From a virus, in the IMG/VR virus record IMGVR_UViG_3300033153_005795, positions 1 through 52,160 of that record: a stretch of 52,160 nucleotides of DNA; one strand, written 5' to 3'. The translations under genes and the position numbers were made by a program. Position 1 is the stretch's first letter, and each line of letters opens with the position of its first letter. Below, in pieces: positions 1-52,160 of the stretch. A model generated the notes under the pieces. It searched no databases and was not told the DNA's origin. It saw only the letters and a program-made list of their open reading frames with translations.

Positions 1-114
1 ACTGTCTCTCAATTTTAGTTCTTTAGCTCCGGCATTATCACCCAGATTCATATAAAGGTGTCCTTTACTGGAAAGGAATACATAACCGGAGCCGCCAGCA
101 ACAAGAGTGGTTGA
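1..114. repeat. Terminal duplication, left copy (circular assembly overlap)
   Basis: These 114 bases are identical to the last 114 bases of the window (52047-52160). The duplication lies inside a coding sequence that reads through without a frame break when the two ends are joined. It is therefore most simply the overlap of a circular assembly, from a circularly permuted or concatemeric genome, and not a true terminal repeat. Unique genome length is 52,046 bp. Confidence 0.95.
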
Positions 115-2712
115 GCCACTTCCAGTAAATCTGGTTTCGCCACTGCTGGTAATACTTATACTACCCCAGCTTGTTGATTGGTCATCATAGCCATAAACAT
201 TTATTCCTGCACTATCAGCTTGCTGATTTACTTTTAGCCAACCATTGATATTTGTCTCGGCAGTACTTGTTAGGAAATTAAGACCAGGATAAGCAGGTCC
301 GTTACTTATTGGCGTGGTGTTGTCTTTGAGATTATTTGCGGTACAGAAAGTATTAGTAGTTGTCCCTGTAAATTGAATACCTTTATCAGCACCTTCGACA
401 GAATTGTTTGTAATTATACAATCATTTACATCGGCGACCTCAATGCCTACATCCATATCGCCTGAATTACTTATTACATTATTGGTTATACTGTGATGTC
501 CATCCCCATTTGTGTAACCACGAGTAAGCCAAATGCCATAATGAGTACCGGCAGTAGTTAATTCATTGTGCATAATGTTATTACTAACAATGCAATCCTG
601 CCCCAGTTCGATAGTTATGAAGGTAGAATAATCATCTTGATTAGCACTCCAAATTATATTCTGGACGATATTTAACTTCTTGGAAGCATAACCATATATT
701 CCACACTTCTTATTATACGCTATGTAACAGCCAGAAATATATGCCTGCTCAACGTGTGTAAGGTGAATACCGTGTCCCCCGTTAGTTTCAGGAATACAGT
801 TCCTAAAAATAATGCCCCAGCCATCTTCAAAATAAAAACCATCTTCAGCATTATTATGAGAAAAAACTCTGTCAAACAGCATATCCATCGGAGTGTAACT
901 GCCATAGACGTGAATACCATTTCCAGAGGTATTGTTACTCTTATTGCCATCAAGAAATATATCAGCAACTTTAATAAATGTTGGGTCGCCTTCTGGAAAA
1001 TTAGAAGAATTGTAATCGATTATATCACAATTAGCTCCATTGGCCAGGCGTAATTTAGTCCCACCCTGACTTGTTCCCGTTGAGGCTCCTAAAAGAGTAC
1101 AATGAGGTACTAATGAGATTGTATCTGTAATATCAAATAAGCCGGACGTGAGGTAAATAACTCCTCCTTTGCTCGGTAACGCAGCTATTGCGGCATTTAT
1201 TTGAATATCATCTGCCGCGCCATCACAAACATAATCCGCCTGGTCTTTTTCTGTTTGACTTGCATCGCTTGAAGCAATTACAAAAGTTGCAGTTCGGCCT
1301 GTTGGGGCATCTATGGAATTAAACGTTACGTCATCGGTAGTCGCCAAGTTCTGGTCGCCGTCAAAAGTCGAGATAGTACCGAGACCATCAATCACAGCAC
1401 CATCGGCAGAGACGTCCCGACCGTCAACAGTCTCGTTGGCATTCATTGTTATCGAGCCAGTAAGCTCGACATCGCCGAGATAAGAAGTGTCATCAACATA
1501 CAGACGCCACCATTTGTATGTTGCGTTGCCTAAATTAAAACTTGCTTCTTCAGAGGGTACTAAATCGCACTCGCAACCATAACCTGCTGCATTGTTTACT
1601 GTGAGATACTGGGTTGCATTAAGTTCGTCGCCTGTTATCTTGCCCGTAGTAGTAAGGTCGTGGCCTCCCAAATCTACATTACTGGCAGCGCCAGAATAAG
1701 GAACAAATATAGTCTCCAGTACTTCCAGATTAGTTGGAGCTTCTATGAAAGATAAATAATCAGTCCCGCAGTGTATAGTAATTTCAGGGGCATTCCCAGA
1801 GCCAGAAACATCGGCGTACAATTTCAGTGCTAACCTCGAACCCGACCCCAAGTCGTAATCCTCATCAAGCAATAAAGCAGCAATATAATTGTCTAACGTA
1901 TCAACTTCGCTGCTATACATTGAAGTTCCTATTAGATTTTCAACACCGCCGGTAGTCCTTTCGTATAGCTTGAAATAAATCCTTAAATCTTCTGTTCCCG
2001 ATGTTTTCTCGGCAAATAATACCCCTTCGTGAAGTCCTTTTATCGCCTTGCTCAACTCTACGCCTGTCTCTGTAATCCAGGTTGCTATCAGGTCGTTATC
2101 TGACAAATCGGAAACGACTATCGTATTATCGGCAAAGCCAGGAGCAGAAAGCGTTCCAAGATAATATCCGGTATCTCCATCTATTGAGTCGGTTGTATAA
2201 AACCTAATTCCAAAAGCCGATGCAACTTCATCTACGTATTCCTTATCTATCAATTCGTGAGCGTAAGAAAATGGCGGATGGTCAACAGCAAGTCTTGGCA
2301 TCCCATTTGATATTGTTTGAGGAGTTGTCTGGTCTAACTTCAACAAGGTAGGACTTGTTTCTACGACAGAGTCAAATGTTCCTGTACCCGTAGTGGTAAA
2401 ACCATATGGCCCAATATCTATATTTGAATTGGCATTACTACCGTCTCTCTTGAGAGCATCTATTGTTGTTGCAGTATCGGTGTCTTTGTCGAAATAGTTT
2501 CCGTACGGCTGGACATCTTCGCCGATGACCAATCCCAGTGTAATCCGCTGTGCGGCAGCACTGGTATCGTCAAGTATGGCTCGGCCTGCGGCAGTTATGG
2601 TGGTCTCTGCCCAAGTATGTGCTGCAGTGGTATAGAGCATCTTATCCGCTGCCGTACCCAGAGCAACAATAGAAGCTAAAGAAGCTAAATTAGGAGTCAG
2701 TAGTGCTAACAT
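1..2712 (-). CDS. Tail spike/fibre with right-handed beta-helix (N-terminal 904 codons; crosses the junction)
   Basis: I translated this frame by hand from the ATG at 2712; it has no stop down to position 1 and continues in frame at 52046 to a stop at 51612, giving about 1048 residues. The N-terminal part looks like a virion attachment region. The middle carries the start of a pectate-lyase-type right-handed beta-helix (a segment reading FVIASSDASQ, then repeated strands with SNNIM, ITNNVIS and ITNNSVEG turns). This fold is typical of phage tail spikes that bind or cleave surface polysaccharide, so a receptor-binding role is inferred. The start overlaps the stop of the 63-residue gene upstream by 7 bases. 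I see no catalytic triad I could name. The gene is free of the iterated GCCCCGCAG motif. Confidence 0.85.
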   Translation of the reverse strand, partial: MLALLTPNLASLASIVALGTAADKMLYTTAAHTWAETTITAAGRAILDDTSAAAQRITLGLVIGEDVQPYGNYFDKDTDTATTIDALKRDGSNANSNIDIGPYGFTTTGTGTFDSVVETSPTLLKLDQTTPQTISNGMPRLAVDHPPFSYAHELIDKEYVDEVASAFGIRFYTTDSIDGDTGYYLGTLSAPGFADNTIVVSDLSDNDLIATWITETGVELSKAIKGLHEGVLFAEKTSGTEDLRIYFKLYERTTGGVENLIGTSMYSSEVDTLDNYIAALLLDEDYDLGSGSRLALKLYADVSGSGNAPEITIHCGTDYLSFIEAPTNLEVLETIFVPYSGAASNVDLGGHDLTTTGKITGDELNATQYLTVNNAAGYGCECDLVPSEEASFNLGNATYKWWRLYVDDTSYLGDVELTGSITMNANETVDGRDVSADGAVIDGLGTISTFDGDQNLATTDDVTFNSIDAPTGRTATFVIASSDASQTEKDQADYVCDGAADDIQINAAIAALPSKGGVIYLTSGLFDITDTISLVPHCTLLGASTGTSQGGTKLRLANGANCDIIDYNSSNFPEGDPTFIKVADIFLDGNKSNNTSGNGIHVYGSYTPMDMLFDRVFSHNNAEDGFYFEDGWGIIFRNCIPETNGGHGIHLTHVEQAYISGCYIAYNKKCGIYGYASKKLNIVQNIIWSANQDDYSTFITIELGQDCIVSNNIMHNELTTAGTHYGIWLTRGYTNGDGHHSITNNVISNSGDMDVGIEVADVNDCIITNNSVEGADKGIQFTGTTTNTFCTANNLKDNTTPISNGPAYPGLNFLTSTAETNINGWLKVNQQADSAGINVYGYDDQSTSWGSISITSSGETRFTGSGSTTLVAGGSGYVFLSSKGHLYMNLGDNAGAKELKLRDS

Positions 2713-2897
2713 CCTTTCAGTCCCTCGATCATTTCGTTAAGTTTCTTCTGTGCTTCTTCCGTCTCCTGCGAAATAAGTAAGCCGAGGCGGGTCAAATCTT
2801 TTTCCACCTCGGCCATGTCGATAAGAATGCGGAGAAGGTGCTGGCGAACTTCCAGCAGATTCCGCCTAACCTCTTCTATATCACCTATAGCATACAT
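2706..2897 (-). CDS. Small coiled-coil protein
   Basis: 63 residues, almost entirely helical with heptad-like spacing of Leu/Ile (IEEVRRNLLEVRQHLLRI, MAEVEKDLTRLGLLI). It sits between the XhlA-like membrane gene and the tail spike and overlaps the latter by 7 bases, so translation is probably coupled. The function is not recognised. A partner of the neighbouring XhlA-like protein or a small chaperone for the spike are possibilities. One copy of the iterated GCCCCGCAG motif lies just upstream (2913). Confidence 0.6.
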   Translation of the reverse strand: MYAIGDIEEVRRNLLEVRQHLLRILIDMAEVEKDLTRLGLLISQETEEAQKKLNEMIEGLKGC

Positions 2898-2924
2898 CCT
2901 ATTATCCGCCCTGCCCCGCAGATG

Positions 2925-3128
2925 CTACGTTACAATTCTGATAACCAGCATCGAAGAGGCCGCTATAAAAGCAGCTATTATCGCTGCGAAAAGAGACCAT
3001 AGTTGTTTCGTCTGTGCAGTATGTTCGTGAAGGTGATTATTTACCGCCTGTTTTAACCATGCTACGTCTCGGCGGACTTCGAGAAGTATATCATGGTCTG
3101 ACTCACGTTGTTCTGTTCCGTTTGCCAT
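2925..3128 (-). CDS. XhlA-like haemolysin/holin-associated membrane protein
   Basis: 67 residues. The N-terminal half is a charged amphipathic helix with the pattern DILLEVRRDVAWLKQAV followed by N-H-L-H-E-H, and the C-terminal half is one hydrophobic segment of about 20 residues (from W44 to the end). This order, a short coiled coil then a single membrane span near the C-terminus, is that of the XhlA family, which works with holins at the cytoplasmic membrane in host lysis. Its ATG overlaps the upstream stop in a TAATG junction. It is the only recognisable lysis-type gene in the late operon; no endolysin is seen next to it. Confidence 0.7.
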   Translation of the reverse strand: MANGTEQRESDHDILLEVRRDVAWLKQAVNNHLHEHTAQTKQLWSLFAAIIAAFIAASSMLVIRIVT

Positions 3129-3508
3129 TAGTGATGTACTCCATATAACCTGTCAGATAATGCGTTGCCTTGATCCTGCAATTTGTGCAGATGATCACTT
3201 TCAGCATTGCGGAGTTGTCGCCTTATGTCTGATGTGGAGAGAGGAGCCAGCAGTCGCCGCCGCAGTCCTTCTGCGAGATGTCTGTTGAAATTACCCAGAC
3301 TGTATCCCATATTCAGCACATCCACAAACCATCTTTTAGGTTGGTTGAGCCAGAGAGCAATTACGAATGTATGTTCCAGTCTGTGGTAATATGTGAACAG
3401 CCGTTCCTTTAGATAAGGATCGGAGACTTGCCGCTTACACCACGCAAGTATCCCTGATTCAAGGATCCTGTGTTGCCTCGGATCGTAATGACAGGCAAGA
3501 CCAAACAT
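3128..3508 (-). CDS. Hypothetical late protein
   Basis: 126 residues, basic and histidine-rich toward the C-terminus, with no membrane segment. A good ribosome binding site (GGAGG) precedes the ATG. It contains helical stretches (SDPYLKERLFTYYHRLEH; STSDIRRQLRNAESD) but no family I recognise. The position between a capsid-associated beta-helix protein and the XhlA-like gene suggests a virion-assembly or lysis role. Confidence 0.6.
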   Translation of the reverse strand: MFGLACHYDPRQHRILESGILAWCKRQVSDPYLKERLFTYYHRLEHTFVIALWLNQPKRWFVDVLNMGYSLGNFNRHLAEGLRRRLLAPLSTSDIRRQLRNAESDHLHKLQDQGNALSDRLYGVHH

Positions 3509-3523
3509 AAGGCAAACCCTCCA

Positions 3524-4459
3524 TTACGTAGCCGCCGGACAAAGGATACCGGAAACATCTACCGTATCACAGTGGTAACACTCGAACGATTTGCACGAAC
3601 CTGGATCCACGCCAGTCGCCTGTGTCATATCATTCACATAGCAGTTGTAAGCCAGTATTCCAGTACAGGCCGAGATTAGCTCGATTGAATGATCACCTGT
3701 CTGTGTATTCTCCAGATAACAATGCTCAATCAACAGGTTTGTGAGAACTTTGCCGGTTGGATTGTGGATGCAAGCGTTGGCGAAATCACCAATAATCCGG
3801 CAGTTGGAAATCTGTACGTTGTTTTCAACTTCTTCAAGTTCGATGGCTTCGTCTGCTCCGGCATTCGGTGCCAGGAAAGTGCAGTTCTTTATTACCATAT
3901 CATCGGCAGCATTGGCTGCTCCACTCGTCGAAACAGCCAGCGTAGCTTGTTTGGTCGAATTAGCCATCAATACATAACAGTCGCACAGGGTAAAGAAAGC
4001 GGCTCCCACATCAATAGGCATTGCAACCTCATCTATGCCCGTCGCATCAATATAGAAATTTGTAACTGTACAGTTAGCAGCATCTATATCGAATGCTTTG
4101 GCTCCGGTATGCGATAGCGTGAGTGTCGGACGAAGGCTGCCGCTGCCGACGCCGATGATTGTAACGCCCGCAACATCGCAGGTTACAAGAGCCCCACTTG
4201 CAGACTTTGTTTCCGTGTGCCCTGGAGCAACCAGAATTATATCGCCCTGGTTTGCTGTACATTTTCCTATGGCATAATCGACTGTAGCAAACGGCATATC
4301 CCAGGAGTTACCATGCTCTCCGTCATTAGCATCGGTTGCATTGGTCGCACCACTATCAACGAAAAACACGTTGGCATTGCTTAACAGTTTTACCCCCAGG
4401 TTCGACAGGACGGGCATAATATCCCATCCGTACTTGTGAATCAAATCATAAGCTTTCAT
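3524..4459 (-). CDS. Beta-helix virion protein next to the capsid gene
   Basis: 311 residues. After an N-terminal segment of about 30 residues comes a typical parallel beta-helix opening (VFFVDSGATNATDAND, then DMPFATVDYAIGKCTANQGD, a form common in pectate-lyase-like proteins). Rungs with N-C-T and N-C-R turns follow (VIKNCTFLAP, QISNCRIIGD, LIEHCYLENT). The gene follows the major capsid gene after a strong hairpin, so a capsid decoration or spike protein is likely. Several regularly placed cysteines in the turns are notable. A host-interaction fibre is the alternative. Confidence 0.65.
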   Translation of the reverse strand: MKAYDLIHKYGWDIMPVLSNLGVKLLSNANVFFVDSGATNATDANDGEHGNSWDMPFATVDYAIGKCTANQGDIILVAPGHTETKSASGALVTCDVAGVTIIGVGSGSLRPTLTLSHTGAKAFDIDAANCTVTNFYIDATGIDEVAMPIDVGAAFFTLCDCYVLMANSTKQATLAVSTSGAANAADDMVIKNCTFLAPNAGADEAIELEEVENNVQISNCRIIGDFANACIHNPTGKVLTNLLIEHCYLENTQTGDHSIELISACTGILAYNCYVNDMTQATGVDPGSCKSFECYHCDTVDVSGILCPAAT

Positions 4460-4500
4460 TTCATTTTACCTCAACTATTACTACCCTAAACTAATTAAAT

Positions 4501-4556
4501 ACCGGGGGCAATGTGTATGAAAGGAGAAGGCAATGATGGCAAGCATTGCCCCCGGT
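4501..4556 (-). terminator. 13-bp stem hairpin after the capsid gene (partial terminator)
   Basis: ACCGGGGGCAATG (4501-4513) pairs perfectly with CATTGCCCCCGGT (4544-4556), with a 30-base loop. It is 15 bases downstream of the capsid stop and is followed on the minus strand by an AT-rich but not pure U tract (TATTTAATTAGTTT). An internal GGCAATG (4530-4536) can pair with the same right arm, so two stems compete. Likely role: reduced read-through or 3'-end protection of abundant capsid mRNA. Confidence 0.6.
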
Positions 4557-4570
4557 TAGCCCTTAAACCA

Positions 4571-6154
4571 TTAAACCATCGTTGCTTCGGTCAAGCCAGT
4601 CAGCTTCACTCCACGTGGATCGACAGGTGCGACCAGTTTGTACTGCCAGAACGGAGCCTGTACGTATGACAGCGGATTACCACTGCTGTCCACGACAGTC
4701 ATAAAGATACCGGTATGCCCTGCTACCGGAGCAAGGAATTCGATTTCTGCACTCACACGACTGTCGGAACCACCGACCCGTGGAGGAACATATCGTTTGA
4801 TATTCCCGCCCTTAAGTTTCAAGCCATACAATCTTCCTGTCAAGCACATTGGGCTGATAACCCACTGGAGATCACGTCCGTTGAAACTATACGTAATCTT
4901 ACTCCAACCGCCGGCTACATCGAGAGCCTTGCCGGTTCTCTCATAGACATAACGGTTGTTGTAAAGACTCGGCTGTTCCAGATACTTCAAACTGATACCC
5001 TGCGTCGAAATAATCGTATCGAGTGATTGACCCGGATAAGCATCCAGATAACCACCGATATAATTATTCATCACAGTTTCGGTGAGTGGGCCGTTGACAG
5101 TTACAACCTGCGACTTGAACTGTGGATAATATGTCAGATCCAGTGCTTCCGCAGCGGCACCTCCGCCCATCAGCTTACCGGAACTCTTTATCCAATCCTC
5201 AAGCCCCCAGCTCATCATAGGACGACCAACACTATTGGCCGTTGTATTTGCCAATACCAGCCAATCATCTGCCGCAGCAGCCTGGCCGTTCTGGAATATG
5301 TCGCCGCTTGAACCCGAACCATAGTTAGGCTTCCCGCCGTCAACGGTATCAGTCGGGGCGAGGGTGATTGTATTGGTCAAATAATCAACCATTACCACCG
5401 TCAACTGTACGTAGTGCTCGGTCGTGTGCTCGTAGTTACGCACATCCGTACCGTCTGTTGCTGTACCGGTTTGAATCTCACCGCTACTGTCTGCTACTAT
5501 ATCGATAACCTGCCCAGGACGGAAGTTGTGGCATCTACCATAATCGGTATCCAGAACAATATCGATATAGTCGGTCAGCGTACCATTCTCGGCAATTGAA
5601 GAAATTCGCCCAAGAACCGTTACATCGTAAGTTCCATCGTTGGCTGTTGCGTGGAAGAAACTGGCAGCTTCTACCAGTGCGTGTAGATTCCCTACTTCCT
5701 TAATATCACGAGCGACCTGCTTGATCTGTGCAGCCTCCAATTTGTCGGTCTGCAACCACACGACAGGAATATTGAAGTTACCCGTGGTCATATGGAGAGT
5801 AAGCTCACGCTTCAGGCTCGAAGTATGAGGTGCACGTTCAGCTTTCGGGAATATAGCCACATCATCGGCAGCAGTTCCCAGCCCAAGCAGACCAGCCTGA
5901 CTACCTGTTATGCTCGTCATAGCAGGGCCAGCAGGATTGGCATTCTGGATCAAACCAGCCAAACCAGTTGAAAACAAGTGAATCACCTTCCAGCCCCGCC
6001 CAATCCCGGCAGCCCCGGTAGTATCCCGTGTTACATCGATACTCGTCGATTGAATCTGACTGTATATCGGAGCGATAGCTGGCAGAGATTCGTTAATGAC
6101 TCTTGGGAGTTCTTCCCGGACAATATTGTCCAGATGTCCCATAGCGTCTGCCAT
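4571..6154 (-). CDS. Major capsid protein
   Basis: 527 residues. The call rests on position (portal, scaffold, this gene, in that order), on its well-isolated position between a hairpin upstream and a strong hairpin downstream, and on the protein character: an N-terminal helical arm, a long soluble mixed alpha/beta body and a compact C-terminal domain. It is longer than a minimal HK97-fold capsid protein, and the Thr/Asp-rich segment at about residues 180-290 looks like an inserted domain. The ATG at 6154 follows a GAGG site with 8-base spacing. The alternative would be a large tail or fibre protein, but no better capsid candidate exists in the genome. Confidence 0.75.
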   Translation of the reverse strand: MADAMGHLDNIVREELPRVINESLPAIAPIYSQIQSTSIDVTRDTTGAAGIGRGWKVIHLFSTGLAGLIQNANPAGPAMTSITGSQAGLLGLGTAADDVAIFPKAERAPHTSSLKRELTLHMTTGNFNIPVVWLQTDKLEAAQIKQVARDIKEVGNLHALVEAASFFHATANDGTYDVTVLGRISSIAENGTLTDYIDIVLDTDYGRCHNFRPGQVIDIVADSSGEIQTGTATDGTDVRNYEHTTEHYVQLTVVMVDYLTNTITLAPTDTVDGGKPNYGSGSSGDIFQNGQAAAADDWLVLANTTANSVGRPMMSWGLEDWIKSSGKLMGGGAAAEALDLTYYPQFKSQVVTVNGPLTETVMNNYIGGYLDAYPGQSLDTIISTQGISLKYLEQPSLYNNRYVYERTGKALDVAGGWSKITYSFNGRDLQWVISPMCLTGRLYGLKLKGGNIKRYVPPRVGGSDSRVSAEIEFLAPVAGHTGIFMTVVDSSGNPLSYVQAPFWQYKLVAPVDPRGVKLTGLTEATMV

Positions 6155-6184
6155 AATTCAATACCTCGCTTTCCAATTTATCAA

Positions 6185-6209
6185 ATACTAAAATTAAACA
6201 TTTTAGTAT
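6185..6209 (-). other. 10-bp AT-rich perfect hairpin upstream of the capsid gene
   Basis: ATACTAAAAT (6185-6194) and ATTTTAGTAT (6200-6209) are perfect inverted arms around a 5-base loop, 31 bases upstream of the capsid start codon, in the 145-base gap between scaffold and capsid genes. It may be an RNA processing/stability element or a protein-binding site. No clear promoter with correct spacing is visible around it. Confidence 0.5.
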
Positions 6210-6299
6210 GAAATTAGTATATTCCTACTACCTACATATATGGTCAACGAGGGCTTCCGACTATTCTGAATACCACCGCCACGTTACTTCTCTACTTCT

Positions 6300-7250
6300 T
6301 TACTTCCTTGCTTTACGGAACGCCTGCAATACCTTTTGCTGTACTCTCTGTACTACGTTGTCTTCGTAACCTTCCTCGGTAGATGGTACTCTTTTAATCG
6401 GTTCGTCGGTTTGAACTTCTGCTGGCAACGTACCGGACGGCCCAAGTCCCAATATATTCGGAACGGGTTGCTCGGACGCCCTACTTGGAATACCGAACTT
6501 TTTCAGATCGCTGCGTGTTGCCTGTATAGCATCAGCGATCAGTTCGGGTCCATATTGTTCACCCGCAAGAATAATCCTCCGTTGAACGTCCTCGAACACT
6601 TTTTTCTGTACTACCTCATCAAACCCTGCTGCATCCTTCACTGTCTCCTTCATTTTAGCAATTATATCATCTTTGTCAAGAGCCTCCTTGATTTCCTTCT
6701 TCACAAGAGCAATTGCCGCATCCATCTGGGTCTGCTTGGCCCCAGTCAGAATCTGCTTTACCTCATCAGGCAGGTCATCCATAGTCAATTTCTGCCGCTG
6801 CTGCTGCCCCGCAGAGGGGGTCGAAGCATTCGTCTCTGTTTGTGTGCCTGAATTGGGGTCTTCCTCTTCTTCGAGCCAGGCCGCCAATTCGCCTGCATCG
6901 AGTTTCAGGAGACCTGCCAATTCTGTAATATCTGCCTTGCTGGGGGGATTTGTACTGTCGGAGAGTCTGTCGAACAGCTCCATTGCTCTTGTTCCTCGCT
7001 GTGCCTTTTCTCGAAGGGCGGCTGCTTCCTGGAAGCGTTTATCCGCCCCGGCTGATTTCTGGGCAAGATTGATCAGTTCATCACGGCTTACCACTTTTTC
7101 GATTCCGTCCACTTTGATGGTGTATTCCTCCTCTCCTTTAGGTTTACTTTTGGGTTCATTTTCTGCAGCAGTAGTAGTAGCAGTAGCAGCAGTACCTTTC
7201 GTGTTTTCTGTTGTGCTTGTTGCACCATTTTCGTTTTCTTCGGGTGGCAT
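6300..7250 (-). CDS. Capsid scaffolding protein
   Basis: 316 residues from the ATG at 7250, chosen because AAAGGA lies 8 bases upstream (an in-frame ATG at 7259 abuts that site). The N-terminus is low-complexity and disordered (Asn, Thr, Ala, Glu). A segment EEYTIKVDGIEKVVSRDELI near residue 45 resembles the short motif shared by many podovirus scaffold proteins. The remainder is acidic and helical. Position between portal and major capsid protein fits a scaffold that is lost or cleaved during capsid maturation. Confidence 0.75.
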   Translation of the reverse strand: MPPEENENGATSTTENTKGTAATATTTAAENEPKSKPKGEEEYTIKVDGIEKVVSRDELINLAQKSAGADKRFQEAAALREKAQRGTRAMELFDRLSDSTNPPSKADITELAGLLKLDAGELAAWLEEEEDPNSGTQTETNASTPSAGQQQRQKLTMDDLPDEVKQILTGAKQTQMDAAIALVKKEIKEALDKDDIIAKMKETVKDAAGFDEVVQKKVFEDVQRRIILAGEQYGPELIADAIQATRSDLKKFGIPSRASEQPVPNILGLGPSGTLPAEVQTDEPIKRVPSTEEGYEDNVVQRVQQKVLQAFRKARK

Positions 7251-7324
7251 AATATTCATCCTTTCAAATTAAGGGTAAAACATATAGTTCGGAATGGACA
7301 TCCATCCGCTCATCCACTTATTCG

Positions 7325-9367
7325 CTACATCACCGGAGATTCTGTGGGTGCTGTGGGTGCAGTGGGTAATCCTTCCATTTCACTCATCATTTTCATTTGA
7401 TCTAATGTCTGCTGGGCAGATTCTTCAGGAGGAGGCAATTGTTCCGGGTACTGACCCAGACCTGTCATATGTTGTGCACGGTGTTCGGCAAATTTATCAC
7501 GAACTGCCGCAGATGCGGCATAAAACTCCGGGCGGGCCATAAAGGCATCCAGTACCATCAGGTGGACTTCGTGCAGATCACGTTCACTCCATATTACCTG
7601 GCCGGGCACAGTACCATCACCAAACATAACAATATTCTCAAGCATAGCTCGCCGGTAGTTCTGCCATTCCAGATCACTCCCTACCGGCAGATCCAATCCT
7701 CGCTTTCGGGCTTCGATACGATATTCGATTGGAGTAATAATACCGGCTTTCAATGCTTCATTTAATTCCATCTTCTGCTGTTCAGGTGATTTCGGCTCAT
7801 CGGATTTGATGGTGATTTCAATTTCGTCCGGGTGTGGAAGTGCATTTTCAGCCAGTGTAATCGTTCCATCGTTTGCGTTGAACTTGATACCTGCAAGGGT
7901 ATCGTCGAGCATAGTCATATCAATAATCTTATCTTCCTTCCATATCCCCCTGATAAGACCAAGCATAGATTTGTAACAGCCGCTTACCCCAAGAGCTATG
8001 CTCTTTGCAACGGACGAAAGCGGAACACGAGATAGCTCGTACAGCAGTCCGAGTCCCGACGATGAATCCACTCGTCCCGGAGCATCTCCTGCCATCAACT
8101 CGGTAGGCTGATTAGCAATGTCATCCATTATCTTTAGACCCGTCTCCAGTATCTTTGCAGCAAATATTCCCGGACTCACCGGTTTGACCTGCTGTGGGGA
8201 AATAGGCTGGGGGCTTGTCCAGTCCACTTCGTACCGGAGTCGTTTTATTCCATCTGCTCCCCGCTCCGCTTCTGCGGGGATACCGGCAGTAGAAGGTTCC
8301 AGCAGGAAGCCAAACAGATCCCAATCCTGTGCATTCTGGAACATACGACCGATGGTATATTCAAGTTCCGCATTGATTGGAATAAGAGTATCCACATAGC
8401 TCGGAGGATAGAATGCTCCAGTCTGAATATCACCAACTATACGTATCGGGCGATGGATCTTTCGCTGTGAATAATCGGTGCGGTACAGTTGTCGATAGCG
8501 CTCCTCGTTACCCGCAAAGACAATATACTCTGCAAGATAGTCATCCGGTGTCCACGTCCATACTTCTACAAAATTAGTTACTTTTTCGTGAGTTTTGTCG
8601 GTTTTCTTGCCAACTCCTTTTCCTCCAGACGGATAGTTATTGAACGATACAGAGAACGCATTGCTGCCTCCTGGGGAGATACTACCTTGAAATCTGTTGT
8701 GAGCACGAGAAGGTATCTGACCTGTTGCCACTTCGACAGTAGGTATTTCTTTATAGACGGCTGCCTGTCTGCTTGGCGTTATCATAAGATCCTGTACCCA
8801 GGTGAGTGGTACAGTACGAAATCGTATAATCCCACGCACATCGCCAGCAGAAGCAACGTGAGGAGGTATCGGCAGCAATTCCCAGGGCATTACGACTTCG
8901 ATACCCATCGAATCTTCGTCCTCGATCCATACCATCAATCCAGCCATACCATAGATCAGAACAGTTGGCAGCAAATCCTGCAGTAGTTTTCCTACTTTAT
9001 CAGATGGAAACGCAACGTTCAGTGCCGCTTGTGCAATTCCTCTCTTACGCATACCCTGAAGGCTTATTCCTTTCTGCTTCGTTGCAGGAGCCAGATCCAG
9101 AGCCAACAATCGTCCGAGCTGCGTTTGATATTTCGAGAGTATCCTATCCAACTGGAAGTTCAGCACTCCCGACTCGTCCGTATAAGCTACCTGAAGTGAG
9201 CCGGTCTGATAATTTAGATCTGTAAAGTTTCGAGCACCACGCAAATACCAATGAGCAAGCCACCACTTTATCGCCCGTGGAGCTTGCATCTGTCTGCCTG
9301 CGGCTATCAAGTTTGCGATAACCTCCTCCGACTGTCTCTTATCTTTGGGTATAGTCTGTTGATACAT
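7325..9367 (-). CDS. Portal protein
   Basis: 680 residues, a size typical of podovirus-type head-tail portals. It lies directly between the large terminase region and the scaffold. Segments such as IPINAELEYTIGRMFQNA, the clip-like region around residues 380-420 and the loop reading NQPTELMAGDAPGRVDSSSG resemble those of dodecameric portals. The C-terminal 60 residues are Pro/Glu/Met-rich and probably disordered. The ring would form the DNA channel and the docking site for TerL and the tail. Confidence 0.8.
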   Translation of the reverse strand: MYQQTIPKDKRQSEEVIANLIAAGRQMQAPRAIKWWLAHWYLRGARNFTDLNYQTGSLQVAYTDESGVLNFQLDRILSKYQTQLGRLLALDLAPATKQKGISLQGMRKRGIAQAALNVAFPSDKVGKLLQDLLPTVLIYGMAGLMVWIEDEDSMGIEVVMPWELLPIPPHVASAGDVRGIIRFRTVPLTWVQDLMITPSRQAAVYKEIPTVEVATGQIPSRAHNRFQGSISPGGSNAFSVSFNNYPSGGKGVGKKTDKTHEKVTNFVEVWTWTPDDYLAEYIVFAGNEERYRQLYRTDYSQRKIHRPIRIVGDIQTGAFYPPSYVDTLIPINAELEYTIGRMFQNAQDWDLFGFLLEPSTAGIPAEAERGADGIKRLRYEVDWTSPQPISPQQVKPVSPGIFAAKILETGLKIMDDIANQPTELMAGDAPGRVDSSSGLGLLYELSRVPLSSVAKSIALGVSGCYKSMLGLIRGIWKEDKIIDMTMLDDTLAGIKFNANDGTITLAENALPHPDEIEITIKSDEPKSPEQQKMELNEALKAGIITPIEYRIEARKRGLDLPVGSDLEWQNYRRAMLENIVMFGDGTVPGQVIWSERDLHEVHLMVLDAFMARPEFYAASAAVRDKFAEHRAQHMTGLGQYPEQLPPPEESAQQTLDQMKMMSEMEGLPTAPTAPTESPVM

Positions 9368-9377
9368 ATTGTAACTC

Positions 9378-9695
9378 CTACAGCCCCTGCTTTATCCTTA
9401 TACCGTGCCCTTTACTCTTCTCTACAGGAGGTACTGGGGGGTTCTTTGGGGTAATTATATTCCGAGGCTGCCGAGCTCTCTGGGCGATACCTGCCAGCCG
9501 GCTGGCAGCCTGCATTCCTCCTCGATCATAAACCTTCATAATACTATCACGTGCCGACAGTTTCTCGACATTACGTACCAGCTCACGTACAGCCCACGCC
9601 AGGCTATAAATGGTCAGCACCATAGAACCCAGTGTAAATACAACAAGAAGCAGCACGGCAGTATTAACCGATAACATTTGGTCTGCTAATATCAT
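9378..9695 (-). CDS. Small single-span membrane protein
   Basis: 105 residues from the ATG at 9695, preceded by AAAGGGA. The frame is open up to 9773, but upstream ATGs lack a binding site. It overlaps the terminase stop (9664) by 32 bases. Residues about 10-32 form one hydrophobic span (NTAVLLLVVFTLGSMVLTI), followed by an amphipathic helix (WAVRELVRNVEKLSARD) and a basic, Pro-rich tail. Between TerL and portal a holin or packaging accessory is possible; neither is proven. Confidence 0.6.
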   Translation of the reverse strand: MILADQMLSVNTAVLLLVVFTLGSMVLTIYSLAWAVRELVRNVEKLSARDSIMKVYDRGGMQAASRLAGIAQRARQPRNIITPKNPPVPPVEKSKGHGIRIKQGL

Positions 9696-11529
9696 AATAG
9701 TGTTTTCCCTTTCTTCTCTGTTCATTGTAGGTTTTTTTGTAGTGTCTGTCAAGTAAAGCCATCCATTCCTCATCTGTTAAACTGTCTAATTCCGCTCCAC
9801 TTACGATTGGCAGTTTGGCTCCAGGAACCGGTGGCTGCCCTTCCTTTATCCGCTGGAGACGACTCTTCTCCTTATTCGGCTCGTGAATGGAATGTACCCC
9901 ACGGCTATGCACGATGTATTGGCTCATAGCAACCGTATCGATCGCATCGTCAAACGGGAGCAGAGCGAGGTCATACGTAAAATCTCTCGTCTGCGAATAG
10001 AGCATAGAAAAAGGCCACTTCTCTGCCAAATGTGCCGGATACTTAATGAGCCCCTGCTGAAAACGAGGCTCAAGCCCCGCAATCCTGGCCTGCTTCGGGC
10101 TGTTTGAAGGATACCGCACGGGTATAACCCGTGGTGCCCAGAGATCAGGATGCTCCTCGACATATGCTTGCATAGCTTCAACGAACCATACCTGCATCGA
10201 TATAGCCTCAATCCCGATTGCCTTTACCATCCACTTACGGGCGAGGTTATAAATCTGCCGTGTCAACACGGATTCCTTCACCCTTCCCATCCACATATCG
10301 AGCACCCACAGCGTATTATGAGTATCAAACCCCATAACTGCCCCGCAGGAATAATCATTGAACTGCCCCAGTCCAACCGCATAATCCACCGCAACAATCC
10401 TGAAGAGCTTCTTTACAAATTCACCGAAGGGTTCTTTCTTTTCTATGTACGAGTCGGTCTCCGCCTGCCTCTTGTACCATATCATAGGAGCCGTACTACG
10501 AAGAGGCTCATTTTGATAATAAGGATCATCCTGCGGGGCGTCAACCGTGTACTCGTTGCGGCGGGGATGAACAACAAAGAGCCGCTCTGTATCGCTGATA
10601 GGATCGTTGAGGTATTCTGCGTTGAACGCAGCATTGCCGATTTCTGCCCTTCGTACTTCCAGCACTTCCTGTGGCCATTTCTCCGGCCACAACACCTTCG
10701 TATGAGAAGGGGTTTTCATATCGTATTCTATAGCTTTGCAAACACGGCGATTCCAATACTCAAACCGGCTGTCCTGCATACAGGTTGCGTGGTAGAGGAA
10801 CGAGCGGCGGTTAATCAGCGTTCCAATCCAGAAAATAGCAGCCCCCTGCTCAAGCATAGGAATAATCTGCCGGAACAAAATCCCCTCGAACTTCTCCAGC
10901 AGCAATTGTTGTGAGGTCTGCGAATCAGAAGATGGATCGTTTTCAGGATCATCGAGAATAAAGAGCTGCGGACGTGCTCCACGCTTCCTGCCCATCACAC
11001 TGAAACCCTGAATTGTAGCACCGTTCTTCAAGTGAAGATGGTGGCGGTTCCAGATTGCATCCCCTCTGCGGGGCTTCATCTCGCCGAAATCTTCCAGGAT
11101 AAGCTCGTTAGTTGTGAACTGCTCCATTATTCTATCGAAGCGAGCCTCTACCAGAGCATCTGTCGAAAGCCCCAGTGCAATCGGAAAGTACGGACGGGTA
11201 AGCGCCAGAAGCAAAGGAATTTCACAGCCAATTACTGTTGACTTCGCAAATCCACGTGGAGCAGCTTCTGCGTTTCTGGCGTAGCGTCCGAGATCTCTAA
11301 CCATTTCGTAGTGTATCGGGGGAGATTCCTGAAAGCCACTCTTATAAAACGCATTCCCCATAGGTACAAGATAAAATCGCCTGAACAGATCCCACGCCTG
11401 CACCAGCTTGTCAGGTGTGCTTTGATCCATCAACACACTCAATCGGGCTTCCTTCTGCCCCGCAGATGTCAGCTCGAAATAGTCTGCAGGCAGCGGAAAA
11501 TTAGGATTGGGGTCCTGGTTCGGTTTCAT
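9664..11529 (-). CDS. terL: Terminase large subunit
   Basis: 621 residues. The ATPase half shows a Walker A-type loop PRGFAKSTV (residues 91-99, Lys96) and Walker B with catalytic acid LFILDDPEND (about 189-198). The C-terminal half has the RNase H-like nuclease start FRIVAVDYAVG (Asp382) and a later acidic pair in DDAIDTVAMS. It cuts concatemeric DNA and drives packaging into the prohead through the portal. It begins 29 bases inside the preceding gene. Four copies of the iterated GCCCCGCAG motif fall in this gene, in four different codon contexts. Confidence 0.93.
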   Translation of the reverse strand: MKPNQDPNPNFPLPADYFELTSAGQKEARLSVLMDQSTPDKLVQAWDLFRRFYLVPMGNAFYKSGFQESPPIHYEMVRDLGRYARNAEAAPRGFAKSTVIGCEIPLLLALTRPYFPIALGLSTDALVEARFDRIMEQFTTNELILEDFGEMKPRRGDAIWNRHHLHLKNGATIQGFSVMGRKRGARPQLFILDDPENDPSSDSQTSQQLLLEKFEGILFRQIIPMLEQGAAIFWIGTLINRRSFLYHATCMQDSRFEYWNRRVCKAIEYDMKTPSHTKVLWPEKWPQEVLEVRRAEIGNAAFNAEYLNDPISDTERLFVVHPRRNEYTVDAPQDDPYYQNEPLRSTAPMIWYKRQAETDSYIEKKEPFGEFVKKLFRIVAVDYAVGLGQFNDYSCGAVMGFDTHNTLWVLDMWMGRVKESVLTRQIYNLARKWMVKAIGIEAISMQVWFVEAMQAYVEEHPDLWAPRVIPVRYPSNSPKQARIAGLEPRFQQGLIKYPAHLAEKWPFSMLYSQTRDFTYDLALLPFDDAIDTVAMSQYIVHSRGVHSIHEPNKEKSRLQRIKEGQPPVPGAKLPIVSGAELDSLTDEEWMALLDRHYKKTYNEQRRKGKHYYDISRPNVIG

Positions 11530-12019
11530 TGGTTACCTTGTTCTCATGTGCCTGCAAAGCAGGTATTATACGTGGGAGCTGCATAATAACTTCTGCGGTA
11601 GCGAGGGTTGTGGCAAGACCTGCAGTCCACGCAAAGTTCTTGAGGTTCGTATTCATTGTTAATTTCAGAGCCGGCCACGCAGCATTAAGGAATTCGGGGC
11701 TGTACAATACTTTGTGAATCAGCGTGGCTACGTCTATATTCCGTGGTACATTCCAGAGGATCGGGGAGGGCATCGCATGTGGAGCCGCCGCACATAAGTT
11801 CTGAAGGTGGTATAGAACCGTATGTGGGTACCAGTGTACTTTTAGATACTCCTTGAACTCCTCGAATATCGGATCGTTAATCGCCGGAGGTGGAGTTGGG
11901 GGGAGAGGTAGCGATTCCTGGGAGGAGTCCTGCTGTATCGGCTTTGGGCGGTCTGTGCGATGGATCTTCGGACGCTGCTTCTTTTCCTTTTGTGTTTTCG
12001 GGGTTTGGGTCGGAGGCAT
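11501..12019 (-). CDS. Hypothetical protein between small-terminase candidates and TerL
   Basis: 172 residues from the ATG at 12019, chosen for its AAAGGAG site 9 bases upstream. The N-terminal 50 residues are Pro/Lys/Gln-rich and disordered. The rest is helical and hydrophobic in parts (LATTLATAEVIMQLPRIIP) without a clear membrane span. It overlaps its upstream neighbour by 143 bases in another frame, and the overlap falls in low-complexity parts of both. It could be a terminase accessory factor. Confidence 0.55.
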   Translation of the reverse strand: MPPTQTPKTQKEKKQRPKIHRTDRPKPIQQDSSQESLPLPPTPPPAINDPIFEEFKEYLKVHWYPHTVLYHLQNLCAAAPHAMPSPILWNVPRNIDVATLIHKVLYSPEFLNAAWPALKLTMNTNLKNFAWTAGLATTLATAEVIMQLPRIIPALQAHENKVTNETEPGPQS

Positions 12020-12401
12020 TGTTTGTTTCTCCTTTCTGTTTCTTATCACGTTTCTGTTTTGCTTCCAGGGCAGAGGCAATCAAATCAGAGGAGAGAGTCA
12101 AAGTTGTGCCGTCCGCCCCACGAAATGTTCTCGTGGCCTTTACCATAAGGCCCGACGCCTGCATTGTTTCATAAAGTAATTCACGAATATATTTTATTGC
12201 AGAGATCTTGGCAGACAGATTTTCGTTTTGACGGGCAACCGCAATAAGCTCGTCAAGCTCTGTATCTCCAGTCCACTTACGGGTTTTGAGTGCATCAAGC
12301 ATTTCCCCAATATCAGTGAAACTCGCAAGCTGCTGAATATCTGCGGGGCTCAATTGACGCTGGAGTTCGTTAAGCTGTCGTTTTGTCAGATCTGTGGCCA
12401 T
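11877..12401 (-). CDS. Terminase small-subunit-like helical protein (tentative)
   Basis: 174 residues. Residues 1-110 are helical (LTKRQLNELQRQLSPADIQQ; SAKISAIKYIRELLYETM), and the C-terminal 60 residues are Lys/Pro/Ser-rich and disordered, a layout seen in small terminases. The start overlaps the end of the upstream gene by 32 bases. No helix-turn-helix is obvious. Its neighbour at 12370-12861 is an equally good TerS candidate. Confidence 0.5.
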   Translation of the reverse strand: MATDLTKRQLNELQRQLSPADIQQLASFTDIGEMLDALKTRKWTGDTELDELIAVARQNENLSAKISAIKYIRELLYETMQASGLMVKATRTFRGADGTTLTLSSDLIASALEAKQKRDKKQKGETNNASDPNPENTKGKEAASEDPSHRPPKADTAGLLPGIATSPPNSTSGD

Positions 12402-12861
12402 TTTTACCTGCGTTTAAGGACTTCGAGACTTCTCGCTTGGCTTCAAGGCGTTTAATGAGATCGGCCACCTTGGCTGCGGGGCCCATATTACGACCTTGAG
12501 CGGCAATCATTTCCATAAGAACAACAGGATCCTCGAATTGTTTCTGGAGATCCTCGTCGAGTTCGACCGGCACATCCTTTTTGCCCACGTTTTTGTGGTA
12601 AGAACCGGGAGCAGCAAAGCCAGGCCCACCAACACGGGTAAGGACATATATGACACGCTCCAGAGCGAATTCGTTGTAATAGGCACGATGGCCGATATAG
12701 ATGAGGGGAACCTTCAAGACCCGACAAAATCTGGTTGCAGCCCATCGTGAAATCTCAAGAATTCGACAGAGACGGTCAAGCTCTGCCAGACGGAAGGATG
12801 GGAATTCGAGCATTCCTCCACGGGATTTCCGCAGATACGTGTCATCCAGTTGTTTAGGCAT
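12370..12861 (-). CDS. DNA-binding protein, TerS candidate
   Basis: 163 residues from the ATG at 12861, which has a perfect AAAGGAG at 6-base spacing. The region LDRLCRILEISRWAATRF followed by KVPLIYIGHRAYYNEFALER looks like a helix-turn-helix domain of the excisionase/MerR type, in which the conserved Tyr-Tyr-x-Glu stretch follows the recognition helix. It is the first gene after a strong promoter (12894-12922) and leads the terminase-portal genes, so packaging-site recognition is a reasonable role. A transcription regulator is the alternative. Confidence 0.55.
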   Translation of the reverse strand: MPKQLDDTYLRKSRGGMLEFPSFRLAELDRLCRILEISRWAATRFCRVLKVPLIYIGHRAYYNEFALERVIYVLTRVGGPGFAAPGSYHKNVGKKDVPVELDEDLQKQFEDPVVLMEMIAAQGRNMGPAAKVADLIKRLEAKREVSKSLNAGKNGHRSDKTTA

Positions 12862-12893
12862 AATAGTCTCCTTTCTGTTTCGCATATAGTATT

Positions 12894-12922
12894 AGTATAG
12901 TGGAAACGAAGGAAGATGTCAA
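12894..12922 (-). promoter_or_regulatory. Sigma70-type promoter for the terminase/head genes
   Basis: On the minus strand, TTGACA (12922-12917), a 17-base spacer, then TATACT (12899-12894), with the AAAGGAG and ATG of the 12861 gene about 35 bases further on. The -35 box overlies the last bases before the stop of the upstream gene (12927). Confidence 0.75.
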
Positions 12923-12926
12923 GTGG

Positions 12927-13652
12927 CTACGAGGGACTAACCCAATACCACGCAACGAAATTTCCGTGCTCATCGTGTTCCGCTTCACTCTTGATTCCGA
13001 GGATAGACTTGGCCCGCTGCAGAATTGGATAGGAAAAATGGGTTTCCTTCCACGCATTGCGTATTTCGGCTGCAGGAGCTCTGCCGCCTACTTTCTCCAT
13101 CTTTTCCTTGAGCCATTCGCAGGCAGCAGAAGTCATAGAGGGTCTGCCAGGCTGGGAGGAATTCTCGGTATCATCTTCGACGGGCGGGGCAGAAGGCGTT
13201 TCCCAGTGCCACACGGGAAGCTTTGCGAAGTGCTCCGGGATATATTCGGTCATTATGGTGTGGCGAGCGCTGGCGAGATTGAGTATTCGCTTGGCTCTTC
13301 GCAATCTATTCCAACTGATACCTCGTTCTGCAGCGGCCACCCTGATTACTCCAATGGGAATAATTGGCCCGTATTCAGACATATAAAGGGCTAACCATTT
13401 AACGGTAGTGGTAAGAGTTCTGGGGCAGACATCGAGGAGGCTATTGTTGCGGTGTGTGAGAGGAGGTTCCTCACCTGGAACACAAGCATAAACAGGACAA
13501 TCAGGCGTACCAGTACCGTTTTGATTGGTACAGCACGCAACGACAGTTTTGCTGGATGGATAGTAGAAAGCTTTGGCATAACAGCACTTGAGGCATATAG
13601 GGTTACTATCATTGATCACTACAGCATAAGGGTAGGCTTTAGCTTGGCTCAT
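12927..13652 (-). CDS. Zinc-finger/tandem winged-helix DNA-binding protein
   Basis: 241 residues from the ATG at 13652 (AAAGGAG 7 bases upstream; the open frame extends to 13706 without a site). The N-terminus has a cysteine cluster (CLKCC, then ACC, then DCPVYAC) suitable for zinc binding. Two copies of a winged-helix-like module follow, with the pattern W-L...I...A...L-x-R-A-K...L and a closing W-x-W: the first begins KWLALYMSEYG, the second EWLKEKMEKVGG. The same module ends the RepA-like ATPase at 21435-22508. The gene lies just downstream of a 700-base non-coding region with nested inverted repeats, so it may bind that region (origin, packaging site or operator). No exact family is named. 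Confidence 0.6.
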   Translation of the reverse strand: MSQAKAYPYAVVINDSNPICLKCCYAKAFYYPSSKTVVACCTNQNGTGTPDCPVYACVPGEEPPLTHRNNSLLDVCPRTLTTTVKWLALYMSEYGPIIPIGVIRVAAAERGISWNRLRRAKRILNLASARHTIMTEYIPEHFAKLPVWHWETPSAPPVEDDTENSSQPGRPSMTSAACEWLKEKMEKVGGRAPAAEIRNAWKETHFSYPILQRAKSILGIKSEAEHDEHGNFVAWYWVSPS

Positions 13653-13844
13653 TGGAAATCTCCTTTCTTCCCGAAAAATAAGGCATAAAATAAAGTTTAT
13701 ACACACAAACGTAATCGTAGTGTGCCCCGCAGAGAGTTACTACGTTCGGGAAGGAAATTTGTTCAACCAGTTATAATTTCACCCTTCTACCGTGCACCTC
13801 GAAAGAAAACGGGGATTTGAGGCCGTTAGAGCAGAATCGAAATT

Positions 13845-13943
13845 AGGGTACTATACAATAAGTTGGTTAAAAAAGTTATCCTGTCATATTAGGGTATTAT
13901 GACATAATAAATAAATTAACCAATATCGAGACAATAGTACCCT
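13845..13943. repeat. Nested inverted repeats with AGGGTAYTAT units
   Basis: Outer arms AGGGTACTAT (13845-13854) and ATAGTACCCT (13934-13943). Middle arms TTGGTTAA (13863-13870) and TTAACCAA (13916-13923). Inner arms TGTCATA (13882-13888) and TATGACA (13898-13904). A third AGGGTATTAT unit sits inside (13891-13900). Three levels of symmetry around one AT-rich centre suggest cooperative protein binding at an origin, packaging site or late-operon operator. Confidence 0.65.
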
Positions 13944-14062
13944 CCTTTTGATGTGGGATAACAGGGGCAAAAAGGGCGATTTTTCAAAAAGAGCAATTTG
14001 CACACTGTTACTTACGTTACACTGGTTGGGAGGGAATATGAGTTAGAGGAAATTTAGACAGA

Positions 14063-14076
14063 AATTTTCACTCGCT
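14063..14076 (-). repeat. AGCGAGTGAAAATT element, copy 1
   Basis: Exact 14-base sequence on the minus strand, in the non-coding region ahead of the late operon. Identical copies lie at 15069-15082 and 21212-21225, always in the same orientation and each upstream of an operon start. Confidence 0.6.
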
Positions 14077-14349
14077 GGAATTTTGAGGGGTATTAAACGA
14101 CGTTGGGTCTTTGGTTATTATCGGCGAAGCCGACAAAGGGGGTCTTTAATATCTACGATGTCCTCTATCCAGTAGGTCTGTTTCGCAGAGTTCAGGACAA
14201 AACGGATACAATATGGATAGTGGATAGAATACGTCGGGTTCGGCGTTTTGGATATACCTGCTCTTGAATAGGTAAAAGGAATTGAATGTCTTGTTTTATG
14301 GAGTTTTGGATAGTGACAGTCCAGAATGTCCTGAATAGGATACGGGGAC

Positions 14350-14375
14350 AAAAAAAACCCCGACATCTGCGGGGC
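14350..14375 (-). terminator. Rho-independent terminator
   Basis: On the minus strand, GCCCCG-CAGATGT-CGGGG folds into a 5-bp GC stem with a 7-base loop and is followed directly by eight Ts (14357-14350). It ends the transcription unit of the 14421-14867 gene and, with it, the early strand. The 5' half of the stem is one copy of the iterated GCCCCGCAG motif. Confidence 0.85.
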
Positions 14376-14385
14376 AAAAAAGAGT

Positions 14386-14400
14386 GATGGACGGTCGGAC
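14386..14400. repeat. 15-bp inverted repeat flanking the 148-residue gene, 3' arm
   Basis: GATGGACGGTCGGAC, the exact reverse complement of 14888-14902. It lies between the gene's stop (14421) and the terminator, so in the transcript it is the 3' untranslated region. With one indel the match extends about five bases outward. Confidence 0.85.
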
Positions 14401-14420
14401 GGTTAACGGTTAACTGGGTT

Positions 14421-14867
14421 TTACAACAAATACGCTTCACACATTTGCTTTGTCAAAGTTTGACCACCGGTCGATTTGCCAGAGCCGGTGAACGCTGGGA
14501 CGATTGATGCTTTGACATTGCACTTGCCGGCCACAGCTGGATTTGAGTTCACCGCCTGCCAACGGGCGACGTGTTCAACAAAAACCGGTGCGTCAAGTGG
14601 AAACGGCATATTGCCACGAAGGGCAACGTCTTTGGAGTCAATCATATCGATGATGGTGCGGCAAACTTCTTCCGGGTCGACGTCGAGAGCTTCAGCAAGC
14701 CACAAAACGAATACCAGCGGATACTTAAAGCCATCCGGCTGACGTCTCCAGTGAAGTAAAATACGGCCACGTGCCTTTACGTGCTTAAGTACTTGTTCCT
14801 TGATTAGGTCAATCTTATCGGCCACTTCATCGGGTTTGGTGGTTTGGTCGGTTTGTTTGTTACTCAT
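14421..14867 (-). CDS. Hypothetical protein in a self-contained transcription unit
   Basis: 148 residues from the ATG at 14867 (GAAAGGA site 9 bases upstream; the open frame to 14912 has no site). Mostly helical, with a central segment FKYPLVFVLWLAEALDVDPEEV. A GSGKST string lies near the C-terminus (about residue 130), but there is no room after it for a P-loop NTPase fold, so I do not call an ATPase. It has its own consensus promoter with an upstream A-rich tract, its own terminator, and complementary 5'/3' arms. Such isolation suggests an early, highly expressed host-takeover or regulatory protein. Confidence 0.65.
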   Translation of the reverse strand: MSNKQTDQTTKPDEVADKIDLIKEQVLKHVKARGRILLHWRRQPDGFKYPLVFVLWLAEALDVDPEEVCRTIIDMIDSKDVALRGNMPFPLDAPVFVEHVARWQAVNSNPAVAGKCNVKASIVPAFTGSGKSTGGQTLTKQMCEAYLL

Positions 14868-14887
14868 TGTCTTATTCCTTTCAAGAA

Positions 14888-14902
14888 GTCCGACCGTCCA
14901 TC
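14888..14902. repeat. 15-bp inverted repeat flanking the 148-residue gene, 5' arm
   Basis: GTCCGACCGTCCATC, partner of 14386-14400. It lies about 25 bases downstream of the -10 box and ends a few bases before the ribosome binding site of the gene starting at 14867, so it is in the 5' untranslated region. Confidence 0.85.
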
Positions 14903-14931
14903 CTCTCTTCACTTGTCAAATAACATTTACA

Positions 14932-14959
14932 ATTATACTCTTGGCTAAATCCTTGTCAA
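14932..14959 (-). promoter_or_regulatory. Perfect-consensus sigma70 promoter with UP-like A tract
   Basis: On the minus strand, TTGACA (14959-14954), a 16-base spacer, then TATAAT (14937-14932). Immediately upstream is an A-rich run on the minus strand (about 14965-14990) resembling an UP element. It drives the gene at 14867. Confidence 0.85.
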
Positions 14960-15068
14960 TACTTTTTTTATATTTTTTTTAATTTTTTTTCGTACCTTGT
15001 AGGTGTGTATATTTTAGACGTGCTATATCCTATGCCCCCCCTTATTTCGGCTTGTCCCCTATCCCAGT

Positions 15069-15082
15069 AATTTTCACTCGCT
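15069..15082 (-). repeat. AGCGAGTGAAAATT element, copy 2
   Basis: Identical to the copies at 14063 and 21212. It lies 58 bases after the stop of the 15141-15332 gene and 110 bases upstream of the strong promoter at 14932-14959. Confidence 0.6.
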
Positions 15083-15140
15083 ATCCCCCTTCCCCTTACC
15101 CTCCCCTTCCCTGTTTATATCTCCTCTCCCCCCTTTTTAT

Positions 15141-15332
15141 TTATCCATTCTTGTTCTGTATTCTTGTCTCCAGCTCTTCTATCTTTTTCCTGTTCGCCTC
15201 TATCTGGTTATCCCTCTGGTCTCTTTTCTCAAGTAATGCCAGGTACTTACTTCCCACTAACCATCCTACCGTTATGCTGCCTACCAGCATCCCCATCACA
15301 AACTCCATATCCGTTCCCGTTATAAATTCCAT
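15141..15332 (-). CDS. Single-span membrane/coiled-coil protein
   Basis: 63 residues from the ATG at 15332 (AAAGGAG 8-9 bases upstream). One N-terminal hydrophobic span (residues about 6-30, MEFVMGMLVGSITVGWLVG) is followed by a charged coiled coil (EKRDQRDNQIEANRKKIEEL). This i-spanin-like layout could also be a membrane anchor or tether. It is the last gene of the ubiquitin-like cassette operon. Confidence 0.65.
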   Translation of the reverse strand: MEFITGTDMEFVMGMLVGSITVGWLVGSKYLALLEKRDQRDNQIEANRKKIEELETRIQNKNG

Positions 15333-15481
15333 CTTTCCTATCTCCTTTCTTTCCCCCATAGGTATCTCCCCTCCCCTGGTACCTTAATTTCCGTTTCTTG
15401 TATTATCCCAATACCAAGGTCGGGGAGCTACCTACTTACCTTCACCTACTGCCCGTAGGTGCTCAATTGTCTTATGCCTTA
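15333..15481 (-). other. Intercistronic region with a short perfect hairpin
   Basis: About 150 bases without a gene. Within it CACCTAC (15443-15449) and GTAGGTG (15455-15461) form a 7-bp stem around five bases. There is no T tract on the transcribed strand, so RNA stability or translation control is more likely than termination. Confidence 0.45.
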
Positions 15482-15688
15482 CTACCCATACCAATCTTCC
15501 TTTATACACTCTCCCAACTCAATTCCTCTCCCCTCCCCGTAGTGAGGTATATCCCCATTCACTGTTATCCTGCCATTCTGGGATAGCCTAACTACTATGT
15601 AGTCCTCTACATACAACATAATAGGCCCATCCTTACCCGCCTGCTTTACCCTTACACGTACCTTTGGTTGTGCTATCTTTTCAGTCAT
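15482..15688 (-). CDS. Small beta-rich protein, family A paralogue 1
   Basis: 68 residues, preceded by AAAGGAG. Alternating hydrophobic/charged strands (KVRVRVKQAGKDG, IMLYVEDYIVVRLSQNGRI) end in a DIPHYGEGRGIELGE stretch. It shares order and signature with the neighbours at 15714 and 15937 and the distant gene at 36492: a strand, an L/F-x-x-x-G-R/T turn, then I-P and a final G-R-I/V strand. The function is unknown; small inhibitor or adaptor proteins often look like this. Confidence 0.6.
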   Translation of the reverse strand: MTEKIAQPKVRVRVKQAGKDGPIMLYVEDYIVVRLSQNGRITVNGDIPHYGEGRGIELGECIKEDWYG

Positions 15689-15713
15689 TCCTTATCTCCT
15701 TTCTATCTCATAA

Positions 15714-15917
15714 TCACACCAATTCAACCCGTCCATACTTATCTGTCTTCAAACCGGCATTATTCTTCTCTGGTATGTACATCTGTAATCTTATCCTACC
15801 GTCCTTCCGAAGGGTAAGTGTCTTATACTTCCCTACCCACAGTTCGATACACCCATCAACCTTTTCTACCAATCTCACAGGAACACCATCCCCTGGATAC
15901 ACTACATACTTATTCAT
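15714..15917 (-). CDS. Small beta-rich protein, family A paralogue 2
   Basis: 67 residues. It begins MNKYVVYPGDGVPVRLVEK and ends NAGLKTDKYGRVELV, clearly matching the gene at 36492-36707 (MTKYVV..., PVIPVWLEG..., NRMGLQVDIVGRIKMGD). The two are true paralogues in two different operons. All-beta with a central L-T-L-R-K-D-G-R turn. No enzymatic residues are evident. Confidence 0.65.
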   Translation of the reverse strand: MNKYVVYPGDGVPVRLVEKVDGCIELWVGKYKTLTLRKDGRIRLQMYIPEKNNAGLKTDKYGRVELV

Positions 15918-15936
15918 TTCCTGTTTCCTTTCTATT

Positions 15937-16128
15937 CTATACCTTTATACTACTACCTCGTGGTATGTACTTATTCAATACCACTCTATTGTCATATCGG
16001 AGACTAAACACTTCATACTCTTCACCCTCGTATAACTCTATCCTATCACTGTCAGCCTTCAGTTCTATCTTCCCTGCTATACCATTCCCGTCCGGTGAGG
16101 GCATATAATATACATTATGTACAAGCAT
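15937..16128 (-). CDS. Small beta-rich protein, family A paralogue 3
   Basis: 63 residues. The pattern IELYEGEEYEVFSLRYDNR then LNKYIPRG matches the central part of the 15714 protein (IELWVGKYKTLTLRKDGR then LQMYIPEK). Preceded by AGGAG. It completes a run of three tandem paralogues that probably arose by duplication. Confidence 0.6.
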   Translation of the reverse strand: MLVHNVYYMPSPDGNGIAGKIELKADSDRIELYEGEEYEVFSLRYDNRVVLNKYIPRGSSIKV

Positions 16129-16157
16129 CTCTTATCTCCTATCTTATACCTTACAAT

Positions 16158-16240
16158 GGTAGCCCCAGCGGGTAGGACACCCTTTCCCTGTCTCTCGTCC
16201 TCTTCTCTACTATGCCCCTCTGCCGTTATCTGGGGCTACC
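16158..16240 (-). ncRNA. Candidate structured RNA: 11-bp closing stem
   Basis: In the 156-base gap between two small genes, GGTAGCCCCAG (16158-16168) and CTGGGGCTACC (16230-16240) are perfect inverted arms enclosing 61 bases. I see only a minor inner stem (GGGT/ACCC near 16170). A long closing stem with no open reading frame inside suggests a structured leader, a small RNA or a processing signal. There is no T tract after the stem. Confidence 0.45.
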
Positions 16241-16284
16241 TACTACAGACCTCCCTGTCTGACCTCCTTGTCCTACTTATCCTT

Positions 16285-16494
16285 CTATGCTCTCAATCCC
16301 TTATACTTCAACCGCCACTTCTTTCCCTTCTTTCCTGTTACCTGCTCAAACTCTCTACCGTACTGGTCAACCAACATCCCATCATCCATTATCTTGAGCC
16401 GTAGTCCGCCCATTCTTACTGCTGCCTCCCTCTCCCTCTTTACCTCTCTCTTCCTCTTTTCCCTTACCACCGTCTCATAACCATACCCGCCCAT
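16285..16494 (-). CDS. Small basic hypothetical protein
   Basis: 69 residues, with AAAGGAG 8 bases before the ATG. The N-terminal half is a Lys/Arg/Glu-rich helix (REKRKREVKREREAA). The C-terminal half has predicted strands (LRLKIMDDGMLVDQYGREF, KWRLKYKG). Its high charge suggests nucleic-acid or acidic-protein binding. It belongs to the cassette operon. Confidence 0.55.
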   Translation of the reverse strand: MGGYGYETVVREKRKREVKREREAAVRMGGLRLKIMDDGMLVDQYGREFEQVTGKKGKKWRLKYKGLRA

Positions 16495-16515
16495 CGTACT
16501 ATCTCCTTTCTTATT

Positions 16516-16707
16516 TTATAGGGCTGCTTCTGCTATAAACCTACCCCTATCAAAGTTAGGGTTTTCCTGTTCACACCACTCCATTATATCTTCCCCGATG
16601 CTCTCTATAACCATCCTACCCGTCAGCCTCTCCATCTCTACCCTCTCACCATTCTTGTATAATATCTCCGCCAACTTATTGAAGTGCTTCCTTGTCAACC
16701 CTGCCAT
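16516..16707 (-). CDS. Small phage accessory protein
   Basis: 63 residues from the ATG at 16707, one base after the TAG stop of the upstream gene, so translation is coupled. It starts LTRKHFNKLAEIL and ends ENPNFDRGRFIAEA. Short proteins with this arrangement (TRKHF..., NPNFDRERF) are common in phages and other mobile elements, but I know of no assigned function. Confidence 0.6.
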   Translation of the reverse strand: MAGLTRKHFNKLAEILYKNGERVEMERLTGRMVIESIGEDIMEWCEQENPNFDRGRFIAEAAL

Positions 16708-16708
16708 T

Positions 16709-17062
16709 CTATCCCTCACCCCCTTCCTCTTTCCTACTCTCTGTGGAATATGGGTGTATATGTCCCTCTACATCAAAGAATGCCGATACCTTTGTCTCTA
16801 CTGTCTCTTTTATATCCTTTGCCAGCTCATCCACCTCTCTCATTATAGTCTCCCTGACGTCTTCCTTATCCTCCTTGTCATATTTCTCAAGCCTATCTTC
16901 TACCTTCTGGAGGAGGTTCCTACCCCATATTCCTATGGCCTCTATCCCCCATCCATCCTCTCTCAATCCCACAAACTCCTCATAGGTCATCTCCTCTGGA
17001 GTTATACCCCATTCCCTCTCCGCCACCTCATACTCTTTTCTATACTGCTCTTCCTTATCCAT
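16709..17062 (-). CDS. Acidic helical protein sharing a domain with the JAMM peptidase
   Basis: 117 residues from the ATG at 17062 (AAAGGAG, 8-base spacing). Residues about 20-50 read MTYEEFVGLREDGWGIEAIG then IWGRNL. The C-terminus of the JAMM protein next door has the same pattern (ISWEEFRSLRKLGWTAEEIR then TWGTAL): E-E-F-x2-L-R-x2-G-W-x2-E-x-I-x2-W-G. The rest is an acidic coiled coil. A shared docking module that brings peptidase and adaptor to one partner is a reasonable inference. The C-terminal HIHPYS string is too isolated to be a metal site. Confidence 0.65.
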   Translation of the reverse strand: MDKEEQYRKEYEVAEREWGITPEEMTYEEFVGLREDGWGIEAIGIWGRNLLQKVEDRLEKYDKEDKEDVRETIMREVDELAKDIKETVETKVSAFFDVEGHIHPYSTESRKEEGGEG

Positions 17063-17087
17063 TGTACTATCTCCTTTCGTTTTACCT

Positions 17088-17861
17088 TTATTCCACCTCA
17101 TTCTCAAATACCGCCGTACCATATGACCCTAATAGGTCAACGTGTATCTCTACCGGTAGCTCAAATCCTTTATTCCTTCTCATCCACGTCATATACTTCG
17201 CTACCATTAACCCCGATGCCACGTATGCACTGTATATGGTCATCCTTGTAGTACAACTCCCTTGCCTGGCCTCTTCATCCGGAAACCAATTCTCCTCCCA
17301 CCATCTCTTTGCCTTCTTACTATTCATAGGCACACAGAATAACCTCATCACTTCCCCCTCTACCCTTATATCCATAAACAACTTCGTCTCCCATCTTGCT
17401 GCCAACTCATATATCTCTTTCCTCGCCCTCATACTATCCACACAACAGAACACCACATCCATACATATATCTATCCACCTCTCATCATCATCTCCTGGCA
17501 GGTTCTCCTGTATCATCTCAAGCCCTATACCTTCCCCCCTTAACCACTTCCTACAATCCCTACCGGTTACCTCCACCTTACTGCTACCAATATCCTGCGG
17601 GGCATACATCTGTGCCCCTACATTCACATCCTCTACTACATCGGGGTCAATCAGTACCAACCGTCGTACTCCCATACACGCCAACTGCAGGGCTACCTGC
17701 CTCCCTATTGCCCCTACCCCTGCTATCACTACCTGATACCTTCCCAGTTGCCTCTCTGTTACCAACCCACTCTGCCTTTCTCTCCATCTATTCATACTCT
17801 GCTTTACTACTCTATACCTCTCATCTGCCCTATCGTCCACATCCCTAACCGTATCCATCAT
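17088..17861 (-). CDS. E1-like (ThiF/MoeB/UBA superfamily) activating enzyme
   Basis: 257 residues. It has a Rossmann nucleotide loop VVIAGVGAIGRQVAL (GVGAIG at 48-53), the acid after the second strand in LVLIDPDVVEDVN (71-79), the family stretch MYAPQDIGSSK (about 85-95), and VFCCVDSMRARK (137-148). A candidate thioester cysteine lies in QGSCTTRMTIYSAY (Cys203). The family adenylates the C-terminal glycine of ubiquitin-like proteins and passes it to a cysteine. It overlaps the JAMM gene by ATGA and shares a cassette with Ubl and E2 genes, so it should activate the 20231-20500 protein. It is a minimal E1 without a separate ubiquitin-fold domain. It holds the cassette's only copy of the iterated GCCCCGCAG motif. 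Confidence 0.88.
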   Translation of the reverse strand: MMDTVRDVDDRADERYRVVKQSMNRWRERQSGLVTERQLGRYQVVIAGVGAIGRQVALQLACMGVRRLVLIDPDVVEDVNVGAQMYAPQDIGSSKVEVTGRDCRKWLRGEGIGLEMIQENLPGDDDERWIDICMDVVFCCVDSMRARKEIYELAARWETKLFMDIRVEGEVMRLFCVPMNSKKAKRWWEENWFPDEEARQGSCTTRMTIYSAYVASGLMVAKYMTWMRRNKGFELPVEIHVDLLGSYGTAVFENEVE

Positions 17862-18838
17862 TTTACTGCTCCTTTCTTTTCCTTCTTACTTCTCTTTTTC
17901 TTCCTGTTTCCTCTTCTCGTTTTACTACCCCTCCCACTTGTATAGGAAGCCATACTGCTATCCCCCTTTAGCTCCCTCTCGACTTCCTCTATATCCTTCC
18001 TTGTGCATCCAAATAGAGCTGTTCCCCACGTCCTTATTTCCTCTGCTGTCCATCCTAACTTCCTCAATGACCTAAACTCCTCCCACGATATATCCAGATA
18101 CGACTCATCCCCCAACTCATCCCCTTCCTCCCTAAACCACGGATACTTTAGCCTACTATATTCATCCCACATATCCCCCGTGGAACACTGTGTTCCCTGT
18201 GCCCCCTCTCCTCCTAATGAGGGTAGATAATCCCTCTTACCTGTGCTATCATCCCACCACCTCTGGCTCTGGGCTGGTACTATTGCCTGTGCTTTCTGTA
18301 CCTCTATATTCCTGGCTACCTCTTCTGCCCATTCCTTATGCCTGCTGCCTTCAAACTCCATCTCCCAGTCAACCACCGTATCCAGCTCTATTGTTACCCT
18401 GTGTTCCCCAAATAACTTATAGCTTAATTCCGTGGTTATATCGTCCCCTTCTCCTATTACCATCATTATTGCCCAGTCCCCTTTACCGAATATCTCCTCG
18501 AACGTCCGCCTATCTACCCCACTTGGGGTACTCTTCATTCCAGGGTGGGTATGTATCCATATCCTCATACACTCCAGCGGCTCCTTACCCGCTACTATCA
18601 TCTCATCGAAATACCTTGCTACATCATCATCATCCAACTCTACTGTTACCCTACTTACCTTCTGCTTTACTGTTACAAAGTCCACTATACTCAATACATC
18701 CTCCGGACTCTTACTTATCCCAAACCCACTAAACTCATTGCCATCCGCCTTACTACTTATGTACCTTATCTTTGCCATTACATACGGACTCATCCTTACT
18801 ACCAGCTCATCTGCCTTCACTTTCTTGTCCTTTGCCAT
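17858..18838 (-). CDS. JAMM/MPN metallopeptidase (deubiquitinase-like) with C-terminal shared domain
   Basis: 326 residues from the ATG at 18838 (AAAGGAG, 8-base spacing; a GTG 9 bases upstream is less well placed). It carries the full JAMM signature: Glu35 in NEFSGFG, then HTHP with His96 and His98, Ser106 and Asp109 (H-x-H-x7-S-x2-D), in the order of Rpn11-type zinc isopeptidases. These remove ubiquitin-like proteins from targets or mature their C-termini. Residues beyond 160 form a linker with the motif shared with the 16709-17062 protein and a Lys/Arg-rich tail. Since the Ubl already ends in Gly-Gly, the peptidase more likely deconjugates than processes. Confidence 0.88.
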   Translation of the reverse strand: MAKDKKVKADELVVRMSPYVMAKIRYISSKADGNEFSGFGISKSPEDVLSIVDFVTVKQKVSRVTVELDDDDVARYFDEMIVAGKEPLECMRIWIHTHPGMKSTPSGVDRRTFEEIFGKGDWAIMMVIGEGDDITTELSYKLFGEHRVTIELDTVVDWEMEFEGSRHKEWAEEVARNIEVQKAQAIVPAQSQRWWDDSTGKRDYLPSLGGEGAQGTQCSTGDMWDEYSRLKYPWFREEGDELGDESYLDISWEEFRSLRKLGWTAEEIRTWGTALFGCTRKDIEEVERELKGDSSMASYTSGRGSKTRRGNRKKKRSKKEKKGAVK

Positions 18839-18865
18839 ACTACACACTCCTTTCTTGTACCTCTT

Positions 18866-20140
18866 TTATTGAGGTATAGCTACATACTGCCCTTGTTCAG
18901 TTTCCTTTTCTGCCTCTCTACAGTATCCACATATCTGCTGTCCGTCCTCCCAGTCTTCAGGCCACATCCATACCTTCCCGCACCTCGTACATAGTACCGC
19001 CTCCTCAAGACACTCTTTACATACCCTTATATCCATCCTCCCTGGAACGCTTACTTTCCTCTCGTTATAGAGGCATCTCACACGATGCCACCTACATACC
19101 TCCCTGCCACACCTAAAGCACTTACGTATAATCCCATTATTCTCCAGATAATCCTTCGCACATCTGCTACATATCCTATCCTTCTCCCACTCCTCTATTT
19201 TATCTTCTCCCGCCTTCTCACTACATATTACACACCTCGATGTTATTGCCTCTCCTTTGGTCGTACTACATCCCCCCTGGATATGTACCAACCTACCGCA
19301 CAGCGCACATCTCTCCAGTTCACTATCCTCTATCCATTCCTTACATATACAGCACCTATGGTGGTCTGTTTGCCCTCTATTCGCTGCTATCTCTGCCATT
19401 GACCTGTATGGTGCACTTCCCAAGTCATACGTCCCCAGCACTGCCTTTATTACTTCTAATATTGCTATTATATCCCCCTCCCTCTTCGCCCTCCACGCTA
19501 TTCTGTCCCCGCCACTTCCCAGGCATATTCTTCTCCAGTATCCCGCCATACCTGCACTCAAGTATGGGTGTGCCTCCTGTCCACTCTCTGATGCTGTCTC
19601 CTCCCACACCAACACCCCCATCTCTTTGTTCATCCTTACCTTAAACGGCCCAAACTCCAACTCCAACCCTTTACATTCCAACCTTACCTTTGGTAGATAT
19701 ACTATCAGTTCCTCCTGTACTTTGCCTCTCCCAACACTGAACTTCACTATCTCTGCTCCCTCTGTCTCATTCTCCAGATATGCTATGGCATCCCTTACCC
19801 CTCTCGGTATCCCTCCCTCCTCTTCCAGTCGTTTCTTCTCTCTTTTCTTTATTGCATACAACCCATCAACCTTCCGCCTCTGGAATTCTATCATATCTTC
19901 TATCAACCTACTCGACCTACTACGCATAGATATGGCTAACTGTCTTAATTCCGCCATTCGCCACCTGCCCTTTAACCACGTCCCATTCCATATACATTCC
20001 TCTGCATCCCCCACCAGTTCATCCATCCGCTCTACATCCCTCGCTACCCTCTCTAACCGTTCCATCACCTCCGGTACCTCCCCTTCTCTCCTTCCGGTAT
20101 TCCTTACTAACCAGTCAACAACTCTATCCTGTATATCCAT
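18866..20140 (-). CDS. E2-like conjugating domain fused to RING/PHD-type zinc finger and further CxxC modules
   Basis: 424 residues. Residues 1-115 are helical/coiled coil. Residues about 125-250 read as a prokaryotic E2 fold: paired strands (EELIVYLPKVRLE), then HPYLSAG (His191-Pro192), the active-site-type string RICLGSGGDRIAW (Cys206) and a closing helix IIAILEVIKAVLGTY. Immediately after is a cross-brace finger, C263-x2-C266-x11-C278-x2-C281-x4-H286-x4-C291-x11-C303-x2-C306, a RING/PHD-like C4HC3 order. Five more CxxC pairs follow (324, 341, 374, 384, 404). E2 and an E3-like module would thus be one polypeptide. It lies between Ubl and JAMM genes. The finger could be a target-binding PHD rather than a true E3. 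Confidence 0.8.
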   Translation of the reverse strand: MDIQDRVVDWLVRNTGRREGEVPEVMERLERVARDVERMDELVGDAEECIWNGTWLKGRWRMAELRQLAISMRSRSSRLIEDMIEFQRRKVDGLYAIKKREKKRLEEEGGIPRGVRDAIAYLENETEGAEIVKFSVGRGKVQEELIVYLPKVRLECKGLELEFGPFKVRMNKEMGVLVWEETASESGQEAHPYLSAGMAGYWRRICLGSGGDRIAWRAKREGDIIAILEVIKAVLGTYDLGSAPYRSMAEIAANRGQTDHHRCCICKEWIEDSELERCALCGRLVHIQGGCSTTKGEAITSRCVICSEKAGEDKIEEWEKDRICSRCAKDYLENNGIIRKCFRCGREVCRWHRVRCLYNERKVSVPGRMDIRVCKECLEEAVLCTRCGKVWMWPEDWEDGQQICGYCREAEKETEQGQYVAIPQ

Positions 20141-20174
20141 CGTATTCCCCTTTCTTCTTCTTTCCTTATACCCT

Positions 20175-20203
20175 GGGGGTGAGGTCTAACCTACCCCACC
20201 CCC
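20175..20203 (-). other. Strong intercistronic hairpin between Ubl and E2 genes
   Basis: GGGGGTGAGGT (20175-20185) and ACCCCACCCCC (20193-20203) form an 11-bp stem with one G-U wobble in RNA and a 7-base loop. It is about 28 bases after the Ubl stop and about 35 before the E2 start. There is no T tract, so partial attenuation or protection of the upstream Ubl message (Ubl in excess over E2) is the likely effect. Confidence 0.6.
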
Positions 20204-20230
20204 TGTCGTACCTACCTACTAACCGTCAAC

Positions 20231-20500
20231 CTATCCGCCTATCAGGAGATAGCCCTTGGCCCCTGTTATCTTTACTGGGGTTATTGATATTCTATCCCCA
20301 TCCCGTAGGATTGTCCCTTTACCGGTAGCCATATCTACCTTTACACCGTTCAGGAGTACCTTATACTCCGCTGGGTCTCCAAATCCCTCTTCTGCTGCAA
20401 ATACTTCACCGATGGTAGTCCCCTCTGCTATCTGTACCTCTTTATTAAACCCTCCATCGGTATGCCAACACGACAAACTTATTGTACCATTCATAGCCAT
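20231..20500 (-). CDS. Ubiquitin-like protein ending in Gly-Gly
   Basis: 89 residues from the ATG at 20500, chosen because AAAGGAG lies 8 bases upstream (the frame is open to 20551 without a site). The profile is beta-grasp: two opening strands (TISLSCWHTDGG, KEVQIAEG), a helix (TTIGEVFAAEEG), then strands (EYKVLLNGVKV, TILRDGDRISITPV), the last typical of ThiS/MoaD/Ub-like proteins. The tail KGYLLIGG stops directly after the second glycine, as in a mature ubiquitin-like modifier. With E1, E2 and JAMM genes behind it, it is the expected modifier. A sulfur-carrier role is less likely because an E2 is present. Confidence 0.85.
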   Translation of the reverse strand: MAMNGTISLSCWHTDGGFNKEVQIAEGTTIGEVFAAEEGFGDPAEYKVLLNGVKVDMATGKGTILRDGDRISITPVKITGAKGYLLIGG

Positions 20501-20562
20501 CTTCTTTACTCCTTTCATTTTCTCTTCTACTTTCTTTACCTTATTTACCACTTACCACTCTC

Positions 20563-20847
20563 TCATACACCCTCTACTGTCAAGCCCTGTTCCTGTGCCA
20601 GTACCTTCAACTGTATCCTATGCCTTCTTCTTACCGGTGTCATCTCTTCTGGCCCAATCTCCAATAACCTCACTACCTTATCCCTGTTGTTACCCTCTAT
20701 CCTGGCTATCGGTACTCCATAGCTCTCCAGTACCCCGTGCCTTGCTACTAACGGGGCAGGTGCCCCTATATCCTGCCCTTTTAGGAACCCTATCAATACC
20801 TCCAGCACGGTCTCCCTTACTCCTGGGGCTTCTGCTTCTATCCGCAC
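20563..20847 (-). CDS. First protein of the Ubl operon, function unknown
   Basis: 94 residues if started at the GTG at 20847, which sits 7 bases after a perfect AAAGGAGG; the ATG at 20853 is only one base from that site. The frame is open to an ATG at 20886. It has an N-terminal strand and a helix (RIEAEAPGVRETVLEVLIGF) and a basic C-terminal half (TPVRRRHRIQLKVLAQEQG). I do not recognise the family. Leading position suggests a regulator or a specificity factor for the conjugation system. Confidence 0.6.
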   Translation of the reverse strand: MRIEAEAPGVRETVLEVLIGFLKGQDIGAPAPLVARHGVLESYGVPIARIEGNNRDKVVRLLEIGPEEMTPVRRRHRIQLKVLAQEQGLTVEGV

Positions 20848-20916
20848 ATACATACCTCCTTTCTTCCCTCTCCCTCTGGTTACCATTACCCATCCCCTCT
20901 CCCTATCCTTCTAATA

Positions 20917-20954
20917 CGCTCGCACGCACGCTCGCACGCTCGCACGCACGCACG
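20917..20954. repeat. Tetranucleotide microsatellite (GCTC/GCAC)
   Basis: A 38-base run of alternating CGCT and CGCA/CACG units lies in the leader between the promoter (20990-21017) and the first cassette gene. It is GC-rich and purely alternating, and could slip during replication or form non-B DNA. In the transcript it would be a repetitive 5' leader. Confidence 0.7.
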
Positions 20955-20989
20955 TCCGCTTTATAAGAGGATGCCCGTCTGCTGCTGCT

Positions 20990-21017
20990 ATTATACGATG
21001 ACTCCGGCGAATGTTAA
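20990..21017 (-). promoter_or_regulatory. Sigma70-type promoter of the ubiquitin-like operon
   Basis: On the minus strand, TTAACA (21017-21012), a 16-base spacer, then a perfect TATAAT (20995-20990). This is the same 16-base spacing as the promoter at 14932-14959. It reads through the microsatellite leader into 20847 and the cassette. Confidence 0.75.
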
Positions 21018-21073
21018 ACAAAAAACCTGAAAAATCTGAAGATAGCAAGATAATGCAAAAAAACAGCAAGAAA

Positions 21074-21192
21074 GTTATAACCCTATAAGGTTATAAGGTT
21101 GTAAGGTTATAAGATTGTAGTGCCGCAGGGCTACAACCCTACATCCCTATAACCCCGTAACCCTATAACCTTATACCCCTACAACCCTATAG
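21074..21192. repeat. Iteron-like array of TATAACCC / AAGGTTAT units
   Basis: About five units of the form AAGGTTRT (21085-21120) face about seven units of the form CCCTAYAA (21131-21192) around a central TGCCGCAGGG. Together they form a long, imperfect inverted repeat between the replication module and the Ubl operon promoter, flanked by AT-rich DNA (21020-21070). Origin of replication, protein-binding array or bulky terminator are the options. Confidence 0.7.
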
Positions 21193-21211
21193 AATTTAGA
21201 TCTTACTCATA

Positions 21212-21225
21212 AATTTTCACTCGCT
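21212..21225 (-). repeat. AGCGAGTGAAAATT element, copy 3
   Basis: Identical to the copies at 14063 and 15069. Here it contains the last codons and the TGA stop of the 71-residue gene (21217), at the end of the replication module and about 195 bases upstream of the promoter at 20990-21017. Confidence 0.6.
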
Positions 21226-21432
21226 ATGAGATAGACTTTGCCCCGCAGATGTGTCCCTGAATTTCTTTTCCCCTATAAGTTTTGTGATGCGTTTTAGTTC
21301 TGTTGCCCATTTGAATTTGCCGCACCTTTGGCAAACCTCCCCCACCATCATATATTGCTGTTCGTTTTCTTCAAAATAAACTTCTTCCCATTTGTGGCCG
21401 AGAAACTTACAGATTATTTTCTTTATCTCCAT
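21217..21432 (-). CDS. Small zinc-binding phage protein (DUF1660-like)
   Basis: 71 residues from the ATG at 21432, chosen for AAAGGAG 7 bases upstream; the frame is open to 21615 but overlaps the RepA-like gene. It begins IICKFLGHKWEEV and continues with CQRCGK, the C-x-x-x-G-H-K-W...C-x-x-C layout of small prophage zinc-ribbon proteins. Its stop codon lies inside the AGCGAGTGAAAATT element. Confidence 0.6.
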   Translation of the reverse strand: MEIKKIICKFLGHKWEEVYFEENEQQYMMVGEVCQRCGKFKWATELKRITKLIGEKKFRDTSAGQSLSHSE

Positions 21433-21434
21433 CT

Positions 21435-22508
21435 TCATTCTCCTTTCAATCTCCACATCCATAGTACTTTGTTGCCTACGATTACTGCATACCTTTCCAC
21501 GTTCAGATCCTGGGCTGCACGTTTCAAGGTTCTCTCTGCAATTCTCTTTTGTTTTGCTGCGTCTATGGTTTCCTGGACTGGCTGGGGTTTGCTCCGCAGA
21601 AATTCCTTCAGCCATTTCCTTGCACTCTCTTGTTTTGTCTGGGTAGGTACGAGATAATCTGCAAATACCTCATCTGCTGTTTTCTTCACTCGTGTCGGCT
21701 CAAATGCACAGATACTCGCAATGGTCGGACCGTCTTTTGTTTCCACCTTTTTTCGTTTCAACGAGTATGCCAGGCCGTCTGGTTTTTCTGCTACATTTAT
21801 CTTTGCCGGTAGCAATAACCTGCGTCCTTCCATCTCCGTATCTTCTACTACCAGCCACACCGCCCTGGCTGCTGCAGTAAATCCGACCGATCCGAGCATT
21901 CTGAAAATTGCCAGCTTGGACATGTCTTTATTCAGGTGTGAAATTCCCACGATTGCAAGTTCGTATTTGGTTGCCAGCTTCACGAGAGGGGCCAGAAACG
22001 TTCTTACTTCGATGTTTCTGTTTTCATCTTTCCCACCCATATATGCAGCCACCGGGTCTATCATTATCAAACGCACCGGTGGGCCTTTCTCCGCCTGCCC
22101 TTTCACCGCCATCTCCAGCAGTTCACTGAAACCTTTAAGGGAGAAAATATCGATCTCCGTTTCTCCCCCACCTTCTTCCTCTCTTTTCACTATCTTTGCG
22201 GCAGTCATAAATAGGATGTTCTTCATCTCTGCACCACCAGCCAATAGCTTTGTTACAAGGGTGTGTTTAAGACTATCCTCTGCAGTCAAGATTAAAGCTG
22301 CTCCAACCTGCGGGGCAAAATCACAATCCGGCCACTTTCTTCCCTTGCTTACCTGTGTAGCCATAAACAATCCGAGATGCGTTTTTCCTGCCCCCGGATT
22401 TCCTGCCAGCATTGTCAATTCACCAAGAGGTACACGCTCCGGCCAAAGCCACTTTATTTTCTCTGGTGTTATTTCGTCTCCACGAATAAGAACTGGTTTG
22501 ATCTGCAT
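21435..22508 (-). CDS. RepA-like RecA-fold helicase/ATPase
   Basis: 357 residues. Walker A is LAGNPGAGKTHLG (Gly36-Thr43), Walker B is RLIMIDPVAAYMG, and AIVGISHLNKD is the following sensor-like strand, matching hexameric RepA/AAA_25 replicative ATPases. The C-terminal 65 residues (ARKWLKEFLRSK to LWMWRLKG) form a winged-helix-like module also present twice in the 12927-13652 protein. The probable role is the replicative helicase or origin protein of this phage, next to its exonuclease and near the iteron array at 21074-21192. Confidence 0.8.
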   Translation of the reverse strand: MQIKPVLIRGDEITPEKIKWLWPERVPLGELTMLAGNPGAGKTHLGLFMATQVSKGRKWPDCDFAPQVGAALILTAEDSLKHTLVTKLLAGGAEMKNILFMTAAKIVKREEEGGGETEIDIFSLKGFSELLEMAVKGQAEKGPPVRLIMIDPVAAYMGGKDENRNIEVRTFLAPLVKLATKYELAIVGISHLNKDMSKLAIFRMLGSVGFTAAARAVWLVVEDTEMEGRRLLLPAKINVAEKPDGLAYSLKRKKVETKDGPTIASICAFEPTRVKKTADEVFADYLVPTQTKQESARKWLKEFLRSKPQPVQETIDAAKQKRIAERTLKRAAQDLNVERYAVIVGNKVLWMWRLKGE

Positions 22509-22526
22509 CCATCGGACTCCCTTATA

Positions 22527-23246
22527 CTATATCGACCCTCTTTTTGCATAACCACTTACTTCCTTCCAGAGTGCCCGCAGCGTGTACACATCTTCCAGAT
22601 TGTGGAGATCCCCTATGTAATCGATCCCTTCCTGTATTCCTGCCAGGGCTTTCAACCACATGTCTATATTGATAGGATGTTCTTTACACGGGATACCTAT
22701 CAGCCGTGCAGCATCAGCCATCCTGTTGTGCGAGAGCTTTAGCTTTCCCGATATGATGTCATACACGTCCACCACTTTCTTACTGTTAGCCCGTGGGAAC
22801 GTCTTTATCTTATGAGCATATGCTCGTGTACGCAGGAAGGGAATATCGTGCCGCTGATACCGTCCCCCTTTATCTCTCCCGTAGTACACACATATTACGT
22901 TGTACGGTTTTACGTCCTCACAGAACTGTTCTATCAGTCGCTTATCTCTATGGTATTTGTCCGGCTGCTTAATCTCTCTTGGACGTATCTTCCGTACTGT
23001 TCCTTTCTTGTTCTCAAGATCACACCACGCATAGCTTATGACAATCCCCCAGTTTGCATCGAGTGAACCCGCCGTCTCAATATCCAGGAACATAATTCTC
23101 TCTTCGATGCCTGTCTCTTTCAGGAAACATCCGAAATGACTAACATATCTATGCCCGTGCTTATGACATCTATGATCTCGCAGCCATAGCATATCTTCCC
23201 CTGTTGCTTCGTAGATGCTGGTGATTACAGGTTTTCGCTCTTTCAT
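22527..23246 (-). CDS. DnaQ/RNase H-like 3'-5' exonuclease
   Basis: 239 residues. Exonuclease motif I is MFLDIETAGS (Asp55, Glu57), motif II is HDIPFLRTR (Asp134), and motif III is HNLEDVYTL (Asp219), in the order of the RNase H-like YprB/DnaQ superfamily. The N-terminal 45 residues carry a His/Cys-rich segment (RCHKHGHRY) that may bind metal. It probably trims DNA ends in phage replication or recombination, alongside the RepA-like helicase. Confidence 0.75.
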   Translation of the reverse strand: MKERKPVITSIYEATGEDMLWLRDHRCHKHGHRYVSHFGCFLKETGIEERIMFLDIETAGSLDANWGIVISYAWCDLENKKGTVRKIRPREIKQPDKYHRDKRLIEQFCEDVKPYNVICVYYGRDKGGRYQRHDIPFLRTRAYAHKIKTFPRANSKKVVDVYDIISGKLKLSHNRMADAARLIGIPCKEHPINIDMWLKALAGIQEGIDYIGDLHNLEDVYTLRALWKEVSGYAKRGSI

Positions 23247-23247
23247 T

Positions 23248-23784
23248 TTATCCTACTATCCTTCCTACCCTTTCTGCAAGGTTTTCAAAGAATATTTTAT
23301 ACGCCCGTGCCTTAACATATTGCACAGGAAATACCTGCTGGATATACAATCCTATCCCACTTACGCTGCTGCGTATTTCCTTTGTAATTGTATCCAGAGG
23401 ACACGGTTCAGAATGATGCTTTACGTATTCCCCTACTACCTTGGCAGCGTGGCTTACCAGCAGTTCCTCATAATCTTCTGCCTCAAAGATAGCCTTCTGG
23501 ATATTCTGGATCCAGTATTGAACTGCCCAGAGGGATTCTACCACAGAGCCATCCGTTCCCTCGCACGACAATTCGAGCACGATTATCTTCGGTTTGACGA
23601 TAAGCTTCTCAAAGCTCTGGAATAGCGGCCAGTAGCAATGCCATCCTGGTTTGCACACTGCAACCCATTCCTTTACCCAGGGAAACGCATTTACTCTGAC
23701 TGCCTGTTCGTGAGGCGATACAATTACGAATTGAGGTACAAACTGGAACAACCAGTCGAATATCTTATTTAACCATTCAAACAT
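23248..23784 (-). CDS. Band-7/SPFH-like protein
   Basis: 178 residues. An N-terminal amphipathic/hydrophobic stretch (FEWLNKIFDWLFQFVPQF) would associate with membrane. PGWHCYWPLFQSFEKLIVK resembles the P-G-x-H-x-x-W-P entry of SPFH domains, and the rest reads as its alpha/beta body (VQYWIQNIQKAIFEAEDYEE... then TKEIRSSVSGIGLYIQQV). SPFH proteins form membrane-associated cages and organise microdomains. Occurrence in a phage suggests membrane remodelling or protection. It overlaps the upstream gene by 8 bases. Confidence 0.6.
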   Translation of the reverse strand: MFEWLNKIFDWLFQFVPQFVIVSPHEQAVRVNAFPWVKEWVAVCKPGWHCYWPLFQSFEKLIVKPKIIVLELSCEGTDGSVVESLWAVQYWIQNIQKAIFEAEDYEELLVSHAAKVVGEYVKHHSEPCPLDTITKEIRSSVSGIGLYIQQVFPVQYVKARAYKIFFENLAERVGRIVG

Positions 23785-24166
23785 TGTTTCCTTCTTTCTC
23801 TTGCCTCAAGAAAAATCCGAGGTGTGTCTTTCTCATAGCATATCTTTCGTATATCAAAGCCATAAGCAGCGGGCCCAGATAATTACGTACGTCCCTTGTT
23901 TTCTCCCGCCACATTGCAATAGGATGAGATTTTCCTTCTCGCAAATCCACTATCATTTGCCGCAACGACTCCAGTTGTTTTGTTACGAAATTCCAAAGGA
24001 CTTCCTCTGGTGTTTCTGCTGTTGAGATGCCTATTGCCCCTTTGAAATTACGCAGCCTGTCCCCTTCCTCACCGCTTCCCCCGTATTCGATTCCTTTTAC
24101 TTCCAGGCTGTCAACCATATCGTCTATCTCTTGTTTCACTATTTCCTTAAATTCTTCCTGCGTCAT
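23777..24166 (-). CDS. Conserved phage protein (nucleotide-modification-associated type)
   Basis: 129 residues from the ATG at 24166 (AAAGGAG upstream). The stretch GDRLRNFKGAIGISTAETPE then VTKQLESLRQMI resembles a family of phage proteins with an R-L-x-N-F...T-P-E...K pattern often found near nucleotide metabolism genes. No catalytic role can be shown here. Confidence 0.55.
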   Translation of the reverse strand: MTQEEFKEIVKQEIDDMVDSLEVKGIEYGGSGEEGDRLRNFKGAIGISTAETPEEVLWNFVTKQLESLRQMIVDLREGKSHPIAMWREKTRDVRNYLGPLLMALIYERYAMRKTHLGFFLRQEKEGNNV

Positions 24167-24549
24167 TTTAATGCTCCTTTCACGCCCCATCTCATAATAT
24201 CTTCGTATTCCGCTATCCGCTTGCCCTGCTTCTCAAAGACTCTTCGCTCTTCTCTACAGCCTTTCGACCTCTCCCACCCCGGAGCCAGAATAATTCCATC
24301 GAAGTCTGTTCTTTCTATGACCTCCATATCGAGATCGTACCACAGCTTATGTTCGTGCCTTGCCAGAAACTCCGGTGTAGCCCTATGGATAGGATGCGTA
24401 TGAGAGATGGGCGAAAACACATTATACCCTGCCAGTAGAAGCTGCCCTGCACGGTAACAGGCAAGCCGGAAGTTAGCTGCTTCTCCTTCCGGTACATATC
24501 GCTCCCCATCCGTACAGGTATAAGGGTGTGCAAAATAATAAAACTTCAT
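24163..24549 (-). CDS. DUF1937-like nucleoside-deoxyribosyltransferase-fold protein
   Basis: 128 residues. Opening FYYFAHPYT, middle NVFSPISHTHPIHR, then YDLDMEVIERTDFDGIILAPGWERSKGCREE: the sequence markers of DUF1937, a Rossmann-like fold related to nucleoside 2-deoxyribosyltransferases. The role in nucleotide salvage or DNA-base modification is inferred. It overlaps neighbours by 4 bases on both sides. Confidence 0.75.
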   Translation of the reverse strand: MKFYYFAHPYTCTDGERYVPEGEAANFRLACYRAGQLLLAGYNVFSPISHTHPIHRATPEFLARHEHKLWYDLDMEVIERTDFDGIILAPGWERSKGCREERRVFEKQGKRIAEYEDIMRWGVKGALK

Positions 24550-24713
24550 CTCTTCAACCCTTCAATTTGCTTTCGTTTTTTCTTTTCTTTTATAACCAAT
24601 TTACGTACCCGTTTAGAAATACGGTCGGCATTCTGCAGGCCGTAATTGCAAATCAACATCTCGACCAGATGACTACTCCGGACGTTCACTTCCGCTTCTT
24701 TCATACATTTCAT
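24546..24713 (-). CDS. Small basic protein (55 residues)
   Basis: A short frame from the ATG at 24713 (or 24704) to a TGA that overlaps the next start as ATGA. It fills the otherwise empty interval before 24549. Predicted helical and very basic at the C-terminus (KRVRKLVIKEKKKRKQ). No family is recognised. The ATGA coupling and gap filling are the main support. Confidence 0.45.
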   Translation of the reverse strand: MKCMKEAEVNVRSSHLVEMLICNYGLQNADRISKRVRKLVIKEKKKRKQIEGLKR

Positions 24714-25182
24714 CTAACAATTTCTCCCGTGTCAATGCAGGTATATCTACCAAAAAGTATGGCTCGCTTTCTTTTCCGTTTGCCCACCAATAGGCCGCTC
24801 CTGTTGTTCGCCACGGCCCCGCAAATTCGGGACTCTTTGGGTTCCACATCTTCGAGGGAATATACAGGCGACACCCGTGCCCCGCAGGATAACATCTCAC
24901 GGTTCCCAGCCACGTAACGTACCCTTTCCCTTTGACCCGTATGTTATTTAGGTCCAATGCAATTCCAAGAAGGTTTTTTATGTAGCCAGGGGTGGCAATG
25001 GTAACTACCATATGTTGGTGAACCCCGATGAATTGCTGGGGGTTCAGGTCTTTGCTGACGTTTGGGACGAAGATATTGTCGAGATTAACATATCGTCCTG
25101 TGATTATCCTGCGGTTGTCTTTGTATGGACGGTGCGGATATATTACTACCGGAAGCATAAACTTATGTATAAATGGTTTCAT
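24673..25182 (-). CDS. Hypothetical early protein
   Basis: 169 residues, GGGAG before the ATG. Mixed beta-rich sequence (VVIYPHRPYKDNRRIITGRY; YVTWLGTVRCYPAGHGCRLY). No motif I can assign. It follows the recombination genes in the same operon after a GC-rich hairpin. Confidence 0.55.
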   Translation of the reverse strand: MKPFIHKFMLPVVIYPHRPYKDNRRIITGRYVNLDNIFVPNVSKDLNPQQFIGVHQHMVVTIATPGYIKNLLGIALDLNNIRVKGKGYVTWLGTVRCYPAGHGCRLYIPSKMWNPKSPEFAGPWRTTGAAYWWANGKESEPYFLVDIPALTREKLLDEMYERSGSERPE

Positions 25183-25205
25183 TTTAGTCTCCCTTATTCG
25201 ATAAT

Positions 25206-25246
25206 GGGACGGCGGGGTTGTGAGCTCGGTTCCTGCCCGCCGCCCC
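25206..25246 (-). other. GC-rich intercistronic hairpin
   Basis: GGGACGGCGGG (25206-25216) pairs with CCCGCCGCCCC (25236-25246) over 11 bp with one G-U wobble and a 19-base loop, in the 94-base gap between two early genes. There is no T tract; it is similar in style to the hairpins at 20175 and 29122. Confidence 0.55.
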
Positions 25247-25276
25247 TGTCGGAGGTGGGTATGTAAGGGATAAGGA

Positions 25277-25738
25277 TTAGCTTTCAGATTCCTTATCGGT
25301 GTTTTCTTCCGTATCCAGGACTCTCTCGATGAAGCTGTTCTTATAGCTCTGTTTGTGTTTTTTGCTATAAACCTCTTCGACCCTTACCTGGGCAACCGTC
25401 CCACCTGTGTTTGAGAGGATCTCATCAGCTTCCCGTAGGTTCTTGGCCGGGGTACCTGTCAATGCTTCGGTTGCAGCTTTGAGGAAACCGAATGCCTTGC
25501 TGGTGTAATAACCAACCATAAAGACACGATCCTTGAACGTCCCTTCCTCAATAATCTGTCCGTTCAACCGCCACCACATCAGCTGTGAGCCATCATCCTG
25601 GGTAGAGACACCTTTGTCCGGGGTTAGCAGCAGCACAAGATAATCCCCTTCGGGCGGCATCCATCTACTGTATGCCTCGGCTGCCATATAATCATTGTTG
25701 TACTCATCCAGCAACTTTTCAAACATTACATCGCTCAT
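25277..25738 (-). CDS. Single-strand DNA-binding/DUF669-like recombination partner
   Basis: 153 residues. It begins with a short helix, then SRWMPPEGDYLVLLLTPDKG and a strand-rich core with MWWRLNG and DRVFMVGYYTSK, as in the OB-like DUF669 proteins encoded next to Sak4-type ATPases. The acidic C-terminal tail (EENTDKESES) is what SSB proteins use for partner contacts. ATGA overlap with the Sak4-like gene supports a joint role in strand annealing. Confidence 0.6.
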   Translation of the reverse strand: MSDVMFEKLLDEYNNDYMAAEAYSRWMPPEGDYLVLLLTPDKGVSTQDDGSQLMWWRLNGQIIEEGTFKDRVFMVGYYTSKAFGFLKAATEALTGTPAKNLREADEILSNTGGTVAQVRVEEVYSKKHKQSYKNSFIERVLDTEENTDKESES

Positions 25739-26619
25739 TCTAATTCTCCTTTTCTTGCTTTTTCTACGGCCTTATTATATTCACCGCTAAACTTGTCCCA
25801 CCCACCGATGAGCGGGATCTCTATCTTTGTAGGCATCGCAGGCACTCCCCGTGCTTTCCCTACTCCACTACCCGGAACAGCACGGCTATCCAGGATCCAG
25901 TGCCTTATTATTTTGAGTCCGTTCTTCTTTGGTTTAACAATCTCTTTTCCTCTTACAACAATCGTTTCTGTCTCTTGTTCCGTTTTCTCAAGCATATAAA
26001 TAGTAACATAGAAATCGCTGTTGCGGACAATCTGTGCTGCCAGGGAAGGAAAGATAATTGGCTTCGGTCTTGTCATTTCCTGTCCGGTGCATGGATCGGT
26101 GATAGTTTCCGTAGTCAAATGCCCGATAACAGTCCAGGCGTATCCCGCCATATAAAGACCATACAGATGACTCCAACACCTCGTCTTAAGCAGGTTCCAC
26201 CCCTTCCCTTTACTTCCGTACTCACTAATATCCTCTACGTTATGTTCCAGAGCGAGCTGGTCTGCTATCAAACTCGTCCATTCATCCCCTGTGTCTATGT
26301 TCACTCTCGTAAAACGACGCTTCTTCGCTCCGTTTCCATCTTCCATCAGCTTCTTGAGTATATGCTCGTAATGCTCATATCCCTGTATTGTAACCCGTGC
26401 ACCTCTTCCACCAGGGATAGCATCTGCACCTCCTTCAAAGTCAAGGGTAAGGGAATTGGGAATACTCAAAACAAAAGTAGTTTTCCCTTCCCCCTCTGGT
26501 CCTACTACAAACAACCTCAACTTTTCGGGTGGCCTTGGAGCATAACCGCTTGTAATACCCAACGCTTCGTAATCTACCGGTACATCCATAGGTTTTGTAT
26601 CCACAACCATATTATCCAT
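25735..26619 (-). CDS. Sak4-like RecA-family recombinase (AAA_24)
   Basis: 294 residues. Walker A is LFVVGPEGEGKTTFV (Lys46-Thr47), followed by LTLDFEGGADAIPGG and the Walker B-like FTRVNIDTGDEW. This order is that of phage Sak4/AAA_24 single-strand annealing ATPases, which are small RecA-core proteins. It likely acts with its coupled OB-like partner in recombination-dependent replication. The start follows a perfect AAAGGAG. Confidence 0.75.
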   Translation of the reverse strand: MDNMVVDTKPMDVPVDYEALGITSGYAPRPPEKLRLFVVGPEGEGKTTFVLSIPNSLTLDFEGGADAIPGGRGARVTIQGYEHYEHILKKLMEDGNGAKKRRFTRVNIDTGDEWTSLIADQLALEHNVEDISEYGSKGKGWNLLKTRCWSHLYGLYMAGYAWTVIGHLTTETITDPCTGQEMTRPKPIIFPSLAAQIVRNSDFYVTIYMLEKTEQETETIVVRGKEIVKPKKNGLKIIRHWILDSRAVPGSGVGKARGVPAMPTKIEIPLIGGWDKFSGEYNKAVEKARKGELE

Positions 26620-26643
26620 CTTGTCTGCTCCTTTCTTTCGTTC

Positions 26644-27006
26644 CTATTTCTTATCTGCAAATAAGTGCAGCAGCAGGACAACCACGAGCCACGGCAATGC
26701 CGCCTGCAACCCTGCAATCACACCATACTGTTTGAATGTCATCGTGAAAGTGTATGTCAGCAGTGCTGCCAGCACCGGATAGTCAATCTTCTTCGGCCAC
26801 AATCTTTGTATCCACTGGCTTATCGTCTGCCGCCTTCTGATAACAAGATACAAATCAATAACTCCCGCAGCAATCAATGCTCCGTATGCCAATCCCGTCT
26901 CGGCCATCCACGTCAGCACCAACGCTACCACCAGCAACCCTGCCCCAATCTTCGTTCCGGAAGCTTCAACCACATGCCCTACCTTTTTAATCCATTCACT
27001 CTTCAT
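26644..27006 (-). CDS. Multi-span membrane protein
   Basis: 120 residues from the ATG at 27006, one base after the upstream stop. Three hydrophobic segments (GAGLLVVALVLTWMA; LAYGALIAAGVIDLYLV; LQAALPWLVVVLLLHLF) are linked by basic loops. It is paired with the lipoprotein gene upstream. A holin-like or membrane-remodelling role is possible, but early-region placement makes lysis uncertain. Confidence 0.6.
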   Translation of the reverse strand: MKSEWIKKVGHVVEASGTKIGAGLLVVALVLTWMAETGLAYGALIAAGVIDLYLVIRRRQTISQWIQRLWPKKIDYPVLAALLTYTFTMTFKQYGVIAGLQAALPWLVVVLLLHLFADKK

Positions 27007-27007
27007 T

Positions 27008-27496
27008 TTAGCCCTTTCCGTTTCCATTCTGATTTCGTTCTTTCTGGTATTCTACTGCTTTCCATACCAATACAGCAATAGTAACCACAATCATACCAAG
27101 TACACAATACTCCGCATATCTCGTAACTGTTATCAACAGAAACAATCCGCCTATACTCGCTGCTGGTATCACCCATCCATACCTTGACCGTGTAAATCCC
27201 CAGAAAACCAATCCCCCCACAAACATCACAAACATAGCAGAATACAAAAACGCACTCTGGGTCTGAATGGCAGCCAACCGGCCTTGTGCTGTCCTCATAT
27301 TCTCTGCTGCCTGCTTGGCCAGGGTATCAGCAGCTTTACCTGTGGCACTAATAACAGGAACAACAGGAGCATCGTTGGGATCACACTTGTTGCCAGCGAC
27401 GCCCCACCGCTGGATATTCAGCTTGCTTTCCTGTTCACAACCCGCTACTGTCGCCAGTACCCACACCATCGTCAGTATCCACAGTACCCTCATCAT
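27008..27496 (-). CDS. Lipoprotein with membrane spans
   Basis: 162 residues from the ATG at 27496 (GGAGG nine bases upstream). The N-terminus is a lipoprotein signal with lipobox VAGC (Cys about 20). After a loop and a helix come three hydrophobic segments (SAMFVMFVGGLVFWGF; GWVIPAASIGGLFLLIT; CVLGMIVVTIAVLVW). A lipid-anchored protein with several spans is unusual for a spanin; superinfection exclusion or a membrane complex with the coupled downstream gene are options. The start overlaps the end of the Cas4-like gene by 62 bases. Confidence 0.6.
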   Translation of the reverse strand: MMRVLWILTMVWVLATVAGCEQESKLNIQRWGVAGNKCDPNDAPVVPVISATGKAADTLAKQAAENMRTAQGRLAAIQTQSAFLYSAMFVMFVGGLVFWGFTRSRYGWVIPAASIGGLFLLITVTRYAEYCVLGMIVVTIAVLVWKAVEYQKERNQNGNGKG

Positions 27497-28496
27497 TTTC
27501 ATTTACCTCCAGTATGTCAAACTCCCGCTCTATTATACTCGGCCATCCCCTCATATCACTAACACACAAATCATAATAAGGACATACCCTATTATACTCT
27601 TTACAGTACGATCTCGTAATATCTCTCTCGAAAGTCTCCGGTATCATCGGTTGTAGCAGATAGTCGTCTATTCTTTGCAGAGCAGCTCGAAGTTCCAGAG
27701 GGTATATCGGCTCGGTAAAGACTATCCCTTTTGCAATCATTGCCAGGTCCTCTTGTCCATCATACCACTGCTCCACTCGTTTTAGGTAGCGATTAAACCC
27801 TTCTTTATCTTTGGTAGTAGGGCAATACTTAATAGTAGGTGTACGGCATATATCGAGGATGATGCCCCGCAGCTTGCCTTTCTTATATGACTCTTCATTC
27901 TCTTTCAGCCAGAGATCCGTAATCAATCTATAGAATCTGCAGGCTGTTGACCACGCATATCCAGTCAGTACCAAATTCAAGCTCTGTGCGGTAGTCTTTA
28001 TGTCCCGGATCCAGTATTCTCCGGTACTCTTATTGCGTACCAGTCTATCCAGGCGTCCTTTCCATATATGTCTCTTCGGTGTGTCCCGATGCCTTACCTT
28101 GATTGTCAGTTCGCACGCCACGGTTTCCAGGTCATCAGGCTGCTTGAATTTATGCCAGAATATCTCGGCCATTACAAGTGCTTTATGAAATAAATCCGAC
28201 AAATCTTGGGCAGTCCGGGTCAGGTCTCCCGTCAGATCTTCCCCTTTTCGTATTCGCTCCATCAATACCTTCTGTTCTTCGGCAACTTCTTTCCTCACAG
28301 TTTCCACTTCTGCGGGGCCAAGTTCCAGTAGCCGATGAAACAATTTTCCTACTCTTGGGCTGGGAGCATAAGGACTAATCTTGGGAACCAGTCCCCATCT
28401 ATACCTGTACAGAAAACGCCTCTGACATCGCAATCCACAGTTGATCATCGAGGGACTGATTGGTGCATTTATATCCTTTAGCTCTTCAAGTTTCAT
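27435..28496 (-). CDS. Cas4/RecB-like PD-(D/E)XK nuclease with iron-sulfur cysteines
   Basis: 353 residues. N-terminal cysteines in MINCGLRCQRR (Cys20, Cys24), the nuclease core GRLDRLV then YWIRDIKTT (D-x-K motif), and a C-terminal cluster YCKEYNRVCPYYDLC match Cas4/AddB-type exonucleases in which four cysteines hold a 4Fe-4S cluster. It would resect DNA ends for recombination with the Sak4-like system. The acidic tail is low-complexity and runs into the next gene. Confidence 0.8.
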   Translation of the reverse strand: MKLEELKDINAPISPSMINCGLRCQRRFLYRYRWGLVPKISPYAPSPRVGKLFHRLLELGPAEVETVRKEVAEEQKVLMERIRKGEDLTGDLTRTAQDLSDLFHKALVMAEIFWHKFKQPDDLETVACELTIKVRHRDTPKRHIWKGRLDRLVRNKSTGEYWIRDIKTTAQSLNLVLTGYAWSTACRFYRLITDLWLKENEESYKKGKLRGIILDICRTPTIKYCPTTKDKEGFNRYLKRVEQWYDGQEDLAMIAKGIVFTEPIYPLELRAALQRIDDYLLQPMIPETFERDITRSYCKEYNRVCPYYDLCVSDMRGWPSIIEREFDILEVNENDEGTVDTDDGVGTGDSSGL

Positions 28497-28514
28497 TCCG
28501 CCGTATCTCCTTTC

Positions 28515-28835
28515 TTATTCTGTTATCCACGCCTTCCGGGGACGAAAGAGGATATAAGGTTCGAGATTAAGAGCGTCCAGCAACCCAACCAACTGACTCA
28601 ACCTCAAATCGTTCGATAGCACTTGCTGTCGTGTCTCCGACTCTGTAAAGCCTAACCTCTCGGCCAGTGCCGCAAATGTTATACCATCTTCTTCCATCAG
28701 ACTACGTATATCATTGGCGAGCCTAACTCGCATCCTTTCATAAGCTGCTTCCTTCTGCCTCTCCCGCAAAACCGCCGCCGTAGTTACTGTCGGTGTGTCT
28801 ATCAAAGTACCCCGCATCCGGTTCTTCTTGTCCAT
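28515..28835 (-). CDS. HTH (XRE-like) regulator
   Basis: 106 residues from the ATG at 28835 (AAAGGA 8 bases upstream; the open frame reaches 28916). The segment NDIRSLMEEDGITFAALAER then LGFTESETRQQVLS followed by LRLSQLVGLLDALN is a helix-turn-helix of the XRE/Cro type. It is the only clear transcription-regulator candidate in the early operon. Confidence 0.65.
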   Translation of the reverse strand: MDKKNRMRGTLIDTPTVTTAAVLRERQKEAAYERMRVRLANDIRSLMEEDGITFAALAERLGFTESETRQQVLSNDLRLSQLVGLLDALNLEPYILFRPRKAWITE

Positions 28836-29049
28836 TGTCTCCATCCTTTCCATCTCTAATCCCAACATCAAAATGTATTGTAGTCCGACCCCTTTTAGCC
28901 CTCGCTGCTGCAACAACTTCGCTCATTTTGGCATGCAGGTTTCTGTCCACGATCACTTCCGCATTGTCCGCAAATAGAAACCCCTCTTCCGACAAATCTC
29001 GTGTATCAGGGATTATTACAATCGGTATGCCATCCTTTGCCTCTTTCAT
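28738..29049 (-). CDS. Hypothetical protein overlapping the HTH gene
   Basis: 103 residues from the ATG at 29049. Strand-rich N-terminus (GIPIVIIPDTRDLSEEG; AEVIVDRNLHAKMSEVV). The last 33 residues lie in a second frame over the start of the HTH gene and are Gly/Asp-rich, so the C-terminus may be a non-conserved extension. No family is recognised. Confidence 0.45.
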   Translation of the reverse strand: MKEAKDGIPIVIIPDTRDLSEEGFLFADNAEVIVDRNLHAKMSEVVAAARAKRGRTTIHFDVGIRDGKDGDNGQEEPDAGYFDRHTDSNYGGGFAGEAEGSSL

Positions 29050-29224
29050 ACTCTTCCTTCCTTTCATCTTGAGTTAATGATTTCCTTATAACCAATACCC
29101 ACCTTTAGAAATACAGAGATAAGGGGCGGCGAAACAGGTTCAACCGCCCCTAATCTGCGGGGCACATAGTATGTTACGAACAGAAGAGGAATTTGTTCGC
29201 TATTCGCTAATTTATTTTTTTTAT
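29050..29224 (-). other. Intergenic region after the LamG gene, with hairpin
   Basis: About 175 bases with no gene. AGGGGCGG (29122-29129) and CCGCCCCT (29144-29151) are perfect 8-bp arms, followed on the minus strand by TTATCTCTGTATTT. It lies downstream of the LamG stop and is a candidate weak terminator. One iterated GCCCCGCAG copy directly abuts it (29155). Confidence 0.5.
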
Positions 29225-30244
29225 TTACGCACCATCCGTAAAACCAAACAGGATGAGCGTAAATCCACCGTCGGTTTCCAGAATATTTACAGGATTATTA
29301 CGTCCCATCTTGATGGCGTGCGGGAAAAGAACTCCCAGGCCATCGAATACACCACTCGTTGTAAGCACTCCACACGAGATCTTATCTATCATTGGCAGGG
29401 TATGAGGATCAATCGGGATCCCATCATCCACCCAGTTGATATTTGCAAGAGTCGCATCTAATGTACCCCCCGAATCATAAGCGGTGCTGCCGGTTCCTTC
29501 ATCCAATTGCCACAGCATCTCTGCAGAATAGTCTTTATCTTTGGAACCTATACCATTTGCATAGTAGGCAGCTACTCCCGATGCCGACATAGCGGTCCCC
29601 TTCAATACACGAAGAACACTAATATACTGCACTCGTGCGGCGATACCCGTCATAGTCAAATCGCTCCCAGTACCTCCTCCATTCACGTTGCCGGTAACAG
29701 CAGTAGGATCAGCAGAACTATCAACTATTGCATCAATATACAATTTCATACCAGTGCTGACATCTCTATCAACCGTCAGACATATGAAGTGCCAGTTACC
29801 ATCTACCACAGATCTGCTGCCTGTAACCGATGCAGTATGGGTCCCATCCCCAATCGTCGCCTTGATAGTCCCGCTGGATGTAAGTTCTATCACGTACTTA
29901 TCGCTTCCATCTGCTTTCGATAATAGTCCCGACATCGCAGCAACCGCACCAGAATACCATTTGAACCAGAACGAAAGACTAAAATCGCCCGTTCCAAAAC
30001 GTGTATTCGCCGCACTATCTGGAATCGTGATGACTGCATTAGTTCCATAAAGCTGTACACAGCTGCGGCGGATTAGATTGAACCCGTCTCCATCAGCCCC
30101 GCCACTTAAGATAAATCCCGTTATGTAATGACTCAAAGCCGGACCCGGTGCAGCAAGCAGCTCTGTTTTACCAGCACTTCCTCCGTTCAAATGACTTATC
30201 GGCCAGTTATTCCCCGGCTTAATCGGACGTACTTCTTGTGCCAT
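29225..30244 (-). CDS. LamG/concanavalin-like domain protein
   Basis: 339 residues. Residues about 65-250 form a laminin-G-like jelly roll (FSLSFWFKWYSGA; DKYVIELTSSGTIKATIG; NWHFICLTVDRD; MKLYIDAIVDSSADPT). The N-terminus (IKPGNNWPISHLNGG) and the C-terminus look like virion or attachment modules. LamG domains bind sugars or proteins, so a virion decoration/adhesin is most likely, although the gene sits among replication genes. Confidence 0.7.
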   Translation of the reverse strand: MAQEVRPIKPGNNWPISHLNGGSAGKTELLAAPGPALSHYITGFILSGGADGDGFNLIRRSCVQLYGTNAVITIPDSAANTRFGTGDFSLSFWFKWYSGAVAAMSGLLSKADGSDKYVIELTSSGTIKATIGDGTHTASVTGSRSVVDGNWHFICLTVDRDVSTGMKLYIDAIVDSSADPTAVTGNVNGGGTGSDLTMTGIAARVQYISVLRVLKGTAMSASGVAAYYANGIGSKDKDYSAEMLWQLDEGTGSTAYDSGGTLDATLANINWVDDGIPIDPHTLPMIDKISCGVLTTSGVFDGLGVLFPHAIKMGRNNPVNILETDGGFTLILFGFTDGA

Positions 30245-30250
30245 TTTCCT

Positions 30251-30460
30251 CTATCCTTTCTTTTTACGCCTCAACTTACCGAGCGTTTGAGCCAGTACGG
30301 CCTGTCGTTTTGTCTGGATGGATGCCCCGCTTCCTTTAGCCAATACCGACTTGGCATAAGTTGCCACACTTTTACCGGCAGCTTTAGCTTTCTTTCTAAA
30401 TGCCCCTTTATGTTTAATCGCTTTTGCGATCCACTTTCCCTTTCTCTTCTTCTTTGCCAT
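30251..30460 (-). CDS. Very basic small phage protein
   Basis: 69 residues, more than a third Lys/Arg (MAKKKRKGKWIAKAIKHKG; KLRRKKKG at the end). Similar Lys-rich proteins occur commonly in phages next to structural or morphogenesis genes. DNA binding is the obvious inference. Its start overlaps the upstream stop by one base. Confidence 0.65.
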   Translation of the reverse strand: MAKKKRKGKWIAKAIKHKGAFRKKAKAAGKSVATYAKSVLAKGSGASIQTKRQAVLAQTLGKLRRKKKG

Positions 30461-30651
30461 TATTTTCCTCTTCGCCCCTTTATTGTTTTACCTACTACGG
30501 CGTTCTTCTTACGTCTCTGAAAACACCCCATTACAAGAGCATAATACCTGTCATCATTCTCGTCTAAATCCGGATGTGATTTGCTGACAGACGCCTTACA
30601 TTCCTTCCAGCGTTCTTCATCTTTTGCGGTTTTGACAACATTAGCAGGCAT
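30460..30651 (-). CDS. Small conserved phage protein
   Basis: 63 residues, opening MPANVVKTAKDEERWKECKA and with YYALVMGCFQRRKK. Proteins of this length and pattern (a P-x-N-V-x-K-T...W...Y-x-L-V-M-G layout) are seen in many phage genomes beside similar basic proteins. No function is known to me. Confidence 0.65.
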   Translation of the reverse strand: MPANVVKTAKDEERWKECKASVSKSHPDLDENDDRYYALVMGCFQRRKKNAVVGKTIKGRRGK

Positions 30652-30685
30652 TTTCTACTCATCCATCTACTGTTCATACAGCATT

Positions 30686-31279
30686 CTAACTATCATAATC
30701 ATACATTAGGTCGGGCATTATGTCAAGAGTAGGCTGTATTGCATAGGCCAGCATCAGATGTATCAGTACCGTTCCTGTCTTACGACGAGTGGAAGGAGAT
30801 CTCGATCTCCACGGCAGCCACAATACCCCGAACCTATACTTCGCCAGCACCAGCGACAGGGCAGCTATTATTCGTTCGGGTTCCTTTACCATTTTGTTCC
30901 GGCTGCAGAGTTCGCTGGGAGACGCCTCAATCAGAATATATGGATGTTCACAGGCCGATAATCGCCTAAATGCCCTTGCCTGCCGTACCGAATCAATAGG
31001 ATCAAGCAGGTTCTTCAGGAGCTCAAACTGGCTTGCTTTCCTCTCGACAACACAGCAGTCGGGATATTCAGCCAGCCGGTAGTCTCCGTAGTCCAGTTTT
31101 ATCTTCTGCGTCTTAACCTTAATCGCCAGGGTACGACGCAGTGTCCTTTCGGGGTGAGGAATTTTGATAGTCGATGGGAACAATACAGGATACTGTTCCC
31201 GACTATCAATCTCCACAATAACTTCCTGCGGAATCTTATATCTACTGTATATTTCCGGGACTGCTGGGGTAGCTGGCAT
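30686..31279 (-). CDS. ERCC4/XPF-type nuclease
   Basis: 197 residues from the ATG at 31279. VIVEIDSREQYP (metal-binding Asp) and DYGDYRLAEYPDCCVVERKA (G-D...E-R-K) form the ERCC4 nuclease signature. The rest is the helical half of the fold, without a helix-hairpin-helix. It would cut branched or flapped DNA in replication or recombination. It overlaps the 3' end of the polymerase gene by 38 bases. Confidence 0.78.
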   Translation of the reverse strand: MPATPAVPEIYSRYKIPQEVIVEIDSREQYPVLFPSTIKIPHPERTLRRTLAIKVKTQKIKLDYGDYRLAEYPDCCVVERKASQFELLKNLLDPIDSVRQARAFRRLSACEHPYILIEASPSELCSRNKMVKEPERIIAALSLVLAKYRFGVLWLPWRSRSPSTRRKTGTVLIHLMLAYAIQPTLDIMPDLMYDYDS

Positions 31280-33851
31280 ATATTGTCTCCTCATATTCTA
31301 TTGGAATTGTTCTTCCTGTCCATTCTTCTATTACTGCTAACAGTGGTGGACGCCGCAACGTTTTATCTACTAACACACGTACCTCGTCTATCTCCTCGGT
31401 AGGTATATCAAGCAGCAATGAGTCATAAGTATTAGATACCATCTTGGTACTCCATCGTCGTCTCTTAATGCCCCGCAGAATCTCGAACTGTGCACTCTGG
31501 AATAACTGTGCACTCAACGTTTGAATAGGGAAATTACATATCTCGTTTAGATATGTATCTGTTCCCCTACCTGTCGCAAATGTCCTGCTCCAGCCGGTGG
31601 GCAATTCCATATAACCTTTCTGTCGCACATCCTCGATTAGTCTATCCTGCCATTCTCTAAAGTGGTGGTGCAGGGAATACCACCTGTCGATTGTAGCTCG
31701 GCAGAATCGAAGGTCCAATTCTATCCCGACCTTGTTGCGGGCAGTTTCCTGGTATTTTCTGGGGCCGCCCCGATAGAGAACCAGGAAGTTCAGAGTTTTC
31801 AGCAGATGTCTTTCCCGTGAATTCTTAATGTCCGGACGTGTCAGGTCGAGATCCGGGAAGATAATCGGGGCATCCTGCAGGTGTAAATCTAATCCCTTCT
31901 CGTATGCCTCCATCAATAAAGGATCCCCGGACTGTAAAGCTGCCATCCGCAATTCAATCTGGGAAAGATCAAAACCAGCGAGGATTCCTCGTTTATGCCG
32001 TGTAGTAAGGCAACCCATAATTTGTTTCGGAAACGTAGGTATAGACGGTTTCTGTGCACTAAACCTACCCTGAATTGTACCACCCCCCTTTTCTTCGCTG
32101 CTTGCTCCTCGTGAATGATAACCAGGCATCGGATACCACGTAGGATGGGCAAAGGAAACACGACCGTCTTTGTACGTTAATCCTTTTCGTTTATCCGTCA
32201 AGAGAGGAGTTGTAAAACTATCTACAAGCTTGCTTGCCGCCCGATGCTCCTGTAACTTTTCGAGCTGCAATCTGCGGGGCCCAGCAGGTAACTTATCAAG
32301 AAGCAATGCTATGTTCTCCTTTTTTATAGCAATCTCTTTTGTTTTCCGTGTGAACATAACCCGCTTATCATTAAGCAGACCACATTCTTCCAGGGATTCC
32401 CCGATGAAGTTTCGTAGTGATTTACTGGATCCTTCTCCCTGTGCAATAATTCCTTCCCTCTCCAGCTCTGAAAAGATAGCTTCTCTTTTTTCTGTAAGCT
32501 GTGTATGCAGGGCCGTAAGCCTTTCTGTATCAAACGCAACCCCGTCCTGTTCGAGCTGGAAGGTATCCCAGATGATGGCATTCCGAAGATCTGCACACTC
32601 TTTTGTCAGCTTAAAACTATCTTCCCCATACCTCTCCTTGATTCGTGCCCAACATTCTTCATACAGCACGAGAGTAGCAGCAGAATCGAGGCAGTTATAA
32701 TAATTCTCCTCCGGATCCCACGCACTCTTTGCTCTTCCGAGTATATCTTTCACTCCGTTGTAATCTGCGATACCAAACAAGGTTGCTCTTTCTTTCAGTC
32801 CCTGCTCCGGTTGCTGTTCATATAACAGAAATCCTACCAGCAACGTATCGTCAACCCGCAGGCGTAAGGGATTTATCCAGTAGAAAAGTTCCTTGTCGGC
32901 GGCGGCCTGATATAACAAATCGTATTTCAAGTTCTGACCGATAAGAAGCCGCTTGTTTGTAGAAATCAGACGGAACCACTCACGGATTCGCTCACGATGT
33001 ACACCATTTTTGAAAACGTATAGTGGTGTTTTGATGTCGCCTTTTTCATCTCGATAGGCAAACGCAACTGTAACAACCTGATCTTCATATTCTACACCAT
33101 CTACAATCTTCGATTTAATTGGAACAAAAACCGTCTGTTCTTTTCCGGCGAGAATACCATAAGTCTCTATATCGACTGCGGTTACGTCAGGACACGTAGT
33201 CGGCAGTTTCGCTCCTACCTCTGGTATTACCATTAGTGCATTGGGTATGAATTCGCCCCGCAGATAGCGGCTGACTAAATCGAAATGGGCCTGCACTGCT
33301 CTTACAAGTGCAGGTTTTCTGCTCGGATGTAAGATTGCAGGATGATAAGTGAAGAAGCAAGCCTTCACATCTATGCCCGGATCTGTTGCTTTGCAGCCCT
33401 GGTATCGGAAGGCTTCCTTGAGGCTCGAAAATCCCTCTATACTATAGGCGGCAGGAAGTCCACACGCCAGGATAATGATCTCTTCGTATTCCTTTCGCAG
33501 CCGTTTTATATCTTCTATCAGGTGTTTATGGCACGCCTTAATCTGGCTATTCCGTGGCTTGCTGCCCTGTGGAACAACACACCGGCAGGTGTTGGTTAAA
33601 TAGATGTCTGCATATTCCGCAAAACCTATGTTGTCGAGGAATTTCTCCAGTAGCTTACCGGCATATCCAATCCAGATCTTTCCCTGTCTATCCTCGTTTT
33701 TACCTGGAGATTGTCCTACTACCAGCAGGGCTTTTTTCTTTCCGGTAACTGCGTACGGTCTTGTTGGAAGCCCCGGATGCTCGGCAGCCTCGTGCAGCGG
33801 ACAATCCGTACAATTTGTACAATCGACAAATTCAATCATTCGATTCTCCAT
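31242..33851 (-). CDS. Uracil-DNA glycosylase / family A DNA polymerase fusion
   Basis: 869 residues with three parts. Residues 1-200 resemble a family-4-type uracil-DNA glycosylase: Cys11, 14 and 17, LLVVGQSPGKNED (42-54), NTCRCVVP (87-94), FTYHPAILH (167-175) and an iron-sulfur-style cysteine set (Cys89/91/107). Residues about 220-420 carry exonuclease motifs AVDIETYG (Asp227, Glu229), NLKYDLL (Asp311) and NCLDSA (Asp389). The rest is PolA: motif A FDLSQIELR (Asp628), motif B around HLLKTLNFLVLYRGG (682-696), motif C NTYDSLLL (Asp810). Motif C has Tyr-Asp-Ser where the family usually has His-Asp-Glu. Confidence 0.88.
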   Translation of the reverse strand: MENRMIEFVDCTNCTDCPLHEAAEHPGLPTRPYAVTGKKKALLVVGQSPGKNEDRQGKIWIGYAGKLLEKFLDNIGFAEYADIYLTNTCRCVVPQGSKPRNSQIKACHKHLIEDIKRLRKEYEEIIILACGLPAAYSIEGFSSLKEAFRYQGCKATDPGIDVKACFFTYHPAILHPSRKPALVRAVQAHFDLVSRYLRGEFIPNALMVIPEVGAKLPTTCPDVTAVDIETYGILAGKEQTVFVPIKSKIVDGVEYEDQVVTVAFAYRDEKGDIKTPLYVFKNGVHRERIREWFRLISTNKRLLIGQNLKYDLLYQAAADKELFYWINPLRLRVDDTLLVGFLLYEQQPEQGLKERATLFGIADYNGVKDILGRAKSAWDPEENYYNCLDSAATLVLYEECWARIKERYGEDSFKLTKECADLRNAIIWDTFQLEQDGVAFDTERLTALHTQLTEKREAIFSELEREGIIAQGEGSSKSLRNFIGESLEECGLLNDKRVMFTRKTKEIAIKKENIALLLDKLPAGPRRLQLEKLQEHRAASKLVDSFTTPLLTDKRKGLTYKDGRVSFAHPTWYPMPGYHSRGASSEEKGGGTIQGRFSAQKPSIPTFPKQIMGCLTTRHKRGILAGFDLSQIELRMAALQSGDPLLMEAYEKGLDLHLQDAPIIFPDLDLTRPDIKNSRERHLLKTLNFLVLYRGGPRKYQETARNKVGIELDLRFCRATIDRWYSLHHHFREWQDRLIEDVRQKGYMELPTGWSRTFATGRGTDTYLNEICNFPIQTLSAQLFQSAQFEILRGIKRRRWSTKMVSNTYDSLLLDIPTEEIDEVRVLVDKTLRRPPLLAVIEEWTGRTIPIEYEETIYASYPSSPGNIQ

Positions 33852-34398
33852 TCTCTAATCTAATATCGCTCTCTACTTCGTTGCCCCACACATCCCAACC
33901 TTCTGCCTTTTCTCTTGCAAAGAGTTCTATACGAGGCAAATCACCAACGAGCTGGACTATTCTATCTCTAACCTCCGCCGGCTTCTGACTATGCCTTTCT
34001 CGTGGAGATACTACAATCTCCCTCACACTTCTGTTTATCCGTTTAGGAGAACCTTTTGTAGCCAGGAGAACGAACTCTGTATTCTTCCTTGTCCAGTAGC
34101 CCAATCCACAGAAAAAACCTTTACCCGATGGGTTTTGCTTTACCCACACAAAGCCATCCGTTTTATACTCGAAACCCCACGCTTCGATAACCTGCAAGGC
34201 TTCTTTAAGTTTGGGCCAGGTTGCCCATAAAAATAAGATGCAATCCTTATCGGCAATCTCCCTGACTGGCAGCGAGCAAATATCTCCCAGCTCCATGGTC
34301 GGATAATACTGATCAGAACTTCTACCAGAACCAGTACCATAACACCACACCCGATATTTCCAAGGCGGGTCAGCATAGATTATTTGGTATTTCTTCAT
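33832..34398 (-). CDS. MT-A70 family adenine-N6 methyltransferase
   Basis: 188 residues. IIYADPPWKYRVW carries the catalytic DPPW (residues 10-13), and NTEFVLLATKGSPKR and RERHSQKPAEVRDRI follow in the usual order. The target sequence is not known. A sequence-specific adenine methylase could protect phage DNA from host restriction. It overlaps the polymerase start by 20 bases. Confidence 0.85.
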   Translation of the reverse strand: MKKYQIIYADPPWKYRVWCYGTGSGRSSDQYYPTMELGDICSLPVREIADKDCILFLWATWPKLKEALQVIEAWGFEYKTDGFVWVKQNPSGKGFFCGLGYWTRKNTEFVLLATKGSPKRINRSVREIVVSPRERHSQKPAEVRDRIVQLVGDLPRIELFAREKAEGWDVWGNEVESDIRLENGESND

Positions 34399-34404
34399 AT
34401 TCGA

Positions 34405-34611
34405 CTACCAGCTTGTAAATCCACAGGCCCGCAGAAAATCATTTCGCTTGAAACCTACGATATTCCCCTCGGCATTATCTGCAATATCTTCTGATATGTA
34501 GTCCAGCGTAAGGTTCACAGGCATAAAGTCCTCTGCACATCGTACGGTTTCGGTGCGGGCTTTTTTAATAATCACCGCAACCTGATTCAGAATCTCTAAT
34601 TCAATATTCAT
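34405..34611 (-). CDS. Hypothetical small protein
   Basis: 68 residues, with helical opening (NIELEILNQVAVIIKKART) and a C-terminal KRNDFLRACGFTSW. No family is recognised. In the early operon between the MazG-like and methylase genes. Confidence 0.5.
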   Translation of the reverse strand: MNIELEILNQVAVIIKKARTETVRCAEDFMPVNLTLDYISEDIADNAEGNIVGFKRNDFLRACGFTSW

Positions 34612-34620
34612 TGTCGGCTC

Positions 34621-35013
34621 CTATTCCTTCAAGTGTTCTATTACTCCATATTTATCGGGTTTGCCCCATTTGCGTTTCAAGTTTATTTTGTGCTTCTTCT
34701 TGACTTCTTCAAATAAATCGTATCCGCATTCATGGGCGTGTTGAAATAACAATATCAAACAATCTGCTGCCTCCTCTGGATTACCCGAATCTCCAAGTTC
34801 GTATGCTTCCTTAATCAAATGATTTACAAGCCCCCTCACAGATTGAGACTTCCCGAACACCCTGTTCCCCCATTCCCCTATCTGTCGTTGTAGAGTCGCT
34901 ATCTCTTTAAGTTTCCTATTCTCGGCTAAAAGCTGCTCAACATCTTCCCATCTGCACCAGTAGCCATCAGGACTTTCCGACTCATAATCATCAAAAATAT
35001 CATATCGTTTCAT
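34621..35013 (-). CDS. MazG-like/DUF550 nucleotide pyrophosphohydrolase
   Basis: 130 residues. The C-terminal half has KEAYELGDSGNPEEAADCL then ILLFQHAHECGYDLFEEVKK and NLKRKWGKPDKYG, the E-A...E-x-x-D arrangement and final K-R-K-W of MazG-type all-alpha NTP pyrophosphohydrolases found in phages. It would adjust nucleotide pools or signal nucleotides. The N-terminal third is not conserved in that family. Confidence 0.72.
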   Translation of the reverse strand: MKRYDIFDDYESESPDGYWCRWEDVEQLLAENRKLKEIATLQRQIGEWGNRVFGKSQSVRGLVNHLIKEAYELGDSGNPEEAADCLILLFQHAHECGYDLFEEVKKKHKINLKRKWGKPDKYGVIEHLKE

Positions 35014-35051
35014 CTCTATCCTTTAACAAATCTTTTCTTTAATTTACTAAC

Positions 35052-35447
35052 TTATTCATCCATTAACAATTCAGGGTTTTCGTAAATGTTCCCAATAACT
35101 CTCATTTCTTGCACGGCTGGGAGTTCCGTGATTAAATCATCACTACGCAGATAGTAACCACAGGTAAGGGGGTCTTCTACTACTATGCATTTGTAACCTA
35201 CTGCATCTTCTACTATATCACCATTAAATACTTCCTGGCCACCCTTATCATTTAAGCCAGTATAAAACATTATGACTATCTTCTTGTATTCGTTTTCTGC
35301 ATTGGAATTGAGGTAACCCGTTGGATTGTAAGTCATAACTTTTCCGGTCTGCGTAAGTAGGAACCAATCTTCAGTTCCACACATTGTTTTATACTCTTTG
35401 CCTTCAAGCTCATATTCAACCCAAACTCTAAATTTTATCGGTTTCAT
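35052..35447 (-). CDS. YopX family protein
   Basis: 131 residues, opening IKFRVWVEYELEGKEYKTM then MFYTGLNDKGGQEVFNGDIVED and MRVIGNIYENPELL at the end. These (R-x-W start, G-L-x-D...G-x-E-x-x-x-G-D-I, V-I-G-N-I-x-E-N-P) are the family's hallmarks. It is common in Gram-positive phages and plasmids, of unknown role. It overlaps its upstream neighbour by 4 bases. Confidence 0.82.
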   Translation of the reverse strand: MKPIKFRVWVEYELEGKEYKTMCGTEDWFLLTQTGKVMTYNPTGYLNSNAENEYKKIVIMFYTGLNDKGGQEVFNGDIVEDAVGYKCIVVEDPLTCGYYLRSDDLITELPAVQEMRVIGNIYENPELLMDE

Positions 35448-36013
35448 TTTCTATCCTTTCGCAAATCTTTTTGGATGCTCTTGAGAGCGTCTAATGCTTT
35501 TTTATAACGCTTAATACATTTTTTGTGATGAGAGATACCTCCTGCTGTTTGTTCAATAATCGACATTGATATTTTTCCCTCCGCTGGTTCCTCTATGTAA
35601 TCAATCCACTTAACGTGGCTATTGATTGATTGCTCAAGTACGTTTTTGATTACCCAAACTGCCTTTGTCTTCGGTACGAATTCTTTATCTATACTCGCAG
35701 CACTTATTTCTTTGTTTCCTTTCTCATTCTCAACTTTTTCGTAAGTTTTTTCAAATATATCCGGCTTGCAAGGATAAAATTCTCCTTCTACTCCACGAAT
35801 TATCCAATCACCTTTGTTTGCGAGGTGGTTTCCCTCAAGAGTAGATATTACTAAATCTTCAGCTTCAAAGTTGGATTGACACATACGTGGTCCTGTATCC
35901 TCTGAATGCCAGCGCCTTGCCCAAGCAAAAATTTCTTCAAAGTTGCTGCCATTAAATTGAATTGCGTCAATCACGATTGGTTTTTTTCTGTATTTACCCA
36001 CTTTCTTGTTCAT
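35444..36013 (-). CDS. PGDYG-like phage protein
   Basis: 189 residues, opening KYRKKPIVIDAIQFNG and containing GDWIIRGVEGEFYPCKPDIF then EKTYEKV, the beginning and end of a widespread phage domain (K-Y-R-K-K-P...G-D-x-I...G-E-x-Y-x-C-K-P-D-I-F). Beyond residue 100 there is an extra helical, Lys-rich region. The role is unknown; the genes are common among early accessory genes. Confidence 0.75.
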   Translation of the reverse strand: MNKKVGKYRKKPIVIDAIQFNGSNFEEIFAWARRWHSEDTGPRMCQSNFEAEDLVISTLEGNHLANKGDWIIRGVEGEFYPCKPDIFEKTYEKVENEKGNKEISAASIDKEFVPKTKAVWVIKNVLEQSINSHVKWIDYIEEPAEGKISMSIIEQTAGGISHHKKCIKRYKKALDALKSIQKDLRKDRK

Positions 36014-36441
36014 TTCTTTCTACTCCATTTATTACATAGTTTCAAATGGCCTTTGTATGCAGCCAGCGGGTCGTTATAGCCAAGAAAGTCAAGTTCTTGG
36101 CTATTTGCAATCCTGTAAGGACAAACTGGACAAAGGTTTTTAGGCATCTTTTCGGCTTTGAAAACCATCGTCTCATATTTTCTGCCCCCTCTGATGTCTT
36201 CAAATCCAAAGCGTTCAAAATACGCATCATCAAAAGCACCTCCAGCCAAGCACTTATTTTCCTCCCACCATTTAGGGTCAAAGTTTTTTGCGTGGCTTTC
36301 ACGAGCAGGTCGGTCTGACCACAACTCGCCAATAGTAGATACTATGTACTTGCCTACATATGTAGATAAAACATATTGACAGCGGCTGGCGAGTATGTAA
36401 TGAGCCGGATGAGGCATCCAAATCCATCTATCCCTTTTCAT
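36010..36441 (-). CDS. Hypothetical early protein
   Basis: 143 residues from the ATG at 36441 (AAAGGA upstream). It contains WIWMPHPAHYILASRCQYVL, then Trp/Asp-rich loops and a C-terminal CPVCPYR and KLCNKW that could bind metal. No family is recognised. Confidence 0.55.
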   Translation of the reverse strand: MKRDRWIWMPHPAHYILASRCQYVLSTYVGKYIVSTIGELWSDRPARESHAKNFDPKWWEENKCLAGGAFDDAYFERFGFEDIRGGRKYETMVFKAEKMPKNLCPVCPYRIANSQELDFLGYNDPLAAYKGHLKLCNKWSRKK

Positions 36442-36491
36442 TTCTATCCTTTCACAAATCTTTCCCTTAATTAAACCTAACACACTGCCTA

Positions 36492-36707
36492 CTAATCTCC
36501 CATCTTAATCCGGCCTACTATATCTACTTGCAGACCCATTCGGTTGTCTTTTGGTATGCCTTCGGTTAGCTCTCCAGTGCCGTCGGGATGGAGTTTGAAT
36601 ATAGTCTCATTTCCTACCCGAAATGAAATATAACCAAACTCATTCCCTTCTAACCACACTGGTATTACTGGTTCTTCTACTTCGTTTGAGACTACGTATT
36701 TAGTCAT
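36492..36707 (-). CDS. Small beta-rich protein, family A paralogue 4
   Basis: 71 residues, opening MTKYVVSN and ending NRMGLQVDIVGRIKMGD; clearly paralogous to the gene at 15714-15917. The three other copies belong to the Ubl-cassette operon, so a link between that operon and this early region is suggested. Confidence 0.65.
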   Translation of the reverse strand: MTKYVVSNEVEEPVIPVWLEGNEFGYISFRVGNETIFKLHPDGTGELTEGIPKDNRMGLQVDIVGRIKMGD

Positions 36708-36724
36708 TTTCTTGTCTCCTTAAT

Positions 36725-37153
36725 TCATTCACTTTTCAATTTTCCCAAGACGTCCATAATTTCTCTTTCCAGGCGCTTTTTATTTAATTCCAGCAACTTT
36801 TGATAGAACTCGAAGGGCTTAACCTCGAAGTTATACGTTTTGTTGTGGCAATCAAATCTTCGAGACACTAACTTGCCTGGGCAACTTGAGCATTCGCCTT
36901 GCCACGCAAATCCATTTCTGGTTTCTTTCCATTCATCTCCGTTTCTTTTATCATACTCACAAAAGAAGCAATAATGTCTGGGAGACTCTCTTCCTGTATC
37001 TATTCCATGTTCTTCAAGCCACTCACGCCGAAGCCCCATAACGCTTTTTCCGCTTTTTAAGTGCTGTATTACATATCTCTCTTGTGTCAAAGTAAGTTCC
37101 CAAGCATCATCCAGCGTCAGACGCTCGGCCATTTCTCGGTATCTCTTGTTCAT
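36725..37153 (-). CDS. Hypothetical zinc-binding-type protein
   Basis: 142 residues. Cysteines in CFFCEYD and CSSCPG are spaced for a zinc site, after a helical N-terminus (LTLDDAWELTLTQERYVIQH). The C-terminus is a basic helix (LNKKRLEREIMDVLGK). No family name is assigned. Confidence 0.55.
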   Translation of the reverse strand: MNKRYREMAERLTLDDAWELTLTQERYVIQHLKSGKSVMGLRREWLEEHGIDTGRESPRHYCFFCEYDKRNGDEWKETRNGFAWQGECSSCPGKLVSRRFDCHNKTYNFEVKPFEFYQKLLELNKKRLEREIMDVLGKLKSE

Positions 37154-37175
37154 TTTTATCTTCTTTCTCTAATTA

Positions 37176-37412
37176 TCAAAACTCCGAGTTTAATTCCATA
37201 ATCTCTATTGCACCGATGGATGATTTCTTTATTATAAAAGCCATCTTGTTGCTATCATAATCATTCAATCTTCCTTTTATTTGAACATAATTAAGCACCA
37301 CGTTTTCAAAATCCTCCATCGCTTTGTAAGCATCTTCCTTGCGTGCAATCGTGCTCAATGCTATATTGAAATCATCCGAGAAAAACGATACCTTCACCTT
37401 ATCTTCTTTCAT
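37176..37412 (-). CDS. First early gene, hypothetical
   Basis: 78 residues from the ATG at 37412 (AGGGG nine bases upstream). Beta-alpha-beta composition (KVKVSFFSDDFNIALST; AYKAMEDFENVVLNYV). It is the most upstream gene of the early strand, after the late operon ends (37515) and behind the inverted repeat at 37429-37468. Confidence 0.5.
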   Translation of the reverse strand: MKEDKVKVSFFSDDFNIALSTIARKEDAYKAMEDFENVVLNYVQIKGRLNDYDSNKMAFIIKKSSIGAIEIMELNSEF

Positions 37413-37428
37413 TTCTATACCCCTACAA

Positions 37429-37468
37429 TTACCATACAAAAATACGTATTCCTACGCCCGTATGGTAA
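37429..37468. promoter_or_regulatory. 9-bp perfect inverted repeat ahead of the first early gene
   Basis: TTACCATAC (37429-37437) and GTATGGTAA (37460-37468) with a 22-base centre that includes the palindrome ATACGTAT. It lies in the gap between the last late gene and the first early gene, 17 bases before the latter. A weak -10-like TAGTAT lies in the same gap. Operator or RNA hairpin. Confidence 0.5.
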
Positions 37469-37514
37469 ATACTACGCTGTTCAGGGAGAAATGTTCAGAA
37501 AAAAATAAATTATT

Positions 37515-40500
37515 CTACTGCCATTGTCCTTCTGCGGGGCCAGGGGCAGCAAACATTTGTGCATATTGATCCAGCAGCCCAACTGGTTGTTTCTCCAGAT
37601 CCTCGAAGATTCTGGCCATCATTGCTTCTCCTGCTACCCGCTCGAACAGCGGACGGTAGGCTTTTGGAAAACCACGCATAATACGGTGCAGTCTGCTTAT
37701 TTCCATACGATTATGGATTGCGGTAATATCACTTTTCTTTACCTGAAGAGGAGCAAGTTCGGGGTAGGCTTTCTTGAAATCCTCCTGTACACGTTGTGCC
37801 CTGGGTAAGTCATTCTTCGACAGAGCATCGAGGTACTCCCTCCGGTAGCGGCGGACCTTCTCCCGCTGCTTCAGAAGCCATTCGGCTGCAGCCCACTCCG
37901 AAGATTGAGCAACGGGGTTCAGCCCACTTGCCCGCATAAAAAGCTCAAACGGACTATACGTACCAACCAATGCTCTCTCCCTGTTATAGACGGGAATACG
38001 CCCATCCTCCGTGCGGTTCTGATAATCAGCATACCGAGGAGCCAGCGTACGATATAGTCTTCTTATACCAAGCCCCCCAGGTACCAGCAGAGGCCACGCT
38101 GTCTGTAGATATTTCGGCTCCCCACTATGTACAGCCGCAAGGAGAGATCCTGCAGTTCCTATGACCGGCGGAACGAAAGGGGAAGGATAAAAAGGAGCTT
38201 CCGGATAAACCGGGGCCGGCAGTGCCCCGAACAATAACTGCTGGCTAATATCCATTCCCAGCATATTCTTGACTGCATAGTAAGCCGCTGTGGAACCCAT
38301 TAGTGCCCGTGCTATTGTACCCCAATGCAATTTATTCGGGTCTGCTCCCCATCGTAGAGAACTATGGAGAAAACCCAAAAACCTCAACGGAAAGTGCATA
38401 AACTGTCTGAACGGAACAGGCAGGTTCAGCAGCATTCGTGGCATATTCAAAGGGCCGCCAGGAAATTGCGTCATACCAACCATTACTCTTCCAAGCTGTC
38501 CTGCCATAGCAGGTTTTATCCCGTCTGCCAATGCAGTCGCCCGTGTACCATAAAAACTTAACAGCCAGTTAAACGATTCGGTTGCTACAAAAGGAGTCAT
38601 CATTACCCGCTTTATTTTCTCCCACATACTGCCTACTGCTACTATTGCAGGATGTCCGGTTTGCATTATATCGCCATGTGTCATTTGCTCTATAAAGTGC
38701 CCGGCGTCTTTCATTTCCTTCACGAGTTCAGGAAAGGCCAGCTTAAAAGCCTTTGCGTGCCCCACTCCTTTTGTTAGATACGAGAAATATTTCAGAAGCC
38801 GTGGATTCTTCGGTCCCAATAATTCTTCAAATCCAAGCTTCATACCTCTCAATCCTATCACGTTTGCAGTAGTAATCCATGTCTGCCCTAAATTCTTGAT
38901 AGATGGAGAAAGATTAGGCATTCCGAGTGTTGATAGATAAAACCAATGGGCAATCCGTGAACCTATAGTTTCGAGATTAAAAGCGCCGGGCGACTCGGCA
39001 AAGTAGTCCAGCAACATCTTATGTGTGGTCGGCGGCAACAACTTCTTCAACATCGGATGATCACGAAGCCACGTAAAGATGCGGTACTTCTGTTCCCCAA
39101 ATGCAACCGAATGTTCAAATCCTACCCGTGTTCTTATGCCCCGCAGAAGAGGTAGCAAATTATCCATTAAATACCTGGTCTGCCACGCAGGAAGAGGGCC
39201 GGCTCCCCTGATTGTCTTCATAATCTCTGTTCCTTTGCCTGTCATATGCCACGCAAAAGTAGGAGCAACTGCGTGTAGATAGCGGGGAAGTACTTTATAT
39301 GGATCCATTAGATATTCTGGTGGTAATGCAAAATGGTCAGCAATTGTATTAAGCTCGGCCAGCATTGCTTCCGCCCCCCGACCGGAGGCATCCTTCAACA
39401 GGTGGAACATATTTCTGAACAGAGTATTTGCGGCATCTCTTTTCCCCAGGCGGATTGTCATATCCATATTCCACGGGGGATTATTCATCATTTCTCCTAC
39501 GTCTTTGACGAACTTATCCACGTTACCAGCCGCCGCCTTCCATCTCTCACCAATCCCACGGGCGAACATAGCCCTTCGTTTTCCAAGCCATCTATTCAGT
39601 AGAGGCATAAAGTCAGGATGCAGATCACCAGCTTCCTCAAGCATTCGTAGCTCTTTCATCGCAGGCATTCCTCCCCAGGTACGTACCCGGAGAGGCCGGC
39701 CTACTGCGTACTCCACTGTTCTGTCAACCCAGTCAGCATACGATTGTGGACTTGAAGCAACAGATGCTCTTTGTGCCAATCGTTCATATCTATTGAAATA
39801 TGTACCGTGCGGGAAATAATTCTTGATACGCTGTCCTATCTCCCATCCCTTCAGTTTAAGTGCATTTCGTAATTTGCTTGCTTTCATCCATACTTCTTTA
39901 GGAAAAGAATCTGCTATACTATCCAGCCATTTTCCCATCCTCCCCGATAGCTTTATAGCAGCAGGGCTCATTTTCCTCTGTAGCCCAGGGGCTATTGGTC
40001 CCATTGCTTTCAATTCAGCCGCAAATTCAGGGTCGGAACTCAATAACCTCCAGAGTGGAGACTTCGTCGTGTTCCATCCTTCTCTTAAAGCGGCAGCTCG
40101 TAGTCTTTCAAGTCTCGGTAGCCTGCCTGCCTCTCTAAACATCCGATCTAATTTAACCACATACTTCGCTTCATAGTCAGCCAGAGTTCCTACGTACTCC
40201 GCCAACTTCTTTATCAATCCAGGAACATTCCGAAGATTTGTAAATGCCGAATGGATATACGACGAGTACGGTCCCATCGCCTTCACAGCCCCTGACGTGC
40301 CTTCATAAAGGGCTTGCAGTGGTTTAACCCCCACAAGAGGAAAACCCTTCATCAATCCAGGGATCCCGAAAGCCATTATAGCCCCTATGATGAAGACCGG
40401 ATTTGTCGTAACATCCACTATCGTCTTCAGGAAGGGGTTCTTTCTACCCTTCAGCAGGGCAGAACGAAACGTCTGCATTTCTGTTGGTGTAAGTGTCTGG

Positions 40501-40634
40501 GGAGCGAGCAGAGATCGTGTTGCGGCATCGATGTCTCCTCGTAGTAAAAGATTAGAAAGGGCAAGTTGTGGTCTGTCATATAGCGTGAGAGGAAAATCGA
40601 TTCCGGCAATACCGTACGGAATCTTCTCATCCAT
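37515..40634 (-). CDS. Giant internal virion (ejection) protein
   Basis: 1039 residues, the last and largest gene of the late operon. Long helical stretches, several hydrophobic segments (NPVFIIGAIMAFGIPGLM; WGTIARALMGSTAAYYAVK) and Arg/Lys-rich linkers without a known enzyme motif. Size, position after the coiled-coil proteins and mixed hydrophobic/helical character match podovirus core proteins injected into the cell envelope. I find no lysozyme or transglycosylase residues I can point to. Confidence 0.65.
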   Translation of the reverse strand: MDEKIPYGIAGIDFPLTLYDRPQLALSNLLLRGDIDAATRSLLAPQTLTPTEMQTFRSALLKGRKNPFLKTIVDVTTNPVFIIGAIMAFGIPGLMKGFPLVGVKPLQALYEGTSGAVKAMGPYSSYIHSAFTNLRNVPGLIKKLAEYVGTLADYEAKYVVKLDRMFREAGRLPRLERLRAAALREGWNTTKSPLWRLLSSDPEFAAELKAMGPIAPGLQRKMSPAAIKLSGRMGKWLDSIADSFPKEVWMKASKLRNALKLKGWEIGQRIKNYFPHGTYFNRYERLAQRASVASSPQSYADWVDRTVEYAVGRPLRVRTWGGMPAMKELRMLEEAGDLHPDFMPLLNRWLGKRRAMFARGIGERWKAAAGNVDKFVKDVGEMMNNPPWNMDMTIRLGKRDAANTLFRNMFHLLKDASGRGAEAMLAELNTIADHFALPPEYLMDPYKVLPRYLHAVAPTFAWHMTGKGTEIMKTIRGAGPLPAWQTRYLMDNLLPLLRGIRTRVGFEHSVAFGEQKYRIFTWLRDHPMLKKLLPPTTHKMLLDYFAESPGAFNLETIGSRIAHWFYLSTLGMPNLSPSIKNLGQTWITTANVIGLRGMKLGFEELLGPKNPRLLKYFSYLTKGVGHAKAFKLAFPELVKEMKDAGHFIEQMTHGDIMQTGHPAIVAVGSMWEKIKRVMMTPFVATESFNWLLSFYGTRATALADGIKPAMAGQLGRVMVGMTQFPGGPLNMPRMLLNLPVPFRQFMHFPLRFLGFLHSSLRWGADPNKLHWGTIARALMGSTAAYYAVKNMLGMDISQQLLFGALPAPVYPEAPFYPSPFVPPVIGTAGSLLAAVHSGEPKYLQTAWPLLVPGGLGIRRLYRTLAPRYADYQNRTEDGRIPVYNRERALVGTYSPFELFMRASGLNPVAQSSEWAAAEWLLKQREKVRRYRREYLDALSKNDLPRAQRVQEDFKKAYPELAPLQVKKSDITAIHNRMEISRLHRIMRGFPKAYRPLFERVAGEAMMARIFEDLEKQPVGLLDQYAQMFAAPGPAEGQWQ

Positions 40635-40647
40635 ATCGATCAGTCTC

Positions 40648-41040
40648 CTATATCAACTCCTCACCACGTGCCAACGCCGGGCCTGTGGTTCCAAGCAGTT
40701 GATTGATAAGCCCCTGCCTTGTCATCTGTTCTTCTCTCTGCGTACTGGTCAGCATCATTTGTGCCATCAGATCCTCCGGTGTCATCTTTCCCATAGCTTC
40801 CGTCTGTACACCTGTTGTGGCCTTCGCTCGTGCTGCTCCGTGTGCAGCCTGATACGCAAGGTATAACGCAATCAGAGGCAACCCAACTTTTGCTGCTCTG
40901 CTTCCGAAAAAGCTTTTTATGCCTCCTATGCCTGTTGTGGTTTTGACTCTGCTCACTGTTGCCTTCACTTGTTGTGTTCTCCTGGCTGCTCTGGCTGCTC
41001 TGGCTTTAGCGGCTGCTCTTCTTTGTGCTTCTGTTGACAT
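40648..41040 (-). CDS. Late protein with basic Ala-rich N-terminus
   Basis: 130 residues. Ala/Arg-rich helix at the start (QRRAAAKARAARAARRTQQ), one hydrophobic stretch (VGLPLIALYLAYQAA) and a Met/Gln-rich helical end. It is likely a small internal virion protein in the run of ejection-type genes. Confidence 0.55.
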   Translation of the reverse strand: MSTEAQRRAAAKARAARAARRTQQVKATVSRVKTTTGIGGIKSFFGSRAAKVGLPLIALYLAYQAAHGAARAKATTGVQTEAMGKMTPEDLMAQMMLTSTQREEQMTRQGLINQLLGTTGPALARGEELI

Positions 41041-41051
41041 TTATACCTCCT

Positions 41052-41468
41052 TTATCTCCTCAACATCCCGACCAGCGATGTAGATGGCCCCGCAGAAGAG
41101 GGCAAAAATACCTGACGACGCTGTTGCATAAGCGAATTGACAAGACTTGTCATCATTGCATCACGAGCTACTTTTGATTGCGTTAGTAGATTTAGCAGGT
41201 TCATTCTGCGTGCTTCGCTCCGCTCTGTAGTACGAGATTTCAACATCTGCTCCAGCATCTTATCTGCACGAGCCCTCGATTCCTTTGTCATCATTCGCAT
41301 TGCTTCAAATTGTTTCTGCTGCAGACCTAATTTTGCACGCTCTAATGAGAGCTGTGCTTTTTCTCCTGCCGGCAGAAACCATTCACCGAGCGGCAACCGT
41401 TCTATAATCTGCGGGGCACCAAAAAGGATAGCCCCCCACAACAACGCATCGTCTATACCTAATGCCAT
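41052..41468 (-). CDS. Helical internal virion protein (tentative)
   Basis: 138 residues. A hydrophobic N-terminus (GIDDALLWGAILFGAP) is followed by a long basic helix (EKAQLSLERAKLGLQQKQF; RARADKMLEQMLKSR). Located between two other internal-protein candidates; function inferred from position only. Confidence 0.5.
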   Translation of the reverse strand: MALGIDDALLWGAILFGAPQIIERLPLGEWFLPAGEKAQLSLERAKLGLQQKQFEAMRMMTKESRARADKMLEQMLKSRTTERSEARRMNLLNLLTQSKVARDAMMTSLVNSLMQQRRQVFLPSSAGPSTSLVGMLRR

Positions 41469-41485
41469 TTTCTTTTACTCTCCTT

Positions 41486-42844
41486 TTACTCTTCGCCAAA
41501 TATACTGTACAATCCCTGGTTGTGCTGCTGGAGGAACTTCTGTACACCAGGCGACTCGTTTTCCATTTTACTATCAGGAATAATCCCGAAAACTTTACGG
41601 GTATTCATAAGATCATCAAGGATAGCATCCCAGCCGTCTTCTCCCCCACCCATAGCCTGGGCAAGAGCGTTCCATTCTGCCTGTGGTGTTACCCCATCCG
41701 CAACATTGATGGCGTGTCCCACGAGACTGCCAACCGTTTCGCCGGTTTCCGCTCCCTTCCGGCGAATAGGCAGCGTGCTATTTTTCAGCTTATCCAGCGT
41801 ATTCTCCATTTTTATCAGCTGCTGTACCCCATAGTTCAATGCCTTGGTTTTCATCCCCTCCGAAGTAGGCATCGTTATCTTTTTTCGGGGAGGCACAAGC
41901 GGAATCAACGCTGCTTTCTCAAAACCAAGAGCACTTAATAGTCTTTCCCTGACTCCGGTACGTGGAAGAATACGAGTCTCCTCTTGAGGTTTGCCTTCCA
42001 GTTCTGTCAGCTCTTCCTGTGCTTTCGTTTTAAGCGCTTCTATAATAGCTTTTGCTTTAAGAATATCGCCGGAAGAAACACGCCCTTCTGCCACATGTCT
42101 TTGAAGGGCTGCCTCATCTGTTATCAATTTCATTGTTAAAGGCAACTGCATACGTGAAGCAGCGTCATTGAATGCTTTTTCCAGTTCATCTCCCCATACT
42201 TGTCCTTTGAATAGGTTCAGATGCTCAAAAGAAGCACGTGCATTTTCTTCTGCTCTCTTCTGCATAACTTGTGCCTGTTCTGCTTCCTTGCCGCTATCTA
42301 TAAGAGCGGTCTTTATTTTCTCGGTGGCAGTCTGCCCTTTCCTTAATCGCCGGAGCTGCTTTATACCGTAAGTCATTGTATCGTGAGCTATCTGTGCTTC
42401 TACTAACTGTCGTGCACGTTCGAGAGCTTGTCTGTTCTGTTCAATTTCGTTCACCCGCTGCCAGTCCTTTGTTGACTGTGCATCGTTATATTCTCTTTCC
42501 AGACGTGCCTGCTCTGCCTGAAAAGCCTGGTTGCTTTCCTGCAATTTTTCCCGAAGTGCTCTGTCCTCTCTGCTGGCTCTTTCTCGCTCGGCCAGTGCTC
42601 TATCCATCGCTTCTGTCTGCATCGCTGCAATCTTCTCTCGTGATTCAGTACCCATTCGTGTAGTTGCGAGCTGTGTTGCCGATCCAAGCCTCGCCATTTC
42701 CGCCTCGTGTTGACGCTGTATAGCCGCACGCATCGCTTCTGCCATACGATTATGCCTTTCAGCCAACCTTCCAGCCACTGCCGGTTGCGGACTGACACCC
42801 CTTACAATATTACTTTTCGCCTGTCCTGCTCCTGTTATTGCCAT
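41486..42844 (-). CDS. Coiled-coil internal virion protein
   Basis: 452 residues, almost wholly coiled coil from residue about 25 to 220 (ERASREDRALREKLQESN; QARLEREYNDAQST), then a more globular end. Similar proteins precede the giant core protein in podovirus late operons and form the inner core with it. Confidence 0.6.
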   Translation of the reverse strand: MAITGAGQAKSNIVRGVSPQPAVAGRLAERHNRMAEAMRAAIQRQHEAEMARLGSATQLATTRMGTESREKIAAMQTEAMDRALAERERASREDRALREKLQESNQAFQAEQARLEREYNDAQSTKDWQRVNEIEQNRQALERARQLVEAQIAHDTMTYGIKQLRRLRKGQTATEKIKTALIDSGKEAEQAQVMQKRAEENARASFEHLNLFKGQVWGDELEKAFNDAASRMQLPLTMKLITDEAALQRHVAEGRVSSGDILKAKAIIEALKTKAQEELTELEGKPQEETRILPRTGVRERLLSALGFEKAALIPLVPPRKKITMPTSEGMKTKALNYGVQQLIKMENTLDKLKNSTLPIRRKGAETGETVGSLVGHAINVADGVTPQAEWNALAQAMGGGEDGWDAILDDLMNTRKVFGIIPDSKMENESPGVQKFLQQHNQGLYSIFGEE

Positions 42845-42856
42845 ATGCCGCCACTC

Positions 42857-44050
42857 CTACGGAAATAAAAGATCCGAAATCGCTGTCATCAATGGAGCAA
42901 CATCCACCTTGAACGAAGGTGCTTCCTCCATTGCAACTGCCAGATTCTCCAATGCTGTCCCCTTCAATTGCTCCGCCGCCAGATTAAATTGTGCTAATTG
43001 CAACGAATATTGCTGGGCTGCCTGTGCCATATACCGCATAGTTTCTACGTGCTGCTGTTCCTGGAAGCTGGTGTACATATCTGCCTTCCATTGAGCTTCC
43101 GTAGTCGCATTCATATATGCCAGGTTCTGCTGTTCCGCCAGTTTCCGGTACGCCCCCACAATCCCGCTCTGGGCCGCTGCAAGAGCCTGTTGTTTCTGTG
43201 CCCGTATCTGCCGGAATTCAGCACTATCCACACCATATCTTTCTGCTGTCTGCCGCTCCGCTGCCCCCAGTGTTCCTGCAACCGCATACGCCGCTGCCTG
43301 GAGATCGTGAGCTTTTGCAAAATCCCGTCCCTCTGCAATAGACCGATTCACTTCATCCAGCCGCTGTAGTGTGGCTAATCCTCGCTGCCGAGACTCCTTT
43401 ACATATTCATCGGCCTTATCCACCGCTGCCTGCCACGCCGCCGAAGCATTACCGTATTGTTCAGCCGCCTGTGCTTGGGCCTCCTCCACACCCCTTAATC
43501 GCTGTTCCGTGGTTGCCCCTCTCAACCGCATCGCTTCTGCAGCCGTTTCGGCCTGCCGCTCCATCGCCTCCCGCTCACTCTGATAATCCCTAATCAAAGC
43601 CTGGTATATCCCTTCCTCTGCTCCGGATGGCCCTTGTGGTCTGGTACCAAATACCTGGTAGCGTTCACCGCCCGGACCCTGCAAACGACCCGACATCCCC
43701 TGGGCGAATGCCTGCTGTGTCCAGGAGGGTAAGCTGGCCAACCACAGATCCCGCAAGCTCCTCGGCAGCTCCACATTACCTTCCGGGGTTACTCTTGGAG
43801 TAGTTCCTGTACTTATTTGCCTTGGGCGTATGTATTCTGCCCAATCCCACGTTGGATTCAGAGCAGCCGTAGTGTGCCACCAAGAAGGTAAATAATGTCT
43901 CACCTGCATTGTGCCAGGCTGTGCGGTTGCTGTTACTCTGGGGCCGCCGACTGTGCCTATTCTCGAAGCCGTCTGCTGGACTGCTCGTTGAAGAGCTTCG
44001 TAATCTATTCCACCCTGTGGATTAAGAAAAGTATTTGCTGATATAGCCAT
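42857..44050 (-). CDS. Coiled-coil internal virion protein
   Basis: 397 residues. The N-terminal 150 residues are Pro/Trp-rich and structured (HYLPSWWHTTAALNPTW). The rest is an Ala/Gln/Glu-rich coiled coil (EEAQAQAAEQYGNASAAWQA). A strong promoter-like sequence lies just upstream (44086-44114), so the internal-protein genes may have an extra transcription start. Confidence 0.6.
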   Translation of the reverse strand: MAISANTFLNPQGGIDYEALQRAVQQTASRIGTVGGPRVTATAQPGTMQVRHYLPSWWHTTAALNPTWDWAEYIRPRQISTGTTPRVTPEGNVELPRSLRDLWLASLPSWTQQAFAQGMSGRLQGPGGERYQVFGTRPQGPSGAEEGIYQALIRDYQSEREAMERQAETAAEAMRLRGATTEQRLRGVEEAQAQAAEQYGNASAAWQAAVDKADEYVKESRQRGLATLQRLDEVNRSIAEGRDFAKAHDLQAAAYAVAGTLGAAERQTAERYGVDSAEFRQIRAQKQQALAAAQSGIVGAYRKLAEQQNLAYMNATTEAQWKADMYTSFQEQQHVETMRYMAQAAQQYSLQLAQFNLAAEQLKGTALENLAVAMEEAPSFKVDVAPLMTAISDLLFP

Positions 44051-44085
44051 AATCGATATACCTACCTATCTGCCACCTATTCATC

Positions 44086-44114
44086 AAAATATCAGATTTC
44101 TCGTTATCTGTCAA
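44086..44114 (-). promoter_or_regulatory. Promoter-like site ahead of the internal-protein genes
   Basis: On the minus strand, TTGACA (44114-44109), a 17-base spacer, then TATTTT (44091-44086), in the 75-base gap before the 44050 gene. The -10 matches at four of six positions. Confidence 0.5.
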
Positions 44115-44125
44115 GTTAAACTGGA

Positions 44126-46777
44126 TTAAACCGCATTTCTACTGCTCGACATCGTTACTCCAACCTCTACATTCGTTAATTCAAACGAAACCCCACAGGA
44201 AATCTGCTCAATATATGGTTCTACTTTTATTCCGTCCACCGATATGTAGCCCCAGGAATCTGCGGGGTTTTCGTCTATGTCAACAGTATCTGTTGCGTTT
44301 GTCCCACTTTCTACGGACGAACCCCCGTTCCTGTATGCCCCAACCCGCCAGAAATCGTTGACATTATTTGTAAATCCACTGGTCTTCTGAACTTCTATTC
44401 CGACCGACGTTACCAGCGTTCTACGAAATTCATCCTGCGGGGCATCAGGATCACGAATCGGCCACAACCGAACCCCAACCGGAACAGGACTGATTGCATA
44501 AGTATCCCCTACAGCAATGGAGTTTGGGAAACCAGACACAAAACTAATCGTATGTGCCCCAACATCCACATTGCTTATTTCCCGTGCCAACCCTGCATTA
44601 TCACCTCCGGTCATATACACAAGAGTTCCTACCATATCTGCGTGAAAGGTAGCATTACTATCCACAAGCGTGCTTCCGGCGGAAGTCGCAGTTCCATTCA
44701 GGGTATATGAACTATCCAATCCCCACATCGTACCGCTGCCACTTTCATCCAGATCCGGTGAAACAATCAGCCCCGTTGCAGTTATAAAGTATCCTCTTGT
44801 TTTCTTTCCATCCGATATATCCGGCCCTTGGGTGCAGGCCACAAAGTTTGCCCCTTTCAACATATTTACCACGTGGCTGCTGTGCCAGATTATCAACACC
44901 TCGTTTGCAGAAGGATTGAGAAAGAAAGAAGCATTCAATCCCGCATCGTAGCAGCTCCACACATCATCCAAGTCTGATACCCAGTCATCACTCAACAGCC
45001 TGTCCGCCGTGCTTACCTGGCCCATATTACCATCGCTTGCATTCAGCATTACGAGCGTGCTGCCAACAATCATAAACAGACTGTTGCCTACTGCGTGTGC
45101 TGCTTGCTTCCCCGTCAGCCCTCTTCCACGGTGCAGCTCCTGGTATTGTATAGGTTTGCCACGTGCTGATTTATACGCATACAGCACCGAATTCGTTTTC
45201 AAAACAAACAGCGAATCACCCGCCGGAACCAAGCGAATTGCTCTCCCCTCTTCGTTTGTACCACGGCGTCTATTATATGTCGAAAAGTATTCAGCAGATA
45301 TATGCTCCGCACTACTATGCAGAATATCGTATGGATTACTGGAGCTTTGGGCATCCGCCATAAACGTAAGCCCCTGATACCTGCATATCGTACCGGACTG
45401 TGGAGGGGCTGTAACAATATCCCTTTCCGCATCGTACATCGTTTGGAACGGCAGTGCATCATCGGGTATCTTTCCAAGGCTGACCTGCAGGCTATCCCAC
45501 GCCCCGGATGTAGCCCAATTACCCGTCTCCGAGATTTCCTGCTCCAGGAACAATAGTGCTCCTGTTTGCCCCAATGCTCCTGAACCAATATCGATAGACC
45601 TGAATACCTGCACGGTATCGAACAGTGCATCGAAATCAGCATACGCCTTATCCGCCACTACCGCCGTATTATCAGGAAAATCCAGCACAACTTTGCATTG
45701 CTCCTCTGGATCCTCTGTTGCTTCGCCTCCTCCTGTCAACGTGCTACCACTGACCGAGATGTCATCGGTATTACTTCCTGTCTCCGACTTACTGATACCA
45801 TACGCATTTGCATCAGAACCACGTGCCTTCGCCTCCAGCAACACGGATGCCGTCTGTGCTTTCGCTGTTACATCCGCCTGACTATCTCCGTTAATAGCAT
45901 CAGCGAGAGCTTGTGCGTGTTCCAGTATCGTAGTAAGTCCCGTTATATTGATAGCTACATCACCTGTGATACTCGAATCATTATCCGCTTCATATACCCG
46001 CCCATTGATAGTAATCGTATCTCCATCCACGAACAGCCCACTATCTCCGCCAGCCGAATTGAAATAAACACTTCCAGTTGCCTTGGTCGTTTTCATTATA
46101 TCCATATACACCGTCAGGACGCTGCTCATAGCACTGTATATTCCCCTCTTCGAGTCGTAGAACCTCCACGCTACCTGGAATACACCGTTGCCCCGCAGAT
46201 GGTAATCCGTATCCGTAGATTGCACACCATTATCCTGCAGTGCTCCAAGTTCTGCAGTAAAAGCACCTGGGCCCATATTAACCGCCTGAAGGGCGCTGCC
46301 GTCCCAGTACACAGTTTTTGGGGATTTACCTTCGATACATACGAACAGATAGCCACGATCCGTCTCACAGTCCATCTCTACAGTATTCGTGATTCCAGAT
46401 GTACCGCCTGTCCAGAGTGTTTTTTGTGCCCACGTGCCCCCGTTATCCAGGGTGTAAATCAAATCAACCTGTTCGTTGTCGTTATCGTCGTCGCTATCCC
46501 ACCGCACCACAAAGCCCCGATAGAAGCTCGATGTGCCCCGTTTCTGGAATACTACGTGTTTCACGAACGACGGCCCATCATAGGCATCTATATCTCCTAT
46601 GACCGTGTCGAGGTCGAGTACCTCCTTCATTCCATAGAACTTATGCAGGCAGTTCATAAACCGGCCATCACATCCCCAGACATCTCCCATAGTACCTGCG
46701 GGGCACTGGGTCGATGGAACTGATTTATTCATAATCGGCCCACGAATTGCGTACGATATGTAATCTCTACTTTGCAT
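44126..46777 (-). CDS. Tail nozzle / tail tubular protein B-like
   Basis: 883 residues, predominantly beta. It opens PSTQCPAGTMGDVWGCDG and then NCLHKFYGMKEVLDLDTV, contains repeated short beta motifs (FVVRWDSDDDN, YLFVCIEGK) and loops such as SDDWVSDLDDVWSCY, and lies between the fibre genes and the internal proteins, the place of the T7 gp12/P22 gp10-type nozzle. It would form the hexameric tail tip through which DNA passes. Confidence 0.7.
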   Translation of the reverse strand: MQSRDYISYAIRGPIMNKSVPSTQCPAGTMGDVWGCDGRFMNCLHKFYGMKEVLDLDTVIGDIDAYDGPSFVKHVVFQKRGTSSFYRGFVVRWDSDDDNDNEQVDLIYTLDNGGTWAQKTLWTGGTSGITNTVEMDCETDRGYLFVCIEGKSPKTVYWDGSALQAVNMGPGAFTAELGALQDNGVQSTDTDYHLRGNGVFQVAWRFYDSKRGIYSAMSSVLTVYMDIMKTTKATGSVYFNSAGGDSGLFVDGDTITINGRVYEADNDSSITGDVAINITGLTTILEHAQALADAINGDSQADVTAKAQTASVLLEAKARGSDANAYGISKSETGSNTDDISVSGSTLTGGGEATEDPEEQCKVVLDFPDNTAVVADKAYADFDALFDTVQVFRSIDIGSGALGQTGALLFLEQEISETGNWATSGAWDSLQVSLGKIPDDALPFQTMYDAERDIVTAPPQSGTICRYQGLTFMADAQSSSNPYDILHSSAEHISAEYFSTYNRRRGTNEEGRAIRLVPAGDSLFVLKTNSVLYAYKSARGKPIQYQELHRGRGLTGKQAAHAVGNSLFMIVGSTLVMLNASDGNMGQVSTADRLLSDDWVSDLDDVWSCYDAGLNASFFLNPSANEVLIIWHSSHVVNMLKGANFVACTQGPDISDGKKTRGYFITATGLIVSPDLDESGSGTMWGLDSSYTLNGTATSAGSTLVDSNATFHADMVGTLVYMTGGDNAGLAREISNVDVGAHTISFVSGFPNSIAVGDTYAISPVPVGVRLWPIRDPDAPQDEFRRTLVTSVGIEVQKTSGFTNNVNDFWRVGAYRNGGSSVESGTNATDTVDIDENPADSWGYISVDGIKVEPYIEQISCGVSFELTNVEVGVTMSSSRNAV

Positions 46778-47066
46778 TGTTCACTTTATCCTCCAGAGCT
46801 GCTAACCTATCCTGTATGTCCTGCCATTCGGCTGCTGAAATCGAGACAGGTGGCGGTGGCAGTTGTGCTTTTCTGGCTGCTATTTCATCCGCCGAACGAT
46901 TTACAATCTTTTTTTCTACAATCTTCTGCGTAACATCGTTTGCCCTGCCTACCTTAACTTCTTCGTCCTCGCTGGTTACCTGAAGCTGCAGATCTGACGG
47001 CGGACATACTCCTGTCCTCAATATCTTCCCTGTAACCTTATTATAGAGAATATAAGGTACCGTCAT
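46767..47066 (-). CDS. Small tail-fibre-associated protein
   Basis: 99 residues, opening VPYILYNKVTGKILRTGVCP, with a VGRANDVTQKIVEKKIVN stretch; this N-terminal Y-x-x-Y-x-x-x-T-G...G module is common in small proteins next to phage tail fibres. The C-terminus is helical. It overlaps the nozzle gene by 11 bases and the fibre stop by one. Confidence 0.6.
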   Translation of the reverse strand: MTVPYILYNKVTGKILRTGVCPPSDLQLQVTSEDEEVKVGRANDVTQKIVEKKIVNRSADEIAARKAQLPPPPVSISAAEWQDIQDRLAALEDKVNNAK

Positions 47067-49426
47067 TATTTCTTAATCTCCATTGCCGACAAAAACCTAT
47101 CCTGAACAGCTATACCACTAAAAGCATCCCCCGCTTTTGCTTGTAGATAATAAGTAGTAGCCCCTGATGAAGTCGGTAGAGAAATCATCACTCTGTTTCC
47201 TGTGCCGCTATCTGCAACTGCAATATAACCAGGAAGTTCTGTACTATAAATAACATCTGTCCAACTATTATCTGCCGGGGTAGTCTGCAGTTCCCAATCT
47301 ATACCATTTGCAGAGGTCATAACACGTTGTCCGGTTCCGCTCTCGGCTACTGCTACAAATTTCCCGCCTCCGTACGTTATAGAAGTCCAATTGTAAGCGG
47401 CTGCGGGTGTACGAAGAGTCCAAGTATAACCATTAGGTGAAGTCATAACACAGCCATCCCCTACTGCTACAAACAATCCTGCCCCATAGGCGACATCTCT
47501 CCAGTTATTGTCTGCCGCCGAATCTCCTAAATACCAATCTATACCATTATAAGAATACGCAACACGATGACCAGATTCACCATGACCTACAGCGAGAAAT
47601 TTATTGTAGCCATAGGTTATCCCGTTCCAATAAGAACCTCCTGTATCCCTTAATGTCCACGTAATACCATCTGAAGAAGTTATAACGTCGTCAACAGCAG
47701 TATGTACCTCTCGTATTGCTACAAATTTACCTTTACCATAGGCAATTGCCCGAACATAATTATATCCTATTGAATAGCTTGTCCAGTTAATACCGTCAGT
47801 AGAAACCATCGAACGGTTATCTGATACCGCAACAAATTTGCTGGCTCCATCCCCATATACAACATCAAGCCAGCCATAATTGGGTATGCTCGTACGAATT
47901 GTCCAGGTTTCTCCGTCTGGAGAAGTCATAACACGATTGCCAGATCCAGTATTAGCCACAGCTACAAATAATCCTGCTCCGTAAGCAATTGCCTGCCAAT
48001 CATTATCCGCAGCACTATTCTGAAGTGTCCAGTCAATACCAAATTCACCGCTGTCAATATAATGAAAAGCAAAAAATTGATTAGCCGGTGCATAGTGGCT
48101 ATCTGGATAGTCCCAGATGACATCACTATTTTCTGTCCCATTCCTTGTTAATCTGACATAGTGAGCATAGACAAGAGGAAATAGACCAAAATCCAATTTA
48201 ACAGGACTACCACTCAATGTTATTGTAAGACTTTGTACTGTGGTCCAGAAAAATTCGTAGGTACCAATACTATCCCCTGTATATGCACTGATCAAACTTG
48301 TTGTGGCATTATCAGCGATTTTAGTTGTGCCGACTTCGAGCTCACCTATTGTAGCACTTGTGATTGCTGCATCTGCAATAATCGCCGATGCTGCCGTGAT
48401 GGTTCCCGTAGCCATTTCGTTGGCGGTAATCGTGGCTGCTGCAATCTCGTTGGCTGTAATCGTATTCGCCGCAATCTGGTCAGCAGTAATAGAATGTGTA
48501 TAAATCCTCCCTCCATCTATAAAAGTAAGATCATTGGTATGGCTCCAATCGGAAAGAACCGTTGAGCCAGCAATCAAGATCTTACCTGCTTCCACCAGCG
48601 TTGTTGCGTGTGCATTGATACCATTGGTTATTGTATCAGCATCAGTGGCATCGGCTACGACAATACGACCCGTGGTGCCATCCAGTCCTGCTACAGCTAT
48701 CTTCAGGGCCGTTATAGCATCATCCTCAATATCTCCGGTGGCCGCATTGCGTGGAGTCGCACTCGCACCTGCCGAGAAATCGGACTTGTTAGCCAGATGA
48801 TCAACTGCTTTCACCCAGTAATACTGTACCTGACTACCTGTAAGATTACCATCCACAAACACGTTAGTCATCGCAATAGCAATACGAGTAGCTGTTCCAC
48901 TATCGTTAATTGTATTCCTATAGACCTCGTAATGATCGAGGTCGGTTTCCGTGTTAGCATTCCAGTCCAGCCTGTTATATTGAATTCCCCCTGTTGCTGT
49001 CAGTCCCGTGGGTGCAGCAGGAGTTTCCCCATCATCCAGTAGCCTTCCAGGAACTCCTATACCGCTGGTAATAGTAGTCAAAGATGGTCCTATTCCCGCT
49101 GGCCCAGGAGGTCCCGGTGGCCCAGGAGGCCCAATCAATCCCTCGAAATAATAGTTATAGGTGTTCTGCTGCCCCGCAGATAGCGTGGACATAACCGATG
49201 AAAGAAGCTGGCTTTCCTTGCTCGGAGCCTCGATTGATACCCCGTAGTTCTCTGGCATTATCGTTTGGTAGTTACGTGTAAGACTGCTGTTGCCCCACGG
49301 TATAATCATACCACGGGCGTCGATAGTAGTACTTTTGTCGATTGCAGGCAGAAACTCTCCTTGCAATACAGGGGCCGGAACTCCTATATCTCCATCACTT
49401 CTGGCATCTGTAAATACATCGGCCAT
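47066..49426 (-). CDS. Tail fibre: collagen-like, fibronectin III and seven-blade propeller
   Basis: 786 residues. An N-terminal attachment part (1-95) is followed by a short collagen-like GPPGPPGPPGPAG, then a fibronectin type III domain (AAPTGLTATGG to SDFSAGASATP, about 130-225) and a triple-helical repeat region of ITANEIAAATITANEMATGT type. The C-terminal 330 residues comprise seven repeats of about 40 residues with V-x-Y-G-x-x-x-F-V-A-V and S-x-D/N-G-x-x-W boxes (for example TSPDGETW, SSDGITW, TSANGIDW): a BNR/Asp-box-like beta-propeller. It is probably a receptor-binding fibre, distinct from the beta-helix spike. Confidence 0.8.
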   Translation of the reverse strand: MADVFTDARSDGDIGVPAPVLQGEFLPAIDKSTTIDARGMIIPWGNSSLTRNYQTIMPENYGVSIEAPSKESQLLSSVMSTLSAGQQNTYNYYFEGLIGPPGPPGPPGPAGIGPSLTTITSGIGVPGRLLDDGETPAAPTGLTATGGIQYNRLDWNANTETDLDHYEVYRNTINDSGTATRIAIAMTNVFVDGNLTGSQVQYYWVKAVDHLANKSDFSAGASATPRNAATGDIEDDAITALKIAVAGLDGTTGRIVVADATDADTITNGINAHATTLVEAGKILIAGSTVLSDWSHTNDLTFIDGGRIYTHSITADQIAANTITANEIAAATITANEMATGTITAASAIIADAAITSATIGELEVGTTKIADNATTSLISAYTGDSIGTYEFFWTTVQSLTITLSGSPVKLDFGLFPLVYAHYVRLTRNGTENSDVIWDYPDSHYAPANQFFAFHYIDSGEFGIDWTLQNSAADNDWQAIAYGAGLFVAVANTGSGNRVMTSPDGETWTIRTSIPNYGWLDVVYGDGASKFVAVSDNRSMVSTDGINWTSYSIGYNYVRAIAYGKGKFVAIREVHTAVDDVITSSDGITWTLRDTGGSYWNGITYGYNKFLAVGHGESGHRVAYSYNGIDWYLGDSAADNNWRDVAYGAGLFVAVGDGCVMTSPNGYTWTLRTPAAAYNWTSITYGGGKFVAVAESGTGQRVMTSANGIDWELQTTPADNSWTDVIYSTELPGYIAVADSGTGNRVMISLPTSSGATTYYLQAKAGDAFSGIAVQDRFLSAMEIKK

Positions 49427-49431
49427 TTTAT

Positions 49432-50343
49432 CTACCTACCTATCCTTCTGTACCGGCGGTTGTCGTAGTTATCCCCGGCGGTTTTAGGTGCATTTTGCAA
49501 AACCGAATAATATGCGTTTAATCGCAGATTTCGTAATTGATTTCGATATACTTTCAGGATGGAATTAGCTCTTCGTGTGTTCCCCTCGATACTTGCAATA
49601 GTATAGGCAGTATAGAGGGAAACTATAGTATCCAATCCTTTGTTGATTGCAGGGGCTATCTCGTAATATATCGAACCATCGTCGGTTGTAGGAACCGGAT
49701 CCAGTGCAACATCCAGTGTGGCTACACGGGTAGAAACATCGTATGCACTGATAGTCCGTTCCTGGATATAGTTGCCCGTAACGGTCGAGCCATCCACGTC
49801 TATTATTCTAAATATCGAACCCACGTAACCGCTAACGTGTGTATCCAGCGTGCCCGCATTAGGAGATGCCCCAAACGTAACTTCATCACCACCCGAATTT
49901 ATTGTGCAGGTTCCTTCGTGAAGGCGTGCTGTACCGGATGGGATATATTCGACCACAATCTCCGTACCTGTGGGCAGTGAATCGTCGGTCTGTGTATGCA
50001 GCGTATGACCTTCAACCCATACAAATCGCCCGTACGGATTGAAACGGCTCCTGGAATCATAGAAACACTTGGTACCCTGGGAGGTTTCCTGATAAATAGC
50101 ATAGATAGAACCAATCGTGTGAGGCAGTGCATATTGATGCGTACCGCTGGCAATGGTTACGGTTATCCTGCCCACTACAGGCGTTTTAGTATTACGATTT
50201 ATTTCTGCCAAAATCAGTGCATACGAACTCTCCAGCAGATCAATCACAACCGAATCTGTATATTTTGCGTTGATTGACGGTTCATCCACAGCCGTCCGGG
50301 CCAAAGCTATCGCCCGTGTCAGAAAACTATTATCGTAGCTCAT
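49432..50343 (-). CDS. Head-tail adaptor/tail protein, copy B of tandem pair
   Basis: 303 residues from the ATG at 50343 (AGGAGG 13 bases upstream). It is clearly homologous to the last 300 residues of the next gene (50351-51604): EINRNTKTPVVGRITVTI versus EINRNTKTPVVGRTNLTI, RSRFNPYGRFVWVEG versus RSRFNPLGRYVWIEG, NLRLNAYYSVLQNAPK versus NLRLSGYYSLLQSAPQ. The size and position resemble a tail tubular protein A/adaptor. Confidence 0.65.
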   Translation of the reverse strand: MSYDNSFLTRAIALARTAVDEPSINAKYTDSVVIDLLESSYALILAEINRNTKTPVVGRITVTIASGTHQYALPHTIGSIYAIYQETSQGTKCFYDSRSRFNPYGRFVWVEGHTLHTQTDDSLPTGTEIVVEYIPSGTARLHEGTCTINSGGDEVTFGASPNAGTLDTHVSGYVGSIFRIIDVDGSTVTGNYIQERTISAYDVSTRVATLDVALDPVPTTDDGSIYYEIAPAINKGLDTIVSLYTAYTIASIEGNTRRANSILKVYRNQLRNLRLNAYYSVLQNAPKTAGDNYDNRRYRRIGR

Positions 50344-50350
50344 ATCTCTA

Positions 50351-51604
50351 TTATATCCTCCTGTACCGCCGTACGTCAAAGTTATCGGGACTTACCTGCG
50401 GGGCACTTTGCAATAACGAGTAATAGCCGGATAGCCGCAGATTACGTAGCTGATCACGGTAGATATTCGAGAGGGCCTTCGCTTTTTCTGCGTTTCCTTC
50501 GATACTTACTATTACGTATGCTGCGTAGGTTGCTATCGTTTCGTCCAACCCTTTCCAGATAGAGGGTGCTACCTCATACATAATATGCCCCCCGCTTCCA
50601 GCTGCGGGGACAGGATCCAATGCTACGTCCAGTGTAGCTATACGGGTGGTTCTGTCGTATGCTGTAATGGTTCTTTCCTGGATATAGTCGCCGACCGCTC
50701 CCGTACCTGTAACTTTGAGAATTCGCAATACACAACCTGCGTATGCGTTTTCGTGAGTATCAAGTGTGCCTGCATTCGGAGTAGTTGCAAATGTTACTTC
50801 GTTACCGTCTGAATTGACCGAGCACGTTCCATTGTGGAGGCGTGCAGTTCCCGCTGGTATGTACTCAATGGTCAGTACGAGCCCGGCTGGCAGTACGTTC
50901 ACATTCTGAATATGAAGCGTACTGCCCTCTATCCACACGTACCTTCCCAGCGGGTTGAAGCGGCTGCGTGGGTTATAGATAAGCCGTGCTCCTTCGGATG
51001 TATGCTTATAGATTGCATAGACTGCCCCAATATGATATGGTAGAACATATGTCATATCACTACTCGTAATTGTCAGGTTCGTTCGTCCTACAACAGGTGT
51101 CTTTGTGTTGCGGTTTATCTCGCCGATTATTACAGGATATGCCCTCTCCAGTTCCCCGATTATATCTGCATCCGTATATTTTACATTGATAGCGGGCTCA
51201 TCCGTATTCGACCTGACTGCCGCAATGGCACGTGTCAGGAAACTTTCTGCGTAGTTACTGGCTTGTTGAGCAGCAGGTGCAACATAGCTGCCTTCCCATA
51301 TTACAGTACCATCAGCTATCATACCATCACTATCGGCAGGGTTAGCCCCATTCTGTACGAATGCTACCACGATATACGTCCCCGCCGTCGTAATGTTACC
51401 GTCTGCATCAAAATCCCCTGTATAATGACCGCTGCCGGATCCGACTTCCGTCAGAGCAACATCATAATCGTCGGCATCGTGGCCGCCGGTTCCCCAGTCC
51501 TCAAAAGCCGAACCATCACTCAATGCCGCCTGCCCGCTCGAATTAAACCGCACGGCATACAGCGTTACTCCCGATTTATAATTTACGTGTATTTCGTTTG
51601 CCAT
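50351..51604 (-). CDS. Head-tail adaptor/tail protein, copy A with extra N-terminal domain
   Basis: 417 residues. The N-terminal 110 residues are an added beta module (MANEIHVNYKSGVTLYAVRF, YDVALTEVGSGSGHYTGDFD, TAGTYIVVAFVQNGANPADS) of a type common in phage virion proteins. The rest is the paralogous partner of 49432-50343. The two probably arose by tandem duplication, after which one lost or the other gained the N-terminal domain. Confidence 0.65.
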   Translation of the reverse strand: MANEIHVNYKSGVTLYAVRFNSSGQAALSDGSAFEDWGTGGHDADDYDVALTEVGSGSGHYTGDFDADGNITTAGTYIVVAFVQNGANPADSDGMIADGTVIWEGSYVAPAAQQASNYAESFLTRAIAAVRSNTDEPAINVKYTDADIIGELERAYPVIIGEINRNTKTPVVGRTNLTITSSDMTYVLPYHIGAVYAIYKHTSEGARLIYNPRSRFNPLGRYVWIEGSTLHIQNVNVLPAGLVLTIEYIPAGTARLHNGTCSVNSDGNEVTFATTPNAGTLDTHENAYAGCVLRILKVTGTGAVGDYIQERTITAYDRTTRIATLDVALDPVPAAGSGGHIMYEVAPSIWKGLDETIATYAAYVIVSIEGNAEKAKALSNIYRDQLRNLRLSGYYSLLQSAPQVSPDNFDVRRYRRI

Positions 51605-51611
51605 TGTTCTT

Positions 51612-52160
51612 TTATGGTGGCCCTGCCATTAAGCCAAGATTAACTAAAGCATCTCTTATTGCCTCTACTTCTGCTTTTGTTGGTGGGTCTGATATTGATA
51701 CATACGACTGTTGTGTAACAGGGGTTTTACCAAAAAAGCCAGCTTTTGAACCATCGTGATTAAGGTCGCCCAAACTAACATCATTGCTATTGTTGTCCTG
51801 GAAGTTTATTGTGCTGCCGCCTCTAAAATAGATACCACCGCCAGTGCTAAAGAGCATATTTTTGTTATCGCTCACTGAAGCTACAAAAGTACCGCTACTG
51901 TTTATGGCAAATTCACCATTTATGGCCGACATATCATCATAACCATAAATTCTAAAACCAACCGAGTCTGCAGTCTGCTTTACTTGTAATGTCCCTTTTA
52001 TTTGTGCATCACCATTACTATTTACTGTAAAGACTTCTGTACTATCACTGTCTCTCAATTTTAGTTCTTTAGCTCCGGCATTATCACCCAGATTCATATA
52101 AAGGTGTCCTTTACTGGAAAGGAATACATAACCGGAGCCGCCAGCAACAAGAGTGGTTGA
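51612..52160 (-). CDS. C-terminal part of the junction-spanning tail spike
   Basis: Same gene as at 1-2712, with the last 114 bases duplicated. The C-terminal 145 residues follow the beta-helix with short repeats of the type NGDAQIKGTLQV and end in a helical segment (AEVEAIRDALVNLGLMAG), an ending often seen in phage tail-fibre proteins and plausibly a trimerisation or capping region. The stop at 51612 is 7 bases before the start of the next gene (51604), so the late operon continues directly. Confidence 0.85.
   Translation of the reverse strand, partial: STTLVAGGSGYVFLSSKGHLYMNLGDNAGAKELKLRDSDSTEVFTVNSNGDAQIKGTLQVKQTADSVGFRIYGYDDMSAINGEFAINSSGTFVASVSDNKNMLFSTGGGIYFRGGSTINFQDNNSNDVSLGDLNHDGSKAGFFGKTPVTQQSYVSISDPPTKAEVEAIRDALVNLGLMAGPP
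52047..52160. repeat. Terminal duplication, right copy
   Basis: Exact copy of positions 1-114. Joining 52046 to 1 restores one continuous minus-strand reading frame for the tail-spike gene. Confidence 0.95.

Follow-up and report, generated by a model that had tools for sequence, protein, structure and literature searches.

Does a block of four genes in a phage genome amount to a pathway for attaching a ubiquitin-like modifier (Ubl) to proteins, and what would a phage use it for? The window analysed here is the 52,160-nucleotide stretch of IMG/VR virus record IMGVR_UViG_3300033153_005795 (52 kb), whose genes for a terminase large subunit and a DNA polymerase mark the carrier as a phage. The four genes adjoin one another on the minus strand, and their products are a beta-grasp modifier of the ThiS type, an E2, a JAMM peptidase resembling Rpn11 and an E1 of the ThiF type (Table 1); the ORF list bears out the four reading frames where the initial annotation had placed them. 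It is likely, in our view, that a functional and self-sufficient pathway of ubiquitin-like conjugation is encoded in this operon and made during infection, a reading that draws on the fold-level identity of the four parts, the retention of their catalytic residues, the operon organisation and the co-conservation of the parts across divergent phages and Planctomycetota.

Table 1. Features of the operon, in window positions.
Feature	Position	Strand	Basis
Sigma-70-like promoter TTAACA-16-TATAAT, upstream of operon	20990..21017	-	Consensus scan, 11/12 positions; not above chance frequency for region
Operon gene 1, 107 aa, unknown function	20563..20886	-	ORF; L007 homologue at equivalent place
Ubl modifier precursor, 89 aa; alternative GTG start at 20551	20231..20500	-	Pfam ThiS; family alignment A4
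Gly80 codon of Ubl, family-conserved glycine of K-[IV]-x-G	20261..20263	-	Family alignment, tail comparison
Variable Ubl tail AKGYLLIGG, residues 81-89, including terminal Gly-Gly	20234..20260	-	Comparison with relatives' tails
E2-zinc array protein, 424 aa: N-terminal helical region, E2 core, C-terminal zinc-binding region	18866..20140	-	Alignments A7, A8; core structure
E2 (UBC-fold) core, stretch given to structure prediction	19352..19870	-	Family motif, UBC-fold neighbours
His191 codon of E2	19568-19570	-	
Cys206 codon, E2 active site	19523-19525	-	
Zinc-binding region of E2 chain; first part C4HC3-like, further CxxC pairs after	18920..19354	-	8 CxxC pairs, 20 Cys
JAMM peptidase, 326 aa, C-terminal extension	17858..18838	-	Prok-JAB 2e-5; Rpn11-like 6fjv
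ThiF-type E1, 257 aa; GxGxxG nucleotide-binding, Arg29, Cys203	17088..17861	-	Pfam ThiF
Cys203 codon of E1, catalytic, CT-x3-T context	17253-17255	-	Invariant in alignments A1, A6, A9
137-aa gene, unknown function; segment in common with JAMM C-terminus	16709..17122	-	BLASTP E 7e-7 over 45 residues
Six small genes, operon 3' end	15141..16719	-	ORFs

Most ORFs of the cassette have a good Shine-Dalgarno sequence. The strong promoter initially proposed for the operon does exist as the 11/12 site of Table 1, but promoter-like sites are no more frequent in the operon region than in shuffles (12 versus 10.3 +/- 3.4). Similarly, the description of the phage as lytic agrees with our seeing no integrase or repressor among the proteins scanned from the record, but this record is linear and possibly only a fragment.

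Three of the four parts could be recognised with sequence models. The E1 is a PF00899 ThiF protein (79.1 bits, 4e-22) in which Cys203 and the Gly-rich ATP site are both invariant in the family alignments, in line with the initial assignment; it consists of one domain over its 257 aa, with no rhodanese domain. The JAMM peptidase fell slightly below the Prok-JAB cutoff (24.7 versus 25 bits, E 2e-5); at the same time, comparison with structures gave an Rpn11-like match (6fjv, E 5e-6), and the metal-binding and catalytic set is complete (E35, H96-T-H98, x7, S106-x2-D109), so that the full H-x-H-x7-S-x2-D motif claimed for it is indeed present. The Ubl scored above the Pfam ThiS cutoff (26.5 versus 22.5 bits, E 1e-5). 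That the best models for the Ubl and the E1 are ThiS and ThiF is also what would be seen if the operon served sulfur-carrier chemistry, that is, a ThiS/ThiF-type route to cofactor or nucleotide thiolation instead of protein tagging, and JAMM proteins are found with ThiS-like proteins in sulfur operons (PMC1779556). We regard such chemistry as highly improbable here, considering that an E2 with its active-site Cys is conserved throughout, that we saw no gene for rhodanese, ThiG or MoaE and no sulfur gene among those of the operon, and that its annotated recurrent neighbours are replication genes.

The E2 had no match in Pfam, NCBIfam, PHROGs or PADLOC. In an alignment of 50 sequences, H191, P192, C206 and G208 are invariant, and the family profile aligns its active site with the HPNI..G..CL of UbcH7. 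When the predicted model of the core (pLDDT 78.5, pTM 0.73) was compared with known folds by VIA-align, nearly all matches were E2 (UBC), UEV or RWD folds, and these occupied the upper rows (Z 6-7 over 110-130 residues), with UbcH7, Ube2W, Ube2N and Cap2 (7tqd) among the top neighbours; Foldseek with the same model gave no E-value below 0.001. Each fold match taken singly is moderate (Z about 7), so that what carries the case for an E2 is how uniform the list is, together with the active-site motif. Structure prediction, which the initial annotation had suggested as a check on its E2, thus returned an E2 fold, and family alignment and fold comparison agree with it where the sequence models are silent.

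The zinc finger that had been noted on the E2 chain is real but was understated, as the chain carries 8 CxxC pairs that are part of a family-wide array. Its C4HC3-like spacing comprises C263-x2-C266, C278-x2-C281, H286, C291 and C303-x2-C306. In relatives the zinc region has up to 45 Cys, with Cys columns conserved in alignment A8, and the array is C-terminal on the E2 across this phage's clade, which makes the E2-E3-like fusion a recurrent design; it is missing in several relatives and in crAss-type E2s. Judging from sequence, we propose that the zinc region may be a built-in E3-like part. None of the Pfam E3 family models matched the arrays of the 27 members scanned, and a full-length structure prediction made with 18 relatives (pLDDT 52.7) was too poor for use. 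The phage does encode, as had been supposed, a complete E1-E2-Ubl-JAMM set, in which a single chain carries the E2 together with the zinc part, the latter possibly E3-like.

As for the modifier, a ThiS-type Ubl with a terminal Gly-Gly stands, but a role of this Gly-Gly as the conjugating end is not supported: what the family conserves is Gly80 of the 89 residues, which precedes Ala, not Gly, and the tails that follow the conserved Gly in relatives vary in length from 1 to about 13 residues and show no conserved sequence. Tail comparison suggests that the mature C-terminus is probable at Gly80 or Ala81 and that AKGYLLIGG is probably cut off by the JAMM peptidase. Since the Ubl keeps a single Gly80 followed by a variable tail, JAMM processing is to be expected, which would also explain why the operon has a dedicated JAMM.

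In the pathway that we propose, the JAMM peptidase would first cut the Ubl precursor behind Gly80 (or Ala81), the E1 would adenylate the trimmed C-terminus with ATP and then hold the Ubl as a thioester on Cys203, and the E2 would receive the Ubl on its Cys206, while the zinc array at the C-terminal end of the E2, as an E3-like module, would position substrates; the JAMM peptidase may also strip the tag from substrates. We infer the order in which the parts act, as well as a protein lysine as the substrate and the zinc array as the E3.

The cassette borders genes for a helicase/primase-type ATPase and an exonuclease, with tail genes elsewhere, and its neighbours in relatives are primase, UDG and exonuclease. 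The pathway would thus be expressed along with the replication module. Because it lies beside replication genes in this phage and in relatives, we tentatively suggest, with somewhat less than even confidence, that its purpose might be to modify host or phage proteins in infection, protecting or favouring phage replication, counter-defence included. The same neighbourhood argues mildly against virion maturation, in which Ubl conjugation or JAMM cleavage would act on structural proteins as in the lambda TAPI/TAPK proposal; despite the Ubl and JAB pairs known from tail-assembly modules (PMC1779556), we think such a role quite unlikely.

Elsewhere in the operon, an HMM built from two sequences, the 107-aa gene product and its L007 homologue, also matches L137 (3e-6). 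Three small genes at the 3' end (15482-15688, 15714-15917 and 15937-16128) look like tandem paralogues when aligned, and a comparison gave no support for equating them with the repeated small genes of Planctomycetota loci. A GC-skew island was rejected as a property of the cassette, because the relatives lack it. An AAA ATPase partner is absent from the 52-kb record, though many relatives have one.

The cassette is not a singular case. Of 116 non-redundant viral loci that were found by way of their E1, 89 have E2 and JAMM genes along with it, as do 40 of 43 loci from bacteria or archaea; almost all of the latter belong to Planctomycetota, whose genomes hold several copies each. Only E1 alignments opened up this family: E2 or JAMM alone as the query found no relatives in IMG/VR, phage or plasmid records, and in the genome scan a single E1 sequence found nothing while alignment A9 found the cellular loci. 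The phage cassette is one member of a large family, apparently undescribed so far, that is spread over phages, including gut crAss-like ones, and Planctomycetota. No account of an E1-E2-JAMM-Ubl cassette carried by a phage turned up in the open literature searched; with preprints and subscription papers outside this search, we make no claim of priority.

Mimics are common in viruses, and Planctomycetota, as possible host lineages, have homologous cassettes, both of which would suit phage proteins that imitate a host Ubl cascade and poison the host E1, E2 or deconjugase without any conjugation. At the same time, the catalytic residues are all kept across relatives at 20-40% identity, which argues against an inert decoy, and all four parts are phage-encoded, more than a decoy needs, making this very unlikely in our judgement. 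A phage-borne defence module, which by analogy would tag proteins of competing phages and shield the infected cell or lysogen, has the multiple Planctomycetota copies in its favour, and Ubl conjugation has precedents among systems of anti-phage defence and of conflict (PMC10097602, PMC7159879; compare CBASS Cap2/Cap3 and Bil). We nevertheless find it unlikely, considering that the operon has no recognisable effector, cyclase or caspase gene, that similarity to PADLOC models is weak and that the cassette adjoins phage replication genes.

Bacterial Ubl conjugation has so far been described mainly in anti-phage defence, in plasmids or in metabolism. Now that whole sets, their catalytic residues intact, recur in crAss-like and environmental phages, bacterial viruses probably tag proteins too, and crAss phages in culture allow a direct test of this. 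By fusing E2 and zinc array, the phage would gain a built-in ligase in compact form, and the Rpn11-like JAMM, together with the AAA ATPase of relatives, can be compared with components of the ubiquitin-proteasome system of eukaryotes. It is conceivable, though we lean against it, that Ubl systems of this make-up (a Ubl, an E2 joined to an E3-like array of multiple zinc sites, an Rpn11-like JAMM and an E1) form a class of their own whose chief and most ancient reservoir lies in phages, that the Planctomycetota and archaeal copies are virus-derived, and that the single-chain E2-E3 tags proteins during replication, with the AAA ATPase as an unfoldase in some lineages.

Among known systems, crAss001 gp79-gp76, deposited as hypothetical, hypothetical, metalloprotease domain and ThiF, have the same order of beta-grasp-like protein, E2-like protein with H-x-H...C-x-G, JAB and ThiF E1, and lie in a replication neighbourhood; on the other hand, the zinc array is absent there, the Ubl has a long C-terminal extension after SGA, and the two E2s are only weakly similar (hhalign P 2e-4, probability 45%). 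Planctomycetota cassettes (for example, L222, L205 and L196) likewise have a JAMM; their Ubl ends in K-[IV]-E-G-A, their E2 has about 10 CxxC pairs and their E1 shows 35-41% identity, but their contigs are assigned to cells and are often near an AAA ATPase, and some loci have DUF3150, of which the phage record has none. Bil (ISG15-like) anti-phage operons resemble the phage cassette in having separate Ubl, E2, JAB and E1 genes; the PADLOC Bil models, HMMs that may miss remote kin, gave only a weak BilD match (1e-4) and left Ubl, E2 and JAMM unmatched. Group 6 of Iyer et al. 2006, prokaryotic E1/E2/JAB/Ubl operons including the PRTRC system, has the same component list as separate genes (row 6d; PMC1779556), whereas the phage zinc array is fused to the E2; with PRTRC models, the phage E1 reached 36.3 bits against a ThiF cutoff of 144.75 and Ubl, E2 and JAMM were unmatched, scores that do not place the cassette with PRTRC. 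CBASS type II likewise has a JAB deconjugase, its Cap2 matches the phage E2 fold (7tqd, Z 6.1), and its tag ends in Gly or Ala (PMC10097602), as the mature phage Ubl probably would; in Cap2, however, E1 and E2 are parts of a single protein, and the cGAS-like enzyme itself is the tag, with no separate Ubl; the separate E1 and E2 ORFs of the phage, and an operon in which no CD-NTase was recognised, set the cassette apart from this type. The lambda TAPI/TAPK module belongs to tail assembly, unlike a cassette bordered by replication genes. Finally, a bacterial RING-type E3 alongside E1/E2/JAB/Ubl (Burroughs et al. 2011, as cited in PMC7159879) and the E1/E2/RING cascade of archaea (PMC5654768) share with the phage an Rpn11-like JAMM and a zinc-binding part, of E3 type there and possibly E3-like in the phage, but their E3 is a separate gene, while the phage carries its zinc array on the E2 chain.

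The E2 protein had no match in Pfam, PHROGs, PADLOC or NCBIfam, and the E2-type domain claimed in the initial annotation, as part of a complete ubiquitin-like conjugation cassette, therefore required independent proof. A search with an E1 alignment located 80 viral loci, and alignments of E1s closer to that of the window added more. Next to the E1s of these relatives come a small Ubl, then a long ORF that carries an H-P-[HYF]...C-x-G motif (H-S-H replaces H-P-[HYF] in crAss-type loci), and then a JAB peptidase. Across an alignment of 50 E2 cores, H191, P192, C206 and G208 (window numbering) are invariant within the consensus HPHV-x3-G-x2-C-x-G, which is akin to the canonical UBC active site HPNI...G-x-[IV]-C. 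When the profile of this alignment was compared with PDB sequences, UbcH7 and other E2s matched weakly (UbcH7 E 0.03-0.1), the majority of PDB sequences among the matches listed were E2s, and HP...G..CL of the profile fell on HP...G..CL of UbcH7. With an AlphaFold2 model of the core (pLDDT 78.5, pTM 0.73) as query for a structural aligner, E2/UEV/RWD domains occupied nearly all upper ranks, at individually moderate Z values (7.0 for UbcH7, 6.1 for CBASS Cap2). Taken together, the motif, the fold matches of the model and the gene context establish a UBC/E2 fold, as modelled, for the window protein, and so bear out the E2 call. Two E2 genes lie within one cassette in relatives L109 (1845-2888 and 2842-4014) and L161.

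Of the remaining proteins, the Ubl scores above the Pfam ThiS cutoff, E1 matches ThiF (4e-22) and JAMM matches Prok-JAB (2e-5), its nearest PDB sequence being a 26S proteasome regulatory subunit N11-like protein (6fjv, 5e-6), which we take to be the Caldiarchaeum enzyme. The catalytic residues are present in E2 (C206 with H191) and in JAMM (E35, H96, H98, S106, D109), while the glycine-rich ATP site, Arg29 and Cys203 of E1 are invariant in three alignments; the C-T-x3-T context of E1 resembles that of the catalytic Cys in eukaryotic E1s.

The 52,160-base IMG/VR virus entry encodes a terminase large subunit, DNA polymerase, exonuclease and tail proteins. The cassette and flanking small genes are encoded one after another on the minus strand between about 21.0 and 15.1 kb, with a 4-base overlap between the JAMM and E1 genes.

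Genes of the minus-strand operon
Gene	Position	Strand	Basis
107-aa gene	first in operon	minus	ORF
Ubl	20231-20500	minus	ORF; Pfam ThiS
E2-zinc protein	18866-20140	minus	ORF
JAMM	17858-18838	minus	ORF; Pfam Prok-JAB
E1	17088-17861	minus	ORF; Pfam ThiF
137-aa gene	downstream of E1, 16709-17122	minus	ORF
Six small genes	after 137-aa gene, to about 15.1 kb	minus	ORFs

A 45-residue segment with 36% identity is common to the C-terminus of JAMM and the 137-aa protein encoded downstream. Three genes of 63-68 aa each, apparently paralogous, stand in tandem at 15482-16128; no relatives of these were found in the fetched cassette loci.

A sharp-edged strand-asymmetry island coincides with the operon (15001-21000), with a + strand GC skew of -0.47 to -0.61 vs about -0.27 to +0.1 elsewhere, and 69% purine and 11% C on the coding strand. 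Cassette relatives lack this island, which is thus specific to the window phage. Immediately upstream of the putative operon promoter, telomere-like 8-nt repeats TATAAGGT/TATAGGGT (21068-21199, 11 register copies) form an imperfect inverted repeat with 45-nt arms, and between promoter and first gene lies a short GC-rich tandem repeat with units ACGCTCGC/ACGCACGC (20916-20963).

The modifier had been described as ending in Gly-Gly. The window Ubl does so (KITG-AKGYLLIGG), but these residues are not a conserved element: the last conserved feature in the Ubl set is [KNRQ]-[IV]-x-G, and since family conservation stops there, the terminal Gly-Gly belongs to a variable tail of 1 to about 13 residues. 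The tails have no conserved sequence, and family C-termini include KIDGA, NVKGA, KVEGAN, KVDGSDTVTIQAMH and NMKGAIGSEGAEIRLAA. To judge from the sequences, the mature end is likely to be Gly80 or Ala81, the latter admitted because the CBASS tag may finish in Gly or Ala (PMC10097602). With such a mature end, JAMM is predicted to be the processing peptidase for the Ubl precursor as well as a deconjugase.

C-terminal to its core, the window E2 protein has 20 Cys, with 8 CxxC pairs among them, and the first eight of its ligands show C4HC3-like spacing; in close relatives (L098, L092, L094) the numbers rise as high as 45 Cys and 21 CxxC pairs. The array is missing from crAss-type E2s and from distant phage versions of the protein. 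The zinc region matched no known E3 domain in a Pfam scan of 27 family members; from its position and the single-chain arrangement we infer an E3-like role.

Among non-redundant viral loci with 4 kb or more of sequence upstream of E1, 89 of 116 contain E2 together with JAMM, as do 40 of 43 genome loci; because loci were located through E1, this co-occurrence is the informative part. An E1 relative occurs in 78 GenBank phage records, many of them Bacteroides and Flavobacterium phages. In crAss001, a cultured crAss-like phage, gp79-gp76 are the same four genes in the same order, the E2 link being weak. In a crAss-like cassette (L001:5961-7139) the JAB gene seems to be interrupted by an insertion that carries small ORFs. 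Matches in the genome scan were mostly Planctomycetota metagenome-assembled genomes, frequently with multiple copies in one genome; a few came from other bacteria and from archaea, among them a Heimdallarchaeota and a Thermoplasmata bin. Some of the copies may reflect binning errors, or integrated or co-binned viruses. In the E1 tree (arbitrarily rooted, with sampling seeded from the window) genome copies fall within viral diversity, and the window, on a long branch, groups with L007 (support 82) in the midst of viral sequences.

Upstream of the cassette the window carries a primase/helicase-type ATPase, an exonuclease and a Sak4-like gene, and recurrent neighbours in relatives are primase, uracil-DNA glycosylase, exonuclease, ribonucleotide reductase and annealing proteins. 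These replication-gene neighbours suggest that the cassette is expressed together with replication genes and acts in infection rather than in virion assembly. A uracil-DNA glycosylase gene is also common beside the cassette in crAss-like phages, and by eye the N-terminus of the window DNA polymerase (31242-33851) resembles a fused domain of this kind. An AAA ATPase, in some loci accompanied by DUF3150, is linked to the cassette in phage and Planctomycetota loci (L140:8897-10501, L175:10714-12273, L196:1846-3330) and could be an unfoldase partner; it was not found in the 52,160-base window. Counter-defence, takeover and self-modification are candidate purposes that sequence does not separate.

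Prokaryotic E1/E2/JAB/Ubl cassettes were predicted in 2006 (PMC1779556), and the window cassette belongs to this broad class. It differs from PRTRC, where the window proteins fall below curated model cutoffs, and from CBASS, whose defining fusion is absent and whose cyclase was not recognised in the operon. For Bil, PADLOC gives a weak BilD match and nothing more. RING-type E3s accompany bacterial operons of the class, according to Burroughs 2011 as cited in PMC7159879. Neither an E2-zinc array fusion nor phage carriage of such a cassette was found in the open literature searched.
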